From: Celeribacter sp. HF31
GTDB lineage: Bacteria; Pseudomonadota; Alphaproteobacteria; Rhodobacterales; Rhodobacteraceae
Reading direction: 5' to 3'
Assembly (NCBI RefSeq): GCF_011806455.1
Contig: NZ_JAATOT010000003.1
Span: forward strand, 124,001-188,000
DNA length: 64,000 bases
Part shown: in pieces, positions 1 through 64,000 of the stretch
Numbering within the stretch: position 1 is the first letter of the stretch
How the letters are laid out: the number at the start of each line of letters is the position of its first letter
Translations under genes and position numbers: made by a program
Notes under the pieces: model-generated
Told to the model about the DNA's origin: nothing
Seen by the model: only the letters and a program-made list of their open reading frames with translations
The model's database searches: none

Positions 1-25
1 GGGCGGAAATAAGCGGCTCTGTCAT
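1..25 (-). CDS. Start of a probable ABC exporter ATP-binding subunit (partial)
   Basis: Only the first eight codons lie in the window; they read MTEPLISA. The start follows the stop of the MacA-like gene directly (TAAG then ATG), and a GGAAGG ribosome-binding site sits inside the last codons of that gene. MacA-type adaptors are usually followed by a MacB-type ATPase or permease, and this N-terminus suits such ATPases. The identity is inferred from position rather than from domain sequence. Confidence 0.4.
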
Positions 26-26
26 C

Positions 27-1193
27 TTAGAACATCCTTCCCGGACCCATACGCGGGCTGTCGGAAGAGGTTGCGAGGACGGCGCCTCCGGTGACCACCA
101 GATCGCCTTCGTTCAGACCAGAGACGATCTCTGCCGTGACCTTGTTGTTCAGACCGACCTCGACCTGACGGGCTTCGCGCGTGTTGTGTTCCGCGTCGTA
201 AATCTCGACCATATAATAGCCCTCAGGCGTGCTGCTGAGCGCCGAAGAGGGCACGGTCAACACATCCACCGCCTCGTCCAACACGATCGAGACCTCTGTC
301 GTCATGCCGATCCGCAACAGGTGATCGGGGTTTTCGACCTCCAGCCGCCCGTTGTAATAGATCGCCTCATCCGTGCTGATCGTGTCGCTGTCCTCAATTT
401 CGGAGGGCGCCGGTTCGACGTCACGCACGGTGGCCTCAAACGCCTTGTTCGGCTCACCCAGAATGGAGAACCGCACATTTTGGCCCGGTGCGACATGCAC
501 CACATCGGCCTCGGAAATCTCCGCCTTGACGATCATCTTGTCGAGATTGGCGAGTTTGACGATGGTCGGCGCATCCATGCTGGCGTTCACCGTCTGACCC
601 GCATCGACCACCACGGCCACCACCGTCCCGGCAATGGGCGCGGTGACTTTCGTGCGGTCCAGCGCGATCTGGGCGGCGGAGACCTTGACCTCGGCACTGG
701 ATTTCTGCGCGTTCAGAGCGTCGAGTTCGGCGGTGTAGACCTCAAGCGTTGCCTCGGCCGCTTCGACATCCTCTTGCGAGGCGTAATTTTGTGCATGCAG
801 GCTGGTGACCCGTGTCAGGCTCAGCTCGGCCTGTTTGATATTGGCGCGTTTCGCGGCGATCTGGGCCTCAATATTGGCAAGCTCCGCCTGCGCCTGCAAA
901 AGCTCGTTTTGCTGATCTTCACTGTCGATCTGCGCGATCAGATCGCCCGCAGCCACCGCCTCCCCCAAACTCACGGCCAGTTCCTCGATCTGGCCAGAGG
1001 TGCGCGCGCCGACGCTGACCAATTGGCTGGCCTCGATCACGCCGGAGGCCAGCACGGTCTCCTGCACCGTCGCCCTCGTCGCACGCGCGGTTTGCGGAAT
1101 GACGGTATCATCCTCGCCGGAAAATTGCGTCCAGCCGACAAATCCGGCCACGACAACGAGGGCCAAACCTAAGAGACGAAACGGCATTTTCAT
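27..1193 (-). CDS. Periplasmic adaptor (membrane fusion) protein, MacA/HlyD type
   Basis: This is the periplasmic adaptor of a tripartite exporter, linking an inner-membrane ABC or RND pump to an outer-membrane channel. The 388-aa protein has an N-terminal membrane anchor (about 3-22), a first lipoyl half-motif (about 45-77), a long Gln/Ala/Glu-rich coiled-coil hairpin (about 78-175), the second lipoyl half (APIAGTVVAVVVDAGQ, about 180-200) and beta-barrel domains. The start MKMPF was chosen because AAAGGA lies about six bases upstream; the frame stays open for 12 more codons without a better site. It heads a minus-strand operon that runs out of the window into a likely ATPase gene. The substrate is not predictable. 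Confidence 0.85.
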   Translation of the reverse strand: MKMPFRLLGLALVVVAGFVGWTQFSGEDDTVIPQTARATRATVQETVLASGVIEASQLVSVGARTSGQIEELAVSLGEAVAAGDLIAQIDSEDQQNELLQAQAELANIEAQIAAKRANIKQAELSLTRVTSLHAQNYASQEDVEAAEATLEVYTAELDALNAQKSSAEVKVSAAQIALDRTKVTAPIAGTVVAVVVDAGQTVNASMDAPTIVKLANLDKMIVKAEISEADVVHVAPGQNVRFSILGEPNKAFEATVRDVEPAPSEIEDSDTISTDEAIYYNGRLEVENPDHLLRIGMTTEVSIVLDEAVDVLTVPSSALSSTPEGYYMVEIYDAEHNTREARQVEVGLNNKVTAEIVSGLNEGDLVVTGGAVLATSSDSPRMGPGRMF

Positions 1194-1285
1194 GGAAATC
1201 CTTTCATGGCACGAACGGCCCGACAACATCAGAGATCAGAGCAATGATACGGATGTAAGTCGCCCTTCCGTCGCGACCAGACGTC

Positions 1286-1317
1286 AAAATGCCGCCGGGC
1301 GCATGACCCGACGGCAT
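1286..1317 (-). terminator. Rho-independent terminator after the EF-G-like gene
   Basis: On the minus strand an 11-bp stem with one mismatch (ATGCCGTCGGG / CCCGGCGGCAT) encloses a 7-nt loop and is followed by TTTTG. It lies about 30 nt past the EF-G-like stop and separates that gene from the MacA-like operon. Confidence 0.7.
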
Positions 1318-1347
1318 CTCGCAAAGTCTTCCTATGTCAGTCTGTGA

Positions 1348-3264
1348 TCATTCCACGGCGAGCAATTGCGCCACGGGTTCATAGGTTTCCTCGTAGTGAT
1401 CCAGCTCGGCTTCATACCAAGCCGTGCCGCGTGTGGCTCCGCCCAACGCACGGAACAGCTCGGCCTCAGCGGTCGCGGGCAGGAGCGCATTGAAGACATC
1501 CCAACCGGAGGCCTCGGGGTGCGCATCAAAGCCCAGAACCTGCCCCTTGAGCCCGGTGATCAGCGGCATCAGCCCGCCGGAATAGACACTCGGCACATGG
1601 ATCGCGATCTTGTCGATGGGTTGCAGCACCACGGGTTTACAGCCTGCCAGAGCCTCGCGCACCGCCGCCTTCGCCGCCGTGCGGAAAGCGTAGTCGGAGC
1701 TATCGACAGCGTGATGTTTGCCATCTGTGAGCGTCACTTTGACGTCCACGACCGGCAATCCATTCGGCCCCTCGGCCAGTGCATCTCGCACGCCCGCCTC
1801 GACCGCCGACATGTAATTGCGCGGCACGGCGCCGCCTTTGACGACTTCTTCGAATACAAACCCTGCGCCACGGGCCAGAGGCGCCACGTCGATGACCACA
1901 TCGGCGAATTGGCCTGCGCCGCCGGATTGTTTGCGGTGACGATAATGGGTGCCGCCCGAGGTTTGAATGGTCTCGCGCAGGGCAGGCGGGATCGGTTGTG
2001 TGGCGACCGCGACACCGAAGACCTCCGCGAGCTTTTCGATCACGCGACGCTCGTGAAGCTGGCCTTGGGTGGCGAGGATGGTTTTGCCGGAGAGCGGATC
2101 CTGCACGACCGCCAGCCCCGGATCAATCTCTGCCAGCTTGCCCAGCGCCGTCGACAACCGCGCTTCATCGCGTTCGTTTTCCGGGCTCAGGAGCACACGG
2201 TTTTTCGGCTTGTGCGGCACGGCCCAATCCGGCGTATCAATCGCGCCATCAGCACCATAGATCGGCGCACGCAGCGCGAGGTGATCGGTTTTCACCGTCA
2301 AAGCAACCTCGCCGGGCGCCAGGTCCGCGACGGGCGTTTTCGTGTCGATGTCGACAAGCGACCCAATCGCCGCGCCCATGAGATCGGAGCCGGATTTCAG
2401 CGTCTCGCCCACGGCGCGGATCAGCACCGTCTTGCCAAGATGCTTGATCTGATCGGCAAAGATGCCGACGGCCACTGGCGTTTCGCCAAAGCGATCCGTG
2501 AGAGCTTCAACGCCCGGCACCTCGTGGCGCAGGCTTTTCATCAGACGCGTCAGCCCGTTGGCCTGTGCGGCGGAGCCCAAGAAAGCCGGGATGAGGTCGT
2601 GATGTTGCAGCACCTTGGTGGCGACATCGTAGAGCTCATCTGACATGGGTTTTTGGTCTTCGATCAACTCCTCCAACAGGTGATCGTCGAAATCGGAGAG
2701 ATGTTCCAAAAGCTCGGCGCGGGCTTCCTCTTCGCGGGCGCGGGCGCTGTCGGGCATTTCCACCAGAGCGGAGCGTTCTCCCTCTTTAAAGGCCCAGGCG
2801 CGTTCGGAAATCAGATCGACCATGCCGGTGATTTCACCGCCTTCGCGGATCGGCACCTCGCGCAGCACGATGCCGTGCGCGGAATAGGTTTGCAGAGCGG
2901 CGGCGATCTCGGCGGTGCGGTCGGTGGCGGCGTCGATCTTGTTGATGAAAATCATCGTCGGCAGACCGGAGGCCTCCAGAAGCCGCAGGTAAGGCGCGGC
3001 CAGAACGGCGGCCTCGGCTTCGGCGGGCACGCAGAGCACGGCGGCGTCACTGACAGCCAGCGCAGAGCCTGCCTGCGCGAGGCCCTCGGCGCCGCCGGGA
3101 CAATCGAGCATCGCCCAGTCTTGATCGAGATAGTTGAACCGGGTCACTGCGGATTCGCCGAACAGGCGCAGGCTTTGGGACTTGCCCGCATCCAGCCCGG
3201 CGAGCGCCGCAGCGAGGGATGATTTGCCGGATTGTGACGGCCCAAGGATGGTGACGGTTTTCAT
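1348..3264 (-). CDS. Divergent elongation factor G paralogue
   Basis: The 638-aa protein has the EF-G layout: N-terminal GTPase domain, domain II, and C-terminal domains III-V with recognisable EF-G blocks (for example PRNYMSAVEAGVRDAL in domain IV). The P-loop GPSQSGKS is at residues 8-15 and NKID at 108-111. The G3 motif is DCPGG (54-58) rather than DTPGH, so the position of the catalytic His is Gly. The segment between P-loop and G3 is short and has no RGITI switch I motif. Canonical EF-G is about 690-700 aa. It is therefore a paralogue, not the main translocase, and may have altered GTP hydrolysis or a specialised ribosomal role. The start was chosen by a GGGAGA ribosome-binding site; the longer frame lacks one. 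It is monocistronic. Confidence 0.8.
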   Translation of the reverse strand: MKTVTILGPSQSGKSSLAAALAGLDAGKSQSLRLFGESAVTRFNYLDQDWAMLDCPGGAEGLAQAGSALAVSDAAVLCVPAEAEAAVLAAPYLRLLEASGLPTMIFINKIDAATDRTAEIAAALQTYSAHGIVLREVPIREGGEITGMVDLISERAWAFKEGERSALVEMPDSARAREEEARAELLEHLSDFDDHLLEELIEDQKPMSDELYDVATKVLQHHDLIPAFLGSAAQANGLTRLMKSLRHEVPGVEALTDRFGETPVAVGIFADQIKHLGKTVLIRAVGETLKSGSDLMGAAIGSLVDIDTKTPVADLAPGEVALTVKTDHLALRAPIYGADGAIDTPDWAVPHKPKNRVLLSPENERDEARLSTALGKLAEIDPGLAVVQDPLSGKTILATQGQLHERRVIEKLAEVFGVAVATQPIPPALRETIQTSGGTHYRHRKQSGGAGQFADVVIDVAPLARGAGFVFEEVVKGGAVPRNYMSAVEAGVRDALAEGPNGLPVVDVKVTLTDGKHHAVDSSDYAFRTAAKAAVREALAGCKPVVLQPIDKIAIHVPSVYSGGLMPLITGLKGQVLGFDAHPEASGWDVFNALLPATAEAELFRALGGATRGTAWYEAELDHYEETYEPVAQLLAVE

Positions 3265-3379
3265 GACATCTGTCTCCCGATCTGTTGCAAACGCCACGTT
3301 TTTCGGGCGCTGTCCGGGAGTCACTATAGAAAGCCCGCGCGGCGTGACCTTGGCTCAGGTCAAGTTGCGCGGGGTTTTG

Positions 3380-4276
3380 TCACAATTTCGCCCCTTCCCG
3401 ATAGTCTTTGACGGCAAACTCAATCAAGGCGCGCACCTTACGAGGCAAGGTGCGGCCTTCGAGATAGACGATGCTGATCGGATGGGTGACGCCTTTGAAC
3501 TCCGGCAAAAGCTGCACCAGCCGCCCCGTTTCCAGATCGTCGCCCAAGATGAACGGCGGGCAAAAGGCGATGCCTTCGCCGCGCCGCGCCAGATCGCGGG
3601 TGACGCGGGCGCTGTTGACGATAAAGCGCGAGGGCACCTGCACGGTCAGCTCACGGCCTTCATGGACAAAGCCCCAACGCGATGGGGCCCGCCGGTTGCT
3701 GTCGATGATGCAGATGTGGTTTTGCAGGTCATCGGGATGTGTCGGCGCCTCATGCTGCGCAAGATACTCGGGCGAGGCGACCACGACGGATTGCAGCTCG
3801 CCGATCTTGCGGGATTTGAGCGCGGAGACCTCCGGCGTGCCGATGCGAAAGGCCAGATCAATGCCGTCGGAGGCGAGATCGACATAGGTATCGCTCAGCC
3901 GCAAATCCAGCACCAGATCGGGATGCGGCGCCGCGAAACGGCTGAGCAGGTCTTTCACATAGACCTCGCCAAAGGTCACCGGCGCGGAGATGCGCAGCGT
4001 GCCGGAGAAGCCCCGCGTGTCTTCGGTGACAGCGCTCAGCATGTCGTCCATCTCGTCGAGCAAAGCGGGGGCGCGGGCCAAAAGATCTTCGCCCGAGGCG
4101 GTCAGCCCGACCCTGCGCGTGGTGCGTTGCAACAGGCGCACACCGAGGCGCTCTTCAAGCTCGGCGACATATTTCGAGGTCAGGCGGTTGGACATACCAA
4201 GCCGTTCGGCCGCCCCCGTGAAGGACCCGGTTTCCGCCGTTGCCACAAACACCCGCAAGCCGTCGATCAAATCCAT
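3380..4276 (-). CDS. LysR family transcriptional regulator
   Basis: The 298-aa protein has the standard LysR form: an N-terminal winged helix-turn-helix (about 3-60, with the block GSFTGAAERLGMSNRLTSKYVAELEE in parts) and a C-terminal periplasmic-binding-like effector domain (about 90-290). It is transcribed away from the adjacent dioxygenase-like gene across a 105-bp gap, the usual arrangement for a LysR protein controlling its divergent neighbour. The effector is unknown; an aromatic or quinone compound is a guess from context. Confidence 0.9.
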   Translation of the reverse strand: MDLIDGLRVFVATAETGSFTGAAERLGMSNRLTSKYVAELEERLGVRLLQRTTRRVGLTASGEDLLARAPALLDEMDDMLSAVTEDTRGFSGTLRISAPVTFGEVYVKDLLSRFAAPHPDLVLDLRLSDTYVDLASDGIDLAFRIGTPEVSALKSRKIGELQSVVVASPEYLAQHEAPTHPDDLQNHICIIDSNRRAPSRWGFVHEGRELTVQVPSRFIVNSARVTRDLARRGEGIAFCPPFILGDDLETGRLVQLLPEFKGVTHPISIVYLEGRTLPRKVRALIEFAVKDYREGAKL

Positions 4277-4381
4277 AAGACACCATTTGGAACAAAATGA
4301 AGAAGGTTATTCCATATCTTCTCCATTTCGCCTCACCGCAACAAGCCCCATAGTAAACTCAACGCAGGAAAGGAGACGGCC

Positions 4382-5200
4382 ATGAGCATTGCCCTGCAAC
4401 TTCAACGGCTCAAAGACAGCCTCAAATCTTCCGACCGGATGCCGGTTGTCTTTCTGGGCCATGGCAGCCCGATGAACGCCATCGAGGACAACGACTATTC
4501 CCGCAGCTGGAAGAAACTGGGCGAGTCCCTGCCCCAGCCGCAGGCCATTCTCGTGGTCTCCGCGCATTGGATGACGCGTGGCTCGACCTTGGTGAACGTC
4601 TCCAAAATGCCGAAGACGATCCACGATTTCTACGGCTTCCCGGACGAGTTGTTCGCCCAGCAATACCCCGCCCCCGGCGCGCCCGAGGTGGCCCAGGAGG
4701 TGATCAGCCTTTTGGCCAGCCACCACGCCGAAGGCGATGACACCTGGGGCCTGGATCATGGCGCCTGGTCGGTGCTGAAATTCCTTTACCCGGATGCGGA
4801 TGTGCCAGTGTTCCAGCTGTCGATCGACATGACCAAGGATTTTGAGCATCACCTCGAGATCGGACTGGCGCTGGCCGATCTGCGCACCCGGGGTGTCTTG
4901 ATCCTCGGCTCCGGCAACATCGTGCACAACCTGCGCGCCATGCGCTATGGCGCGACGCCCTATGACTGGGCGCTGGAGTTCGATGGGCTGTTCACCGACC
5001 GCCTTCAGGCCCGCGACCATAAAACGATCACGGATCGTGCCAGTCTCGGCAACCTGTTGAAAATGGCGCACCCTTCGGTGGATCACTACCTTCCGGCGCT
5101 GACCATCGCGGGCGCGTCCGACGCGAAAGACGACTTGGTGTTCATGAACGACTCGATCGACATCGGCTCGGTCTCTATGCGCAGCTTCATTTACTACTAA
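4382..5200 (+). CDS. ygiD: 4,5-DOPA dioxygenase extradiol-like protein (LigB superfamily)
   Basis: The 272-aa protein belongs to the class III extradiol dioxygenase (LigB-like) family, whose YgiD branch opens catechol rings such as L-DOPA in vitro. The metal-site motifs are visible: FLGHGSPMNA (His near residue 27), SAHWMTRG, and GLDHGAW. An AAAGGAGACGGCC stretch provides the ribosome-binding site. It lies divergent to a LysR regulator and just upstream of a relic of glutathionyl-hydroquinone reductase, a family often found beside YgiD. Together these suggest a former catechol/quinone-handling locus. The natural substrate is unknown. Confidence 0.85.
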   Translation: MSIALQLQRLKDSLKSSDRMPVVFLGHGSPMNAIEDNDYSRSWKKLGESLPQPQAILVVSAHWMTRGSTLVNVSKMPKTIHDFYGFPDELFAQQYPAPGAPEVAQEVISLLASHHAEGDDTWGLDHGAWSVLKFLYPDADVPVFQLSIDMTKDFEHHLEIGLALADLRTRGVLILGSGNIVHNLRAMRYGATPYDWALEFDGLFTDRLQARDHKTITDRASLGNLLKMAHPSVDHYLPALTIAGASDAKDDLVFMNDSIDIGSVSMRSFIYY

Positions 5201-5235
5201 GGAGTTCGACACGCGTGGTGACGGAACATGGTTCT

Positions 5236-5491
5236 AAAGCTGGGACCCGGTACATAAATCCGATGCCAAAGGCCGTTTCGTTCGGCAAGTGTCGAGCTTT
5301 CGCAACTGGACACACCGGATGGCGCGGCGGGGCCGACCGGAGAGGCCTATGACGAAGCCGTCGCGGGCGTGGCCGAAACTGTGAATATGGATCATCTCAC
5401 GCGGGGCTATTACTCGATCAAGGCGCTCAATCCGAACCGCATCCAACCGACGGGTCCGGCGCATATCGAGGCGCTGATTGCGTCCGTTTAA
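5236..5491 (+). pseudogene. Relic of glutathionyl-hydroquinone reductase (ECM4/YqjG family), internally deleted
   Basis: Two recognisable ends of one protein family remain. The frame from about 5241 reads KSDAKGRFVRQVSSFRNW, matching the N-terminal signature of glutathionyl-hydroquinone reductases. After a one-base frame change the frame continues TPDGAAGPTGEA, still N-terminal. It then jumps to VAGVAETVNMDHLTRGYY and LNPNRIQPTGP, which is the C-terminal signature (family form GVAETVNMDHIKRHYY...NPTGIVPAGP). The roughly 250-residue catalytic middle with its Cys-Pro motif is missing, and in-frame stops lie upstream. The relic ends at a TAA that overlaps the stop of the convergent transglutaminase. 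The family assignment rests on recalled motifs. Confidence 0.75.
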
Positions 5492-6387
5492 GCGGGCGCA
5501 TCTTCGAGCGGAATGACGTCGACGGCCTGTTGGGTCCTGTGCCCACCAGCCGACCGCACAGCGCCTTTGACAGGCGCGACATCGCCGTAATCCCGGCCAT
5601 GCCCGATGGTGATATAATCCGTCCCGGCGAATTGATCGTTCGTCGGGTCGAATTCAATCCAGCCCACCTGTTTGCCGACCCAGGCCCGGACCCAGGCATG
5701 CATGGCATCCGCGCCCTCCAGGCGTGGTTGCCCCGGCGGCGGGAAGGTGCGCAGAAAGCCCGAGACATAGCCCGCCGGAATGCCGATGCCTCTGAGTGCG
5801 GCGATCATGATATGGGCGAAATCCTGACAGACCCCGTGCCGGTTCTCGAACGCCACCTCGGGCGGCGTGTCGACATCCGTGGCCTTCGGGTCGAACCGCA
5901 TGTCGCGATTGAGCGCGCGACCGACCGCTTCGACGGCTTTGAGCGCCGTCGCCCCCTCGCCCGCATCCCTGAGACAGTCCCAGCCATAGTCGGTGATCTT
6001 CGGCGACAGAGCCACGCGCGGCGAGGCGGCAAGGAAATGATGCGGCGCATCAGGAGCCAGCGATTTCAATGCGAGAATTTCGGCCCGCAACTCTTCCAGA
6101 GGCGGAGAGAGATCGAACAGAGACGCGGGTTCAAAGCGCTCGATCTGGGCGGTGAGCTGCATCGAAATGGCGTCAATCGGATGATGCCAGGCCACCATGC
6201 TCATCTCATTGCCGAAAAAATCCCAGCCATCGCGGCGCTCGTCGGGGCGCGGCAGGATGGTCAGCAACCTTTGACGCACCTGCTGCACCCCCGCAACATT
6301 CGAGGGCAAAAGCCGCAAGATATTGCGCGTCCGGTCCGAGGCGGCATCATAGCTATAGTCAATGGTCAGGCTGAGATCATACAGCAT
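5488..6387 (-). CDS. Transglutaminase-like cysteine protease-fold protein (small)
   Basis: This 299-aa protein has the bacterial transglutaminase-like organisation: an N-terminal beta domain (starting MLYDLSLTIDYSYD) and a C-terminal papain-like core. The catalytic Cys is in GVCQDFAHIMIAALR, the His in DAMHAWVRAW, and the Asp in WIEFDPTND. There is no signal peptide, so it is probably cytoplasmic. It is the last gene of the three-gene cluster and starts 3 bp after the ATP-grasp/alpha-E stop, so it is translationally close-coupled. In comparable clusters it is predicted to cleave or transfer amide/peptide bonds made by the ATP-grasp partner; that function is inferred from published genome-context analysis of amidoligase operons. 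Confidence 0.85.
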   Translation of the reverse strand: MLYDLSLTIDYSYDAASDRTRNILRLLPSNVAGVQQVRQRLLTILPRPDERRDGWDFFGNEMSMVAWHHPIDAISMQLTAQIERFEPASLFDLSPPLEELRAEILALKSLAPDAPHHFLAASPRVALSPKITDYGWDCLRDAGEGATALKAVEAVGRALNRDMRFDPKATDVDTPPEVAFENRHGVCQDFAHIMIAALRGIGIPAGYVSGFLRTFPPPGQPRLEGADAMHAWVRAWVGKQVGWIEFDPTNDQFAGTDYITIGHGRDYGDVAPVKGAVRSAGGHRTQQAVDVIPLEDAPA

Positions 6388-6390
6388 CGC

Positions 6391-8814
6391 TCACCTCAGA
6401 TAGATCGTAGAGACCAGATCCGACACTTTCGCCAGATCGGCCCGCACGCCCAAGAGATACTCCGTCGTCACCTCTTCGGGACGGGCACAGGCCAGCCGCG
6501 CCTCAAGCGGCAGGATCGCGCGCAGCAATTCGGACGGGCGACCATGCACCTCTGCATGTGGCAGGGCCTCGGCATGTTTGCGCATCTCTCGGATCAGGAA
6601 CAGGATCGCGCGCGGGTTGTCGGCATCCAATGCCAAAAGATCGACCACGGCATTGCGGCTGGTTTCCACCCGGTAGCGGCGTTGGTGGGTGATGATCGAG
6701 TCGCCCACTTCGACCGCCAGATCGAGCGAGCCCTCGGGCGCATTGGCATCGGCGAATTGCGCCAGCAGAGCCGCCATGGCATCGGCCCGCTCCAAGGCCC
6801 GCCCAAGGCTCAGAAACCGCCAACCCGCAAAGCGATACATGTTCTCATGGACAAGCCCGGTGATCCCCGCGATCTTGCGGATCAAGACGGAGGTGGCGCG
6901 CGCGCAATCATCCCCCGGCTGCGCCGTCGCCGTCATGCGCATCGCGGTTTGCAACAGATCGTTGAGCGCCGACAGGCCGTCCGAGGAAAACCGGTCGCGG
7001 ACCTTGGTGGCACAGCCGCGTGCCGCGATGATCCGCTCGATGAGGGCCTCCGGCAAGGTCTGTTTCAGGTCGATGCCAAACCCCATAAGGTAGCCGCGCA
7101 GCGCTTTGAGGCGCGGATCGTTGCGGTTGTCCGTCGCCGCCAGCCGCAGGTGATAGGCCCGCACAAGACGCGCCGCGTCTTCGAACCGCTCCACGTAGCG
7201 ACCGAGCCAATAGAGATTATCCGCCGCACGCGACGGCAAAAGGCCGGGGCTTGTCCGCAGGTAGGAGACGCTCTCCTCTTGTCGAGGTCCAGTTTTCGGC
7301 AAAGGCCGGTCGGAAACGACCCAGACGTCCGCCACGGACCCGCCGCGTTGCATCGCCAGAGCCGTGGCATCGCCGGAGCGGCCAATCCGGGCATAGCCGC
7401 CTTTCATGAATTGCCAGCCGGTCGGCGTACGCGCGGCAAAGACCCGGACCGTCATCGGACGCGGCACCAAGGTGCCGCCCCCTTCCGAATTGTCCTCCCA
7501 TGCCGGTGTCGTGGAAAGCGTCACCGCTTCCTGGCCCACCAGTTTGTCGCCTTCGCGGTCGAGCCATTCGGCGATCGAGCCCATCGCCGTGCCACGGAAC
7601 TCGCCGCCCAGCGCTGTGGTGGCCCCGAGATCGAAAGGCAGGTCCACCGCATGCGCCGGGCTGATCAGCATATTCTGGGCATTGTCGCGCACATATGCAC
7701 GTTCCGTCCCACCACCGCACCACCAGGTCGCGATATTGGGCAGCTTGAGCTGCTCGCTCATCAAAACCTTGCTGATCCGCGGCAGAAACGCCATCATCGC
7801 GCGCATTTCCAACACGCCGGAGCCCAAAGCATTGGCCATCGCCAGATGTCCCATCCGCACCGCTTCCATCAGACCGGGCGTGCCGATCTGAGAGCGCGCG
7901 TTGAATTCCAGCGGATCGGCAAAGCTCGCATCGATCCGGCGCCACAGCATGCCCAGAGGCCTCAGCCCCTCGATGGTCCGCACCATGGCCTCACCGTTTT
8001 CGACCACGATGTCCTCCCCTTCGAGCAGCATCATGCCCAGGTAACGCGCGATATAGGTGTGTTCGTAGTAAGTGTCGTTCGACGGCCCCGGCGTCATGAT
8101 CCCGGCGACATGCGGATGTTTGAAGGATGCACTCGCGAGGTCCTCCATCGCATCGCGAAACGCGCTGAAGAAGCCCGCGAGTTTGTGGATATGCGCGCGC
8201 GGGAACCGCTCGGGAAAAATCCGCCCCGTCGCCATGCGGTTTTCAAGCGCAAAGCCCGCCCCCGAGGGCGCCTGCGTGCGGTCGCCCAGAACGAACCACG
8301 AGCCATCGGGAGAGCGCCCGATCTCGAAGGCCAGAAAATGCAGGTAATGACCGCCCTTCGGCTGAACCCCCACCATCGGGCGCAGCCATTGCGGCGAGCG
8401 GGCGATCAACTCGGCGGGCAGATGCCCTTCACTGACCAATTGCGCAGGGCCATAGAGATCGGCCATGACGCGTTCCAACAGGTCGGCGCGTTGGGACAGG
8501 CCAGCACAGATGTGCTCCCACTCCAGCTCATGCAGGATGACCGGGATATGGCTCAGCGGCCAGGCGCGTTCGGTCAGCGGATCGTTGGAGTATTGCCGGT
8601 AGAACACCCCCGCATCGCGCAAATATTGATCGCCGCGCTCAAAACGTGCGCGGATTTCCTCGGGTGAAAGCCGAGAGAACCGATCGACAAAGCGCCGCCA
8701 GACGGGCCGCATCTGGCCCGTGGCGTCAAAAAGCTCGTCGGCCACATCCGGCCTTTGCTCATACTCCGCAAAGAGGTCCGGTTGGGCGGAGCCTGAGATC
8801 AGGCGCTGCGGCAT
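6391..8814 (-). CDS. Circularly permuted ATP-grasp ligase fused to an alpha-E domain
   Basis: The 807-aa protein joins two modules that are separate genes in many bacteria. Residues about 1-480 are the circularly permuted type 2 ATP-grasp domain, with blocks such as GVQPKGGHYLHFLAFEIGRS, LGDRTQAPSGAGFALENR and YIARYLGMMLLEGEDIVV (each seen as part of a longer run). Residues about 490-807 are the alpha-helical alpha-E (DUF403) domain, beginning near LPSRAADNLYWLGRYVERFE. ATP-grasp enzymes form amide bonds through acyl-phosphate intermediates, so an amide or peptide ligase role is expected, with unknown substrate. The cluster order is transglutaminase/DUF2126, this gene, small transglutaminase, with gaps of 22 and 3 bp. 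I see no Anbu-type proteasome homologue, which often accompanies such clusters. Confidence 0.88.
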   Translation of the reverse strand: MPQRLISGSAQPDLFAEYEQRPDVADELFDATGQMRPVWRRFVDRFSRLSPEEIRARFERGDQYLRDAGVFYRQYSNDPLTERAWPLSHIPVILHELEWEHICAGLSQRADLLERVMADLYGPAQLVSEGHLPAELIARSPQWLRPMVGVQPKGGHYLHFLAFEIGRSPDGSWFVLGDRTQAPSGAGFALENRMATGRIFPERFPRAHIHKLAGFFSAFRDAMEDLASASFKHPHVAGIMTPGPSNDTYYEHTYIARYLGMMLLEGEDIVVENGEAMVRTIEGLRPLGMLWRRIDASFADPLEFNARSQIGTPGLMEAVRMGHLAMANALGSGVLEMRAMMAFLPRISKVLMSEQLKLPNIATWWCGGGTERAYVRDNAQNMLISPAHAVDLPFDLGATTALGGEFRGTAMGSIAEWLDREGDKLVGQEAVTLSTTPAWEDNSEGGGTLVPRPMTVRVFAARTPTGWQFMKGGYARIGRSGDATALAMQRGGSVADVWVVSDRPLPKTGPRQEESVSYLRTSPGLLPSRAADNLYWLGRYVERFEDAARLVRAYHLRLAATDNRNDPRLKALRGYLMGFGIDLKQTLPEALIERIIAARGCATKVRDRFSSDGLSALNDLLQTAMRMTATAQPGDDCARATSVLIRKIAGITGLVHENMYRFAGWRFLSLGRALERADAMAALLAQFADANAPEGSLDLAVEVGDSIITHQRRYRVETSRNAVVDLLALDADNPRAILFLIREMRKHAEALPHAEVHGRPSELLRAILPLEARLACARPEEVTTEYLLGVRADLAKVSDLVSTIYLR

Positions 8815-8836
8815 GTGTCATTGTCCTTGGTCGCGT

Positions 8837-11800
8837 TCAGACAAGCCCAATGGGCCGTCTGAGGTCAAGCGTCAAGGGGAACTCCGGATGCGGCACTTCG
8901 GTTCCGGGCGTATAGCTTCCGGGGGTGTGACCATAGGGTTCGAACCGCGCCAGACGCCGGGCTTCGGCCTCGTTGCCATTGACCGGGAAGGTGTCGTAAT
9001 TCCGCCCGCCGGGGTGCGCCACATGGTAGGTGCAACCGGCGATGGGCCGCCCCGTCCAGTCGTCATAGATGTCGAAATGCAAGGGCGCATTGACCGGCAA
9101 AACCGGGTGCAGCGCCTCTGGCGGTTGCCAGGCTTTGAACCTTACACCGGCGACGGAAACGCCAGACGTTTGGGTTTTGGCCAGAGGCATCGGGCGACGA
9201 TTGCACATGATGCGGTAGCGATCCTGATGCAGCGTCGTCATCTTGACCTGAAGCCGCTCGACCGAACTGTCCGTATAGCGCACCGTGCCACCAATCGCGC
9301 CGGTTTCGCCCAGCACATGCCAGGGCTCAAGCGCTTGGCGGACCTCAAGATGCACGCCTTCCGCTTCGATCTGACCGCAGAAGGGGAAGCGGAATTCGGC
9401 CTGCGCCTTGAACCACTCCGGGTCCATCTCGAAGCCGTGGTGTTTGAGGTCCGCGAGCAGAGACAGCAGGTCTTCCCACAGGTAATGCGGCAACATGAAC
9501 CGGTCGTGCAGCACCGTGCCCCAACGCACCGGCTTGCCCTCGACCGGCGCGTTCCAGCACCGCGCGATGATGGCGCGCAGGAGGAGTTGCTGCGCCAGAG
9601 ACATGCGCGGGTCCGGCGGCATCTCGAAACCGCGGAATTCGACCAACCCCAGACGCCCGGTCGGGCCATCGGGGGAGAAAAGTTTGTCGATGCAAATCTC
9701 CGCGCGGTGGGTGTTTCCCGTCACATCGGTGAGCATGTTTCTGAGCAGCCGATCGACGAGCCAAGCCGGAGGAACGTCCGCCTCCGAGGGAGGTTTGATC
9801 TGCGACAGGGCAATTTCCAGCTCATAGAGCGTGTCGTGACGCGCCTCATCGATGCGCGGGGCTTGAGACGTCGGACCGATAAAGAGACCGGAGAACAGAT
9901 AGGACAAGGATGGGTGACGCTGCCAGATCAGGATCAGCGACTTGAGCAAATCCGGTCGACGCAGGAAGGGGCTGTCGGACGGGGTCGCGCCGCCGACCAC
10001 AACGTGATTGCCGCCGCCGGTGCCGGTATGCCGCCCGTCGATCATGAATTTGTCGGCGCCCAGACGTGACTGGCGCGCCTCGTCATAGATCGCTTCGGTG
10101 GTCGCCACACAGTCGTCCCAGCTATGCGCCGGGTGGATGTTCACCTCGATCACGCCGGGATCGGGAGCAACGCGGATCACATTCAAGCGCGGATCTTCGG
10201 GGGGAGAGTAGCCCTCCACATGGATCGGCAGACCAAGCTCGGCAGCGGTTTCTTCGGCCGTTGTCAGGAGTTCGAGGTAATCTTCGAGCGTCTCGCAGGG
10301 CGGCATGAACAGGCACAGGCGTCCATCGCGCGGCTCAACCGCAATGGCGGTGCGCACCTCGCTTTTGGAGGGATCAATGCCCTGCCCGATCAGCGCCTGA
10401 CGCTCGGTCTCGTCGCGTTGCCCTTCAGAAACTGGTTGCGTGTGTTCTTTTGATATTTCAGGCAGAATATCTGCCTTTTCTTTCGCCTCTTTTGCTTCTG
10501 CCGCTGCTTCTTCAGCCGCAAGTCTCGCGATTTCCTCTTCTATCTTTTTGCGGCGTTCCGTCACTTCGGCATGAAAGTCCGGCAAGGGCGCATGGTCGAT
10601 CATCGGATCGGCGGGATAGGAATAGGGAAAAGAGGCTGGCGGGATATGCGGCAAAGCACCGAGCGGCAGGCGAAAGCCCACCGGGCTATCCCCGGGAACA
10701 AGAAAGAGATGCCCGCGCCGGGTTTTCCAGACCTCGGACAACCAACGCGATCCGGCTTTCGATTGCCACCGCTGAATCGGCAGCACATAGCCAGAGGCCT
10801 CCGTCAGTCCACGTTCAAACACGCGGGCATAGCGTGCGCGATCCTCGGGATTCTTGAGCTTGGAATTCTCTGGTGTCACGTTTTCCGGCAGAAGGGATTC
10901 TTTCAAAATCCACTCGCCGGGATCCTCATAGGCGGGCTGGGCGCAGACCGGATCGACGCCAAGGTTCTTGGCGAAACGGGTCATGAAATCGCCCGCCTCT
11001 TTGGCACCCGCACGGGTCGGCACTTCTTCTTTGGCAATCAGATCGGGATTTTTCCAGACGGGTTTGCCGTCATGGCGCCAATAGAGAGAGAAGGTCCAGC
11101 GCGGCAGGCTTTCGCCCGGATACCATTTGCCCTGCCCGTAATGCAGGAACCCGCCCGGCGCGAAGCGATTGCGCAGGCGTCGGATCAACTCATCGGCCAG
11201 CGCGCGTTTTTGTGGGCCGACAGCGGCGGTGTTCCATTCGTCGCTCTCAAAGTCGTCGATGGACACAAACGTCGGCTCGCCGCCCATGGTCAGACGCACG
11301 TCGCCCTCTTTGAGAGCCTCGTCCACCTTATGACCCAGAGCGTTGAGCCTGTCCCAGCTTTCCTCGGAAAACGGCTTGGTGATCCGGGGATGTTCGGCGA
11401 CGCGCTTGATCTGCATGTCGAAATCGAAACTGACCTCGGGCGTGCCGACCGAAGAGAACCCGCCGGCAATCGGTGCGGCGTTTTGGTAATGCGGCGTGGC
11501 GGCCAGCGGAATATGGCTTTCGCCGGTCAAAAGCCCGGAGGTCGGATCAAGCCCGATCCAGCCTGCGCCAGGAAGGAAGACCTCGCACCAGGCGTGCAGA
11601 TCGGTGAAATCGTGATCCGTGCCGGACGGCCCATCGAGGGCCTCGAGATCGGGTTTAAGCTGAATGAGATAGCCAGAGACAAAACGGGCAGCAAAGCCCA
11701 AGTGACGCAGCACCTGAACGAGCAACCACGAGCTGTCTCGGCAAGACCCGGATTTCTTCTCAAGGGTTTCATCCGGCGTCTGCACCCCCGGCTCCATCCG

Positions 11801-12280
11801 GATCGTGTAATCGACATAATCGGAAATCCGGGCGTTAAGGCCGACGAGAAAATCGACCGTGCGGGTTTCCTTGAAATCAATCGACCCCACAAATTGTGCC
11901 AAAAGCGGGCCTTCGGGTTCAGGCGTGCGATAAATCACCAGATCGTCTTTCAACTCCGGCGGATATTCGAACGGCCAATGTTCGGCGCTTTCTTCGACGA
12001 AGAAATCGAAGGGGTTGTAGACGGTCATGTCGGCGACCAGATCGACCTCGATCTTGAATTCGCGGACCGGCTCCGGGAAGACAAAGCGCGATTGCCAGTT
12101 GCCATAAGGGTCTTGCTGGTGGTTCACGAAATGACCCGCGGGCGTGACCTTGAGCGCATGAGAAATCACCCGCGTGCGCGAATGTGGCGCCGGGCGCAGG
12201 CGGATGATTTGCGGCCCAAGTTCGACGTTGCGGTCGTATTTGTAATGCGTGACGTGGTGGATCGATGCGTAAATCGCCAT
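8837..12280 (-). CDS. Large transglutaminase-like protein with DUF2126 domain
   Basis: The 1147-aa protein starts with a transglutaminase-like domain (about 1-290): MAIYASIHHVTHYKYDR at the N-terminus, the Cys region SGSCRDSSWLLVQVLRHLG, the His in DLHAWCEVFLPGAGWI, and the Asp in GLDPTSG. The rest (about 300-1140) is DUF2126, with motifs DVRLTMGGEPTFVS, KFMIDGRHTGTGGGNHVVVGG and LVEFRGFEMPP; this part is predicted to resemble glutamine-synthetase-like ligases. A Glu/Ala/Lys-rich, probably coiled-coil insert lies near 575-615. It heads the amidoligase-type cluster. The pairing of ligase-like and protease-like domains suggests synthesis and remodelling of a peptide-like product; no product is known. 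Confidence 0.88.
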   Translation of the reverse strand: MAIYASIHHVTHYKYDRNVELGPQIIRLRPAPHSRTRVISHALKVTPAGHFVNHQQDPYGNWQSRFVFPEPVREFKIEVDLVADMTVYNPFDFFVEESAEHWPFEYPPELKDDLVIYRTPEPEGPLLAQFVGSIDFKETRTVDFLVGLNARISDYVDYTIRMEPGVQTPDETLEKKSGSCRDSSWLLVQVLRHLGFAARFVSGYLIQLKPDLEALDGPSGTDHDFTDLHAWCEVFLPGAGWIGLDPTSGLLTGESHIPLAATPHYQNAAPIAGGFSSVGTPEVSFDFDMQIKRVAEHPRITKPFSEESWDRLNALGHKVDEALKEGDVRLTMGGEPTFVSIDDFESDEWNTAAVGPQKRALADELIRRLRNRFAPGGFLHYGQGKWYPGESLPRWTFSLYWRHDGKPVWKNPDLIAKEEVPTRAGAKEAGDFMTRFAKNLGVDPVCAQPAYEDPGEWILKESLLPENVTPENSKLKNPEDRARYARVFERGLTEASGYVLPIQRWQSKAGSRWLSEVWKTRRGHLFLVPGDSPVGFRLPLGALPHIPPASFPYSYPADPMIDHAPLPDFHAEVTERRKKIEEEIARLAAEEAAAEAKEAKEKADILPEISKEHTQPVSEGQRDETERQALIGQGIDPSKSEVRTAIAVEPRDGRLCLFMPPCETLEDYLELLTTAEETAAELGLPIHVEGYSPPEDPRLNVIRVAPDPGVIEVNIHPAHSWDDCVATTEAIYDEARQSRLGADKFMIDGRHTGTGGGNHVVVGGATPSDSPFLRRPDLLKSLILIWQRHPSLSYLFSGLFIGPTSQAPRIDEARHDTLYELEIALSQIKPPSEADVPPAWLVDRLLRNMLTDVTGNTHRAEICIDKLFSPDGPTGRLGLVEFRGFEMPPDPRMSLAQQLLLRAIIARCWNAPVEGKPVRWGTVLHDRFMLPHYLWEDLLSLLADLKHHGFEMDPEWFKAQAEFRFPFCGQIEAEGVHLEVRQALEPWHVLGETGAIGGTVRYTDSSVERLQVKMTTLHQDRYRIMCNRRPMPLAKTQTSGVSVAGVRFKAWQPPEALHPVLPVNAPLHFDIYDDWTGRPIAGCTYHVAHPGGRNYDTFPVNGNEAEARRLARFEPYGHTPGSYTPGTEVPHPEFPLTLDLRRPIGLV

Positions 12281-12344
12281 GTGTCTGACTGCGCCCTTTT
12301 CCCTGATTTTCAGATGCAGGTTATAGAGGCTGTTTCAGAGCTTC

Positions 12345-12406
12345 ACGGGCAAAACGGCCGCACCCTCACAAATGCGGCCTATCTTCGGGCAGATCGCCCG
12401 TTTTTT
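12345..12406. terminator. Paired hairpins between the secreted unknown and the transglutaminase operon
   Basis: Three complementary blocks occur here: GGCCGCA/TGCGGCC (12356-12362 with 12373-12379), CGGGC/GCCCG (12386-12390 with 12396-12400) followed on the plus strand by six T, and an ACGGGC at 12345-12350 that could alternatively pair with GCCCGT. On the minus strand the first stem is followed by GTTTTG and can terminate the secreted-protein gene. On the plus strand the second stem followed by T6 is a strong terminator although no plus-strand gene lies upstream. Confidence 0.5.
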
Positions 12407-12455
12407 CATCATCCGCCATGGGCCTCCCTTTGCCCGCTCCGTGTTAGCGGCACCG

Positions 12456-12977
12456 TTATCGGCAGCGTGCGACGCCGTGACGGATCAACTCGCTGCCTTT
12501 GATGCGAGCCGGGTTGCTGCCGCGATAGCGCCCGGTCTGCATGTACCAGTTGCGCAGGAAGGACGGATAATGATTGGCGATCACGCGCGACCATTGGTCG
12601 AATTCCAGAGACGTGAGTTTGGAGAAAAACCGATACGGCCCATGAAAGGCAAAGGACGTCTCCGGCATGACGCAGACGGATTTGGCCCCGAGAAACATCG
12701 TGCAACTGGACATACAGACACTGCCCCGGATTTCCACACTCTGGCCCAGGCGATTAATTTGCTGAACTTCCGCCGTGCGTTTGCGCACGCTGCCGCCATA
12801 GTCGTTGGAAATGACGATTGTCGCACCGGGTTGCTGCGATCCCGGCTGAGCCGCCTGTGCCCCGACGCCACCCACAGCGAGCATAACGCCGAAACATATC
12901 GAGAGAACCGGACGACGCAGATCGCACGTCTCCGGCGCACACGCGGACCGCGTGCGCAGAAATTTTAAGACTGTCAT
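12456..12977 (-). CDS. Secreted protein of unknown function with SSCT motif
   Basis: The 173-aa product has an N-terminal basic stretch and a hydrophobic signal segment (LSICFGVMLAVGGVGAQA, about 24-41), so it is probably exported. The mature part contains a Cys-rich core with CMSSCTMFLGA and SFAFHGPY. That pattern (small-small-Cys-Thr near a strand, then FHGP) resembles ClpP-like periplasmic proteins of the COG3904 kind, but I cannot confirm a serine-protease triad. The start was placed at MTVLKF just before the signal peptide; a GGGGTG stretch lies upstream. It is transcribed in the same direction as the transglutaminase operon but separated from it by hairpins. Confidence 0.55.
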   Translation of the reverse strand: MTVLKFLRTRSACAPETCDLRRPVLSICFGVMLAVGGVGAQAAQPGSQQPGATIVISNDYGGSVRKRTAEVQQINRLGQSVEIRGSVCMSSCTMFLGAKSVCVMPETSFAFHGPYRFFSKLTSLEFDQWSRVIANHYPSFLRNWYMQTGRYRGSNPARIKGSELIRHGVARCR

Positions 12978-13177
12978 GATATCACCCCACGTGATGAGGC
13001 TTTCTAGCCTCAAACCACCGACCCCAATCGGCTCACACGTCAGTAGAGCAGGCAAACCCTAAGAAAGCGTTGAACACCCGCGTCGTTTTGGCGGAAATGC
13101 TGAATGTCCCTCACAGGCGCCCACCATCTTGCCCGAAACGCGCCACCGCGCTACCTCTTGGGCAAAGGAGACCTCCC

Positions 13178-13777
13178 ATGCGCGCAGCCAACGAAGCCCT
13201 CATCGTCATCGACATCCAAAATGATTTCTGCCCCGGCGGCGCGCTGGCCGTGGCGGGCGGAGATGAGATCGTGCCAGGGGTCAATGCGCTTATGGGGGAC
13301 TTCGCCTCCGTGATCCTGACGCAGGACTGGCACCCTTCGGGCCACAGCTCCTTCGCAAGCACCCACGGTGCGGCGCCCTATTCCACCACCGAAATGCCCT
13401 ATGGCACGCAGGTGCTCTGGCCGGATCATTGCATTCAGGGCACTGACGGTGCCGCGTTCCACAAGGACCTTGTGACCAAAGGCGATCTGATCATCCGAAA
13501 GGGCTTTAACCCGCGGATCGATAGCTATTCCGCGTTTTTCGAGAATGATCATGTGACGCCGACCGGGCTTGAAGGCTACCTGCGCACCCGTGGGATCGAC
13601 ACGCTCACGATGATCGGACTGGCGACGGATTTCTGTGTGAATTTCTCCGCCGTGGATGCCGCCAAACTCGGCTTCAACGTCACCGTACGTACCGATCTGT
13701 GCCGCGCCATCGACATGGACGGCTCTCTCGCGGCGGCGATTGAGGGGATGAAGGCCGCCGGGGTCGAGGTCCTTTAG
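13178..13777 (+). CDS. pncA: Nicotinamidase
   Basis: PncA hydrolyses nicotinamide to nicotinate and ammonia in the NAD salvage pathway. The 199-aa sequence shows the family features: the catalytic Asp in VIDIQNDFCPGG, the metal-binding region QDWHPSGHSSF, and the catalytic Cys in GLATDFCVNFSAVDA. The start MRAANEA is preceded by AAAGGAG eight bases upstream; the frame stays open further upstream but without a better site. The next gene, a SulP transporter, starts 4 bp after the stop and pncB follows, so substrate supply, deamidation and ribosylation may be co-expressed. Confidence 0.95.
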   Translation: MRAANEALIVIDIQNDFCPGGALAVAGGDEIVPGVNALMGDFASVILTQDWHPSGHSSFASTHGAAPYSTTEMPYGTQVLWPDHCIQGTDGAAFHKDLVTKGDLIIRKGFNPRIDSYSAFFENDHVTPTGLEGYLRTRGIDTLTMIGLATDFCVNFSAVDAAKLGFNVTVRTDLCRAIDMDGSLAAAIEGMKAAGVEVL

Positions 13778-13781
13778 GACC

Positions 13782-15041
13782 ATGACACCCAAACTTTTCA
13801 CCACACTGAAAACCTACACGCGGGCCGAGTTCGGCTCTGACCTGTTCGCGGGGATCACCGTCGCTTTGGTCGCCCTGCCGCTCTCTATCGCGATCGCCAT
13901 CGCTTCGGGGGCTGCGCCTGCGGTGGGCTTTATCACCGCTATTGTTGCGGGATTTCTGATCTCCGCTTTGGGTGGCAGCCGGGTGCAGATCGGCGGGCCC
14001 ACTGGTGCGTTCATCGTTGTTGTCGCGGGCGTGATCGCCACACATGGCTATGCCGGTCTGGTCACCGCAACCTTCCTCGCCGGGATTGTGCTCATCATTG
14101 CCGGGCTGTTTCGCGCCGGGCAGTTGGTGCGCCATGTGCCCGAAGCGGTAATCAACGGATTTACCATCGGCATCGGCGTGATCATCGGGACCAGCCAGCT
14201 TGCCGATCTTTTCGGTCTTCCGGGACCTTTCCCCGCCGATTTTCTGGAAAAAATCCCGGCGTTGATAGCCGCCCTGCCTGAGTTTAACCCCGCCTCTCTC
14301 GTCATCGGCCTTGCCACCATGGTGCTGATCGTCGCCCTGCGCCGGGCCTTTCCGCGTCTGCCCGGGCTGATCGTGGCCGTTGCGCTGACGTCGGCCGCAG
14401 TGGCTCTCTTCGATCTGCCGGTCGAGACCATCCGGTCGCGATTTGGCGACTTGCCGCAAAGCCTGCCCGCGCCGCATCTGCCAGAGCTGAGTTTTGCAAC
14501 CCTGCGAGAACTGTTGCCCTCCGCGCTCGTCATCGCCTTTCTTGCGGGTGTGGAATCCCTTCTGTCGGCCATGGTGGCAGATCGGATGATTGGCGGTCAC
14601 CATCGCTCCAATGCGGAGCTGATGGCGCAAGGGTGGGCCAATATCGGCTCTTCTCTGTTTGGCGGCCTGCCCGCCACAGGCGCCATTGCCCGCACCGCCA
14701 CCAATGTGCGCGCAGGCGGCAAGACGCCCGTCGCCGGGATCGTGCACGCCCTGACACTTTTGGCGATCATGATGCTGGCCGCGCCGCTGGCGGGCTATCT
14801 TGCGCTTCCGGCTTTGTCAGGGCTTTTGCTTTTGACCGCTTGGAACATGTCCGAACCGCATCGTTGGGGGGAATACTTGCGCGGGCGGCGCTCCGACTTG
14901 GTGCTTTTGCTGATCACCCTCGTCTTGACTGTGATCACAGACCTCACCGTCGCCATCGGCACAGGCATTGCGCTTGGTCTGGCCCTGCGTCTGTCCCGCC
15001 GCGACGCGGATGACCCGGACTGGACGCCGCGAGATAAATAG
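13782..15041 (+). CDS. SulP family anion transporter without STAS domain
   Basis: The 419-aa membrane protein has the SulP/SLC26 transport core, starting with FGSDLFAGITVALVALPLS and continuing with GGSRVQIGGPTGAF, both typical of the family; about 11-12 hydrophobic segments can be drawn. Full-length SulP proteins are about 550 aa and end in a cytoplasmic STAS domain; this one stops a few residues after the last membrane segment (DADDPDWTPRDK). The substrate class is inorganic or carboxylate anions. Its position between pncA and pncB invites the hypothesis that it moves nicotinate or a counter-ion, but nothing in the sequence proves this. Confidence 0.85.
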   Translation: MTPKLFTTLKTYTRAEFGSDLFAGITVALVALPLSIAIAIASGAAPAVGFITAIVAGFLISALGGSRVQIGGPTGAFIVVVAGVIATHGYAGLVTATFLAGIVLIIAGLFRAGQLVRHVPEAVINGFTIGIGVIIGTSQLADLFGLPGPFPADFLEKIPALIAALPEFNPASLVIGLATMVLIVALRRAFPRLPGLIVAVALTSAAVALFDLPVETIRSRFGDLPQSLPAPHLPELSFATLRELLPSALVIAFLAGVESLLSAMVADRMIGGHHRSNAELMAQGWANIGSSLFGGLPATGAIARTATNVRAGGKTPVAGIVHALTLLAIMMLAAPLAGYLALPALSGLLLLTAWNMSEPHRWGEYLRGRRSDLVLLLITLVLTVITDLTVAIGTGIALGLALRLSRRDADDPDWTPRDK

Positions 15042-15054
15042 CTCGCCGGAGCAC

Positions 15055-15066
15055 TTGTGATCACAA
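15055..15066. promoter_or_regulatory. Perfect 12-bp palindrome upstream of pncB
   Basis: TTGTGATCACAA is an exact inverted repeat located about 85 bp before pncB and just after the SulP stop. It has the size and form of an operator for a dimeric regulator. No matching regulator gene is adjacent, so the binding protein is unknown. Confidence 0.35.
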
Positions 15067-15121
15067 AGAGTTTTCTTGCGCCTTTTCCTTGCCAAACCCT
15101 TATTTCCCCTGCTTTAACGAG

Positions 15122-15144
15122 GCGGTCATCTAAAGAGGGACCGC
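15122..15144 (+). promoter_or_regulatory. Hairpin presenting the pncB ribosome-binding site
   Basis: GCGGTC and GACCGC can form a 6-bp stem whose loop contains AAAGAGG, the likely Shine-Dalgarno sequence of pncB, whose ATG starts at 15149. This could tune translation; it may also be chance. Confidence 0.3.
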
Positions 15145-15148
15145 TAAC

Positions 15149-16441
15149 ATGGTCGATATCGCCACCCGCGTCTACAATCACAAATGGAAGATCGACCCGA
15201 TCGTCCGCTCCCTGATCGACACGGATTTCTACAAGCTGCTGATGTGCCAGTCGGTGTTCCGCAATCGCCCGGACACCACGGTCACCTTCTCCCTCATCAA
15301 CCGCTCGAAAGATATTCGCCTGGCCGAGATGATCGACGAGGGTGAGTTGCGTGAACAGCTTGATCATGTGCGCTCCCTGTCTCTGAAACGGGGCGAGAGC
15401 ACCTGGATGCGCGGCAACACGTTTTACGGCAAACGCCAGATGTTCCGGCCGGATTTCATGGAGTGGTTCGAAAACCTGCGCCTTCCGGCCTATCAGCTCG
15501 AAAAACATGACGGGCAATATGAGCTGACCTTTGAGGGCAGTTGGCCCGAGGTGATGCTCTGGGAAATTCCCGCGCTGTCGATCCTGATGGAGCTGCGCTC
15601 GCGCGCCGTGCTTGGGCCCATGAAGAAATTCGAGCTTCAGGTGCTCTATGCCCGCGCGATGACCAAGCTTTGGGAAAAGGTGAAACAGCTCCAGCCGCTT
15701 GATGGCCTCAAGATCGCTGACTTCGGCACCCGGCGGCGGCACTCCTACCTCTGGCAGGATTGGTGCGTTCAGGCCATGGTCGAGGGGTTGGGCGACAAAT
15801 TCACCGGCACCTCCAATTGCCACATCGCCATGATGCGCGATCTGGAGGCCGTCGGCACCAATGCGCATGAATTGCCGATGGTCTATTCCGCATTGGCCGA
15901 AGACGACGCCGCCTTGGCCGCCGCACCCTATGACGTGCTGCGCGATTGGCAGGACGAACACGAGGGCAACCTGCGGATCATCCTGCCGGACACATACGGC
16001 ACCAAGGGCTTTCTCGACCGCGCCCCCGATTGGCTTGCGGGCTGGACCGGCATTCGCATCGACTCTGGCGATCCCGCGACAGGTGCGGAGGTCGCGATTG
16101 ACTGGTGGAAATCGCGTGGCGAAGACCCGACCCAAAAGCTCGTCATCTTCTCCGACGGGCTGGACACCGACAAGATCATCGAACTGCACAACCAGTTCCA
16201 CGGCCGGGTGAAAACGTCCTTCGGCTGGGGCACTCTCTTAACCAACGACTTCCGTGGCCTGACCCCAGACGACGCACTGGCGCCGTTCTCACTGGTGTGC
16301 AAGGCGATTTCGGCCAATGGCAATCCGACGGTGAAACTGTCTGATAACCCGAAGAAAGCGATGGGGCCGGTGGAAGAGGTCGAGCGCTATAAGCGGGTGT
16401 TTGGGGTTGGGGAGCAGGAGGCGATGGATGTTGTGGTTTAG
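15149..16441 (+). CDS. pncB: Nicotinate phosphoribosyltransferase
   Basis: PncB joins nicotinate to phosphoribosyl pyrophosphate, giving nicotinate mononucleotide in the Preiss-Handler NAD route. The 430-aa protein shows the NAPRTase family pattern: SLIDTDFYKLLMCQSVF near the N-terminus, DFGTRRRHSYLWQDW in the core, FTGTSNCHIAM, and the PRPP-site region FSDGLDTDKII followed by FGWGTLLTND. It lies downstream of pncA and sulP with a 107-bp gap that contains a palindrome and a hairpin, so it may also have its own promoter. Its stop overlaps by 3 bp the stop of the convergent small membrane-protein gene of the AT-rich islet. Confidence 0.95.
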   Translation: MVDIATRVYNHKWKIDPIVRSLIDTDFYKLLMCQSVFRNRPDTTVTFSLINRSKDIRLAEMIDEGELREQLDHVRSLSLKRGESTWMRGNTFYGKRQMFRPDFMEWFENLRLPAYQLEKHDGQYELTFEGSWPEVMLWEIPALSILMELRSRAVLGPMKKFELQVLYARAMTKLWEKVKQLQPLDGLKIADFGTRRRHSYLWQDWCVQAMVEGLGDKFTGTSNCHIAMMRDLEAVGTNAHELPMVYSALAEDDAALAAAPYDVLRDWQDEHEGNLRIILPDTYGTKGFLDRAPDWLAGWTGIRIDSGDPATGAEVAIDWWKSRGEDPTQKLVIFSDGLDTDKIIELHNQFHGRVKTSFGWGTLLTNDFRGLTPDDALAPFSLVCKAISANGNPTVKLSDNPKKAMGPVEEVERYKRVFGVGEQEAMDVVV

Positions 16442-16701
16442 GGGGGGCTGGTGAGCGAGATGCCGTATGATATTATCAGTGACAAACCGCCAAGCATCAT
16501 GAAAAGGAAATCGCGAGAACTAAATCTGTCGCGCTTTAACTTTTTGATATTAAGCAACTCTTTGGAAAATTTTTTAATTGATCTTCCTTTTTTACCATAA
16601 TTACTAATTGTTCTTTCCCCTAAGCGGCCAACTTGATCGAGAAATGGAGGGATGAATAGCAGTATGCCCGCGAGCAGCCCAAAAAAATCAGCCATCTTCA
16701 T
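16438..16701 (-). CDS. Small two-helix membrane protein of unknown function (AT-rich islet)
   Basis: The 87-aa product has two hydrophobic segments (about 5-20, FFGLLAGILLFIPPFL; and about 67-82, FLFMMLGGLSLIISYG) flanking a strongly basic middle rich in Lys and Arg. It overlaps the end of the XRE-family gene by 14 bp, so translational coupling is likely. Its codon use (TTA, AGA, ATA) and base composition are unlike the surrounding core genes. No homologue comes to mind. Small membrane proteins next to regulator pairs can be toxins or effectors; that is only a possibility here. A second start, MADFF, lies two codons downstream. Confidence 0.55.
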   Translation of the reverse strand: MKMADFFGLLAGILLFIPPFLDQVGRLGERTISNYGKKGRSIKKFSKELLNIKKLKRDRFSSRDFLFMMLGGLSLIISYGISLTSPP

Positions 16702-17332
16702 CTTGGAACTCTTCGTCGTCGATTGGTAGATCTAGAGCTATGGGTGCTGCTACAGAAGTGAAACTAACATCCCAATTTTCACTGTCTTCTATCCCGTATG
16801 TTTCTTCTGCGATTTGCATTATAACTTCATGAAATCTCTCAATTTTACTGATATGCTGAGATATTTCATCGCTCGCGCTTTTTACTGCCTCATAGTGGGC
16901 ACCCTGAAGCATGGCGAAATTCCTTAGTCGTTGAATATCCACTTCACCAAATGAGGTGTCGTCATCAGAATTCAGATCGGCAAGCGTAATAATTGCGGAC
17001 CATGGGTTGTCATCTAAATCATCATCGCTGCGTCTAGTAAAAGTCAGTTTAACATCGCAGTTTACTGCCCGCGCGTAGCGGCAAATTGACTGCAATCCTA
17101 TATCTCCAGTTCCGTTTTCCAATTTAGATACACCGGAGGCGGATATACCAACACGCTCACCGATCTCCTTGAGTGAAAGGCGTTGGAATTTTCTTAAGTT
17201 TTGGAGAGTGTTCCTTACTTGCGTCGAAATCTGGTTGATTTCTGAAAATTCTTTTTCACTCTCTAAGACTTCAGGTGCACGATGACTTAGTTCTCTTTCG
17301 AGTTTTTCGAGGAATTTACCAGTGAATGCCAT
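16688..17332 (-). CDS. XRE-family helix-turn-helix regulator (AT-rich islet)
   Basis: The 214-aa protein carries a Cro/C1-type helix-turn-helix at about 45-95, with the characteristic LSLKEIGERVGISASGVSKLE block. The C-terminal half is acidic and ends in a Glu/Asp-rich tail (PIDDEEFQDEDG). The HTH with a trailing uncharacterised domain resembles antitoxins or repressors that bind a partner protein. It is the middle gene of a three-gene operon: 12 bp after the 127-aa gene and overlapping the 87-aa membrane gene. Two copies of an 11-bp element flank the presumed operon promoter and may be its operators. The partner function is unknown. Confidence 0.75.
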   Translation of the reverse strand: MAFTGKFLEKLERELSHRAPEVLESEKEFSEINQISTQVRNTLQNLRKFQRLSLKEIGERVGISASGVSKLENGTGDIGLQSICRYARAVNCDVKLTFTRRSDDDLDDNPWSAIITLADLNSDDDTSFGEVDIQRLRNFAMLQGAHYEAVKSASDEISQHISKIERFHEVIMQIAEETYGIEDSENWDVSFTSVAAPIALDLPIDDEEFQDEDG

Positions 17333-17344
17333 GGTTTCAGTTTC

Positions 17345-17728
17345 CTATTTTAACACATTGCAAAGGAAGCGCTCTGCGTCGGCTTTAATTGTGTTAAGCG
17401 TTGGGACGGATTCTGGCGGGTGAAACAATACCGCAGCGAGGTCGTAGTCCCGTAGAAGACAAACCAAAGCAGCACATTCATCGCGCTGAATCGTTCGCCA
17501 CGATGGGATAAGGTGCATCGTGCAGCCATTGGTTGGACCATAAAGTAACGTGCTATTTCCGTCCAAGTCTGAAAACGCATCTTTGAACCTCCGAAGGAGT
17601 AATCCCGCGGCGCGGGAATCTCGTTTTCCAAATTCAACAAAGCTTTCAAGTGCCGCATCTTCAGCCTTTACTACGAGCTCTGTGGAGGCAAGCCTCCAAT
17701 TTTGATCAGAATCACTCTTATTGGACAT
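17345..17728 (-). CDS. Unknown 127-aa protein, first gene of the AT-rich islet
   Basis: I do not recognise this protein. It is soluble, with a Trp/Arg-containing segment (LIPSWRTIQRDECAALV) and no signal peptide or membrane segment. The start MSNKS is an ATG preceded by GGATT; a TTG codon three positions upstream is possible but less likely. It leads the operon that continues with the XRE regulator, a layout shared by toxin-antitoxin modules of the HigBA style and by small defence modules, but no RelE/HigB residues can be pointed to. The AT-rich composition indicates horizontal acquisition between pncB and arfB. Confidence 0.55.
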   Translation of the reverse strand: MSNKSDSDQNWRLASTELVVKAEDAALESFVEFGKRDSRAAGLLLRRFKDAFSDLDGNSTLLYGPTNGCTMHLIPSWRTIQRDECAALVCLLRDYDLAAVLFHPPESVPTLNTIKADAERFLCNVLK

Positions 17729-17746
17729 ATATGTCAATCCGGTTAA

Positions 17747-17827
17747 TAATCAATTCGTTGTATGTTGCGCATATCGCTACAAAAATATCTTTCCGCGAGC
17801 GCAATTTATCAATGATTAATCAACTCG
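17747..17827 (-). promoter_or_regulatory. Islet operon promoter with repeated 11-bp elements
   Basis: On the minus strand TTGATA (plus 17807-17812) and GATATT (plus 17784-17789) are separated by exactly 17 bp, a good sigma-70-like promoter reading into the islet. The plus-strand 11-mers TAATCAATTCG (17747-17757) and TAATCAACTCG (17817-17827) differ by one base and bracket this promoter. TGATTAATCA (17813-17822) is a perfect palindrome overlapping the second copy. This is the layout of an autoregulated HTH operon. Confidence 0.5.
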
Positions 17828-18232
17828 GCCTCGAAGTTTCTTAACCTCCCCCCGCTCCTTCTTCGCCTTGATACGCCGTTCCACGCTGCCCTTCGTCGGT
17901 TTCGTCTTGATCCGGCGTTTCGGCTTTTCCGTAGCTTTCAGGATCAATTCCACCAGCCGTTCCCGCGCGATCTCTCGGTTTCGCGCTTGCGAGCGGGTTT
18001 CTTCGACCTGAATGACGACGGCGCCTTCCTTGGTCCAGCGGCGTCCGGCCAGACGCCTCAGGCGGTTCTTCACGGGTTCCGGCAGGTTCGGCGAGCGGGC
18101 GGCCTCAAAGCGGAGTTCAACCGCCGTCGAGACCTTGTTCACGTTCTGCCCGCCGGGACCGGACGAGCGGACGAACTGCTCGGTCAGTTCCCAATCGGCG
18201 AGGGTGATTTGATCTGTGACGGTCAGGGGCAT
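17816..18232 (-). CDS. arfB: Alternative ribosome-rescue factor ArfB (peptidyl-tRNA hydrolase)
   Basis: ArfB (YaeJ) binds ribosomes stalled without a stop codon and hydrolyses the peptidyl-tRNA. The 138-aa protein has the release-factor GGQ motif in SSGPGGQNVNKVST near the N-terminus and the basic C-terminal tail (about 100-138, rich in Lys and Arg) that enters the empty mRNA channel. The start MPLTVTDQ was chosen because it fits the family N-terminus; a TTG six codons earlier is alternative. No clear Shine-Dalgarno sequence precedes it. A Rho-independent terminator ends only 18 bp before the start codon, leaving little room for a separate promoter, so expression may rely on read-through (see the leader finding). 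Confidence 0.9.
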   Translation of the reverse strand: MPLTVTDQITLADWELTEQFVRSSGPGGQNVNKVSTAVELRFEAARSPNLPEPVKNRLRRLAGRRWTKEGAVVIQVEETRSQARNREIARERLVELILKATEKPKRRIKTKPTKGSVERRIKAKKERGEVKKLRGRVD

Positions 18233-18250
18233 GATGAACAGATACCGCAA

Positions 18251-18280
18251 AAGGAAAAGGGCTGCCAGATAGAGCAGCCC
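18251..18280 (-). terminator. Terminator immediately upstream of arfB
   Basis: On the minus strand a perfect 7-bp stem GGGCTGC/GCAGCCC (plus 18274-18280 with 18259-18265) with an 8-nt loop is followed by TTTTCCTTTT. It lies between the 18-codon leader ORF and arfB, so it can act as terminator of the leader transcript or as an attenuator of arfB. Confidence 0.75.
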
Positions 18281-18348
18281 TCCGAGATCTCAGGAGATGG
18301 GGTCAGTTAGGACACCCAATCAGGAGTGTTTCACACTAGATTTTTCCT

Positions 18349-18405
18349 CTAGGTGGCGGCCCCCCCGACTGTCTTGACCTCGCTCTCCAACATCACTCTA
18401 GACAC
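18349..18405 (-). CDS. Candidate 18-aa leader peptide ORF
   Basis: A GTG start opens an 18-codon frame reading MSRVMLESEVKTVGGAAT and ending in TAG. It is preceded by AAAGGAGGTG at five-base spacing, one of the strongest ribosome-binding sites in the window, which is why this tiny frame is listed. Downstream lie a short AGTGT/ACACT hairpin and then the terminator before arfB. The last codons (Gly-Gly-Ala-Ala, a G7CCGCC run) are complementary to the 3' arm of that terminator in seven of eight positions. I do not recognise the peptide. It could be a leader peptide or the coding part of a dual-function small RNA. Confidence 0.5.
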   Translation of the reverse strand: MSRVMLESEVKTVGGAAT

Positions 18406-18475
18406 TGGACCACCTCCTTTCGATGAATTGCCGATAGGTTTATGGTGGCACAGATTTGGTATATAGCAAGTAAAT

Positions 18476-19117
18476 TTATACCATACGTGCCGAGAGGCGC
18501 CCAACAATTAGGCGGAAAGGCACGAGAGCGATCAATGCGAGAGCGAATTTTACACCCCAATCGGCCACGGCGAGCGAAATCCAGAGCGGAACCGGATGGC
18601 CAACCATGAGGAAGGGCACGGCGTCCCAGGCCCAGGACACTTCCATGTCGGCATTCTCGCCAAAGACCGTGATGCTTTGCGAAAACGCGATGGTGAAGAA
18701 AATCGCGGTATCGAGCGCAGAGCCGATGAGCGACGAGGTAAAGGGCGCTTTCCACCACGACCCTTCGCGCATCCGGTCAAAGACGAAGACGTCGACAAGC
18801 TGGGCGATCAAAAAGGCAGTGGCGGAGCCCACGGCAACACGCAGAGCGACGGCCTGATAGGTGTAGCCATCGCCTTGGAGCGTGATCTGCGTGCCGATGA
18901 GGGAACAGACGATGCCCGCGACAAAGCCCGCGAAGATGACTTTGCGCGCGGATTTGACGCCATAGACGCGGTTCATCACATCGGTGACGAGGAAGGCGAA
19001 AGGATAGGTGAAGGCACCCCAGGTCAGAAGCCCATCGAAGAGCAGGAACTGAACGAGGATGTTGGAAGCCACAACAATGGCGGCCATGGCAAGAATGCCA
19101 AGAAGAAGCTGTTTCAT
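18476..19117 (-). CDS. yhhQ: Queuosine precursor transporter
   Basis: YhhQ proteins (VUT family, COG1738) import 7-cyano- or 7-aminomethyl-7-deazaguanine for queuosine synthesis. The 213-aa protein has about six membrane segments and family features such as FPFAFLVTDVMNR-like FAFLVTDVMNRVYG, ARKVIFAGF, and the acidic/aromatic loop DRMREGSWWKAPF before SLIGSALDTAIFF. The start MKQLLLG was chosen over an upstream ATG because of the hydrophobic N-terminus and because the leader pseudoknot ends just before it. The leader carries a preQ1-riboswitch-like element, consistent with feedback by the imported compound. Confidence 0.85.
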   Translation of the reverse strand: MKQLLLGILAMAAIVVASNILVQFLLFDGLLTWGAFTYPFAFLVTDVMNRVYGVKSARKVIFAGFVAGIVCSLIGTQITLQGDGYTYQAVALRVAVGSATAFLIAQLVDVFVFDRMREGSWWKAPFTSSLIGSALDTAIFFTIAFSQSITVFGENADMEVSWAWDAVPFLMVGHPVPLWISLAVADWGVKFALALIALVPFRLIVGRLSARMV

Positions 19118-19157
19118 GATGTACCCGTTTTTTATCGAAGGTGACGGCAACTCGGCC
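19118..19157 (-). promoter_or_regulatory. Candidate preQ1 riboswitch-like pseudoknot in the yhhQ leader
   Basis: The minus-strand leader contains CGAG, then a loop with GCCGTCACC, then UUCG, followed by an A-rich tail AUAAAAAAC and GGG shortly before the ATG. CGAG/(C)UUCG can form a short P1; loop CCGU can pair with tail ACGG, giving an H-type pseudoknot that would hide GGG, the only Shine-Dalgarno-like bases. The AUAAAAAAC tail matches class I preQ1 riboswitches as I recall them, and the gene is a queuosine-precursor transporter. P1 is weak (one G-U pair), so this is a candidate only. Confidence 0.45.
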
Positions 19158-19209
19158 CCATTATGGGGCGACGCGGCGGTCTAACCTTGGCCGGGTGACA
19201 AATCAAGCG

Positions 19210-20088
19210 TTATTCGATGACCCGGTAATCGACGAATTCGGTGCGCTGGAAGAAACGGAAATTGTCGTCCGAGACCATGGTGAGGCGAATGCCGTCGTCA
19301 TCGGCCCAGACGGCAATGCCTTCAAGGTTGTCATGGGTCGCGGTCAAAGTGCGCAACAACGTGACCTCATTCTCAGGTCCATCGGGCCCAAGATCAAAGC
19401 GCCGCACACGGGAGGCAAAGCCCAGCCCCATGAACCAGCGCTCCAAAAGGTAGAGACGCCCGTCCGGCCCGATGTCGAGGCCGACAGGCAAGAAATCCGT
19501 GTCCTGATCGCGTGGGATGGACCATGTGTTGTCCCATTCCCCGTTCATGAAACGATACAAGGGAAAGGGACGCCCCACGGCCCCCGAGCGCTCCGGCAGC
19601 GTGTAGATCGTGCCAACGTCATCGACAGCCAGCGCCTCGAGCGAGGAGTTGTTTTGCAGGCTTGCGAAATCGGGATGCTTGGGCAGATCCACCAAACGCC
19701 CCGTCTCCAGATCAAGTTGCGCCACCCTGTGGTTAGATTCAAAACTCACATAGGCTTGGCCGTTTTTGGCAATCGCGATACCTTCGGAATCGTCGCTGTA
19801 GCGCGGCAAAGGGCCACCATCCTCTGAGACCAGCGCAACTGCAGCGTCGAGCGAAACGGCCGAGACCACCCCCTCTTTGCCACGCGTCAGATGCCCCATG
19901 AAATAATGGGCACGGTCTGACAGGGCAACGAATTGCGTTCCGTCTTCCGACAACTCAAGCCCTGAAAGCCCGCCCACGAGGTCATTGTCAGACACCCATG
20001 AGTAGGACCCCAGGTAGCGTGCCTCAGCAGCAAACGCCGGATCAAAGGACAGGCTCGCGATCAGCGCGAGGACAAGACGGCGGAGCAT
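19210..20088 (-). CDS. Esterase-like activity of phytase family protein (secreted)
   Basis: The 292-aa protein has a signal peptide ([19 protein letters not shown], about 2-20) and a beta-propeller-like body with the PF13449-type blocks [20 protein letters not shown] near the N-terminus (as parts), [18 protein letters not shown], and [15 protein letters not shown] near the C-terminus. The family is named for a phytase-like fold; substrates are mostly unknown. The start MLRRLVL overlaps the end of mepA by 28 bp, suggesting coupling in the MFS-mepA-phytase-like order. It is probably periplasmic. Confidence 0.7.
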
Positions 20089-20963
20089 TGAGCGGGCAAA
20101 CTCGCAAGAGTGACGGGAGGCTTGGGTTTCGCCGGTTTGGCGGTCGGGTCCGGCGGCGGCGGATTGAGGATGTTGTTCACCCACTCCTGCGCATCCGCAC
20201 AGCCATCTCCGGGCGGCGGCGGGGCCTGATCGACACAGGTCTTATCGCCCCTCGGACAGTTCAGGCGCACATGGAAATGATAATGATGCCCCCACCAGGG
20301 GCGAATCTTACGAAGCCAGCTTTTATCGCCTTTTTCGTCCTTGCACATCTGCACCTTGGCGCCGGGGAAAACGAAAATCCGCGCCACACGCGGGTCGGAG
20401 GCGGCGGCTTTGAGGATCTCGTGGTGCTGGCGTGTCCAGCTATCATTCACATAGGCGCCCGCCGCGCGGCGCATGGAAATCGACGACAGGCTTTCACGTT
20501 CTGCCCGGCTCAGATCGAGCCGCGTCGCAGGCAGCATCCAGATATCGGCGTCCAAACCGATCTGGTGGCTCGCATGCCCCGACGACATCGGACCGCCACG
20601 CGGCTGGCTCATGTCGCCGATATAAAGCCCGTTCCAGCCGGGCTGGGCGGCGGCTTTGCGCGACAGATCTTCGAGAAAATCGACCAGAACCGGCTGGCCC
20701 CAGTTGCGATTGCGCGACAGGCGCATGGCTTGCCAGGTCGGGCCGTTTTCCGGCAAAGCGACAGCGCCCGCAAGACAGCCTTTGGAATAACTGCCAAAGG
20801 ATTCAGGGTTTTGCGAGGAGGGCACCGCGACAGGGCCAAACAACTCTTTGGCCGGACGGTGATCCGAGGAGGACACAGAAACCTTGGGGGCCGGATTGCT
20901 GTCCCCGCCACCTATACAGGCGGCGAGTGTTGCGGCCAAAGCCAAGCTTACCCATTTACGCAT
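20061..20963 (-). CDS. mepA: Penicillin-insensitive murein endopeptidase
   Basis: MepA (peptidase family M74) cleaves D-Ala-meso-DAP cross-links in peptidoglycan. The 300-aa protein begins with a lipoprotein-type signal (ALAATLAAC, lipobox Cys near 16), so unlike soluble MepA it may be membrane-anchored. The zinc-site motifs are visible: [15 protein letters not shown] and [11 protein letters not shown]. Paired cysteines typical of MepA are present in the C-terminal half. It overlaps the preceding MFS gene by 8 bp and the next gene by 28 bp, so the three are probably one operon. Confidence 0.92.
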
Positions 20964-22338
20964 CCTCAGAACTCCTTGTGCCCTCGGGATGAACCCAAGC
21001 TAGCAGCACCAGCCCCAAAATGAAAAGGGCGATAAGCGGAGTGATGCCGAGGCGCTGGGAATTGCTCAGATCGGAGACCAAAGCGATCAGCGCAGGCGCC
21101 AGAAATGTCGTCGCTTTTCCAGAAAGCGCGAAGAGGCCGAAGGCTTCGGTCATGCGCTCGGGGTCGGCCTGACGCACCATCATCGTACGCGAGGCGGATT
21201 GGATCACGCCAGAGACCGCGCCCAACACCGCGCCGCAGATGTAAAACGCAATATCCGGCAGCTTGCTTCCGGCTTCGACCACCATGAACAACACGCTTTC
21301 GCGGGTGATCGTCAGGATCACGAGGCAGACGGAGACCAGCACGAGGATACAGAAAATGATCACCGGTTTCGGGCCGAATTTCTGATCCGCGATACCGCCG
21401 AAATAGGTGAACACCGCACCGGTGAAGGCGGCGAGAATGCCGAAGACGCCGATCTGCACGACGCTCCATTCCAGCGCGCCCAGCGCATAGATGCCGCCAA
21501 AGGTGAACACGCCATTGAGCGCATCGCGGTAGAACATCGAAGCCCCGAGATAGGCGAAAAGCGAGCGGCGCGACGGCAGGGTTTTCAGGGTCATGATCAG
21601 ATCGCTCATCCCTTTACGCACCGCGCGGCCCATCGGCAGGCTTTTCACCTTTGGCTCGCGCACCCAGAGGAAAAACGGCACCATGGAGATCACAAACCAC
21701 AGCGCCACGAAAGGACCGACAAACCGCGTGCCTTCGCGTGTCTCCGGGTCAAGCCCGAACAAAGGCGCTGAGCCCAAAAGCGTCACACCCGAGGCGTTTT
21801 CCGCAAAGAGCAAAAGCATGATCACCAACGCGATGATGCCCCCGACATAGCCCCAGGCCCAGCCATTGCCGGAGATTTTACCGATCTCCTCGCGCGTGCC
21901 CAACGCGGGCAAAAGCGCATTGGTGAAAATCGTGGTGAATTCGACCCCAATCAGGCCCAATCCGAAGAAGATCAGAACCCACAGGGTTGGAAAATCGACG
22001 GGAGAGGCCAGCCAAAGCCCCGCAGACCCGATCACATAGAGCGATGAAAAGAGCCAAATCCACGGCATCCGGCGTTTGTTTTCATCGGCGATCGAGCCCA
22101 GGATCGGCGCAAAGATTGCAATCGTCAGCCCCGCAACGGTCAAACCGTAGCCCCAGATCGACTGCGCTTCGGCCTTGGCATGCGCTGCATCCATACCGCC
22201 AGCGGTCAGATAGGCGATCACTTGTTCGGCAAAATAAGGCCCGAAAATGAAGGTCAGGATCAGCGTATGAAAAGGCTGCGTCGCCCAATCGTACATCATC
22301 CAGCCCCAAATGCGCTTGCGATGGCTTGGCTCTGCCAT
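20956..22338 (-). CDS. MFS transporter, UMF1/Atg22-like
   Basis: The 460-aa membrane protein has about 12 hydrophobic segments and the N-terminal signature of the UMF1 (Atg22-like) branch: RIWGWMMYDWATQPFHTLI. Yeast Atg22 exports amino acids from vacuoles, and bacterial members are mostly uncharacterised. The D-x-N-(K/R)-R-R motif between helices appears as DENKRRMPWIW. It is the first gene of a probable operon with mepA, which may hint at handling of peptidoglycan fragments, but that is inference from position only. Confidence 0.85.
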   Translation of the reverse strand: MAEPSHRKRIWGWMMYDWATQPFHTLILTFIFGPYFAEQVIAYLTAGGMDAAHAKAEAQSIWGYGLTVAGLTIAIFAPILGSIADENKRRMPWIWLFSSLYVIGSAGLWLASPVDFPTLWVLIFFGLGLIGVEFTTIFTNALLPALGTREEIGKISGNGWAWGYVGGIIALVIMLLLFAENASGVTLLGSAPLFGLDPETREGTRFVGPFVALWFVISMVPFFLWVREPKVKSLPMGRAVRKGMSDLIMTLKTLPSRRSLFAYLGASMFYRDALNGVFTFGGIYALGALEWSVVQIGVFGILAAFTGAVFTYFGGIADQKFGPKPVIIFCILVLVSVCLVILTITRESVLFMVVEAGSKLPDIAFYICGAVLGAVSGVIQSASRTMMVRQADPERMTEAFGLFALSGKATTFLAPALIALVSDLSNSQRLGITPLIALFILGLVLLAWVHPEGTRSSEDA

Positions 22339-22412
22339 GGTCCCTGTCCCTCTCGCCTCAGTTGTGGCGATAGAACAGAGAAAGCGTCACCTGCGCAACG
22401 CTTATTGCAGGA

Positions 22413-22946
22413 TTACCGTGTTGGCGGCCACGGACGCGTGTCATCCGCCGCAATCCAGTTTTGCACCCATGCAGGCAGTTCGGGACTTTCCAACGTTGGA
22501 TCCATCAGATCGAACAGCTCTTTCGGCGGCACCAACTTGCGTTTCTTGATCACCGCCCCCCTCAGGAGGATATGGTTGCAGCATTCGCCTGTCTGATCCC
22601 ACATGGATTGCTCGATATAAAGAAACTTATCGTCAAACCCGATGGGCGTGGTGACCATATCGACGGTTTGAAACGTCGTCACCCGGCGCCGATAGCGTAC
22701 GGAGGCCCCCGCCACCGCCATGCTATATCCGCCGTCTTTCGCGACCTTGGCTGTGCCATTGCGAATCGACATCGGCACGCGACCAAGATCAAAGATTGTT
22801 AAGGTTCTGCCGTTATTCAGCTCAAGCCACAGGTCAATGTCCCACGGCATGCAGACATGCCGGGAGTGATGCGACTCGAAGAGGCCGAGTTTCGGTGCGT
22901 TGCGGTTTTTCCACGCTTGGTAGAACATGCGGACAAATGGATACAT
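22413..22946 (-). CDS. Thioesterase-like (hotdog fold) protein
   Basis: The 177-aa protein resembles the 4-hydroxybenzoyl-CoA thioesterase-like family of alphaproteobacteria: the helix block DIDLWLELNNGRTLTIFDLGR matches the hotdog core (residues about 37-57), followed by strands RYRRRVTTFQTVDMVTTPIGFDDKF in part, and the QSMWDQTGE segment. It is expected to hydrolyse an acyl-CoA, with unknown chain. It is cytoplasmic, and 74 bp separate it from the MFS gene, so operon membership is uncertain. Confidence 0.7.
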   Translation of the reverse strand: MYPFVRMFYQAWKNRNAPKLGLFESHHSRHVCMPWDIDLWLELNNGRTLTIFDLGRVPMSIRNGTAKVAKDGGYSMAVAGASVRYRRRVTTFQTVDMVTTPIGFDDKFLYIEQSMWDQTGECCNHILLRGAVIKKRKLVPPKELFDLMDPTLESPELPAWVQNWIAADDTRPWPPTR

Positions 22947-23075
22947 GCGCGTCAGTGTGTTGCTGCGGGCGCAAAGGTCAAGACCGGACGTTGCGGCACA
23001 AACCGTCTCGGGCTTGCGTGACGGGGATTGAGACCTTAGGTGAGACTACGACCCGAGAAACAGAGAAAGTGAACC

Positions 23076-23366
23076 ATGAACGCTCCTTTTCCAATTCAAG
23101 CAATCCTGCTTTTGATCACAGGTGTGGTTTACTATGTGATGATTGCTCATATCATCATGAGCTGGCTGATTAATTTCCAGGTCCTGAACACGCGCCAGCC
23201 TCTGGTGTACCAAATCTGGACTGGCCTCACGCGTCTCCTCGAACCGGTTTACCGTCCGATCCGGAACATCTTGCCCCCGATGGGCGGTTTGGATTTGGCA
23301 CCCCTTGTTGCCTTTGTCGGACTGATGATCATCCGCATTCTCATTGCGGGCTACATCCACTTCTAA
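23076..23366 (+). CDS. YggT family membrane protein
   Basis: The 96-aa protein has two membrane segments (about 8-28 and 70-92) joined by a loop with the family signature EPVYRPIRNILPPMGGLDLAP. YggT proteins are implicated in osmotic tolerance and cell division or cell-wall organisation, without a defined biochemical role. It is preceded by GAGAAAGTGAACC and followed 67 bp later by recQ on the same strand. Confidence 0.9.
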   Translation: MNAPFPIQAILLLITGVVYYVMIAHIIMSWLINFQVLNTRQPLVYQIWTGLTRLLEPVYRPIRNILPPMGGLDLAPLVAFVGLMIIRILIAGYIHF

Positions 23367-23433
23367 AGCGAAACGCCCTTGAGCCTCACGCCCCCGCGTG
23401 CGAATCTGTCGCCAATCACAATGAGCAGACAGA

Positions 23434-25473
23434 ATGAGCACAACACAGGCGCTTTTATCCTCCGTTTTCGGATTTGACGATTTCCGTCCCGGCCAGGCGG
23501 AGATCGTGGAGGCTGTTGTCGCGGGCCGCGATGTGCTCGCCATCATGCCGACGGGCGGCGGCAAATCATTGTGTTTTCAACTTCCTGCTTTGGTGCGCGA
23601 CGGGTTGACCGTGGTGATCTCGCCGCTGATTGCGTTGATGCGCGATCAGGTGCAGGGGCTGCAGGCCGCCGGTGTCGCCGCGGGCGCGCTGACCTCCGGC
23701 AACACCGAAGAGGAAAACGACGCGGTTTTTGCCGCGCTCTCCAATGGCGAGCTGAAACTTCTCTACATGGCGCCCGAACGGCTGGCTTCGGGCGGCACTT
23801 TGCCGATGCTGCGCCGGGCGAATGTGTCTTTGATTGCGGTCGACGAGGCACATTGTGTCTCGCAATGGGGCCACGATTTCCGGCCCGATTATTTGCGCAT
23901 CGGCGATCTGAAGCGCGCGTTGAATGTGCCGCTCGCGGCTTTCACCGCCACCGCCGATGAAGAAACCCAAGCCGAAATCGTCACGCGTCTCTTCGACGGC
24001 ACCCCACCCGAAAGCTTTCTGCGCGGCTTCGATCGCCCGAACATCCATCTCGCCTTTGCCGTCAAAGACAGCCCGCGGCGTCAAATCCTCGATTTCGCGG
24101 CGGCCCGCAAAGGGCAATCCGGCATCGTCTATTGCGGCACGCGCGCCAAGACCGAAAGCCTCGCCAAGGCACTCTCCGATGCGGGTCATCTGGCGCTCGC
24201 CTATCACGGTGGCATGGAGCCAGAGCGTCGGCGCGAGGTCGAGCGGCGGTTTCAACAGGAGGACGAGCTGATCGTCGTCGCCACCATCGCCTTTGGCATG
24301 GGAATCGACAAACCGGACATCCGCTGGGTCGCCCATGCCGATCTGCCGAAAAGCGTCGAGGGCTATTATCAGGAGATCGGGCGCGCGGGCCGTGACGGGG
24401 CGCCCGCCGAAACGCTGACCCTCTTTGGCCCCGACGACATCCGGTTTCGTCGCACCCAGATCGACGAAAGCCTCGCGCCGCCCGAACGCCGTGCCGCGGA
24501 TCATGCGCGTTTGAATGCGCTCTTGGGGTTGGCCGAGGCGCAGGTCTGTCGGCGTCAGACACTTTTGAAATTCTTTGGCGAAGAGGCCCTGCCCTGTGGC
24601 AATTGCGATCTGTGTGACAGCCCGCCGGAGCTGTTCGACGGCACCACGGCGGTGCGCAAGGCGCTCTCTGCGGTGCTGCGCTGTGACCAGGGCTTTGGTG
24701 CCGGGCATCTCATCGACGTTTTGACTGGCAAGATGACCGACAAGGTGCGGCAGTGGAACCATGACCAACTGTCAGTGTTTGGCATCGGCAAGGATTATGA
24801 CAAGCGCCAGTGGAACGCGATTTTCCGTCAGATGATGGGCGCGGATCTGCTACGCCCCGACCCCGAGCGTCACGGCGCGCTGTTCATGACCGAACCGGCG
24901 ATGCCGATCCTTAGGGGTGAGGCGGAGATGACGCTGCGCAAGGATACTTTGGCGAAAGCGCGCAAAGGTCCGGTCGCCAAGGCGCTGGTCTCCGAGGAAG
25001 ACGCGCCGCTCCTGTCCGCGCTCAAGGCAAAACGTCGTGCATTGGCCGAAGAGGCCCGCGTGCCCGCCTATGTGGTTTTTGCCGACCGGACCTTGATCGA
25101 AATGGCCGAAAAGCGCCCGCAAACGCTTGATGAGATGGGGCGGATCGGTGGGGTTGGCGCGAAGAAACTCGAACGCTTCGGCGATCTGTTTCTCTCTGTC
25201 ATCCTCGGTGCGCCCGTGCCGGAAATGCACCCCGCGCGGCGCAAATTAGCAAGTTCCGGAGGCGGTGATTTGTTTGACCTGTTGCAAGGCATTCACAACG
25301 ATCTGGCGCGCGGGAATTGCGGCACGCTGAAACCGATGAGCCTGACCGCCTCGCAGATCACCAAGATCGTCAAACTGCGCCCGTCGGATATGAGCAGCTT
25401 CGCCCGCATCGTCGGCGACAGATCCGCCGAACGGTTTGGTCCGGCGATGATTGAAGCAATTCGCGCCGCTTGA
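23434..25473 (+). CDS. recQ: ATP-dependent DNA helicase RecQ
   Basis: RecQ is a 3'-5' helicase acting in recombination and fork repair. The 679-aa protein has the helicase motifs: Q-motif region FGFDDFRPGQAEIV, Walker A MPTGGGKSLCFQLPA, DEAH box in AVDEAHCVSQWGHDFRPDY, and motif VI EGYYQEIGRAGRDG. A zinc-binding segment follows with ALPCGNCDLCDS. The C-terminus carries two HRDC-like regions, about 510-580 and 605-675, so it is longer than the usual single-HRDC RecQ of about 610 aa. It converges on the histidine kinase gene with a 5-bp gap between the stops. Confidence 0.95.
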   Translation: MSTTQALLSSVFGFDDFRPGQAEIVEAVVAGRDVLAIMPTGGGKSLCFQLPALVRDGLTVVISPLIALMRDQVQGLQAAGVAAGALTSGNTEEENDAVFAALSNGELKLLYMAPERLASGGTLPMLRRANVSLIAVDEAHCVSQWGHDFRPDYLRIGDLKRALNVPLAAFTATADEETQAEIVTRLFDGTPPESFLRGFDRPNIHLAFAVKDSPRRQILDFAAARKGQSGIVYCGTRAKTESLAKALSDAGHLALAYHGGMEPERRREVERRFQQEDELIVVATIAFGMGIDKPDIRWVAHADLPKSVEGYYQEIGRAGRDGAPAETLTLFGPDDIRFRRTQIDESLAPPERRAADHARLNALLGLAEAQVCRRQTLLKFFGEEALPCGNCDLCDSPPELFDGTTAVRKALSAVLRCDQGFGAGHLIDVLTGKMTDKVRQWNHDQLSVFGIGKDYDKRQWNAIFRQMMGADLLRPDPERHGALFMTEPAMPILRGEAEMTLRKDTLAKARKGPVAKALVSEEDAPLLSALKAKRRALAEEARVPAYVVFADRTLIEMAEKRPQTLDEMGRIGGVGAKKLERFGDLFLSVILGAPVPEMHPARRKLASSGGGDLFDLLQGIHNDLARGNCGTLKPMSLTASQITKIVKLRPSDMSSFARIVGDRSAERFGPAMIEAIRAA

Positions 25474-25478
25474 GCGAG

Positions 25479-27644
25479 TCACTCGCCGGCCATGACCTTC
25501 GCCGGCTCTTCGGGTTGGATCGGGCGACAGCCCTGCGGATGTTCCTGAAGGATACGATCAATAATCGCCGCCTTGCGCAGCGGTTTCGTCATATAGTGAT
25601 CAAGGCCAGCGGCCAGTATTTCCTGTTCGTCCCCCGCCATGGCATGCGCCGTCAGCGCCACGATCGGAAGATGCGTACCGGTGTCGATCTCGAGCGCGCG
25701 GATTTGTCGGGTGGCCTCTTTGCCATCGACCTCAGGCATGGAAATATCCATGAAAATCAGATCGGGTTGGAAGCCCTGATAGAGCTCCACCGCCTCGCGC
25801 CCGTTGTTCGCGAAGCGCAATTCAATGTCGAGGGACTTGAGCATTTTACCAAAGACCAGCTGGTTCGTTTTGTTGTCCTCGGCGGCCAGAATCCGCATCC
25901 GGCGCCCCTCTGTCTCATGCGCTTCGACCGACTCGACCGGGATCAACGCCGACAAGGTACGCCAGAGATCGGCACGCAACAGCGGTTTCTGCAGGCTCGT
26001 CGCGTCCTCGATGTCAAGTCGGTCGGCGGAGGTCGGGCCAGAGGTCATCAAGAGCACCGGCGCCGTAACACCGCGCGCGCGCATCGTGGCGATGACCTTG
26101 GCGATATCCGTGTTCGGTAGCTTGTTGTCGATCAGATAGACCTGCGCATCGAGTGGCGAGGCCAAAAGCTCTTCTGCGGAGGCAAAGGGGGAGACCTCGA
26201 ACCCCAGCGCCGTCAGTTGTTTTTCGAGAATGAGCGAATTGGCATTGATGTGATCGACCAGGGCCGCCTTGTGCATCCAGGACGGCAGGGTGAGGTGTTG
26301 CGCCTCTTCGACCACATCCATCGTGATGTGGAACCCGAAACAGGAGCCGACACCCTCTTCGCTATCGACCCAAATCTCACCGCCCATGAGTTGAACCAGT
26401 TGGCGGGTGATGGCGAGGCCGAGACCCGTGCCCTCGAACTTGCGGTTGCGCTCGTCCTCGACCTGATTGAACTCGCCGAAGATGTGCTCGATCATATCGG
26501 TGGCGATGCCGATGCCACTGTCCTCAACAGACACGTGCACGCGGTGACGTTTGCCCCCGTCTTCGGGCAAGCCAACGACCCGCACGATCACATGGCCAGT
26601 ATGGGTGAACTTGACCGCATTGCCGACGAGGTTGGTCAGAACCTGCCGCATGCGGCCCGGATCGCCGATGAAATTGGTCGGCATGAACATGTCGTAATCA
26701 ATGATCAGATCGACGCCTTTTTGCGCGGCGGAAGGCTGCAACAGCACCATCACATCCTGAATACAACGTTCTAGATCAAAGACTTCCGGATGAAGAGAGA
26801 GCTTCGACGCCTCGATCTTGGAGTAGTCCAAAACGTCGTTGATCAGGCTCAAAAGCGCCTCGCCCGAGGATTTGATCGTCTCGACATAAAGCGTCTGTTC
26901 GTCGTTCAGATCGGTCTCGGCCAAAAGGTCTGCCATGCCCACCATGCCGTTCATCGGCGTGCGAATTTCGTGGCTCATATTGGCCAGGAAGGCGGATTTG
27001 GCGCGGTTCGCGGCCTCGGCTTTAGTCCGGGCTTTTTTCAGGCGCTCTTCGTAGCGGATCGTCGAAGTGATGTTGAGGCCGAGCGACACCATATCGCCAT
27101 CCGACGAGCGACGATCCACCAGTTTCACGAATTGGTTGTTCCAAAGCCGCACCGTCTGCGGTTCGCGCACCGGCGCATGCCAGCGCGTGACCGCCTGTTC
27201 GATAAAGACCTCTCTGGTCAGTTCCCCGATGTCGATGATCCCCTCTTCGACCGCCAGACGCACGATTTCGGGATAGGAGATGCCCGGCCGGACGTCTTCG
27301 AGCCCATCGAAGACGCGCAGATAGGCGGGATTGGCGGCAATCATGATGTCGGAAGGATCAAAGACGGCAAACCCGTCCTGAATGGTTTCAATCGAATCCC
27401 AAAGCCGCCGCTCGGCGATATGCACCGCGACAGTGGCCTTTTCCAGATCCTCCTTGGTGCGGATGTTTTCATCGCGCAGCACTTCGGTCTCTTCGCGTTT
27501 GACGATGATCTCATCGGACAGGGAGCGCGCGTGTTTCGACAGTTTGCGATTGGCCTCGAACAGTTCCGCCTGTTTGAGTTCCAACAACCGTTCCGCAGCG
27601 AGGCGGGCGCGACGTTCCTGAGACAGCGTATCCGACAGTGACAT
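25479..27644 (-). CDS. Hybrid sensor histidine kinase with PAS and two receiver-like domains
   Basis: The 721-aa protein lacks membrane segments and is probably cytoplasmic. It has an N-terminal coiled coil (about 5-80), a PAS domain (about 80-195, with [19 protein letters not shown]), a HisKA domain with phospho-acceptor His225 in [16 protein letters not shown], an HATPase domain (about 330-450: N box [14 protein letters not shown] boxes VEDSGIGI and GTGLGLAI), then two receiver-like domains. The first (about 470-580) keeps an IDNKLP and a KP but looks degenerate. The second (about 590-705) has the full set [26 protein letters not shown] and KPL. No cognate regulator lies nearby and the signal is unknown. 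Confidence 0.9.
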
Positions 27645-27767
27645 GGGGACCTCTTCCTATCCGGCCCGGGCCTTCTGACCCAAGATTTCGGCCAGAATGC
27701 CCCGAACAGGGTGAAAAGAATCTTAATCAAGCCATGAAAATTGGCGGAAAATTGTCCGAAAGGCCGT

Positions 27768-28248
27768 TCAGAGCCACTCAATCGCCAGAGCAATGCCCTG
27801 ACCGCCGCCGATGCACATGGTGATGAGACCATAGCGCCCGCCCGTGCGCTCCAGCTCATACATGGTCTTCACCACCAGAATGGCGCCGGTCGCACCGACA
27901 GGATGGCCAAGCGCGATGGTGCCGCCATTCGGGTTTACTTTATCCGTGTCGCGCCCAAGCGCGCGATTGACAGCAATGGGTATAGCCGAGGATGCGAAAT
28001 TTGGGTTTCAGACCAGCCGCCTCACGCCGTGCCAGCGCCAAAGCTGCGACACCATCGTTGAGACCAGAGGCATTGCCCGCCGTCACCGTGCCGTCTTTTT
28101 CAAAGGCCGGGCGGAGTTTGCCGAGGCCCTCCAATGTGGTGGGCTTCGGGTGCTCATCCGTGTCAAAGCCCACGAGATCGCGTTTCACTTTGACCTCGAC
28201 GGGCACGATGGCGGTACGGGCGCCGCCCAGAATGACGATGTCGGACAT
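27768..28248 (-). pseudogene. Acetyl-CoA acetyltransferase (thiolase) relic with two internal deletions
   Basis: Three pieces of one thiolase remain in order. The start MSDIVILGGARTAI is intact and still has GAGGAGG upstream. It continues directly as VPVEVKVKRDLVGFD and LRPAFEKDGTVTAGNASGLNDG, which in intact thiolases lie some 200 residues later, so the first catalytic Cys region is gone. The frame then reaches GLKPKFRILGYTH and shifts. The C-terminal piece AVNRALGRDTDKVN, NPNGGTIALGHPVGATG and MCIGGGQGIALAIEWL ends at the TGA. The first piece could still be translated as about 102 residues. It cannot be an active thiolase, since one active-site Cys block is missing. Confidence 0.85.
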
Positions 28249-28318
28249 GTGTTCCTCCTCTGATCTTTGGCGCGAGCGTAACCGAGCGTGAGATCAGAGA
28301 AAGGTAGAACGCTGCGCC

Positions 28319-29065
28319 TCAACCGGGGTTGGCGTGGGTCAGATGCGCGCGGCCGGTTTCGGTGACGATCTCTTCGTGGCTGTTCTCGATCACCAACACG
28401 GAGAGAGGTCGCCCGTAGCCCGCGCCCGAATCGATGTCGATCCGGTTGCCGAAATGCGTCGCCTCATCCAAAGCCGTGTGACCGTGGACGACCGTGAAGG
28501 GCAGCGGGCCACGATAATCGAGCCAACCTTCTCTGATCCAGATGAGGTCCTCTTCGCTTTGGTGCTCGATGGCGACCCGCGGACGGATGCCGGCATGCAC
28601 GAAAAGATAGTCCCCCCAAGCGTAAGTCAGCGGCAGGTTTTCGACAAAATCGAGGTGCGCCTCAGGCACCGCCTTTTTCGCCTGCATATGCGCGATCTCA
28701 AACTCGCCATCCACCGCCTCGACGCCATAGGAGGCCAAGGTCGTCGGACCGCCCAAAGCCGGGTGAAGCCAGCTTTTGCCGGATTTGATATGCGCGTTGT
28801 CATGGGCGATGCCATGGCGCACGAAACGGGTGAACATCCGGTCGTGATTGCCGCGAATGGCCCGCCACGGTTTGCCCGCCGCCATGCCATCCATCAGATA
28901 TTGGATCACCCCTGCGCTGTCCGGCCCGCGATCCACGTAGTCGCCCAAGTGGATGACGCGCGCGTCGGGATCGCCGACCCTTGCCTTATCTGCCTCGATC
29001 CGCGCGTGGGCGGCTTTGAGCATGTCGAGTTGGCCGTGAATGTCGCCGATGGCGTAAATGCGCAA
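28319..29065 (-). CDS. Metallophosphoesterase, PPP-type phosphatase
   Basis: The 248-aa protein has the calcineurin-like dimetal motifs in order: GDIHGQLDML (D-x-H-G), HLGDYVDRGPDS (GD-x-x-DRG), AIRGNHDRMF (GNHD), then a late His in FVHAGIRP and VVHGHTALDE. Such bacterial enzymes act as serine/threonine phosphatases or diadenosine tetraphosphatases; which one cannot be told from sequence. It starts 12 bp after fghA, so it is likely the last gene of the formaldehyde-oxidation operon. Confidence 0.88.
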   Translation of the reverse strand: MRIYAIGDIHGQLDMLKAAHARIEADKARVGDPDARVIHLGDYVDRGPDSAGVIQYLMDGMAAGKPWRAIRGNHDRMFTRFVRHGIAHDNAHIKSGKSWLHPALGGPTTLASYGVEAVDGEFEIAHMQAKKAVPEAHLDFVENLPLTYAWGDYLFVHAGIRPRVAIEHQSEEDLIWIREGWLDYRGPLPFTVVHGHTALDEATHFGNRIDIDSGAGYGRPLSVLVIENSHEEIVTETGRAHLTHANPG

Positions 29066-29077
29066 GGGTGCCTCCTG

Positions 29078-29917
29078 TCAGGATTTCATGCGGATCGCAT
29101 GCCATTCGAGGTGGTCGCGCATGAAGGTGGAGATGAAGTAATAGCTATGGTCATAGCCCTCTTGCATGCGAAGTGTTAGGGGCTGTCCGTTTTTTTCACA
29201 AACCTGTGTCAAAAGCTCCGGCTTGAGCTGACCTTCGAGGAAATTATCCGCCGTGCCCTGATCGACGAGGATCTCCGGCACACGCGCGCCATCCTCGATC
29301 AAGGCGCAGGCGTCGTAGTCGCGCCAGCTCGATTTGTCAGACCCAATATAGCCGGTCAGGGCCTTTTCACCCCAGGGGCAATTCAGCGGGCTGACGATCG
29401 GCGAGAAGGCCGAGACGGATTTGTATTTCTCAGGATTTCTGAGCGCGATGGTCAAGGCACCATGGCCGCCCATCGAGTGGCCCATGATCGAGACACGCGA
29501 CATATCCGCCGGGAACTCCGCGCCGATCAGCGCCGGCAGTTCCGCTTCGATATACTCCCGCATCCGGTAGTTTTTGCCGAAAGGCTCTTCGGTGGCATTC
29601 ACGTAGAACCCGGCACCCAGACCGAAATCATAGGCCCCTTCAGCGTCGTCCGGCACGCCTTCGCCACGGGGCGATGTGTCAGGCGCGACGAAGATGAGGC
29701 CGAGCTCCGCGCAGGCCGCGCGGAACTCGCCTTTTTCGGTGACGTTGGCCTGTGTGCACGTCAGACCCGAGAGATAGAACACCACGGGAAGCACCTCGCC
29801 CTCGGCGTGATCCGGCACGAAGACGGAAAATTCCATCTCGGTTCCGGTCGCCGTCGAGCTGTGGGTGTAGACACCCTGGGTGCCGCCATGGCTTCGGTTG
29901 GTGGATTTGACCTGCAT
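29078..29917 (-). CDS. fghA: S-formylglutathione hydrolase
   Basis: FghA hydrolyses S-formylglutathione to formate and glutathione, the second step of glutathione-dependent formaldehyde oxidation. The 279-aa alpha/beta hydrolase (esterase D family) shows the nucleophile elbow GHSMGGHGAL, the oxyanion region YLSGLTCTQANVTEKGEF, and the late Asp and His regions (LVDQGTADNFL and EGYDHSYYFI). The ATG start follows GAGGGG by seven bases; a GTG one codon earlier is also possible. It lies 11 bp after frmA, and the phosphatase gene follows closely. Confidence 0.95.
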   Translation of the reverse strand: MQVKSTNRSHGGTQGVYTHSSTATGTEMEFSVFVPDHAEGEVLPVVFYLSGLTCTQANVTEKGEFRAACAELGLIFVAPDTSPRGEGVPDDAEGAYDFGLGAGFYVNATEEPFGKNYRMREYIEAELPALIGAEFPADMSRVSIMGHSMGGHGALTIALRNPEKYKSVSAFSPIVSPLNCPWGEKALTGYIGSDKSSWRDYDACALIEDGARVPEILVDQGTADNFLEGQLKPELLTQVCEKNGQPLTLRMQEGYDHSYYFISTFMRDHLEWHAIRMKS

Positions 29918-29928
29918 CACAGTTCCCC

Positions 29929-31059
29929 TCAGAATTCCACGACAGCGCGGATGGATTTGCCCTCATGCATGAGATCGAACCCGTGGTTGATCTCTTCGAG
30001 GCTAAGTTTGTGGGTGATCATCGGGTCGATTTCGATCTTGCCGTCCATGTACCAATCGACGAATTTCGGCACGTCCGTGCGGCCTTTGGCGCCCCCGAAT
30101 GCCGTGCCTTTCCAAACGCGGCCGGTCACCAGTTGGAACGGACGGGTGGAAATCTCGGCCCCGGACGGTGCCACGCCGATCACGACGGAGACGCCCCAAC
30201 CACGGTGCGAACATTCCAGAGCGTCGCGCATGACTTTGACGTTGCCGGTCGCATCGAAGGAATAGTCCACGCCGCCGATCTGATCCGCGCCGCGCTTGGT
30301 GAGGTTCACGATCTCTTCGACCACGGTGCCTTCGATCTTCGTCGGGTTGATGAAATGGGTCATGCCGAATTTCTTCGCCATTTCCGCTTTGTCGTCGTTC
30401 AAATCGACACCGATGATCATGTCCGCGCCCGCCATGCGCAGGCCCTGAATGACATTGAGGCCAATGCCGCCCAGACCGAACACGGCGGCGGTCGAACCGA
30501 TTTCGACGCCCGCGGTGTTGATCACGGCGCCGATGCCGGTGGTCACGCCACAGCCGATGTAGCAGATCTTGTCAAACGGCGCATCGTCACGCACTTTCGC
30601 CAGAGCAATCTCCGGCATGACGGTGTGGTTCGCGAAGGTCGAGCAGCCCATGTAGTGGTAGATCGGCGTGCCATCGAGCATCGAAAACCGCGTGGTGCCA
30701 TCGGGCATCAGGCCCTGGCCTTGGGTGTTGCGGATCGCGGTGCAGAGGTTCGTTTTGCCGGAGAGGCAGGACGGGCATTCGCGACATTCCGGCGTGTAAA
30801 GCGGGATCACGTGATCGCCCGGTTTCAGCGTGGTGACGCCTTCACCGACTTCCAAAACGACGCCTGCGCCCTCGTGACCGAGGATACAGGGGAAGAGGCC
30901 CTCGGGGTCTGCACCAGACCGGGTGAACTCGTCGGTGTGGCACAGGCCGGTGGCCTTCACCTCGATCAGAACCTCGCCCTTTTTCGGGCCTTCGAGGTTT
31001 ACTTCCATGATTTCAAGGGGTTTCCCGGCCTCAAGGGCCACAGCGGCTTTCGTTCTCAT
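29929..31059 (-). CDS. frmA: S-(hydroxymethyl)glutathione dehydrogenase / class III alcohol dehydrogenase
   Basis: This enzyme oxidises S-hydroxymethylglutathione (formaldehyde plus glutathione) to S-formylglutathione with NAD; class III ADHs also reduce S-nitrosoglutathione. The 376-aa protein has the catalytic zinc site ([18 protein letters not shown]), the structural zinc site with four Cys in [15 protein letters not shown], and the NAD-binding [12 protein letters not shown]. It is the first gene of the frmA-fghA-phosphatase operon. The 5' leader contains a GGGGCC-GA-GGCCCC inverted repeat (31079-31092) followed by TTTA, which could influence expression. Confidence 0.95.
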
Positions 31060-31138
31060 GGGGTCTTTTCTCCCTAAAGGGGCCTCGGCCCCGTGTCTTT
31101 GTCTGGGTACAATAGCGTCATGACGCTGCGGTAGGGCA

Positions 31139-31175
31139 TAAAAAGAAGAAGGGCCGCTGATTTGTCCAGCGGCCC
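31139..31175 (-). terminator. Terminator after serA
   Basis: On the minus strand a perfect 9-bp stem GGGCCGCTG/CAGCGGCCC with a 7-nt loop is followed by TTCTTCTTTTTA. It lies about 70 bp past the serA stop and ends serA transcription before the frmA operon. Confidence 0.85.
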
Positions 31176-31244
31176 GTCTGATAATTTTGTCAAAGACGCC
31201 TGTGCGATCAGACGCGCGCCCGTGGGCGCTCAGTCACCCGAATA

Positions 31245-32837
31245 TCAGGCTTTGAAGTGCAGCGGATTGACCCGCTGGAACAGCCCGGAGTCCTTTAGCG
31301 CCTTCACGGTTTCGGCCTTCAGCGGCGTATCGAGAAGCGTCATCGCAATAGCGTCACCCCCGGCAGAGGTGCGACCCAAAGTGAAGTTCGCGATGTTTTC
31401 CTCGTGCTCGGCCAGCAGAGTCCCGAGTTTCCCGATGATGCCCGGTACGTCCTTGTTGGTGGTGTAGAGCATGTGCTCGCCCACCTCGGCGTCGATGGTG
31501 ATGCCCTTGATCTGGATGAAACGCGGCTTGCCGTCGGAGAACACCGTGCCCGCGATGGTGCGGTATTTCTCGACAGTTTGGATGTCGAGCTTGATGTAAC
31601 CGTCGAACACACCGGACGCATCCTGGGTGGTTTTCGAGATCTGGATTCCACGTTCTTTCGCGATGAGCGGCGCGGAGACCATGTTCACATCCGGGTTCAC
31701 CGCCTGCATGATACCTGCGATCACGGCACATTCCAGCGCCTTGAGGTTCATCTCGGAGGCGACACCGTCATAGGTGATCTTGATGTCTTCGATCGCCTCT
31801 TCGGTGACCTGGCCGATGAACGCGCCGAGGTTTTCGGCAAGTTGCACCCAGGGCCCCATGACCTTGGCTTCTTCGGCGGTCATCGACGGCATGTTGAGCG
31901 CATTCTCAACTGCACCGTCCAAGAGGTAGTTGGACATTTGCTCGGCCACTTGCAGCGCCACGTTTTCCTGAGCTTCCGTGGTGGAGGCGCCCAGGTGCGG
32001 GGTGCAGACCACGTTCGGCAGGTTAAAGAGCACGTTTTCTTTGGCGGGCTCTTCGGCGAAGACGTCGAAAGCGGCGCCCGCGACGTGACCGGATTTCAAC
32101 AGCTCGGCCAGCGCGTTCTCATCGACAAGACCACCCCGGGCACAGTTGATGATCCGCACACCTTTCTTGGTCTTCTCGAGGTTTTCTTTCGAGAGGATGT
32201 TGCGGGTCGAATCCGTCAGCGGCACGTGCAGGGTGATGAAATCGGCGCGCTTCAGAAGCTCGTCCAGCTCGACTTTCTCCACACCGATCTCAGTTGCACG
32301 CTCTTCCGAGAGGAACGGATCGTAGGCGACCACTTTCATCTTCAGGCCCAGCGCACGGTTACATACGATGCCGCCGATATTGCCCGCGCCGATCACGCCA
32401 AGGGTCTTGGCGGTCAGCTCGGTGCCCATGAATTTGGATTTCTCCCATTTGCCCGCATGCGTCGAGGCGGAGGCTTCGGGGATTTGACGGGCGACCGCGA
32501 ACATCATCGCGATGGCGTGTTCGGCGGTGGTGATCATGTTGCCAAACGGCGTGTTCATCACGATCACGCCTTTTTTCGACGCGGCTTCCTTGTCGACGTT
32601 GTCGGTGCCAATGCCCGCACGACCCACGACTTTCAGGTTGTCGGCATGCTCAAGCAGCGAGGGCGTCACCTTGGTGGCCGACCGGATCGCGAGACCGTCA
32701 TATTTGCCGATCACCTCGGCGAGTTTGTCTTTGTCTTTGCCGAGATCGGGCATGAAATCGACCTCGATGCCACGGTCACGAAAGATTTGAACGGCGGTTT
32801 CCGAGAGTTTGTCGGAGACGAGAACTTTGGGGGCCAT
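31245..32837 (-). CDS. serA: D-3-phosphoglycerate dehydrogenase
   Basis: SerA oxidises 3-phosphoglycerate to 3-phosphohydroxypyruvate, the first step of serine synthesis. The 530-aa protein is of the long type: an N-terminal catalytic domain, an NAD domain with GVIGAGNIGGIVCNRA, the catalytic region INCARGGLVDE and the HLGASTTEAQ His, then an intervening domain (about 320-450) and a C-terminal ACT domain (about 455-528) that in other species binds serine for feedback inhibition. It lies 89 bp downstream of serC, with a terminator-like hairpin in the gap. Confidence 0.96.
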   Translation of the reverse strand: MAPKVLVSDKLSETAVQIFRDRGIEVDFMPDLGKDKDKLAEVIGKYDGLAIRSATKVTPSLLEHADNLKVVGRAGIGTDNVDKEAASKKGVIVMNTPFGNMITTAEHAIAMMFAVARQIPEASASTHAGKWEKSKFMGTELTAKTLGVIGAGNIGGIVCNRALGLKMKVVAYDPFLSEERATEIGVEKVELDELLKRADFITLHVPLTDSTRNILSKENLEKTKKGVRIINCARGGLVDENALAELLKSGHVAGAAFDVFAEEPAKENVLFNLPNVVCTPHLGASTTEAQENVALQVAEQMSNYLLDGAVENALNMPSMTAEEAKVMGPWVQLAENLGAFIGQVTEEAIEDIKITYDGVASEMNLKALECAVIAGIMQAVNPDVNMVSAPLIAKERGIQISKTTQDASGVFDGYIKLDIQTVEKYRTIAGTVFSDGKPRFIQIKGITIDAEVGEHMLYTTNKDVPGIIGKLGTLLAEHEENIANFTLGRTSAGGDAIAMTLLDTPLKAETVKALKDSGLFQRVNPLHFKA

Positions 32838-32870
32838 TTGAGGGCTCCTGTCATATGAGAATTCTGTGGG

Positions 32871-32896
32871 AAAACCGGGCGGCAGACCGCCGCCCG
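32871..32896 (-). terminator. Terminator or attenuator between serC and serA
   Basis: On the minus strand an 8-bp perfect stem CGGGCGGC/GCCGCCCG with a 5-nt loop is followed by GGTTTTCCC. It sits 30 bp past the serC stop and 33 bp before serA, so it may reduce read-through and unlink the two genes. Confidence 0.6.
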
Positions 32897-32926
32897 TTGA
32901 AGTCCGTAAGCGCGAGTTGCGCGGTA

Positions 32927-34069
32927 TTATTGCTCAGCAATGCACTCTTCGAAGGCCCATTTGAGCCAAAGCGTCAGCGCCTCGACATCAGAAGCTTCGA
33001 TGGTCGCACCACACCAGACCCGCAGACCGGCGGGCGCATCGCGGTAGGCCCCAACGTCATAAGCAACGTTGTAATCTTCGAGTTTCTTGGCCACGGCTTT
33101 CGCAAAAGCAGCACCGTCCTTGATGCGGTCATCGGTGAACTTCAGACACACGGAGGTGTTCGACCGGGTGGCCTCGTCTTCGGCGAGGTTGGCGATCCAA
33201 TCGTTCCGATCACAGAAATCCCAGAGCACTTTCGCATTGGTGGTCGAGCGCTCGATCAGCTTCGGCAGGCCGCCGATCTTTTGCGCCCACTCAAGTGCGA
33301 CGAGGTAATCCTCGACCGCAAGCATCGAGGGCGTGTTGATCGTCGCACCGGTAAAGATGCCGTCGATCAGCTTGCCGCCTTTGGTCATGCGGAAGATTTT
33401 CGGCAACGGCCATGCGGGCGTGTAGCTTTCCAGACGCTCAACCGCGCGGGGCGAGAGCACGATCATGCCGTGGGCCGCTTCGCCGCCCATCACCTTCTGC
33501 CAGGAGAAAGTGGTGACATCGAGCTTGTCCCAGGGCAGGTCCATCGCGAAGGCGGCAGAGGTCGCGTCACAGATGGTCAGACCTTCGCGGCCCGCCGGGA
33601 TCGCATCGCCATTGGGCACGCGCACGCCGGAGGTGGTGCCGTTCCAGGTGAAGACCACGTCAGTGTCAAAGTCGATCTCAGCGAAATCGACGATCTGACC
33701 GTAATCGGCGGTTTTCACATCGGCGTCGATCTTGAGCTGTTTGACAACATCGGTGACCCAGCCGGAACCGAAGGATTCCCAGGCGACCATCGTGGCCTTG
33801 CGGGCACCCAGAAGGGACCACATGGCCATTTCAACGGCGCCGGTGTCGGAGGCGGGCACGATGCCGATTTTATAATCGGCGGGGATGCCAAGAATGTCGC
33901 GGGTCGTCTCGATCGCGGCTTTCAGCTTGTCCTTGCCAATTTTGGCACGGTGCGAACGGCCCAGGGGCGCGTCAGCCAGCAGATCGAGAGAGAATGTGGG
34001 GATTTTGGCGCAAGGGCCGGACGAAAAACGCGGGTTCGCAGGGCGCGCCTGCGGGTGCTTGGTAGCCAT
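32927..34069 (-). CDS. serC: Phosphoserine aminotransferase
   Basis: SerC converts 3-phosphohydroxypyruvate and glutamate to phosphoserine and 2-oxoglutarate, with PLP. The 380-aa protein fits the alphaproteobacterial SerC type: [13 protein letters not shown] near the N-terminus, [31 protein letters not shown] before the PLP Lys in [16 protein letters not shown]. It shares its upstream region with the divergent serB, placing all three serine-pathway genes together. Confidence 0.95.
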
Positions 34070-34325
34070 GATGTGCTATCCTTCCAGATAAATGCCTCTC
34101 GTTGGGGAGAGGTGTCCCGCGGATCGAATTAGTGGCTTTCTCGGCGCTCAGCAATATGAATTCGAAAAAATATGTCGCATTTTTATCCGACATACGTCGC
34201 AGATGCGCTGGATCGTTTCCGATTGGAAACTTCGGACCCGCCTCGGAAAACCCTCAAAACCAGACCTCATAGCGCTGGAAACCCGGCATGTCATTGCGTA
34301 GACAGGCGACAAACGGAGGCCCCTT

Positions 34326-35204
34326 ATGTTCACCTGTATCCTTCTCACAAACCCCGCCGCGCCGGCGCTCAATCTGACCACCGCCGACGCGTTGCGCTCG
34401 GCCTGGGGCGGGGGCGATCTCAAATGGCTGTCTCTGGGCGAGGCCGCCGAGTTCAGCGTCGAGTCCGTGCCGTCGAATCACTGGGATGTCTGGGAAGGTC
34501 TGCAAACACAGGGCATCGACCTGATCGTCGTGCCAACTGAAGCGCGCCGCAAAAAGATGCTCTTGGCCGATATGGATTCGACCATGATCCAGCAGGAATG
34601 CATCGACGAGCTGGCCGATGTCGCGGGCGTCGGTGAGCGCGTTAAAGAGATCACGGCGAAGGCGATGAATGGCGAGCTGGATTTCGAAGGGGCGCTGACC
34701 GAACGCGTCGGGCTTTTGAAAGGCCTGCCGGAAAGCGTCATCCAAAAGGTCATCGACGAGCGGATTACCTTCATGCCCGGCGGCAAGGAGCTGCTTGCCA
34801 CCATGAAGCGTGACGGCGCCTATTGCGCGCTGGTCTCGGGCGGCTTTACCGCCTTCACCGGCTATGTCGCAGAGGCGCTTGGATTCGATGAGAACCGGGC
34901 CAACACCTTGCTGGTCGAGAATGGTGAACTGGTCGGCAAACCGGGCCTGCCGATCCTTGGACGCGAAGCCAAGGTCGCCGCGCTCGAAGAGATCACCGCG
35001 CGGCTTGGTCTGGCGCATTCGGATGTGATGGCGGTCGGTGACGGCGCCAATGATCTCGGCATGTTGAAACTCGCGGGGGCAGGCGTGGCGCTTCATGCGA
35101 AACCCTCCGTCGCCGCCGAATGCGAGATCAGGATCAACCACGGCGATCTCTCCGCGCTTCTGTTCGTTCAGGGCTACGCGCGGTCCGATTTCGCGCATGT
35201 TTGA
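34326..35204 (+). CDS. serB: Phosphoserine phosphatase
   Basis: SerB dephosphorylates phosphoserine to serine. The 292-aa protein has an N-terminal ACT-like extension (about 1-75) and a HAD phosphatase domain with the nucleophile motif LADMDSTMIQQECIDEL, motif II LVSGGFTAF, the Lys region, and motif III VGDGANDLGML. An ACGGAGG site precedes the ATG. It is divergent from serC across 256 bp and overlaps the start of the next gene (TauE/SafE) by 8 bp. Confidence 0.95.
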   Translation: MFTCILLTNPAAPALNLTTADALRSAWGGGDLKWLSLGEAAEFSVESVPSNHWDVWEGLQTQGIDLIVVPTEARRKKMLLADMDSTMIQQECIDELADVAGVGERVKEITAKAMNGELDFEGALTERVGLLKGLPESVIQKVIDERITFMPGGKELLATMKRDGAYCALVSGGFTAFTGYVAEALGFDENRANTLLVENGELVGKPGLPILGREAKVAALEEITARLGLAHSDVMAVGDGANDLGMLKLAGAGVALHAKPSVAAECEIRINHGDLSALLFVQGYARSDFAHV

Positions 35205-35955
35205 GGTCTCGCTTGATCTCCTGCTGATTCTCATGGCGGCCGGCTTCATCGCCGGTTTCGTCGATAGCATCGCGGGCGGTGGTGGGCTGATCACCGTCCC
35301 TGCCCTCATGATTGCAGGCATCCCGCCAGTGCAGGCTCTGGCGACCAACAAGGTGCAAGGCCTCTTTGGCGCGGGCATGGCCGCAATCAATTACGCCCGC
35401 GCCGGACATGTGGACCTGCGCAAACAGATCGGCCCGGCCGCTTTGTCCTTTGTCGGCGCCATGCTCGGCGCGCTTTTGGCCAGCTCTCTGCCAACCGATG
35501 TGATCCGTCTCGGCCTGCCCGTCCTACTCATTGCCATCGCACTGTTCTTTGCCTTCAAACCCGGCCTCAACGACATGGACCGGACCCGGCGCATCACGCC
35601 ACTGGTGTTTGCCTCAACCTTCGTGCCCTTCATCGGGTTTTACGACGGGCTTTTGGGGCCAGGCACCGGCGCGTTTTTCATGCTGGGGTTCGTGAGCCTT
35701 GCGGGCTACGGCATTCTCAAGGCCACGGCGCACACCAAACTGTTGAATTTCGCCTCGAATATCGGTGGGCTTGTCGGGTTTGTTTTGGTCGCCAAGCCCC
35801 TCTGGATGCTCGGCCTTGCCATGGGGATCGCTCAGATCGCGGGCGCCTATGTGGGGTCCACACTGGCCACGAAGGTCGGAGCCAAGCTGATCAAGCCTGT
35901 GTTGGTGATTGCCTCCACGGCTTTGGCGCTCAAGCTCATTTCCGAGTGGTTTTGA
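35197..35955 (+). CDS. TauE/SafE family membrane transporter
   Basis: The 252-aa protein has about eight membrane segments and the duplicated TauE/SafE signature, GFIAGFVDSIAGGGGLITVPAL near the N-terminus (shown in part as FVDSIAGGGGLITVPA) and FYDGLLGPGTGAFFMLGF in the second half. The family moves sulfite, sulfoacetate or other small organic anions. The start overlaps the serB stop by 8 bp, so it is translationally coupled to serB. Whether it relates to serine metabolism is unknown. Confidence 0.88.
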   Translation: MFEVSLDLLLILMAAGFIAGFVDSIAGGGGLITVPALMIAGIPPVQALATNKVQGLFGAGMAAINYARAGHVDLRKQIGPAALSFVGAMLGALLASSLPTDVIRLGLPVLLIAIALFFAFKPGLNDMDRTRRITPLVFASTFVPFIGFYDGLLGPGTGAFFMLGFVSLAGYGILKATAHTKLLNFASNIGGLVGFVLVAKPLWMLGLAMGIAQIAGAYVGSTLATKVGAKLIKPVLVIASTALALKLISEWF

Positions 35956-35961
35956 GCATTT

Positions 35962-36999
35962 TCACCCCGAAAAAGACGGATCAAAAGATGGGCCCAAAGA
36001 CGGTCCTGGGAAGCCCTCCGCCGGTTTGACCTCGCCCGTGTTGAGTCCCGCAAAATTTGGCACATCGGGATTGAGGCGTTTTTTCACCAGAGGATCATTT
36101 GCATCAAGCGCCCCGAGTTTGACCAAGATCGCGGTGATGGCACATTCCGAGGCACGCGTTGCCCCGTCAGCAATTTTGAGCGCCACACCAAGCTTTTGCT
36201 CTGGCAGGATGGCGGTAAAGACGCCTTCGGCCCCGGTCTTGATCGTCACCTTGCCTTTGGCGGCGCGCATCAGCTCCGTGCAGGCGCGGCCCTCTCCAGC
36301 GACAAGATCGGGATGCGTGCGCATCGCTTTCGCGAGACGAAAAGCCGCGCGCTCCATCGCATCGCCGCCTTCGCGCGCGCCCGCGAAATAGCCCATGGCC
36401 CGTCCAAGCCCCCGCACGGTGGTGGCGAAATTCGGCGCCGAACAGCCGTCGATGCCAAAGCCGGGGGAGGTTTCGCCCGTGACCGTCTCAAACGCCTCCA
36501 AAGCGGCTTTTTGCACAGGATGATCCGGGTCGACATAGTCAGGGCCTACACCGAGGAATTGGGTCAGGGTCAGAAAGCCGCAATGTTTGCCGGAGCAATT
36601 GTTATGGATGCGGCATTTGCCTGCATCCGCCTTGATCTGCGCATCTCGCGTCGGAATGTCCCATGGCTCTTGCGGGCCGCAAATCAGGTCGTCTTGTGTC
36701 AAATCAAGATCTTTGAGCCAGGCCGCCACACGTGCCGTATGGATGGCTGCGCCCTGATGCGACGCGCAGGACAGCGCGAGCTGTTCCTCGGTCAATCCCT
36801 TTGCATCGGCGGCCCCGGAGGTCACAAGAGGCAGCGCCTGAATCATCTTCACCGACGAGCGCGGCAGGATCACGGTGTCGAGATCGCCCCAGCCCTCGAT
36901 CACCTCGCCTCGGGCATCACAGATTACGGCAAAGCCCGTGTGTCGGCTCTCCAAAATGGGACCGCGCCAGACCTCGACCATCTCTTGTGTCATTCCCAT
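35962..36999 (-). CDS. Asparaginase family protein (L-asparaginase II type, COG4448)
   Basis: The 345-aa protein belongs to the serine-dependent asparaginase-like family found in rhizobia and roseobacters, unrelated to the classical Thr enzymes. Typical blocks are VEVWRGPILESRHTGFAVI at the N-terminus, ALSCASHQGAAIHTARV, HNNCSGKHCGFL, and GIDGCSAPNF. It would release ammonia from asparagine. The start MGMTQEM follows AAAGGA by six bases. It converges with the TauE gene, with 6 bp between the stops. Confidence 0.85.
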   Translation of the reverse strand: MGMTQEMVEVWRGPILESRHTGFAVICDARGEVIEGWGDLDTVILPRSSVKMIQALPLVTSGAADAKGLTEEQLALSCASHQGAAIHTARVAAWLKDLDLTQDDLICGPQEPWDIPTRDAQIKADAGKCRIHNNCSGKHCGFLTLTQFLGVGPDYVDPDHPVQKAALEAFETVTGETSPGFGIDGCSAPNFATTVRGLGRAMGYFAGAREGGDAMERAAFRLAKAMRTHPDLVAGEGRACTELMRAAKGKVTIKTGAEGVFTAILPEQKLGVALKIADGATRASECAITAILVKLGALDANDPLVKKRLNPDVPNFAGLNTGEVKPAEGFPGPSLGPSFDPSFSG

Positions 37000-37196
37000 T
37001 TTCGATCCTTTCACGTTTCAGCGAATTTCTGCCAAGGGTCTTTCCCAAATCGGCGGAATTGCGTTACTGTGCCCGCAGATGATGGAATTTGGCCTGACCC
37101 CTTCTCAAAACCGCGGCTATAGACAGCGGAAGATGTGGTCAAGACAGGCCTGAAATGGTCGCAATCGACCGAAAGTTGAGAGGCAGCGAGAGTTCA

Positions 37197-37736
37197 ATGA
37201 GATTTTTCGTGAAACAGACCCTGTTTGCAACAGCCCTTTTGGGTCTGACAGGTCCGGCATTCGCGCAGGAAAGCACCAATCAGGTCGGGTCGAACACCGA
37301 TTGGTATGTCTATGAGGAAAGCCAGCCGAACAAGACCTGCTGGGCGGTTTCCGTGCCGAAAGAGACACTGAACACCGACAGCTCGGGTCGCCCGAAATCG
37401 GTGACGCGCTCTGAGATTTTGCTCTTCGTGACCTATGGTCCGGGCAATGGCGTCAACGGTCAGGTGTCGTTCCTGGGCGGCTATCCGTTCGAACCCGGCT
37501 CCAACGTGACGATGGAAATCGGCGGCACGGAGTTCACGCTTTTCACCAATTCGGACGACGAGACCGCTTGGGCCGTCACGCCCGAGGATGACGCCAAGAT
37601 CATCGCAGCGATGAAGCGCGGCGCGACCGCGACGCTGACCGGCAACTCCTCGCGCGGCACGATCACCAAAGACACCTTCTCGCTTTTGGGCTTCACCGCC
37701 TCTGTCGAAGAGGCCGCGAGCCGCTGCGGCAAGTAA
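37197..37736 (+). CDS. Invasion-associated locus B (IalB)-like secreted protein
   Basis: The 179-aa protein has a signal peptide (KQTLFATALLGLTGPAFAQ, about 5-23) and an IalB-type periplasmic domain: a short NTDWYVYEE segment, the Cys in NKTCWAVS, and a closing EEAASRCGK, so the two Cys can form a disulfide. Despite the name from Bartonella, it is widespread in free-living alphaproteobacteria and its role is unknown. It is monocistronic, with a terminator right after it. Confidence 0.8.
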   Translation: MRFFVKQTLFATALLGLTGPAFAQESTNQVGSNTDWYVYEESQPNKTCWAVSVPKETLNTDSSGRPKSVTRSEILLFVTYGPGNGVNGQVSFLGGYPFEPGSNVTMEIGGTEFTLFTNSDDETAWAVTPEDDAKIIAAMKRGATATLTGNSSRGTITKDTFSLLGFTASVEEAASRCGK

Positions 37737-37758
37737 CGCTCACAAAGAATGTGATAAG

Positions 37759-37783
37759 AGGCCCTGCTCGTGCGGGGCCTTTT
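37759..37783 (+). terminator. Terminator after the IalB-like gene
   Basis: A 6-bp stem AGGCCC/GGGCCT with a 10-nt loop is followed by a short T run (TTTT then CG). It lies 22 bp past the stop and before rlmN. Confidence 0.75.
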
Positions 37784-37846
37784 CGTATGGATTTTACCCT
37801 TAGAATCCTGTAAAAGCCGCCTTTAAATCCCGCATATAAGAGTTGA

Positions 37847-39040
37847 ATGATGAAACCCAGCGCACCGATCACGCAGGATGTCCTGACCTTTCCGCGCAAA
37901 GATGAGCCCTCTGACAAGATCAATCTTGTCGGCCTGACACGCGATGCCTTCCGTCAGACCCTGATCGACAACGGCACGCCGGAGAAACAGGCCAAGATGC
38001 GCATGGGCCAGATTTGGCAGTGGATCTATCAGTGGGGTGTGCGCGATTTTGAGGCGATGACGAATCTCTCTAAATCCTTTCGGGCCGAGCTTGCCGAAAA
38101 GTTTGAAATTCGCGTTCCTGAAGTGGTGTCCAAACTGGTTTCGACCGATGGCACCCGCAAATACCTCGTGCGGATCGCGGGCGGCCATGAGGTCGAGGTG
38201 GTCTATATCCCCGAGGACGGGCGCGGCACGCTTTGTGTGTCCTCGCAGGTGGGCTGTACTCTGACCTGTTCCTTCTGTCACACCGGCACGCAGAAACTGG
38301 TGCGCAACCTGACGGCGGCGGAGATCGTCGGCCAAGTGATGATGGCGCGTGACGACCTGGGTGAATGGCCGGAAAAAGGTGCACCCAAGGATGAGACGCG
38401 GCTCTTGTCCAACATCGTTCTGATGGGCATGGGCGAGCCTCTGTACAATTTCGAGAACGTGCGCGACGCGATGAAAATCGTCATGGATGGCGAGGGCATT
38501 CAGCTTGGCCGTCGCCGGATCACGCTCTCAACCTCCGGTATCGTGCCGGAGATCAAGCGCACCGCCGAAGAGATCGGATGTTTGCTGGCCGTGTCCTTCC
38601 ACGCGACGGAAAACGACACGCGCGACATTCTTGTCCCGATCAACAAGAAGTGGAAGATTGAGCCGCTTCTGGAGGCCCTCGCCGCCTATCCGCGCGCGAC
38701 CAATTCAGAGCGCATCACCTTTGAATATGTGATGATCGACGGGGTGAACGACACGGATGACGATGCGCGCCGTCTGGTCAAATACCTGAAAGATTACGAA
38801 ATTCCGGCCAAGATCAACCTGATCCCCTTCAACGAATGGCCCGGCTCGAACTATCGCCGCAGCTCCAACAATCGCATCCGGGCCTTTGCGACGATCCTGA
38901 TGGAAGCTGGCTACGCCTCCCCCATTCGCAAGACCCGCGGCGAGGACATCATGGCCGCCTGTGGTCAGCTCAAATCCGCGACCGAACGCGCGCGCAAATC
39001 GCGCAAGGAAATCCTCAAGGACGCTGGTCAGGCGGTCTGA
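37847..39040 (+). CDS. rlmN: 23S rRNA A2503 / tRNA A37 methyltransferase RlmN
   Basis: RlmN is a radical SAM enzyme that makes 2-methyladenosine at 23S rRNA position 2503 and in some tRNAs. The 397-aa protein has the [4Fe-4S] motif C-x3-C-x2-C in [14 protein letters not shown], the preceding [21 protein letters not shown], and the methyl-carrying/resolving Cys regions near the C-terminus ([12 protein letters not shown]). Two adjacent ATG codons could start it. It is followed by a strong terminator. Confidence 0.96.
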
Positions 39041-39046
39041 GAAATA

Positions 39047-39076
39047 GGGCCGGCGCTGAACCGGCCCTTTTCTTTT
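39047..39076 (+). terminator. Terminator after rlmN
   Basis: A perfect 7-bp stem GGGCCGG/CCGGCCC with a 7-nt loop is followed by TTTTCTTTT. It starts six bases past the rlmN stop and overlaps the convergent stop of the binding-protein gene. Confidence 0.85.
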
Positions 39077-39866
39077 AGCGCTGCCAGCCTTCAGTCGCCA
39101 TCAGCGCCTGCGCCTCGTCAGTGATCAGAAAAGCGAGAAACTCCGCCGCTTGCGGATCCGCCATGGGCGACAGCGCCACGTTCACATCGCGCCAAACGGT
39201 GCGCTCCGGGCTGAGGTCGATCTGATCCAATTCGTCATGCGTCGCGGGCCAGTTCGGCCAGGTGATCCAGGCATCGGCATCCTCCGACATGAAAGCCCGG
39301 AAACTCGCACCGGAGCCTTTGGCATAGCTCACGATATTCTTACGAAACACGGTGATGTCTTCGAGCTTGCCAAGGCGCCCGGCGACATCCTCCCAAGTGC
39401 CCGTGCCAGAGGTGTTGTAAACGCCTGCGCCTTCGGTCACGACGATCTTCATGCCGGGGGCGAGCAGATCATCGAACCCGGTGATGCCTTTCGGGTTGCC
39501 ATGTTTCACCGCAATCACCGTCGGACGAATATAGATCGGCTCGACCTGATCCGACGAGAACGTCTTATAGGTCTCCAGAAAGGCCGTCATCGACTGTTCC
39601 GAGGTGCCCCAGAGGATATCGGCATCGGCCTGCGCCATGGGCGACCATTTGCTTTCCGGCCCGGCGATGATCTCGATCTTCTGGCCGGTTTTCTCCATCC
39701 AGACATCCGCGACCTTTTGGAACGCCGTGTGCGGACCACCCGCGCCGTAGAGTTTCACCACGCCGTCCTGCGGCGCGTGGGTGATCGCGGGGTCATAAAG
39801 CGTAGTGCTTTGAGCGAGGCTGGGGGCCGCGCCCAAGAGCGCGAGGGTGAAAAGGGTCATACGCAT
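39075..39866 (-). CDS. Orphan extracellular solute-binding protein (ModA-like)
   Basis: The 263-aa protein has a signal peptide (about 1-19, ending SLAQ) and a type II periplasmic-binding fold: GVVKLYGAGGPHTAFQKVAD at the N-terminus, DILWGTSEQSM, VTEGAGVYNTSGTGTW, and EFLAFLITDEAQALMATEGW at the end. It resembles molybdate/tungstate or accessory anion-binding proteins, but the ligand residues cannot be assigned. No permease or ATPase gene adjoins it, so it is an orphan in this window. A GGAGA site supports the start at MRMTLF. Confidence 0.75.
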   Translation of the reverse strand: MRMTLFTLALLGAAPSLAQSTTLYDPAITHAPQDGVVKLYGAGGPHTAFQKVADVWMEKTGQKIEIIAGPESKWSPMAQADADILWGTSEQSMTAFLETYKTFSSDQVEPIYIRPTVIAVKHGNPKGITGFDDLLAPGMKIVVTEGAGVYNTSGTGTWEDVAGRLGKLEDITVFRKNIVSYAKGSGASFRAFMSEDADAWITWPNWPATHDELDQIDLSPERTVWRDVNVALSPMADPQAAEFLAFLITDEAQALMATEGWQR

Positions 39867-40033
39867 GGGTGTCTCCAATATCTGAAATCCGCGCGGGGTG
39901 CGCAGAGGAGATACAGGGAAAGGCGAAAACATATTCCCTCCGCTCTCGTCACAGAGGCGTGAAACAGGCCCAAGGCAGAGGGGACGAGGTGCCTTCAAAC
40001 ATGGTAACGGCGTTTTAACCTTAACGGCCCAAC

Positions 40034-40486
40034 ATGCCGAACATGGACTGGATAACAATCAGATTCGAAGACGACCTTGGGTCCCGCATCGAGCGGGCGG
40101 CGGCCCGCGCGGGTCAGCCGATCGGGGCGTTCATTCGCGACAGGCTGAGCGACAGGTTGGATGAGGCCGCGCGCCCGTTAGAGGGCGCGTTCGGCTATAA
40201 AGGCCCTCGAAAACCTCATGCGTTGCAGGCCTATCTGGCTCATGACTTCGCCTATGCGACGGGGTGGAGCGACCTGCAAGAGACCCTGCGCGCCAAAGGC
40301 TATGAGCTGGCAGAACGCGGTGGTGGCTTGATCCTTCAGACCGTTGAAGGGGATCGGCTGTGCAAGGCCTCCGATCTTGGTCAGCCCTATTCCGCCCTGA
40401 TGAAACGCTTTGGCACGCCCTTTCCGGGCCACGCGCACCATCATCTTGTCACCCGCCATCTGGCGCAAAAACCCCTTCCCTTCTGA
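40034..40486 (+). CDS. Ribbon-helix-helix-like protein with relaxase-like C-terminal domain
   Basis: I do not recognise a named family. The 150-aa protein starts with a strand and two helices of ribbon-helix-helix type (about 4-45: WITIRFEDDLGSRIERAA then AFIRDRLSDRLDE). The rest (about 70-145) has a pattern, DLQETLRAKGYELAERGGGL followed by an EGDRL and a KRFG turn, that recalls the C-terminal region of some MobA/VirD2-like relaxases. The second gene encoding a small RHH-like protein follows 13 bp later. A mobilisation-accessory origin is possible, but no relaxase or oriT is seen. Upstream, TTTTAACCTTAAC is AT-rich and promoter-like. Confidence 0.5.
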   Translation: MPNMDWITIRFEDDLGSRIERAAARAGQPIGAFIRDRLSDRLDEAARPLEGAFGYKGPRKPHALQAYLAHDFAYATGWSDLQETLRAKGYELAERGGGLILQTVEGDRLCKASDLGQPYSALMKRFGTPFPGHAHHHLVTRHLAQKPLPF

Positions 40487-40499
40487 TCCGAGGTCCCCG

Positions 40500-40688
40500 A
40501 TGGAAAAACTCACCCTGCTCTTGCCGAAAACCACCGTCGAGATGATGCACCTTCTGGCCCGGACCGAAGGCCGGACCATGGGCGCTATCGTTCAAGAGAT
40601 GGCGCTGGATCGCTACATGCAGCAGATGATGTCATCTCAGCGCACCTCGGAGACCGAAGTTGAGGCCTCCGAAGTGCAGGAGGCTTAG
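40500..40688 (+). CDS. Small RHH-like protein of unknown function
   Basis: The 62-aa product has a short strand followed by two helices (EKLTLLLPKTTVEMMHLLA then MGAIVQEMALDRYMQQMM), compatible with a minimal CopG/Arc-like fold, and an acidic tail. It follows the 150-aa RHH-like protein by 13 bp with a GAGG site, so both are probably one operon. It could be an autoregulator or an antitoxin-like partner; no toxin is apparent. Its stop overlaps the convergent LOG gene by 4 bp. Confidence 0.55.
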   Translation: MEKLTLLLPKTTVEMMHLLARTEGRTMGAIVQEMALDRYMQQMMSSQRTSETEVEASEVQEA

Positions 40689-41539
40689 GCCTCGCGCCCG
40701 TCAATTTCCTCGCGCGGGCCTTGGTTCGGCCAGTCGTCAATTGCCTGCACGGCCTCTTCGGCGGTTTCCACGAATTTGAACAGATCGAGGTCTTTGGGAG
40801 AGATTGTCCCCGCTTCGGCCAGTGCCTCCCAATTGATGATGTTTTGCCAAAACGCTTTGCCGAACAACAAAAACGGCACGCGATTCATCCGGCCGGTTTG
40901 AATGAGCGTCAGGCTTTCGAACATCTCATCGAGCGTCCCAAAGCCGCCGGGGAACACCACGATGGCCTTCGCGCGCATCAGAAAATGCATCTTGCGAATG
41001 GCAAAATAGTGGAAGTTGAAACACAGCTCCGGCGTCACATATTCGTTCGGCGCCTGCTCATGCGGCAAGACGATGTTGAGGCCGATGGAAATCCCGCCCG
41101 CATCGCGCGCACCACGGTTTCCTGCCTCCATCACGCCAGGACCACCGCCGGTGACGATGATGTTGTCCTTATGGCCATTGTTGCGCGCGGTCATGATCCG
41201 CGAAAATTCGCGTGCCTCATCGTAGTATTTCGACAGCTCGGCCAAGGTCTTGGTCTTCGCCGTCTCCTTTTTGTCGGGCGCCGGAATGCGGGCGCCGCCG
41301 AAGAGCACGATGGTGCTTTCGACCCCGAATTCCTCCATCAGAATCTCCGGCTTCAACAGCTCCAACTGCAACCGCACCGGCCGCAATTCGTCCCGAAACA
41401 TGAAATCACCGTCGGTGAAGGCAAGTTTGTACGACGGCGAGCGGGTTTGCGGTGTGTCGGGGATATGTTGCGCCGCATCGCGATCGACCCGGCTGTCGCG
41501 AAGAGGGTGGCGGCGGTCGGTATGTTTCGTCTCGGTCAT
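40685..41539 (-). CDS. LOG family nucleotide 5'-monophosphate nucleosidase-like protein
   Basis: The 284-aa protein has the two LOG motifs, GGGPGVMEAGNRGA and FPGGFGTLDEMFESL, that bind the phosphoribosyl group and carry the catalytic Glu. Such proteins release a base from nucleoside monophosphates (PpnN in bacteria, cytokinin activation in plants). It is longer than the 190-aa minimal LOG, with an N-terminal extension of about 80 residues, as in the larger TIGR00730-type proteins. It is divergent from dapD. Confidence 0.88.
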   Translation of the reverse strand: MTETKHTDRRHPLRDSRVDRDAAQHIPDTPQTRSPSYKLAFTDGDFMFRDELRPVRLQLELLKPEILMEEFGVESTIVLFGGARIPAPDKKETAKTKTLAELSKYYDEAREFSRIMTARNNGHKDNIIVTGGGPGVMEAGNRGARDAGGISIGLNIVLPHEQAPNEYVTPELCFNFHYFAIRKMHFLMRAKAIVVFPGGFGTLDEMFESLTLIQTGRMNRVPFLLFGKAFWQNIINWEALAEAGTISPKDLDLFKFVETAEEAVQAIDDWPNQGPREEIDGREA

Positions 41540-41659
41540 CTTGATCCTGCCTTATGTCGTTTTGTCTCGCCGCCTGTGCTCTCTCGCGCGTTGCGCGGGC
41601 GGGTTTGAGCGATTATAGCCTGCGGGACCATATATTCCACGATGACCTCGGAGACCAAC

Positions 41660-42487
41660 ATGTCGAATGCACAGCTCGAAGCCGCCATCGAAGCCGCGTG
41701 GGACGCGCGCGATACGATCACCCCTGCAACCGGCGGCGAAACCCGCGAAGCCATCGAGGCCACGCTCAATGCACTCGACAAAGGTGAGCTGCGCGTTGCC
41801 GAGAAACAGGGTGACGGCAGCTGGCATGTGAATCAATGGGCCAAGAAAGCCGTGCTTCTGGGCTTCCGCATCAAGGACATGGAATTGCATGACGGCGGCC
41901 CGCAAGGCTCCGGCTGGTGGGACAAGGTCGACAGCAAATTCAAAGGCTGGGGCACTGCCGAGTTCAAAGAGGCCGGGTTCCGCGCCGTGCCGAACGCCGT
42001 GGTCCGCAAATCCGCCTACATCGCGCCGGGTGTCGTGTTGATGCCGTCCTTCGTGAACCTCGGCGCACACGTCGACACCGGCACCATGGTCGACACCTGG
42101 GCCACCGTTGGCTCCTGCGCCCAGATCGGCAAGAACGTACACCTTTCGGGTGGTGCGGGCATCGGTGGTGTGCTTGAGCCGCTGCAAGCCGGTCCGGTGA
42201 TCATCGAAGACAACTGCTTCATCGGTGCGCGGGCCGAAGTGGCCGAGGGCGTGATCGTCCGCGAAGGCTCCGTCCTGGGCATGGGCGTCTATCTCGGCCA
42301 ATCCACCAAGATCGTCGACCGCGAAACCGGCGAAGTGATGTACGGCGAAGTGCCGCCCTACTCCGTCGTCGTCGCGGGCAGCATGCCGTCGAAGAATGGC
42401 GTGAGCCTCTATTGTGCGGTGATCGTGAAACGTGTGGACGCCAAGACCCGCTCCAAAACCGGTATCAACGAGCTGCTGCGCGACTGA
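41660..42487 (+). CDS. dapD: Tetrahydrodipicolinate N-succinyltransferase
   Basis: DapD transfers succinate from succinyl-CoA to tetrahydrodipicolinate in the succinylase branch of meso-DAP/lysine synthesis. The 275-aa protein (family-typical length) has an N-terminal helical domain and a left-handed beta-helix from about 105 to 235 with hexapeptide repeats ([21 protein letters not shown] in part, [19 protein letters not shown]). The start MSNAQL, preceded by GGAG, was preferred to an ATG six codons upstream because it gives the usual length. dapE lies 5 kb downstream. Confidence 0.95.
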
Positions 42488-42507
42488 GTTTCAGCGCTTT
42501 GAGATTT

Positions 42508-42549
42508 ACGGGCGTCGTGAGGGGAACCTTTCGGCGCCCGTTTTCGTTA
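42508..42549 (+). terminator. Terminator after dapD
   Basis: The stem CGGGCG/CGCCCG (left arm within 42508-42514, right 42535-42540) with a 20-nt loop is followed by TTTTCGTT. Its loop and right arm overlap an EcfG-like promoter motif for the next gene. Confidence 0.6.
42523..42548 (+). promoter_or_regulatory. EcfG-like general stress promoter upstream of the GlsB-like gene
   Basis: GGAAC (42523-42527), a 17-bp spacer and CGTT (42545-42548) match the alphaproteobacterial EcfG sigma-factor pattern GGAAC-N16/17-CGTT. It lies 28 bp before the ATG of a stress-type membrane protein. Presence of EcfG in this organism is not shown. Confidence 0.45.
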
Positions 42550-42575
42550 AGAGATGTACCGAAATGGAGGGAACC

Positions 42576-42818
42576 ATGGGACTTGGACTGATCGCATCAA
42601 TCATCGTCGGCGGGCTTGCGGGCTGGATCGCCAGCAGCTTCATGAAGGCCGACACGGGCCTTCTGGCCAATATTCTATTGGGAATCGTTGGCGCCTTTGT
42701 GCTCAACCTGATCCTGTCGCTCGTCGGCATCTATGCCGCGAACAGCTGGGTGCCGCAGCTTATCGTCGGGATTTTCGGCGCGAGCCTTCTGATCTGGCTG
42801 GCCCGGCGCCTGCGGTAA
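42576..42818 (+). CDS. GlsB/YeaQ/YmgE family stress-associated membrane protein
   Basis: The 80-aa protein has three short membrane segments and the family's Gly-rich start (GLIASIIVGGLAGWIAS) followed by LANILLGIVGAFVLN. Members are linked to stress response in several bacteria and are also called transglycosylase-associated proteins; no enzymatic role is established. A strong GGAGGG site precedes the ATG and an EcfG-like promoter motif lies upstream. It is probably monocistronic, with a terminator overlapping its stop. Confidence 0.85.
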   Translation: MGLGLIASIIVGGLAGWIASSFMKADTGLLANILLGIVGAFVLNLILSLVGIYAANSWVPQLIVGIFGASLLIWLARRLR

Positions 42819-42838
42819 GCCGCGCCGGGATTGATTTT
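42802..42838 (+). terminator. Terminator overlapping the end of the GlsB-like gene
   Basis: An 8-bp perfect stem CCCGGCGC/GCGCCGGG (42802-42809 with 42822-42829) is followed by ATTGATTTTT. The left arm lies in the last codons of the gene. Confidence 0.65.
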
Positions 42839-43107
42839 TAAACCTGAGGAAAACGCGCGCCCCACACCCGGGGCGCGTCATGTGTCAGGCGCTTGGCTTC
42901 AATCTCCGAGAGACGCGCCAAGGCACGGGCCTCGCAGCCCCCGCTTTGCTTCAAGGCCTTCGACCAGAGCCTGCGCACGGAGCGTGGCGACCACGGCAAA
43001 GCGGCCTCGGCCAGCCAAAGCCGCAGCGTGCGCGGCAGGTGGTCGAACTCTCGCATCGGATCGCTCGACCGCCTGCGTTTGCGCAGGGAGGTATTGAGAT
43101 TGCTCAT
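42838..43107 (-). CDS. DUF6525-like basic protein
   Basis: The 89-aa protein is rich in Arg and Trp ([20 protein letters not shown], then [10 protein letters not shown]) and fits a small family common in Rhodobacteraceae, which I recall as DUF6525. No function is known. The ATG overlaps the TGA of the CobW gene (ATGA), so it is translationally coupled to that GTPase and probably shares its Zur-type control. Confidence 0.65.
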
Positions 43108-44309
43108 GCGGCTGCCCGGCCCCATTTCGGGAAAGGATCTTTGAGGGTTTGGGCCAGATTAGGGTCGATTTTATCCTCGGGACCGATCAAAGCGGAATTG
43201 AGTTTCGCCCGGATCAGAGCCTCATCCATGCCCGAGCCGATAAAGACGATCTCCTGGCGGCGGTCGCCGAATCCATCGACCCAAACTTCGGCAATCTGCG
43301 CCCGGCCTTCGGGGTGATTGGGCCAAAATTTCTCCGGCACGGCGGCCCACCAATTGCCCAAAGGCTTGATTGTGCTGAGCGCGCCCGCCATGGAGAATTC
43401 TGCCGCCCATTCGGGCCGCGTGGCCATCCAGAAATGGCCTTTCGCGCGAATGACGCCGGGCAAATCGCCGTTCAGAACTGTCTCGATCGCGGTCGGATCA
43501 AAGGGACGGCGTGCTCGATAGACGAAGGACGTCACATCGTATTCATCGGTTTCCGGGACGTGATTGGCGAAACCGTAGAGCTCCTTGGCCCAGAGCGGGT
43601 GCTCATGGGCGTGGTCGAAATCAAAGAGCCCGGTGCCAAGCACCTCCTCTGTGGCGACCTCGGAGAAATCGGTTTCGATCACCTTTGCGTCGGGGTTGAG
43701 AGCTGCAACGATCTTGCGCGCGGCGAGAACCTTGTCGGGACCGGCATCCGTGACCTTGTTGAGCACGATGACATCGGCAAATTCGATCTGATCGACCAAC
43801 AGATCGACGATGCGACGCTGATCGCCCTCGCCCGCCACCTCGCCGCGATCCTCGAGAAAATCGTGGCTGGAATAGTCATTCAGCATATTCACCGTGTCTA
43901 CGACGGTCACCATCGTGTCGAGGCGGGCGATGTCATCGAGGCTTTCGCCATGTTCGTCCCGGAATTCAAAGGTCGCGGCCACAGGCAGCGGCTCCGCGAT
44001 GCCGGTCGATTCGATCAGCAGGTAATCGTATTTGTTTGCCTCGGCGAGGCGGCGCACCTCGGTCAGAAGATCATCCCGGAGCGTGCAACAGATACAGCCA
44101 TTGCTCATTTCGACCAGCGTTTCTTCGGTTCGGGACAGATCGGCACCGCCTTGGCGCACGAGATCGGCGTCGATGTTCACCTCGGACATATCGTTGACGA
44201 TCACCGCCACGCGCAGACCGGCGCGATTGTTTAGGAGGCGATTGAGCAAAGTGGTTTTCCCGGAGCCGAGAAAGCCGGAGAGGACGGTGACGGGCAAGCG
44301 TTCGGACAT
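43104..44309 (-). CDS. CobW/COG0523 family GTP-binding metallochaperone
   Basis: The 401-aa protein has the G3E GTPase motifs: P-loop [12 protein letters not shown], the metal-binding GCICCTLR (C-x-C-C), and [12 protein letters not shown], then NKVTD; the C-terminal CobW domain starts near [14 protein letters not shown]. Acidic/His-rich SEVAT...[10 protein letters not shown] may bind metal. The zinc branch (ZigA/YciC) delivers or allocates zinc when it is scarce. That branch is favoured here because a Zur-like box lies just upstream. The downstream DUF6525-like gene overlaps its stop. Confidence 0.9.
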
Positions 44310-44348
44310 AGGTAAGTTCCTTCGTGGAGAGACGGAGGTGAGTTTTAG

Positions 44349-44365
44349 ATATGTAATAACATAAC
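44349..44365. promoter_or_regulatory. Zur-like operator between the CobW gene and a divergent unknown gene
   Basis: ATATGTAATAACATAAC contains the near-palindrome ATGT-AATA-ACAT and closely resembles alphaproteobacterial zinc-uptake-regulator boxes (ATGTTATAATATAACAT-like). It is 40 bp upstream of the CobW start and 61 bp before the divergent 116-aa gene, so it could repress both. Confidence 0.6.
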
Positions 44366-44425
44366 GTCAATCCGGTTTGAGAAGCCCCGCTTGACTTTTG
44401 CCCGCGCCCTCCGCAAAGGAGAGGC

Positions 44426-44776
44426 ATGTCGAAAGCATCCAAACCCTCCCGCCAAAAAGTCTACACGCTCCTGGTCGAGATCGGCCGCAAGGAGGGCGAC
44501 GGCCTGCCCAAAGGCGCCACGGGTGGGGCGTTGATGATCTACGCCTCAGGCGTGGACGAGGCCGAAGCCGTGCGCGAAACCGTCGCGATCCTGAAACAGG
44601 CCGACGTTGCGCCGCTGGATGTCACGGGCTACGGCACACTCGAAGAGCGGCTCGAAGAGGGCCACGAGATTTCCGATGAGGAAAAAGAGCTGATGCAGCG
44701 CGCTCTCGATGAGAACTCGGTGATCGTCGCACAGATGACGCCGTTTTTCGAGGATGACACCGGCACCCGTCACTAA
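44426..44776 (+). CDS. Unknown 116-aa protein divergent from the CobW gene
   Basis: I do not recognise this protein. It is soluble with no Cys, has an N-terminal basic stretch, a Gly-rich turn (PKGATGGALMIYASG), two regular helices (EAEAVRETVAILKQ, EEKELMQRALDEN) and a C-terminal DDTGTRH. The alternation of strands and helices suggests a ferredoxin-like alpha/beta fold. A GGAGAGGC site precedes the ATG. It shares the intergenic Zur-like box with the CobW gene, so zinc-responsive expression is possible, although it lacks an obvious zinc motif. Confidence 0.6.
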   Translation: MSKASKPSRQKVYTLLVEIGRKEGDGLPKGATGGALMIYASGVDEAEAVRETVAILKQADVAPLDVTGYGTLEERLEEGHEISDEEKELMQRALDENSVIVAQMTPFFEDDTGTRH

Positions 44777-44808
44777 GGCGTTTGGTGCCTATCGCGCTGG
44801 ACTAGAGC

Positions 44809-45861
44809 CTATTTGGCGCCAAACCATTTGCGATAAATCGTGTCATAGGTCCCGTTTTCGCGAAGCTTCAACAGGCTGTGATTGATCTGATCAGCATAGG
44901 GCGAGCTGGTCGGCAAAGCGATGCCATAGTTTTCCGGCAAGAAAATCGGCCCCACCATACGCCCCACACCCCGGCCCTCATGGTTTACATAATAGGCCAA
45001 AATGGGCGCGTCGAAGACAACCGCATCGATATCGCCGCTCTCGAAAGCCTCGATCAGATCGCCCGGGTTGGCATAATCCGCGAAACTGAGATCGCGACGC
45101 AGAAGGAAGTCGGCCGCCGTTGAATTGGCGACGGTGCCAATGGATTTGCCGTAAAGATCGCCAATGCCGGACACGTTGGATTGGATTGCTTCGACCGTCA
45201 GCACGGCGGTGATGCGGGCGACAAAGACGGAGACCAGAAACAGAGACGAAATCACCAGAAAAACGCCGAAAACGCGCCCCAAAGGGGAACGTGGCTGACG
45301 CTCTTCGAAGCCGCCATTCACGACGAGGTTCAGTGCCCACCAAAAAGCCGGGAACATCGCTTTGCGTGCTGGCATGTCGAAATACTCTTGGTGATGCTTC
45401 TCGAAATACCACATCAACATGCCACCGCCAAACAGCAGGGCGAAGGCACCGGCAATGTACAAAAGCATGTCTTTTGAGAGGATCGCAGACCAAATTGTGA
45501 CCTCGCCCCCATCTGCGCGCGTCATGATCTGAAGCCCGGCCTCGAAAATCGGCTGGGTGAAATCCATGACCAATTCACGGTTCGAAGTGATCGAAATATT
45601 CGCAATGGCGGCATCCGCCTCGCCGGTCTCAATAGCTCCCAACATCTCTGCAAAACTGTCGACGCGCGAGATGCTGTAGGTCCACCCGAGATCCTCGGCC
45701 AGGGCGTCCCACAAATCCATGGAGAACCCCGTTTGCTCGCCATCGACTTCCATCGAAAACGGCACACGGGTGACGGTCATGACCCGGTGATCTTGAGCCG
45801 CGGCCATGTAAGGGCCGAACAGAACGAAGAGCATCGCCAAAGCGCGAAAAACATGTTTCAT
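44809..45861 (-). CDS. Prokaryotic ionotropic-glutamate-receptor-like channel
   Basis: The 350-aa protein has the GluR0-like order: signal peptide (1-22), ligand-binding lobe S1 (about 24-118), membrane segment M1 (132-152), re-entrant pore loop (about 169-190, PAFWWALNLVVNGGF), M2 (196-218), and lobe S2 (about 222-350). R95 in SITSNRELVMDF and D284 in VVFDAP sit where amino-acid-binding SBP_bac_3 proteins hold the ligand's carboxylate and amino groups. After M2 comes ITAVLTVEAI, similar to the SYTANLAAFLT gate of animal receptors. The potassium filter TVGYG of GluR0 is absent; VVNGGFEE is in its place. It is probably a ligand-gated ion channel with unknown selectivity, and monocistronic. Confidence 0.85.
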   Translation of the reverse strand: MKHVFRALAMLFVLFGPYMAAAQDHRVMTVTRVPFSMEVDGEQTGFSMDLWDALAEDLGWTYSISRVDSFAEMLGAIETGEADAAIANISITSNRELVMDFTQPIFEAGLQIMTRADGGEVTIWSAILSKDMLLYIAGAFALLFGGGMLMWYFEKHHQEYFDMPARKAMFPAFWWALNLVVNGGFEERQPRSPLGRVFGVFLVISSLFLVSVFVARITAVLTVEAIQSNVSGIGDLYGKSIGTVANSTAADFLLRRDLSFADYANPGDLIEAFESGDIDAVVFDAPILAYYVNHEGRGVGRMVGPIFLPENYGIALPTSSPYADQINHSLLKLRENGTYDTIYRKWFGAK

Positions 45862-45946
45862 CAGATTCCCCCATCTATCAGCGCATATGGCATAGGCCGC
45901 AGGGCGCTTTCAATCGTCGATCAAAGGAGGACGCTTGCAGTGGATG

Positions 45947-47023
45947 TCAGAGATAACGAGGTGACATAAGTGCAACGGCTTCGTGCCTCAAAAGCGTCAT
46001 GGTGGCCGTCGTGTCATTTCTGGGCAGACTGTCGTAGGGCAGATGCGCGAGCCGTGTCAGACCGTGGGTCGCGCTGTCGTGACGATGACCGGCGGCGCAT
46101 ACCGAAATTCCAGCGACGCGAAACGGCTGCGGCTCTTCCAGCACAAGCCTATAGCGTTTCGACATGAGACCAAGTCTCCGGTTCGCGGACGGCAGAAACG
46201 GCACAAGATGCATGGGTTTCACGGCCACATGTTCCACCCCGAAAAGATAGGCCGCATCGACGCCTTCGGTCAGGATTTCGCAACGCGGCGTAAGATCGAG
46301 CGTTTGCTTGAGGTTCTGAAAAGGACGCCGGACTCGCAAAGGCGCAAGACTGCCGATAGCGGGCATATAAGAGACAATTCCAGCCAAAAGCCGTGTCTTT
46401 GTGCCGGAAGACGTCACAATCTCAGCGCCTGTCTTTAGTGTCTCGATCGACTGGGGTCCGATAGCGGTCTCAACCAGCGCTCCCGCGCCGATGCCCTCTG
46501 AGTAGCCTAGAGGTTCGATGTGGTCCGCGAAGGCAATACAGTGCACGTCGCGGGCCAGTGCAGTTTGATCAACGGCGAAAAGGACACGCGCCAGGTCCTC
46601 CTCATACAAAGCCGCACAGTTGCCCGTCACCGTTTTCAATTCACCGGTCTCGAGATGCTCCGCCCCAAGCCAAGCGTGCTGTTTGGACAGATCCCAGCTA
46701 TAGCTGATCCGAATAGGCGTGTCCTTGGACCAGGTCGACAGGTCCAGAGAGAGCACGGAAAGCGCCTGGCCAGCTTCAATAGCGACCCAAAGCTTGCCAT
46801 TCGGGCCCAAAACCATGTGCAAACTGCGCCGAAATCGGTCGTGGCGTTCATATTCGATGAGATCGAGCGGCTGGTTGAACTGATCCGGGAGGGACGCCTC
46901 CAAAAGCAGACTGCCTCGAGGCATCACGCGGCAAGGCACATAAGCGCGCGAAGGCCCGTTGTGCAATCCATCGGGATTGTACACAGGATGTCGATCCGCC
47001 GCTCCGGCCCCTAACCAGCTCAT
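45947..47023 (-). CDS. Hint-domain protein with degenerate active site
   Basis: The 358-aa protein has an N-terminal lectin/jelly-roll-like part (about 1-180) and a C-terminal Hint (hedgehog/intein-type) domain (about 190-330): GALVETAIGPQSIETLKTGAE at its start (in part), then LAPLRVRRPFQNL and HLVPFLPSANRRLG. Rhodobacteraceae have many such proteins, often of unknown use. The Hint start normally has a catalytic Cys (C-F-x-x-G-T pattern); here the position reads GIGAGALVETAIG without Cys. The start MSWLGAG was chosen since GGAGG lies five bases before it; a GTG seven codons earlier is possible. Confidence 0.7.
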   Translation of the reverse strand: MSWLGAGAADRHPVYNPDGLHNGPSRAYVPCRVMPRGSLLLEASLPDQFNQPLDLIEYERHDRFRRSLHMVLGPNGKLWVAIEAGQALSVLSLDLSTWSKDTPIRISYSWDLSKQHAWLGAEHLETGELKTVTGNCAALYEEDLARVLFAVDQTALARDVHCIAFADHIEPLGYSEGIGAGALVETAIGPQSIETLKTGAEIVTSSGTKTRLLAGIVSYMPAIGSLAPLRVRRPFQNLKQTLDLTPRCEILTEGVDAAYLFGVEHVAVKPMHLVPFLPSANRRLGLMSKRYRLVLEEPQPFRVAGISVCAAGHRHDSATHGLTRLAHLPYDSLPRNDTTATMTLLRHEAVALMSPRYL

Positions 47024-47359
47024 CTCCGCCTCCGAAAGGGTCACATACGACCCAACCGTCCCTCAAGGCAGCTCTCCACACTCAACAGACATAGGTGCCG
47101 CCACGGCAAAACGGCCGAGATGCACATCACACTCATTACGTGGAGAAAAGATCGCCCGGGTTGACCCGATGTCGCTCTGATCGCCTGCCTCACATTGTTT
47201 TGCAGATGAGTAAGCACATTTTTGCTCGTTTGTTAAACATTTCCTCACATCTGCACAGGGTCCGACACTGTGATGTCGCCGTCACGCCACAACCTTCGCA
47301 TTGCCCCCCGGCACCGGCCTCGTTAACTCTACGGGGAAACACTGCCCAAAGGACGCCTC
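47024..47359. other. 336-bp intergenic region between Hint gene and dapE
   Basis: No supported gene was found here. The region holds the divergent promoters. Visible items are a separated inverted repeat GCAGATG...CATCTGC (around 47207-47257) enclosing an AT-rich stretch with TGTTAAACA, a GCCG-CACGGCAAAACGGC hairpin near 47100, and the dapE site AAAGGACGCCTC before ATG. The AT-rich stretch could be the dapE promoter; I cannot place -35/-10 boxes with confidence. Confidence 0.5.
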
Positions 47360-48505
47360 ATGCCCCTAGATCCCGTCGCATTGACCGCCGCCCTCATCCG
47401 TTGCCCAAGTGTCACCCCGATTGAAGGCGGTGCGCTTGAGTTGCTCGAAAAAACTTTGACCGAGGCGGGGTTTGACTGCACCCGGGTCGACCGCAACGGC
47501 ACGCCAAACCTTTTTGCCCGCTGGGGCGACAAGGCCGCTCCCCGCACGTTGGGCTTTAACGGTCACACGGATGTGGTCCCCGTCGGGGACGAGGCGGCCT
47601 GGACCTGCGATCCCTTTGGTGGCGAGATCAAGGACGGCAAACTTTGGGGTCGGGGGGCGACGGATATGAAGTCTGGGGTCGCCGCTTTCGTGGCGGCTGC
47701 CTGCGATTATACGACCCGAACCCAGCCCAAAGACACTGCAATCATCATCACCATAACTGGCGATGAAGAGGGAGATGCGACAGACGGCACCACTGCGCTT
47801 TTGGACTATATGGCCGAGACGGGTGAAACGATGAGCGACTGTATCGTTGGCGAGCCGACCTGTCCGAACACCATGGGCGAAATGATGAAGATCGGGCGGC
47901 GCGGGTCGATCACCGGCTATTTCACCGCCCGCGGAACGCAGGGGCATGTGGCATACCCGCAGCAGACCGAGAATCCTGTCCCCGTTCTGGCAAGCCTCAT
48001 GGCAGAGCTGTCGGCGCATAGCCTCGATCAGGGCACGGAGCATTTCGACCCCTCCAACCTCGAAGTCACGACCTTTGATGTTGGCAATGCCGCCACCAAC
48101 GTCGTGCCCGCGCAGGCCCAGTCCACCGTCAACATCCGCTTCAACGATGCGCATACCGGCGCCTCTCTCAGCGATTGGATGCGTGCGAAAGCCAAGGCGA
48201 CCACTGAGCGCACCGGCATCGAGATCGATGTGCAGTTCCAGATTTCGGGCGAAAGCTTTTTGACGCCGCCCGGGGCGTTTGTCGATCTGGTCGCGAATGC
48301 CGTTGCCACAGAAACGGGTGTGACCCCGATCCTGTCGACGACCGGCGGCACATCAGATGCGCGCTTTATTAAAAACCACTGCCCTGTGGTCGAATTCGGG
48401 CTGGTTGGCAAGACCATGCATAAGGTCGACGAGCATGTGGACGTCGAGCACATCAATGCGCTCAAGAATGTCTATTCCCGCTTGATGAGTGACTATTTCG
48501 CATGA
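47360..48505 (+). CDS. dapE: Succinyl-diaminopimelate desuccinylase
   Basis: DapE removes succinate from N-succinyl-LL-DAP, a step after DapD in lysine and peptidoglycan synthesis. The 381-aa M20 metallopeptidase has the zinc motifs [26 protein letters not shown], and the catalytic Glu in [12 protein letters not shown]; the late metal His lies in [13 protein letters not shown]. It is the first gene of an operon with a GNAT gene and a DUF2064 gene, all overlapping by 4 bp. Confidence 0.95.
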
Positions 48506-48927
48506 CCATTACCATTTCCAAAACCGAGGATTTCCAAGCCTGTCTCGATCTCAGGATGACCGTTTTTGTCGAGGAACAAAAGGTTCCTGTGGAAGACGAG
48601 CTCGACGACCTGGATCCCGTTTCCACACATTTTCTCGCCTCTGATGAAAGCGGTACGCCGGTCGGCACTGCGCGCGTCTATGAGGTCGGCGAAATCGGCA
48701 AAATCGGCCGGGTTTGTGTCGAAAAATCGCAACGCGGGACGGGTCTTGGAGCACGTTTGATCGAGGCCTGCCTCGAAGACCTCCGACAACGCCCTCATCT
48801 GACGCAGGCCAAGCTCGGTGCGCAAACCCATGCGATCGGGTTTTATGAACGCTTCGGGTTTCACGTCATCGGCGAGGAATATCTCGACGGCGGCATCCCG
48901 CATCGGGATATGGTGTTGCCCTTGTGA
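48502..48927 (+). CDS. GNAT family N-acetyltransferase
   Basis: The 141-aa protein has the GNAT acetyl-CoA loop [10 protein letters not shown] (R-x-x-G-x-G/A) and the C-terminal [15 protein letters not shown] strand-turn, with an N-terminal [16 protein letters not shown] block that is typical of the ElaA-like subgroup. The substrate is unknown. Its ATG overlaps the dapE stop (ATGA), and its own stop overlaps the next gene, so the three genes are translationally coupled. Confidence 0.85.
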
Positions 48928-49514
48928 AACCCTGCCTGATCGTCATGGTGAAGGAACCACGTTCAGGTCGGGTTAAAACCCGTCTTGCGTGGGATTTGGG
49001 TCTTATTCAGGCGACTTGGTGGTATCGGCATCAGGCTCTGCGCACACTCCGCAACCTGAGTGATCCACGATGGGACCTCGTTCTTGCCGTCGCGCCTGAT
49101 CGCGAAGGATTGCAGAGTTCATACTGGCCAAGACAGCTGCCCCGCATTCCACAAGGAAGAGGTGACCTTGGTCAACGCATGGCCCGTACCTTGCGCCAGA
49201 TGGCGCCACGCCCGACTTGTCTCATCGGCTCTGATATTCCAGGCATCGAGAAGGCTCACATTGCCTCAGCTTTCGCTGCATTAGGGTCACATTCCGCCTG
49301 TCTCGGCCCGGCCACGGATGGTGGATATTGGCTGATCGGCTTACGTCATCCTGCGCAACAACCGGCTGGTTTTCTGGATCACGTCCGCTGGTCTACAGAA
49401 TGGGCCAAAGCAGACACGATTGCCTCAGCCAAATCCCTGAATTGGGCTGAATTAGAGACGCTTTCAGACATAGACACCGGCGCAGATTACGCGCGATGGT
49501 TGGCCCGTATGTGA
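48924..49514 (+). CDS. DUF2064 (TIGR04282-type) glycosyltransferase-like protein
   Basis: The 196-aa protein has the nucleotidyl/glycosyltransferase-A-like signature KEPRSGRVKTRLAWDLG at the N-terminus, the IGSDIPGI motif and ATDGGYWLIGL. This family is found with arsenosugar biosynthesis or rSAM/selenodomain genes in other bacteria, none of which are present here. It would bind a nucleotide-activated substrate. It is the last gene of the dapE-GNAT-DUF2064 overlap chain. The codon bias is slightly less GC-rich than in dapE. Confidence 0.8.
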   Translation: MKPCLIVMVKEPRSGRVKTRLAWDLGLIQATWWYRHQALRTLRNLSDPRWDLVLAVAPDREGLQSSYWPRQLPRIPQGRGDLGQRMARTLRQMAPRPTCLIGSDIPGIEKAHIASAFAALGSHSACLGPATDGGYWLIGLRHPAQQPAGFLDHVRWSTEWAKADTIASAKSLNWAELETLSDIDTGADYARWLARM

Positions 49515-49576
49515 AATCCGCGCGACGGCGTGCTTTGCCAGTGGTGAGGCGCATCGGCTCATGGTAGAATCGACCT

Positions 49577-51832
49577 ATGAGCAGGATCCCGACCAAGGAC
49601 GAAATCCTCCAATGGATTTCCGACAACCCGACCCAAACCGCGAAACGCGATATTGCCAAGGCTTTCGGCATCAAAGGTGCTGCGCGGATCGATTTGAAAC
49701 GCGTTCTCAAGGAGCTTGAGGACGAGGGACATCTTCGCAAACAGCGCAAGACCTATCGGGACCCGGACAAACTGCCGCCTGTGTCGGTGCTGGCTGTTTT
49801 GGCCCCGGACCGGGATGGCGATCTGTTTGCGCGTCCTCTGGAGTGGACGGGAGACGGCCCGGAACCTCGCGTGTTACTGTCTTTGCGTGAAAGCGATCCC
49901 GCGCTTGGGGAAGGCGAACGTATCCTCGCCAAACTGCAAGAGGTCAAAGGCGAGGACCATCAATATGTGGCCCGTCTGATCCGCAAAATAGGCTCTAATC
50001 CACGCAAGATCCTCGGAATCTATCGCAAAGACGCCGAGGGCGGGCGCGTTGTCCCCATCGACAAGGGAAGTGACAAAGATTTTCTCGTGCGGTCCGGCAA
50101 CGACTATGGTGCCAAGGACGGCGAGCTGGTTGAGGCCGAACAGGCGGGCCCCAAGAACCGGATGGGCTTACCGCAAGCGCGGATCGTCACCCGCCTGGGT
50201 GACCCGTCAGAGCCCAAGGCTGTGTCCCTCATCGCGATTCATCAACATGGCATCCCGGACGATTTCCCAGATGAGGTGATCGCTGAAGCCGACAAAGCCA
50301 GACCTGCGGGGCTGAAGGGGCGCGAAGACCTTCGTGACCTGCCTCTCGTGACCATCGACCCGGCGGATGCGCGGGACCACGATGACGCGGTTTGGGCCGA
50401 ATTCGACCCTGATCCGAAGAATGAAGGGGGCTTCATCCTTTGGGTCGCCATCGCCGATGTGGCGCATTACGTGACGCCCGGATCGGCGCTGGATCGTGAG
50501 GCCTGGAACCGAGGCAATTCGACCTATTTCCCGGACCGTGTCGTGCCGATGCTGCCGGATCGTCTTTCTGGCGATCTGTGCTCGCTGCACGAAGGTGTGC
50601 CGCGCGCCTGCCTTGCTGTGCGCATGGTCATCGACGCGGATGGCAAAAAGCTATCGCATCGTTTCATGCGCGGCTTGATGAAATCCGCCGCCTCTTTGAA
50701 CTACGCCGAAGTTCAGGCCGCCCGTGACGGTCAAATCAACGACGCCTGTGGCCCGCTGATGGACGAGGTGATCACGCCGCTGTTCGAGGCCTATGAGGCC
50801 CTCAAACGCGCACGAAAAGCGCGTCAGCCGCTGGATTTGGATCTTCCCGAGCGCAAAATCGTGCTGGGCGAAGATGGTCGCGTGAGTTCTGTGGCTTTGG
50901 CTGAGCGCTATGATGCGCATAAGCTGATCGAAGAGTTCATGGTGCTGGCCAATGTGGCCGCCGCCGAGGAACTGTTCCACCGCAACCGCCCGCTTTTGTA
51001 CCGCGTGCACGAAGAGCCGTCGGACGAGAAAATGGATGCGTTGCGCGAGGTGGCCCAGTCTTCCGGCTTTACGCTCGCGAAGGGGCAGGTGATCCACACC
51101 TCGCATCTCAACAGGCTCTTGGCACAGGCCGAGGGCACCGATCATGACGAGCTGATCAATATTTCGACCCTGCGCTCGATGACACAGGCCTATTACCACC
51201 CGGAGAACTACGGTCACTTCGGGCTGGCTTTGCGGTCCTATGCGCATTTCACTTCGCCAATCCGACGTTACGCCGATCTGATCGTGCACCGTGCACTGAT
51301 TTCGGCGCATGGCTGGGGCAAGGATGGGCTGTCTGCGGAAGAGATCGACAGGCTCGAATCCACCGCAAAACACATCTCCGAGACCGAGCGGCGTTCGATG
51401 ACGGCGGAACGCGACACCAATGATCGCTACCTTGCCGCCTATCTGAGCGAGCGCGTTGGCAACGAGATGACCGGGCATATTTCCGGCATTCAAAAATTCG
51501 GCGCCTTCGTGAAACTGGATGAAACCGGCGCCGATGGGTTGGTGCCCGTGCGCACCATGGGGGCGGAGTTTTTCCATTTCGACCCGGAAGAACAGACGCT
51601 CATGGGCGCTGACACCGGCATCGTGATTTCCATCGGGCAAAAGGTCACCGTGCGGATCGCCGAGGCCGTGCCTGTGACCGGGGGGCTGGAGCTTGAACTT
51701 CTGTCCGTCGATGGCGCCATGTTGCCGCGTGGCCCACGTCGCGCCAAAGGCCGGCCCGTGGCCCGCAAATACAACAAGAACAAAGCGAAAAAAGCCAAGA
51801 TTCAGAAAAAGGTACAGCGCCGCAGGAAATAG
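49577..51832 (+). CDS. rnr: Ribonuclease R
   Basis: RNase R degrades structured RNA 3'-5' and helps in rRNA quality control and trans-translation. The 751-aa protein has an N-terminal winged-helix region (PTKDEILQWISDNP), cold-shock domains, the RNB catalytic block TIDPADARDHDDAVWAEF, and SYAHFTSPIRRYADLIVHRAL, then an S1 domain (about 635-720) and a Lys/Arg-rich tail. Those features separate it from RNase II. It starts 62 bp after the DUF2064 gene and may have its own promoter. Confidence 0.95.
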   Translation: MSRIPTKDEILQWISDNPTQTAKRDIAKAFGIKGAARIDLKRVLKELEDEGHLRKQRKTYRDPDKLPPVSVLAVLAPDRDGDLFARPLEWTGDGPEPRVLLSLRESDPALGEGERILAKLQEVKGEDHQYVARLIRKIGSNPRKILGIYRKDAEGGRVVPIDKGSDKDFLVRSGNDYGAKDGELVEAEQAGPKNRMGLPQARIVTRLGDPSEPKAVSLIAIHQHGIPDDFPDEVIAEADKARPAGLKGREDLRDLPLVTIDPADARDHDDAVWAEFDPDPKNEGGFILWVAIADVAHYVTPGSALDREAWNRGNSTYFPDRVVPMLPDRLSGDLCSLHEGVPRACLAVRMVIDADGKKLSHRFMRGLMKSAASLNYAEVQAARDGQINDACGPLMDEVITPLFEAYEALKRARKARQPLDLDLPERKIVLGEDGRVSSVALAERYDAHKLIEEFMVLANVAAAEELFHRNRPLLYRVHEEPSDEKMDALREVAQSSGFTLAKGQVIHTSHLNRLLAQAEGTDHDELINISTLRSMTQAYYHPENYGHFGLALRSYAHFTSPIRRYADLIVHRALISAHGWGKDGLSAEEIDRLESTAKHISETERRSMTAERDTNDRYLAAYLSERVGNEMTGHISGIQKFGAFVKLDETGADGLVPVRTMGAEFFHFDPEEQTLMGADTGIVISIGQKVTVRIAEAVPVTGGLELELLSVDGAMLPRGPRRAKGRPVARKYNKNKAKKAKIQKKVQRRRK

Positions 51833-51927
51833 ATGCGCAGCGGAAATTTGCCGCCCGCGATTTGTCCTGTTCAAGCCACAGGCCGATTCAGTTTAGCCTG
51901 AGACAAAATTAAAATGGAGCAGTCAGT

Positions 51928-53184
51928 ATGCGTTCTTTCGTTCTCAGTGCCACGGGTATTGTCTTTGGGCTTGGCCTGTCCTCAATGTCGGCGCAAACCT
52001 CGGGGCCTATGATCGACTCCGCGCCCCAACTTCCAGGAGCTCATTTGGTGCAAAACGTGGCATCTCAGGCCGGATTCGAGACTTGGATCGCGAATTTCAA
52101 ACAGCGCGCGCGGCGCGAGGGCATCTCAGAAACCGTCCTCACGCAGGCGTTTCGGGGGGTTCACTACAACGCCGATGTGATTGCGAAAGATCGTCGGCAA
52201 TCCGAGTTTACCAAACAAATCTGGGACTATCTCGACAGCGCCGCCTCCCCCACCCGCGTCTCCAACGGTCAGAAAGCCATGCGCCAACACGCTCGCACGT
52301 TGGACGCGATCGAACGCCATTATGGCGTCGATAAATATGTCGTAGCGGCGATCTGGGGCCTTGAGAGCGCCTATGGCGAACATCGCGGCGACATCAATGT
52401 GATCGAGGCGATGGCGACGCTGGCCTATGACGGGCGGCGTGGAAAGTTCTTTGAGGCGCAATTGATCGCAGCGCTGAAAATCCTGCAAAAGGGCGACACC
52501 CATCCGCGCAATATGAAGGGCAGCTGGGCGGGCGCCATGGGCCACACCCAGTTCATCCCGACGTCCTTTGAGGCATTCGCGGTCGATGGCGATGGCGACG
52601 GCAAGCGTGACATCTGGTCGAATGACCCGACGGATGCACTGGCCTCCACCGCCGCCTATCTGGCGCGGCATGGCTGGAACAAAGGTCAGCCCTGGGGTGT
52701 CGAAGTGCGTCTTCCGCGTGGATTCGACTATAGTTCCGCGCGCCGCGACAACATGCGCAGCCCTGCGGATTGGGCCGCTTTGGGCGTGGTTGGGGTCGAT
52801 GGCAAGGCTGTGCCGAACTATGGCCGCGCTTCGATCCTCTTGCCCGCAGGCTCCGCCGGGGCCGCTTTCATGATCTTTGACAACTTCGCGGTGATCGAGC
52901 GGTACAACAAAGCGGATGCCTATGTGATCGGCGTCGGCCACCTGTCGGATCGCCTCAAGGGCGGGCCGGCGATTCAGGCTTCCTGGCCGCGTGGGTATCA
53001 ACCGCTGTCCTTCGATGAAAAGAAGAAAATGCAGCGGATTTTGACCCGCAAAGGCTTTCTAGACGACAAGGTGGACGGCATCATCGGGCCGAACACGATC
53101 AATGCGATCCGTGCGTTTCAAAATTCCATCGGGGTCACCCCCGACGGCTATCCGTCACAGGAATTGCTGAAACAGCTTCGATAA
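51928..53184 (+). CDS. Lytic murein transglycosylase (MltB-like) with peptidoglycan-binding domain
   Basis: The 418-aa protein has a signal segment (about 1-25), a lytic transglycosylase domain of the MltB type (about 50-330) with the catalytic Glu in IWGLESAYGEHRGDINV, and TQFIPTSFEAFAVDGDGDGK. A C-terminal PG_binding_1 domain follows (about 360-417, KKMQRILTRKGFLDDKVDG then GPNTINAIRAFQ). It cleaves glycan strands to anhydromuropeptides in the periplasm. It has no lipobox, so it is soluble rather than lipid-anchored like E. coli MltB. It converges with rppH, whose stop is 2 bp away. Confidence 0.93.
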   Translation: MRSFVLSATGIVFGLGLSSMSAQTSGPMIDSAPQLPGAHLVQNVASQAGFETWIANFKQRARREGISETVLTQAFRGVHYNADVIAKDRRQSEFTKQIWDYLDSAASPTRVSNGQKAMRQHARTLDAIERHYGVDKYVVAAIWGLESAYGEHRGDINVIEAMATLAYDGRRGKFFEAQLIAALKILQKGDTHPRNMKGSWAGAMGHTQFIPTSFEAFAVDGDGDGKRDIWSNDPTDALASTAAYLARHGWNKGQPWGVEVRLPRGFDYSSARRDNMRSPADWAALGVVGVDGKAVPNYGRASILLPAGSAGAAFMIFDNFAVIERYNKADAYVIGVGHLSDRLKGGPAIQASWPRGYQPLSFDEKKKMQRILTRKGFLDDKVDGIIGPNTINAIRAFQNSIGVTPDGYPSQELLKQLR

Positions 53185-53186
53185 AA

Positions 53187-53666
53187 TCAAGCAAGGTGGC
53201 CGGAGAATTCGGCCACCAATGCCTCGTAAATATCGCGTTTGAACGGCACGATATCAGAGACCAATTCCGCCGAAGTCGACCATTTCCACTGACCGAACTC
53301 CGGGTGATCCGTCTCGATATTGATCGCCGTTTCCGGCCCCGTGAGGCGCAGCACGAACCAAAGCTGTTTCTGGCCGCGATATTTGCCCTTCCAGACCCTT
53401 CCCAAAAGGTGATCCGGCAAATCGTAGGTCAACCAATCCGAGGTCTGCGCCACCACCTCGACCTGATCGGCGGTCAGACCGATTTCTTCCCACAATTCTC
53501 GCAAAGCCGCCTCTTGCGGCATCTCGCCCGGATCAATCCCGCCTTGCGGCATTTGCCAGGCGCCGGGCGTGTCGATGCGCTCGCCGACAAAGACCTGGCC
53601 TTTGTCGTTCAACAACATGACGCCCACGCAGGGGCGATAGGGAAGCGTGGAGAAATCTGTGCTCAT
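53187..53666 (-). CDS. rppH: RNA pyrophosphohydrolase
   Basis: RppH removes pyrophosphate from the 5' end of mRNA, starting decay. The 159-aa Nudix protein has the Nudix box [23 protein letters not shown] (G-x5-E-x7-REUxEExGU; shown here as its ends, GGIDPGE and RELWEEIGL), preceded by TPGAWQMPQ. Length and sequence fit the alphaproteobacterial type. It is downstream of ctpA but separated by a terminator. Its last codons can form a GGTGGCCG/CGGCCACC stem followed on the minus strand by TTGCTTGATTTT. Confidence 0.93.
53195..53217 (-). terminator. Terminator-like hairpin at the end of rppH
   Basis: A perfect 8-bp stem GGTGGCCG/CGGCCACC with a 7-nt loop lies in the last codons of rppH. On the minus strand it is followed by TTGCTTGATTTTATC. 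It may serve the convergent gene end as well. Confidence 0.45.
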
Positions 53667-53683
53667 GGGTCTTCTTTACTTTT

Positions 53684-53708
53684 AAAAAGGGGCGCCTCCA
53701 AGCGCCCC
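53684..53708 (-). terminator. Terminator between ctpA and rppH
   Basis: A perfect 7-bp stem GGGGCGC/GCGCCCC with a 6-nt loop is followed on the minus strand by TTTTTAAAAG. It lies nine bases past the ctpA stop and 17 bp before the rppH start. Confidence 0.8.
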
Positions 53709-53716
53709 TCATATGA

Positions 53717-55042
53717 TCAGTTGCCGATTTTCGACAGGCCTTTCAAAAGGTCGATCGCATAGGCCAATTGGAAGTCCTCATCGCGCAGCTTCGCGGCCTC
53801 TTCGGCGGCGGCACGTTCCTCTTCGATCTTGGCGCGCTCGTCCTCGGTCAGGCTGTCATTGTCCAGCGCCCCGCGCAGGTCCGCTTCGGACCGGAATTGC
53901 GGCGTGTCCTCGGCCTCAGCGGATTCCGGTTGACGCGGCGGCTGTTGCACGACGATGTCCGGCGAAATGCCCAGCGCCTGAATGGAACGACCCGACGGCG
54001 TATAATAGCGCGCCGTGGTCAGACGCATCGCGCCGTCAGAACGCAGAGGCATCACGGTCTGAACCGAGCCCTTGCCGAAAGATTTCGTGCCAACCACGAC
54101 CGCCCGGTGATGGTCCTGCAACGCACCGGACACAATCTCGGACGCCGAGGCAGAGCCGCCGTTGATCAGCACGACAATCGGCTTGCCTTCAGCCAAATCG
54201 CCCGCCGTCGCGTTGACACGGGTGCTTTCTTCGGGGGAACGACCACGGGTCGAGACGATTTCGCCCTCATCGAGGAAAGCGTCCGACACTTTGATCGCCT
54301 GATCCAAAAGACCACCCGGGTTGTTGCGCAGATCGACGATGATGCCATCGACATTGTCGATGCCGCCCAGCTCTTCGATCCCTTCTTTCAACCCGCTTTC
54401 CAGGTTCGGATAAGTCTGGTCATTAAACGTGGTGACGCGCAGCACGATGGAATGATCCTCGACACGCGAGCGCACGGCGGTGAGTTTGATCGTGTCGCGG
54501 ATGATCGACACATCAAACGGCTCTTCGACGCCCTCGCGCACCACGGTGATGATGATCTCGGAGCCCACCGGCCCGCGCATCAGCTCCACGGTCTCGTCCA
54601 AAGTCATGCCCAGAACGCTTTGCCCGTCCACACCGGTGATGAAATCCCCGGCTTCGATGCCGGCGATATCCGCGGGCGTGCCATCCATGGGCGCGACGAC
54701 TTTGACAAAGCCCTCTTCCTGCGTGACCTCAATGCCAAGACCACCAAAGGAACCGGAGGTCTGCACCCGCATGTCTTCGGCGTCTTTCGGCGACAGGTAA
54801 GACGAGTGCGGATCCAGCGAGGAGAGCATGCCGTCAATGGCCGCCTCGACCAGATCTTCGGCATCGACCTCTTCGACATATTGCGCACGGATGCGTTCGA
54901 ACACATCGCCGAACAGGTCGAGCTGTTCATAGACGTTCGACGATTTCTCCGCCTCCTGCGCCAGAAGCGGCCCCGCGAACTGGGTCGAGATCAGCGTGCC
55001 TGCAAGGATGCCAGCCACGCCAGCCATCATGTATTTTTTCAT
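53717..55042 (-). CDS. ctpA: Carboxy-terminal processing protease (S41 family)
   Basis: CtpA proteases trim envelope proteins and control peptidoglycan hydrolases. The 441-aa protein has a signal/anchor (about 5-28), a PDZ domain (about 90-175: SFGGLGIEVTQEEGFVKVVAP as part, GIEAGDFITGVDG), and an S41 domain with the nucleophile Ser in NGGSASASEIVSGAL and the Lys in GTKSFGKGSVQTV. The C-terminal 60 residues are acidic and Glu/Ala-rich. It is the third gene of gpmI-envC-ctpA; in many bacteria EnvC-type activators and Ctp act on the same septal peptidoglycan machinery. Confidence 0.94.
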   Translation of the reverse strand: MKKYMMAGVAGILAGTLISTQFAGPLLAQEAEKSSNVYEQLDLFGDVFERIRAQYVEEVDAEDLVEAAIDGMLSSLDPHSSYLSPKDAEDMRVQTSGSFGGLGIEVTQEEGFVKVVAPMDGTPADIAGIEAGDFITGVDGQSVLGMTLDETVELMRGPVGSEIIITVVREGVEEPFDVSIIRDTIKLTAVRSRVEDHSIVLRVTTFNDQTYPNLESGLKEGIEELGGIDNVDGIIVDLRNNPGGLLDQAIKVSDAFLDEGEIVSTRGRSPEESTRVNATAGDLAEGKPIVVLINGGSASASEIVSGALQDHHRAVVVGTKSFGKGSVQTVMPLRSDGAMRLTTARYYTPSGRSIQALGISPDIVVQQPPRQPESAEAEDTPQFRSEADLRGALDNDSLTEDERAKIEEERAAAEEAAKLRDEDFQLAYAIDLLKGLSKIGN

Positions 55043-55087
55043 CTCTTTCCTCTCTCACGAACCCACATCTGCAAGTTCTGGATCGTC

Positions 55088-56209
55088 TCAAAGCGGGCCG
55101 CCAGCGAACCACCGTTCCGGGTTCACGGGCTGACCGCCCTCTCTTACCTCTATATAAAGCGTCTCCGACAGACCCGCGCCAGTGCCTTGGGCGGCATTTT
55201 TGACAAAGTCGTCGAGATCAGGGGATGCGCCCCCCATGAGACCCACGGCCGTCCCGGCGGGAATGACCGCACCGACATCACCATAGACCTCATCGAGCCC
55301 GGCCAGAATGAGCAATAGATCATTTCCGGGCTCAAGGATGATCACGTTTCCGTAGTCGAGAAACGGTCCCTTGTAGCGCACGGTGGCGGGCCAGGGCGTG
55401 GTCACCAACGACAAGGGCCGCGTGGCCCAGAGCCAGCCGGGGCGTTTCACCCCCGCCGCATCGGCCTCGTTATAGCCCCGCAGCGGTCGCCCCGGCACGG
55501 GCGCGGACCATGTGCCCGGCTCCATCGCTGGCATCGGCGCAATCCCATCCACCACATCCATCACGGCCAAACCCGAGGCAAAGGCTTCGAGCGTTTCCGA
55601 GCTGTCGATCAGCGTCTTGATCCGTTCGGGGTCCATGGTGAAGCGGCGCGGCAGATCGGTGCGATCCGACATCGCCTGCGACAGGTCTGTGCGCGCCTGT
55701 TGCACCTCTTGCAGCCCGCGCGACAGCGTCTCCAAAGCCTCGCTTTGCAACTCTCGCAGGATTTGCACCTCTTCGAGGCGGATGCGCATGTCTTCGACCT
55801 CGGCCTGAACCGAGGGCGCAACGGAGGCCACCAACATCCCGGCGCGCGCCTGCCCCAGAGGGCCGCTCGGATGCACCAGCGCCTCGGGCGAGGCGTCCGG
55901 CTTCATGCCGATCAGCACCCCCAAAAGCTGAGCGTATTGCCCACTTTCATCGGCGAACTCGCGCGACAATTCATCTTCACGCAAAGACACCTGTCTGAGA
56001 CCCGAACGCATGGCTTCGAGACCATCTTCGTAGGCGCGCACGACGCCTGTCAGAGCCTTGACCCTATCCGGCGCGGACGAGGCGGCCTCCAAGCGGCTAT
56101 GCGCATCGTTGAATTGCGCGACCGCCAATTCAGCCAGAGCCGCCGGACTTTCCTGGGCCATGACCGGCGTGGCCAGCACCAAGGCAAAGGCTGCGATCAG
56201 GGCTTTCAT
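55088..56209 (-). CDS. envC: Murein hydrolase activator, EnvC-like
   Basis: EnvC activates amidases that split septal peptidoglycan. The 373-aa protein has a signal peptide (about 1-18), long coiled-coil segments (about 25-230), and a LytM-like C-terminal domain (about 255-370). The LytM zinc residues are not evident: the end reads ETLYIEVREGGQPVNPERWF with no H-x-H, as in non-enzymatic activators of the EnvC/NlpD kind. It overlaps the gpmI stop by 4 bp and is 45 bp from ctpA. Confidence 0.88.
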   Translation of the reverse strand: MKALIAAFALVLATPVMAQESPAALAELAVAQFNDAHSRLEAASSAPDRVKALTGVVRAYEDGLEAMRSGLRQVSLREDELSREFADESGQYAQLLGVLIGMKPDASPEALVHPSGPLGQARAGMLVASVAPSVQAEVEDMRIRLEEVQILRELQSEALETLSRGLQEVQQARTDLSQAMSDRTDLPRRFTMDPERIKTLIDSSETLEAFASGLAVMDVVDGIAPMPAMEPGTWSAPVPGRPLRGYNEADAAGVKRPGWLWATRPLSLVTTPWPATVRYKGPFLDYGNVIILEPGNDLLLILAGLDEVYGDVGAVIPAGTAVGLMGGASPDLDDFVKNAAQGTGAGLSETLYIEVREGGQPVNPERWFAGGPL

Positions 56210-57732
56210 TTGACGATGAGACTCACACCCGTCATCTCCTCCGGCTGCGGCAGCCCCATCAGCTCAAGGATCGTCGGCGCTACATCGGCCAGACGTCCGC
56301 CATCGCGCAGCGACACGCCTTCGGGTCCGCCAAACAGGATCACCGGCACCGGGTTCGTGGTATGCGCTGTGTGCGGCCCGCCGGTCACCGGATCGACCAT
56401 GGTCTCACAATTGCCGTGATCGGCGATCACCAACATCGCACCGCCGACCTTTTCCAGTTCAGCGATCACCTTGCCCAGACCATCATCCACTGCCTCACAG
56501 GCGGCCATGGCAGCCTCCAAAATGCCAGTGTGCCCGACCATATCGGGGTTGGCGAAATTGGTGACGATCAGGTCGTAGCCCTCATCAATCGCCCAAACGA
56601 ATTTCTCCGCCACTTCCGGCTCGCTCATCTCCGGCTGAAGATCATAGGTCGCCACCTTCGGGGATTTCGGCATGAAGCGATCTTCACCCTCCTCCGGCAC
56701 TTCCTTGCCGCCATTGAGGAAAAAGGTCACATGCGGATATTTCTCGGTCTCGGCCAGGCGGAACTGTTTCAACCCGTGTTTCGCGACCCATTCGCCCAGC
56801 GTGTTCTTGATGTCGCGCGGCGGGTAGGCGGTCTGCATATAGGCGTTGTGGCCGGTGGAATATTCCACCATGCCCAAAATCTCCGAATATGTCGGACGCG
56901 GGCCAGTATCGAAATCCGCGAACTCCGGTTCGCCAATCGCGCGGAGAATTTCGCGCGCCCGGTCGGCCCGGAAATTGTTGCAGAAAAAGCCGTCACCATC
57001 GACGATGCCGTCATAGCTCCCGATCACGGTGGCTTTCACGAACTCGTCCGTGTCACCGCGCGCGTAGGAGTTTTCCACCGCCTCAAGCGCCGTCGCAGCG
57101 CGTTCCACGCCGATGCCTTTGACGATGGCTTCATAGGCCTGCGACACGCGCTCCCAGCGGTTGTCGCGGTCCATCGCATAATAGCGCCCGATCACGGTGC
57201 CGATGGTGGCAAATTCCGGCAGGCGGCTCGCGAAATCGGCCATAAACTTGGCGGCGGATTGCGGCGCCACGTCACGCCCGTCGGTGATCGCATGGATCAC
57301 AACCGGCACGCCGAGATCGGTGATCGCCTGCGCGGCGGCCAGCGTATGTTCGATATGCCCATGCACGCCACCGTCAGAGATCACCCCCATAAGATGCGCC
57401 GTGCCGCCCGCCTCTTTGACGGTCTTGGCAAAGCGCACAATGGCCTCGTTTTTAAAGAAAGAGCCATCTTCGATGGCCAGATCGATCTGCCCCAAATCCA
57501 TCGCGACAACGCGCCCCGCACCGATGTTGGTGTGACCCACTTCGGAGTTGCCCATCTGTCCCGTCGGCAGACCCACATCCGGCCCGAAAGTGATCAGCGT
57601 GTTGTTCGGACACTCCGCCATCAGCCGATCGAAATTCGGCGTGTTCGCCAGAACCGGCGCGTTGGCCTCCGGCGTCGGGCCAATTCCCCAACCATCGAGA
57701 ATGCAAAGAACAACGGGTTTCGGCGCGGCCAT
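56206..57732 (-). CDS. gpmI: 2,3-bisphosphoglycerate-independent phosphoglycerate mutase
   Basis: GpmI interconverts 3- and 2-phosphoglycerate in glycolysis with Mn(II). The 508-aa alkaline-phosphatase-superfamily protein shows the catalytic Ser region GQMGNSEVGHTNIGAGR, the N-terminal metal site ILDGWGIGP, and the C-terminal metal residues in FANPDMVGHTGIL and IADHGNCETM. It precedes envC and ctpA on the same strand in the conserved alphaproteobacterial cluster downstream of rsfS and rlmH, with a 104-bp gap after rlmH. Confidence 0.96.
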   Translation of the reverse strand: MAAPKPVVLCILDGWGIGPTPEANAPVLANTPNFDRLMAECPNNTLITFGPDVGLPTGQMGNSEVGHTNIGAGRVVAMDLGQIDLAIEDGSFFKNEAIVRFAKTVKEAGGTAHLMGVISDGGVHGHIEHTLAAAQAITDLGVPVVIHAITDGRDVAPQSAAKFMADFASRLPEFATIGTVIGRYYAMDRDNRWERVSQAYEAIVKGIGVERAATALEAVENSYARGDTDEFVKATVIGSYDGIVDGDGFFCNNFRADRAREILRAIGEPEFADFDTGPRPTYSEILGMVEYSTGHNAYMQTAYPPRDIKNTLGEWVAKHGLKQFRLAETEKYPHVTFFLNGGKEVPEEGEDRFMPKSPKVATYDLQPEMSEPEVAEKFVWAIDEGYDLIVTNFANPDMVGHTGILEAAMAACEAVDDGLGKVIAELEKVGGAMLVIADHGNCETMVDPVTGGPHTAHTTNPVPVILFGGPEGVSLRDGGRLADVAPTILELMGLPQPEEMTGVSLIVK

Positions 57733-57836
57733 GGCGGGCTCCTTTACAATAAGAGAACGACCTCTTCGCCCCTATCTAACGCGCCACCGCGTGCGTTTGA
57801 ACCGCTTTGCGCTTCATTGCAGCAAAAATACTCAGA

Positions 57837-58307
57837 TCAGACCCGATGATAGGGCGATCCGGCCAGAATAGAGGCAGCGCGATAAAGCTGTTCGGTCAGC
57901 ATCGCCCGGGCCAGCATATGCGGCCAGACCATTTTGCCCAGAGAGATCGAGAAATCCGCCTGTGCCCGCAGGCTCGGGTCGATGCCGTCCGCGCCGCCGA
58001 TCACAAAGGCCACATCAGAGCGCCCGGCATCGCGCCATTCCGCCAGTTTGTTGGAAAATTCGGGCGAAGACACAATCTTTCCGCGCTCGTCCATCGTGAC
58101 GATGACGGCCCCTTTGGGCAGGGCGCGCTGCAACAGATCGGCTTCGGCCTTCATGCCGCCGCCTTTCTTGTCCTCGACTTCCGAGATGGTCAGAGGGCCG
58201 AGGCCCAAGGCGCGCCCGGTGCGGTCGAACCGGGTGGTATAATCGTCGATCAGCGCCGCCTCAGGACCGGCACGCAGCCGGCCCACGGCGCAAATGTGAA
58301 CGCGCAT
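57837..58307 (-). CDS. rlmH: 23S rRNA pseudouridine-1915 N3-methyltransferase
   Basis: RlmH methylates pseudouridine 1915 of 23S rRNA. The 156-aa SPOUT enzyme has the SAM-binding knot motifs VTMDERGKIVSSPEF, FVIGGADGID, and the C-terminal LTEQLYRAASILAGSPYHR. The start MRVHICAVGRLR matches the family; the upstream extension of the frame lies in the rsfS gene. It follows rsfS by 5 bp, so both ribosome-maturation genes are co-transcribed. Confidence 0.96.
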   Translation of the reverse strand: MRVHICAVGRLRAGPEAALIDDYTTRFDRTGRALGLGPLTISEVEDKKGGGMKAEADLLQRALPKGAVIVTMDERGKIVSSPEFSNKLAEWRDAGRSDVAFVIGGADGIDPSLRAQADFSISLGKMVWPHMLARAMLTEQLYRAASILAGSPYHRV

Positions 58308-58312
58308 CAGCT

Positions 58313-58717
58313 TTAGGTCGACACTTCGGTGGCTTTGCCCTTGAGCGCCTCTTTGGCCTCTTCCGGGGACATCCACATTTTTTCGAGCTGGTAGAAATCG
58401 CGCACTTCCGGACGGAAGATGTGAATAATCACATCGCCTGCGTCGATCAGCACCCAGTCGCCCTGTTCCTTGCCTTCGACGCGCGAGAAAATGCCGAACT
58501 GCTGTTTCAGCGTATCGGACAGTTTTTCCGCCATCGCGGACACCTGACGCGTCGAACGACCCGAACAGATGACCATGTAATCGGCCACTTCGGATTTGCC
58601 CGAGAGGTCGATGGACACGAGGTCCTCGGCTTTGTCTTGATCAAGGAAAGAGGTAACGAAATCGAGCAGTTGCTCGCCTCCGATCTTCACCGGCATGGCT
58701 CCCGACGTATTCGTCAT
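58313..58717 (-). CDS. rsfS: Ribosome silencing factor
   Basis: RsfS binds ribosomal protein uL14 and blocks subunit joining during starvation. The 134-aa protein has the family core: FLDQDKAEDLVSIDLSGKS, ADYMVICSGRSTRQV, and GDWVLIDAGDVIIHIF. The start MTNTSGA was preferred because GGAGG lies five bases upstream; longer frames upstream lack a site and have non-family sequence. It is followed by rlmH within 5 bp. Confidence 0.95.
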   Translation of the reverse strand: MTNTSGAMPVKIGGEQLLDFVTSFLDQDKAEDLVSIDLSGKSEVADYMVICSGRSTRQVSAMAEKLSDTLKQQFGIFSRVEGKEQGDWVLIDAGDVIIHIFRPEVRDFYQLEKMWMSPEEAKEALKGKATEVST

Positions 58718-58878
58718 GGGCGCCTCCGGGGTTGCGGCGCTGTCTGCCGCGCTCTGTACGTGAGACAGGACATAGTCCTCCTTGGGATACGCGCCGGTCG
58801 GCCCCGGCACTGGGCATGGATCAAAGATAGCATCGCTCTGGCGAAATCTCAATGTTTGGCGAATTCGCTGGGCGACGT

Positions 58879-60195
58879 TCAGTCCAACGCCTTCGTCACA
58901 AGGGTCGAGCCATCCAGCACGCGCACCTCGCGTTGCGGGAAGGGGATCGAAATCTCATGGGCTTTGAACGCATCCCACAGGGCGAGGTAGACATTGCCGC
59001 GCACATTGGTGAGCCCGTCCGTCGGGTCCGTGATCCAGAACCGCAAGATGTAATCGACGGAACTGTCGCCAAACCCCACGATGTGGCACACGGGCGGCTT
59101 GGTCTTGAGCACGCGGTCTACCGTCTGCGCCGCCTCAATCGCCACCTTGCGCACCAGATGCGGATCGTCGCCGTAAGCAGTACCGAAATAGATGTCGAGC
59201 CGCACAAAATCATTCGTGTGCGACCAGTTCACCACCTGCCCGGTGATCAGGTCCTCATTCGGGATCAGGTACTCTTTGCCGTCCCGCGTGGTGATCGAGG
59301 CATAGCGCGCGCCCAGCGCGTTGATCCAGCCGAAGGTGTCGCCCAGAGAGATCACATCGCCCGGCTTGATCGACTTGTCCAAGAGGATGATCACACCGGA
59401 CACGAGGTTCGACACCACTTTTTGCAGACCAAAGCCCAAACCGACCCCAATCGCGCCGGAAAGCACGGCAAGACCCGTGAGATCGAAGCCGACAGCCTTG
59501 AGGCCGATGAAAAACGCTGAACCGAACAGCGCGAGCTGCACCACCTTGATGATCAGCTCTTTCATCGAGGGCGAAATGTCCTCATTGCGCCGGATTTGGG
59601 TCGAAGTTTGCCGCGACACCAGCTTGGCCAGAGTAAAGAGAACACCCGTGACGACCAGCGCCTTGAGCACGGCAAGCGCCGAGAGACGGAAGCTGCCGAA
59701 GGTGATCGCCACGGAGTCGAGAAACTCTGCCGCGCCCTCGATACCGCCGAAGAAATAGAGCGTCACATAGGCCCAAAGCCCCCAGCGTAAAAGGCGCCGC
59801 AGCGCGCGATTTTTCACCAGCTGCACGACCAGCTCGACCACGACCCAGGCCGAGACGATTCTGGCCAGAATCGCGATCAGATAGGAGCGCGAGGGCCAGG
59901 TCACCTCATGCATCACAGCAAAGATGCCCCAAAGCAGCACCGCCCAGACGATCAGCACCAGCCGCTTTTCAATCGCCAAAAGCCAGCGGAGCTGCCATTT
60001 CGGACGCCCTTCGAGACCGCGCATCCAGTCGCGCATCCGCGCCCGCAAATAGCGCCCCGAAAGAATGGCGATGCTCAGCGCAACCAGAGATATCCCGATT
60101 TGATAGAGGTTCCAGCGCCGGAGCAGCCCCTCAAGAAAGGTCAGCACATCACTGCCCGTCTCGCCCAAAAGGGTGCTGATCTGTGTCGGATCCAC
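58879..60195 (-). CDS. Mechanosensitive channel of the MscS family
   Basis: The 438-aa protein has several N-terminal membrane segments and a C-terminal MscS core: pore helix GAIGVGLGFGLQKVVSN, VSGVIILLDKSIKPGD, and the beta domain with GDTFGWINALGARYASITTRDG (parts). It opens under membrane tension to release solutes. The GTG start VDPTQISTLL, with GGGAG seven bases upstream, replaces a much longer frame that continues antisense through leuC. There is no signal peptide, and it is monocistronic. Confidence 0.9.
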   Translation of the reverse strand: MDPTQISTLLGETGSDVLTFLEGLLRRWNLYQIGISLVALSIAILSGRYLRARMRDWMRGLEGRPKWQLRWLLAIEKRLVLIVWAVLLWGIFAVMHEVTWPSRSYLIAILARIVSAWVVVELVVQLVKNRALRRLLRWGLWAYVTLYFFGGIEGAAEFLDSVAITFGSFRLSALAVLKALVVTGVLFTLAKLVSRQTSTQIRRNEDISPSMKELIIKVVQLALFGSAFFIGLKAVGFDLTGLAVLSGAIGVGLGFGLQKVVSNLVSGVIILLDKSIKPGDVISLGDTFGWINALGARYASITTRDGKEYLIPNEDLITGQVVNWSHTNDFVRLDIYFGTAYGDDPHLVRKVAIEAAQTVDRVLKTKPPVCHIVGFGDSSVDYILRFWITDPTDGLTNVRGNVYLALWDAFKAHEISIPFPQREVRVLDGSTLVTKALD

Positions 60196-60453
60196 GCTGT
60201 TCTCCCGTTTTCTTTCAGCTTTGCATGGCCGGGCGCGTGGCCGCAAGCGCATCTCTCTTGCGAGACTCGCGGGCAAGCTATATGTCAGCGCCATGGAACG
60301 TATGTTTGAGATCGCAGACCGTGCATGGTTGCCGTGGCGTTTCCACGGCGCAATGCAATCCGTCCTAGCCCGACTTTGATGTCGGACCTTTCGGCGTGTC
60401 CGCGCGCCTGATCCAAAACTTCCAATTTCACAGCACATCCACGGGAGAGCGAA
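60196..60453 (+). promoter_or_regulatory. leuC leader with two hairpins and a 28-codon frame
   Basis: The 258-bp region upstream of leuC has GCCGTGG/CCACGGC (60331-60349, extendable by GCA/TGC and TT/AA) and CCGAC/GTCGG (60370-60385). A frame from ATG at 60295 reads MERMFEIADRAWLPW and ends in ARL-stop within the second hairpin loop, using the Leu codons TTG, CTA and CTT. The layout resembles an attenuator, but no good ribosome-binding site or T run is seen. The leuC site is GGGAGAGCGAA. Confidence 0.25.
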
Positions 60454-61881
60454 ATGACCGCCCCGAAGACACTCTATGATAAAATCTGGGACGCCCATGT
60501 GGCCCATGAGCAAGAGGATGGCACCTGCCTGCTCTACATCGACCGCCACCTCGTCCACGAAGTGACCTCCCCGCAGGCCTTTGAAGGCCTGCGCATGGCG
60601 GGTCGCAAAGTGCGCGCGCCGGAAAAAACCATTGCCGTGCCGGATCACAACGTGCCGACCACTTTGGACCGCGTGTCCGGTGTGATCGCCAACGAAGAGA
60701 GCCGCATTCAGGTCGAAGCGCTCGACAAAAACGCGAAAGAATTCGGCGTGAACTACTACCCGGTCTCTGACGTCCGTCAGGGCATCGTGCACATCGTCGG
60801 CCCGGAACAGGGCTGGACCCTGCCCGGCATGACCGTGGTCTGCGGCGACTCTCATACCGCGACTCACGGCGCGTTCGGCGCGCTGGCCCACGGCATCGGC
60901 ACCTCCGAGGTGGAACACGTTCTGGCAACGCAAACGCTGATCCAGAAGAAGTCCAAGAATATGAAGGTGGAAATCACAGGCAAGCTGCGCCCCGGCGTGA
61001 CCGCAAAGGACATCACCCTGGCCGTGATCGGCGAAACCGGCACCGCTGGCGGCACCGGCTATGTCATCGAGTATTGCGGCGAAGCGATCCGCGATCTGTC
61101 GATGGAAGGCCGCATGACCGTCTGTAACATGGCGATCGAAGGCGGCGCCCGCGCCGGTCTCATCGCGCCGGACGAAACCACGTTCGAATATGTCAAAGGC
61201 CGCCCGCACGCCCCGAAAGGTGCGCAGTTCGAGGCCGCTCTCAACTGGTGGAAGACGCTTTACACCGACGAAGGCGCGCATTTCGACAAGGTCGTGACGC
61301 TGAAAGGCGAAGAGATCGAGCCCGTTGTGACTTGGGGCACCTCGCCTGAGGACGTTCTGCCGATCTCCGCTGTTGTGCCTTCGCCGGAGAGCTTCAAAGG
61401 CGGCAAGGTAGACGCGGCGAAACGCTCCATCGAATACATGGGTTTGGAGGCCGGTCAGAAACTGACCGACATCCAGATCGACACCGTCTTCATCGGGTCC
61501 TGCACCAACGGTCGGATCGAAGATCTGCGGGCTGCGGCTGCGATCCTCAAAGGCAAGAAGATCAAGGACGGCATGCGCGCCATGGTCGTGCCGGGATCGG
61601 GTCTTGTCCGTGCGCAAGCCGAAGAGGAAGGACTCGCGGACATCTTCAAAGAGGCCGGGTTTGAGTGGCGTCTGGCCGGGTGTTCCATGTGCCTTGCCAT
61701 GAACCCCGATCAGCTGTCCGAGGGCGAGCGCTGTGCCTCCACCTCGAACCGCAACTTCGAGGGACGTCAGGGCTATAAGGGGCGTACGCACCTCGTGTCG
61801 CCCGCCATGGCCGCCGCCGCCGCCGTCACCGGTCACCTGACCGATGTGCGTGAGCTGATGACTGAAACCGAGACCGCCTAA
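60454..61881 (+). CDS. leuC: 3-isopropylmalate dehydratase large subunit
   Basis: LeuC with LeuD isomerises 2-isopropylmalate to 3-isopropylmalate in leucine synthesis. The 475-aa aconitase-family protein carries the [4Fe-4S] ligands in GSCTNGR and [10 protein letters not shown], the substrate/iron region [16 protein letters not shown], and HNVPTTLDR-type DHNVPTT. leuD starts 12 bp after its stop; no leuA or leuB lies in the window. The upstream 258 bp contain structured leader sequence. Confidence 0.97.
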
Positions 61882-61893
61882 GGAGCCGCTACA

Positions 61894-62499
61894 ATGGAAA
61901 AGTTCGAAAAACTGACCGGCATCGCGGCGCCCATGCCGCTGGTGAACATCGACACGGATATGATCATCCCCAAGGTGTTTTTGAAAACCATCAAGCGCTC
62001 TGGCCTTGGTGTGAACCTCTTCGACGAGATGCGCTATGACCGTCAGGGCAATGAAATCCCCGATTTCGTCCTGAACAAACCGCAATATCGCGACACGCAA
62101 ATTCTTGTGGCGGGCGACAACTTTGGTTGTGGCTCCTCGCGTGAACACGCGCCGTGGGCGATTGCGGATTTCGGCATCAAATGCGTGATCTCCACGTCGT
62201 TTGCCGACATTTTCTACAACAACTGCTTCAAGAACGGCATCCTGCCGATCGTGATGCCGCAAGAGGTTGTGGATGTGTTGATGAAGGACGCCGAGAAAGG
62301 CTCGAACGCCCGTATGGTCGTCGATCTGGAGGCCCAGACCGTGACCACCTCGGACGGCGAAAGCTTCCCGTTCGAAGTGGATGCGTTCAAGAAACACTGC
62401 CTGCTCGAAGGTCTCGACGACATCGGCCTGACCATGGCGCATGTCAAAGACATCGACGCCTTTGAAGGCAAGATGGCACAGGAACGTCCCTGGGTCTGA
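61894..62499 (+). CDS. leuD: 3-isopropylmalate dehydratase small subunit
   Basis: LeuD is the swivelling-domain partner of LeuC. The 201-aa protein starts with the block [20 protein letters not shown] and has the substrate-binding motif [17 protein letters not shown] and [18 protein letters not shown]. Length and sequence fit the family. It follows leuC with an AAGGAG site and ends before a strong terminator, making leuCD a two-gene operon. Confidence 0.97.
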
Positions 62500-62528
62500 G
62501 CCTTGCCTGATCACGCAAAAATTGAAAT

Positions 62529-62557
62529 GGCGCGCCGCGTGCGCGCCGTTTTATTTT
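62529..62557 (+). terminator. Terminator after leuCD
   Basis: A 6-bp all-GC stem GGCGCG/CGCGCC with a 7-nt loop is followed by GTTTTATTTT. It lies 30 bp past the leuD stop. Confidence 0.8.
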
Positions 62558-62603
62558 GGCCATAAGCACTTATATCTAGCCTGTACCGCAGAAGGAGAGC
62601 ATC

Positions 62604-63122
62604 ATGCCGAACTGGAAAACATGGGTCGCGATTGGCGTTTTGACCTTCATCTTCGGCCTTCTGGCGCTCGGCAATGCGGTTGCGACCTCGCTTGCGATCA
62701 CCGTTTTGCTCGGCACGTTGTTTATCCTCGCGGGCGCGGCCAAGCTTTGGGCCGGGTTTTCGGGCCTCGATCATGAGAACCGCGTATTTTCAATGATCTG
62801 GGGTCTGATCAGCCTGATGATCGGCATCAGTTTCGTGGCCAATCCGATGGACGGCACGGTCTCTCTGACCCTCGTCATCACGTTCTTCCTGCTGATCTCC
62901 GGGGTGGTCCGGCTTTTGATGTCCTGGCGGATGCGGGAAAGTCGGCTGTTTTGGATGCTCTTGCTGTCGGGCGCCGTGACGGTGCTTTTGGGCGGCTATA
63001 TCCTTGGGAATTTCGCCGCGATTTCGCTGTCGCTTTTGGGGCTGCTTCTGGGAATTGAGCTTTTGGTCGATGGCGCGGCTTTGGTCGGATTTGGTCTTTT
63101 CCTGCGCAAGTTCCGGTCGTGA
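62604..63122 (+). CDS. HdeD/DUF308 family membrane protein
   Basis: The 172-aa protein has six membrane segments in three similar pairs, the DUF308 pattern known from E. coli HdeD, which is linked to acid resistance at high cell density. Visible motifs are VLTFIFGLLALGNAVATS and ISLMIGISFVANPMDG. The start follows AAGGAGAG. It is monocistronic after the leuCD terminator. The role in this organism is unknown. Confidence 0.85.
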   Translation: MPNWKTWVAIGVLTFIFGLLALGNAVATSLAITVLLGTLFILAGAAKLWAGFSGLDHENRVFSMIWGLISLMIGISFVANPMDGTVSLTLVITFFLLISGVVRLLMSWRMRESRLFWMLLLSGAVTVLLGGYILGNFAAISLSLLGLLLGIELLVDGAALVGFGLFLRKFRS

Positions 63123-63162
63123 TGAAAACGGCGACCCATCCGGGCCGCCGCATCCGTGGTCC

Positions 63163-63402
63163 TTATTCCATAGTCGGGAGCAGGCCGTCCGTCTGGGCGG
63201 TTGCCAGGTCTTCGATGGTCAGCTCGCCATCGCCATCGGCATCAATCGCGGCAAAGGCATCGTCCGTCAGGTTGGGATAGACCATCAGCATCTCCTCCAT
63301 CGAGTAGGTGCCATTCCCGTCCGAATCCATCAGCGTGCCCTGAGCGAAAGCCGGAGCGGCCATGAGGGTCAGTGCACCAAGGGTCAAAGCAATCGGTTTC
63401 AT
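63163..63402 (-). CDS. Secreted EF-hand calcium-binding protein
   Basis: The 79-aa protein has a signal peptide (about 1-21, ending PAFAQ) and two EF-hand loops: DSDGNGTYSMEE (fits D-x-D-x-N-G-x5-E) and DADGDGELTIED (last position Asp instead of Glu). It probably binds calcium in the periplasm; the function is unknown. It is preceded by AAAGGA at eight bases and converges with the HdeD-like gene. Confidence 0.8.
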   Translation of the reverse strand: MKPIALTLGALTLMAAPAFAQGTLMDSDGNGTYSMEEMLMVYPNLTDDAFAAIDADGDGELTIEDLATAQTDGLLPTME

Positions 63403-63632
63403 GTCATAGTTCCTTTCGGTTTTGCTGTGCCCGTATCGGGCTATTCAGAACGACCGTGGGCCGTTGACCCGAGAGATACGCCCAAAATGAAACACCGCAA
63501 GGCACTGAAAATATTGCAAAGATCTTGCGCATAGCCCCGCCATACAACTGCGGAATGTCGCGCATTTTTGGGCGGATTGCGGCACATAGGCGGGTTTTGA
63601 AGCCGAAAATCGGCGGCAAGACGCCAGAAGTA

Positions 63633-63657
63633 CAAAGAGGGGCCCATGGCCCCCCTT
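63633..63657 (-). terminator. Terminator after scoB
   Basis: On the minus strand an AGGGG...CCCCT stem with bulges, containing GGCCATGGGCC, is followed by CTTTG. It lies about 28 bp past the stop of the scoB fragment and separates it from the EF-hand gene. Confidence 0.6.
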
Positions 63658-63684
63658 GATCCGTTCGCAAGTGTGCCTGTCGCG

Positions 63685-64000
63685 TCAACAGCCGATCTGC
63701 ATCTCCGGCACGTCAGTCCCGTGAATAAGCTTGGCCTCCGTCATCTCAAGGATCACGTCGAGCGGCACATTGGGCGCGCGTTCAATGAGATGCAGCCCAT
63801 CATCTTCGGGTTTCAAAACGGCCAGTTCCGTGACGATCAAATCGACCCGTCGTTGCGACGTCAGCGGCAGGGTACATTCCGGCACGATCTTGGGCGCGCC
63901 TTTCGCCGTGTGCTGCATCGCGATGATCACCTTTTTTGCGCCGGTGACCAGATCCATCGCGCCGCCCATGCCGGGGGTGTAATGACCGGGGATCATCCAA
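63685..64000 (-). CDS. scoB: 3-oxoacid CoA-transferase subunit B (C-terminal part)
   Basis: The window ends inside this gene; about 104 C-terminal residues are present. They start WMIPGHYTPGMGGAMDLV and contain GAKKVIIAMQHTAKG, CTLPLTSQRRVDLIVTELAV and VILEMTEAKL, all typical of the beta subunit of succinyl-CoA or acetoacetyl-CoA:3-oxoacid CoA-transferases. The enzyme moves CoA between succinate and acetoacetate in ketone-body or polyhydroxybutyrate metabolism. The A subunit is expected just upstream, outside the window. The fragment ends MQIGC. Confidence 0.9.
   Translation of the reverse strand, partial: WMIPGHYTPGMGGAMDLVTGAKKVIIAMQHTAKGAPKIVPECTLPLTSQRRVDLIVTELAVLKPEDDGLHLIERAPNVPLDVILEMTEAKLIHGTDVPEMQIGC

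Follow-up and report, generated by a model that had tools for sequence, protein, structure and literature searches.

A candidate small RNA gene related to CC2171, with a closable ribosome site, between vut and arfB in Rhodobacteraceae

The small RNA family CC2171 (RF01867), from Caulobacter and other Alphaproteobacteria, is filed in Rfam as an sRNA gene; its source is reportedly Landt et al. 2008, going by the family title and a reference list. No function was described for CC2171 in the open-licence literature searched, as far as its text was accessible. A Mesorhizobium homologue, MH_s33, corresponds to RF01867 and was an RNA-seq product of 215 nt (PMC5596092, accessible portion), and RF01867 is among the families given an improved structure (PMC11701678, accessible portion). 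In Rhodobacterales, uORFC-8-2 is a candidate attenuator of cysS that carries tandem Cys codons and was found only upstream of cysS, according to the available sections of PMC8632094. From Rhodobacter sphaeroides, a member of the family Rhodobacteraceae, available excerpts describe the small RNAs Pos19, a small coding RNA, and UpsM, an sRNA in a 5' leader.

The RNA treated here lies in a stretch of 64,000 nucleotides from Celeribacter sp. HF31 (the window), upstream of arfB. No report of an arfB-linked RNA was found in a literature search covering open-licence papers, and the exact sequence words of the RNA had no match in the same body of papers. The names of the flanking genes were not found in a Paracoccus sRNA paper, and nothing relevant was found in a Bradyrhizobium sORF paper. 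Likewise, the motif was not found in the accessible portions of the 26-genome and 104-motif RNA papers (PMC8632094, PMC2864571).

The locus and its relatives

All features of the locus are on the minus strand. The RNA, a Rhodobacteraceae relative of CC2171 of about 180 nt (18255..18435), was recognised by alignment to RF01867 and by a family covariance model, R1, built from 19 sequences. Its upstream neighbour is vut_1 (18476..19117, putative start), assigned by Pfam as a putative vitamin uptake transporter gene (PF02592); a vut gene was found upstream of the RNA in 140 of 150 loci. Downstream lies arfB (17816..18232), encoding a peptide-chain-release-factor-like ribosome rescue factor. The gene identity given in an earlier note on this DNA was borne out by the RF-1 domain (PF00472, 82.6 bits), and so was the absence of a clear Shine-Dalgarno (SD) site in front of arfB.

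The arrangement that the note had described 5' of arfB, an 18-codon ORF with a very strong SD, hairpins and a terminator, is present in full. The SD, GAAAGGAGGTGGTCCAG (18405..18421), was located by its pairing with the 16S tail and is followed by the ORF VSRVMLESEVKTVGGAAT (18349..18405; GTG at 18405-18403, stop TAG at 18351-18349). Further 3', the segment CATCTCC (18293..18299, inside CTGACCCCATCTCC) resembles the 16S tail and, by pair counts, pairs with the SD as an internal anti-SD. The intrinsic terminator, identified from the sequence and by folding, consists of a hairpin (18256..18283) followed by TTTTCCTTTT. Its stem has 11 pairs, and the perfect 7-bp core noted previously is contained within it. 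The terminator is located just 5' of arfB, as had been stated, with the T run ending 16 nt before the ATG and not 18.

Two further features of the window were recorded. 3' of arfB (16688-17737, minus strand), a 130-aa ORF without a Pfam match is followed by a gene for a 214-aa HTH_3 protein, and the order of this gene pair resembles that of a toxin-antitoxin system. The window's sole Rfam match at the gathering cut-off was a serC leader (RF00517; 34071-34122, minus strand, 72.5 bits); at that cut-off, no match was obtained between vut_1 and arfB.

Upstream of the RNA, a -35-like box TTGCTA (18464..18469) and, 16 nt from it, a -10-like box CACCAT (18442..18447) would place the transcription start near 18435. 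Among relatives, the promoter consensus was of the TTGACA-N16-CANNNT type: 120 of 150 loci had a TTGAC at positions -49..-47 relative to GAAAGG, and CANNNT or TANNNT occurred at a window-like spacing in 116 of the 127 loci having a TTGAC box. The terminator stem co-evolves, with own-species pairing beating all 60 shuffles (150 genomes) and 11 of 11 counted stem pairs changing on both sides in relatives. Loci with and without adjoining arfB had equally strong terminators (medians of -23.1 and -23.8 kcal/mol, respectively). Judged from these elements, the RNA looks to have its own promoter and its own terminator. The promoter spacer was itself conserved (AACACAAAATCTGTG; 18448-18463 in the window), and 63 of 150 loci had in it an operator-like palindrome, CACA-N5-TGTG (one in the opposite-order control), of which the window spacer has the right half only.

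DNA searches found the RNA in 28 of 61 genomes, own included; one of them, G043, belongs to another family and has a different peptide type. With R1, the RNA was detected at E<=0.01 in 362 of 394 family genomes (361 of 393 genera), 339 of these at E<=1e-10, the weaker ones being possibly partial. In a second draw of Rhodobacteraceae genomes, it was present in 146 of 149. For in-depth analyses, the best-scoring 150 loci of the 362 genomes with a match were used, a set that favours clean copies because it was chosen in this way. Locus L036 (other family, other peptide) was left out of the alignment, A1. When a plasmid collection was searched with the family RNA, no match was obtained; with an other-family relative as the query, there was one 27-base match, in Methylobacterium, where it is unannotated.

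RF01867 aligned to 18258-18429 over the whole model (positions 1-159 of 159), including the conserved 5' block and the terminator, with 29.6 bits (E 7e-5). The Rfam gathering score is 75 bits, and because the window RNA stays below it, the RNA is called here a relative and is not filed as a CC2171 member. A genome-wide scan with RF01867 at E<=0.01 gave this match alone (E 2.8e-4). All 20 other family loci scanned, out of the 150, also matched at full length (30.3-46.9 bits). Within the class, 28 of 123 genomes matched, five over the cut-off, and 2 of 14 controls did so, one over the cut-off; these were Caulobacter vibrioides and Deinobacterium chartae, the latter being no alphaproteobacterium. 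Two matches per genome were observed in G048, G525 and G553, and one in the other matching genomes.

Of 240 class genomes, 20, counting that of the window, had the exact SD-start motif, against 0 in the reversed control; when as many as two mismatches were tolerated, 51 of 230 genomes had it (control, 1). Each of the 20 exact-motif loci combined a terminator-like hairpin with a short ORF of 18-30 codons whose peptide begins with MS. In 19 other-family genomes, no arfB or vut was found in the flanks of the RNA (approximately 1.5 kb; less on two short contigs). The RF01867 cut-off was passed by 4 of the 19 other-family loci plus one family locus scanned. At a lower threshold, nine of ten other-family loci matched (30.0-53.6 bits; L382 did not), nine of those ten being also among the 19, and outside Rhodobacteraceae R1 scored at most 38.4 bits. 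The other-family peptides were unrelated, mostly of 20-35 residues. Frames of 39-58 codons were seen in L369 and L374 (GTGCG after the SD) and in L366 and may be other genes. We infer that the long 16S complementarity, the ORF and the terminator are properties of the CC2171 group at large.

In five of the 32 genomes without an R1 match, a variant, GAAAGGAGGTGCC, occupies the space from vut to arfB. Its layout is that of the RNA, with an anti-SD CCACCTC(C), an ORF of 18 codons in four of the five and 23 in the other, a GGGGGCAGCCC hairpin at the stop in four of the five, and a terminator-like hairpin, as judged by eye. The variant peptide, MIIGKQEQLVKVTSEVKV and kin, is unrelated to VSRVMLESEVKTVGGAAT. 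In a sixth genome, the frame behind the SD has 24 codons, and arfB does not follow it. RF01867 matched none of the six variant loci.

Ribosome site, reading frame and fold

The SD GAAAGGAGGTGGTCCAG can pair with the 16S rRNA 3' end of the same genome, GGCTGGATCACCTCCTTTCT, in 17 consecutive positions, one of them G-U; the rRNA sequence was taken from one of the genome's own contigs and recognised as 16S by Rfam. It was the strongest of 716 seeded 16S-tail-complementary candidates in the window (-32.4 kcal/mol, the next being -22.4). Allowing up to three mismatches, the SD-start motif occurred once in the window (0.05 expected). Genome-wide, GAAAGGAGGTGRTCCAG matched exactly nowhere else except at the complement of the 16S end itself, and the next two sites had two mismatches.

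The ORF is strongly conserved, so the lack of conservation that the note had named as a ground for dropping its proposal was not seen. The start was GTG in 150 of 150 loci, the length was exactly 18 codons in 140, and the stops were TGA in 80, TAG in 42 and TAA in 28. Of the 150 rows, 10 had an indel in alignment columns 17-68 (codons 1-17) and 118 had one past the stop, in columns 76-128. Entropy by codon position was 0.41/0.48/0.60 bits in codons 2-12 and 1.28/1.15/1.03 bits in codons 13-18, and the codon-position coding signal in the ORF was weak. This pattern would point to selection acting less on one peptide than on keeping a frame of constant length translated. The same invariable start and fixed length (150 and 140 of 150), together with the largely indel-free frame and the very strong SD, would also suit a plain small mRNA, its product being the 18-residue peptide, made at a very high rate. 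However, the C-terminal codons vary freely, the peptides of other families are unrelated and that of the sister group at the same locus is of the MIIGKQEQLVKVTSEVKV type, and the SD is sequestered; we regard a peptide product as quite improbable.

Using RNAalifold and pair counts on 100 sequences, 95.7% of cells were paired, vs 42.6-53.2% in slid versions, figures that lean to the R1 structure because the fold was derived on an alignment itself fitted to R1. The predicted fold comprises the SD:CATCTCC helix, a hairpin over the start, nested helices at the ORF end and stop, and the terminator; the hairpins covary among relatives. In the SD:CATCTCC helix, 99.7% of cells were paired (2 of 700 unpaired; 100 rows) and the changes were one-sided only, since the SD side hardly varies and the helix is thereby unable to show two-sided covariation.

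An alignment-free best-site search gave 7 of 7 pairs with the SD in 147 of 150 sequences, nearly always at 41-52 nt from the RNA end, and this pairing beat cross-species pairing in 60 of 60 shuffles. In most relatives, the pairing segment, CTGGCCCATCTCC, resembles the 16S tail CTGGATCACCTCC, so that the tail is both complemented and mimicked within one RNA. In other families, the pairing with the mimic was modestly above chance, with 8 of 33 loci at rank <=0.05 (control, 2 of 33), after three of 36 loci (L366, L374 and L377), whose ORF exceeded 40 codons or ran off the contig, had been dropped.

A C/U-rich segment conserved before the terminator would also fit a base-pairing sRNA, in which the CCATCTCC segment serves as an anti-SD seed on target mRNAs while the ORF and SD are incidental. 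Caulobacter Sis sRNAs are described, in the accessible part of PMC12559287, as having a motif with an anti-SD signature. Against such a seed, almost every sequence allows the segment to pair with the SD of the RNA itself, and the length and stop of the ORF are conserved, which makes this explanation rather improbable.

Relation to arfB

Downstream of the RNA, arfB was found on the same strand within 300 nt in 121 of 150 loci, and within 40 nt in 54 of these, where the gap is too short for an arfB promoter wholly outside the RNA. Among the 29 remaining loci, arfB lies at a larger distance, 313-1989 nt downstream, in four, and in one the contig breaks off at 302 nt. ArfB relatives were detected in 375 of 394 family genomes. 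Of the 19 ArfB-less genomes, 15 were also without a detected RNA, vs 17 of the 375 having ArfB. A vut homologue is retained in eight of the 15 and absent from the other seven; five or six of the 17 carry the variant. The joint absence could be explained by joint loss of neighbours, draft gaps or old lineages, and the RNA and ArfB may conceivably work in one pathway.

The earlier note had proposed a translation-sensing attenuator, in which translation of the 18-codon ORF chooses between the terminator and a mutually exclusive antiterminator ahead of arfB. Its parts all exist: the leader ORF, the terminator and the alternative pairing of GGGCCGCC with GGCAGCCC, which indeed matches in 7 of 8 positions. 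The proximity of arfB and its joint absence with the RNA also speak for it. However, of the two pairings in which compensatory changes had been suggested as a check, the terminator stem co-evolves and the antiterminator does not: over 150 genomes, the latter gave -13.04 vs -13.00 for cross-species pairing, 24 of 60 shuffles were as good, and it was likewise no better when only the 67 loci having arfB at 60 nt or less were considered. The alternative pairing is hence not conserved, an outcome that the note itself had named as counting against its proposal. In the window, the antiterminator (-17.8) must break a hairpin of -23.2 and the terminator of -18.3. A second attenuator arrangement, built on pairing between the anti-SD segment and the 5' arm of the terminator, was rejected because cross-species pairing was stronger in all 60 shuffles.

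The RNA is also undiminished where arfB is not near. The 29 loci without a near arfB keep the 18 codons in 28 cases, their scores do not differ in rank (p=0.51), and none of the 19 other-family genomes has arfB in the flanks covered. Conversely, gaps of 55-147 nt without a recognisable RNA separate vut and arfB in at least four genomes (G153, G271, G151 and G318), and gaps of 212 and 332 nt without an SD do so in G356 and G270. Nor was any run of regulatory codons seen.

The start of arfB was inspected as well. An SD-like 4-mer preceded arfB in only 15 of the 121 near loci (control, 3). In the window, TATCTG (18239..18244), 6 nt 5' of the arfB ATG, is -10-like without being an exact TANNNT and is a possible leaderless promoter of arfB. 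An exact TANNNT at -14..-11 from the ATG was present in 29 of 121 arfB genes near the RNA (controls, 0-6). Split by gap, these were 17 of 54 genes at 40 nt or less (0-1 in controls) and 12 of 67 genes farther away (0-5 in controls). Among arfB genes not adjacent to the RNA, 13 of 24 had the box (0-2 in controls). Some of these 24 are located 2-3 kb downstream on the same contig and others far off. Most arfB genes are without an exact TANNNT. Caulobacter is stated to have 375 leaderless mRNAs (PMC4117421, accessible part). These sequence patterns suggest that arfB may often be leaderless and have its own promoter. Such a leaderless-type -10, seen both beside the RNA and away from it, stands against the attenuator, whereas TTG at the -35 position in only 2 of the 29 adjacent arfB genes with TANNNT is in its favour. 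On balance, an attenuator of arfB is quite improbable.

The terminator and an arfB promoter may overlap. In several non-adjacent arfB loci (L342-L365), a T-rich stretch was seen by eye near -35; it resembles the terminator U-tract found at that position where arfB adjoins the RNA. In L031, two stretches after arfB (519-836) are 67-75% identical to the C-terminal 40-45 residues of ArfB and are perhaps partial duplicates or lysine-rich chance matches.

Proposed mode of action and known systems

The alternative that the earlier note had mentioned, an independent dual-function small RNA, is favoured by the RNA's predicted own promoter and by its full-length kinship to CC2171. We consider it probable that the locus is an independent small RNA gene, a relative of CC2171, whose product is an autoinhibited, ribosome-gated small mRNA/sRNA that may act in trans. 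The RNA would be transcribed from its own promoter and end at its own terminator. A 17-bp duplex between its 5' part and the 16S rRNA 3' tail would let a 30S subunit load during RNA synthesis and translate the short ORF, as the conserved frame and stop suggest. Once the 3' part has been made, the mimic of the 16S tail would close over the SD, and hairpins would close over the start and the stop. With all three closed, the finished RNA would be shut unless a ribosome holds it. Action in trans would be exerted by the released RNA or by the act of translation, not by a specific peptide.

Several observations count against an independent, ribosome-gated RNA of this kind: the score of 29.6 bits vs the cut-off of 75, the sister variant unmatched by RF01867, the weak codon signal, the modest pairing of the SD mimic outside the family, and the Deinobacterium chartae match. 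Intergenic ncRNAs of Caulobacter are said to be untranslated in the accessible part of PMC4117421; should CC2171 be one of these, that would speak against its translation. The synteny with arfB and the joint absence with ArfB hint at some link of arfB to the RNA.

A broader idea is that the CC2171 kin, usually one per genome, serve throughout the class to sense or buffer free 30S subunits, flipping between complement and mimic of the 16S tail depending on the number of such subunits, the peptide being dispensable and only the loading and running of the short ORF mattering. This we put forward as a speculation, unlikely as it stands.

The RNA was detected in about nine-tenths of the genera of the family and was below the Rfam cut-off in all 21 copies scored (the window and 20 others), and it ties Rhodobacteraceae to CC2171. 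It would bring a strong, testable feature to this group, a 17-bp complementarity to the 16S tail, closable by an internal copy of the tail. The tempting account of arfB regulation is removed as unsupported, and arfB may often be leaderless.

Compared with CC2171, the window RNA has the same 5' block (model consensus, cAAcaAucGAAAGGAGGUGAUCCAGUGUCU), a similar length and a terminal terminator; it differs in its SD-sequestering helix and 18-codon ORF and in its position between vut_1 and arfB. With uORFC-8-2 it shares, as far as the accessible sections of PMC8632094 describe it, a short ORF, a structured leader, a terminator and the bacterial order, Rhodobacterales. Unlike uORFC-8-2, the window RNA is without tandem Cys codons and is kept where arfB is not near. 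UpsM and Pos19 are likewise small RNAs of the family, and by description alone, in the excerpts available, their loci are distinct from that of the window RNA.
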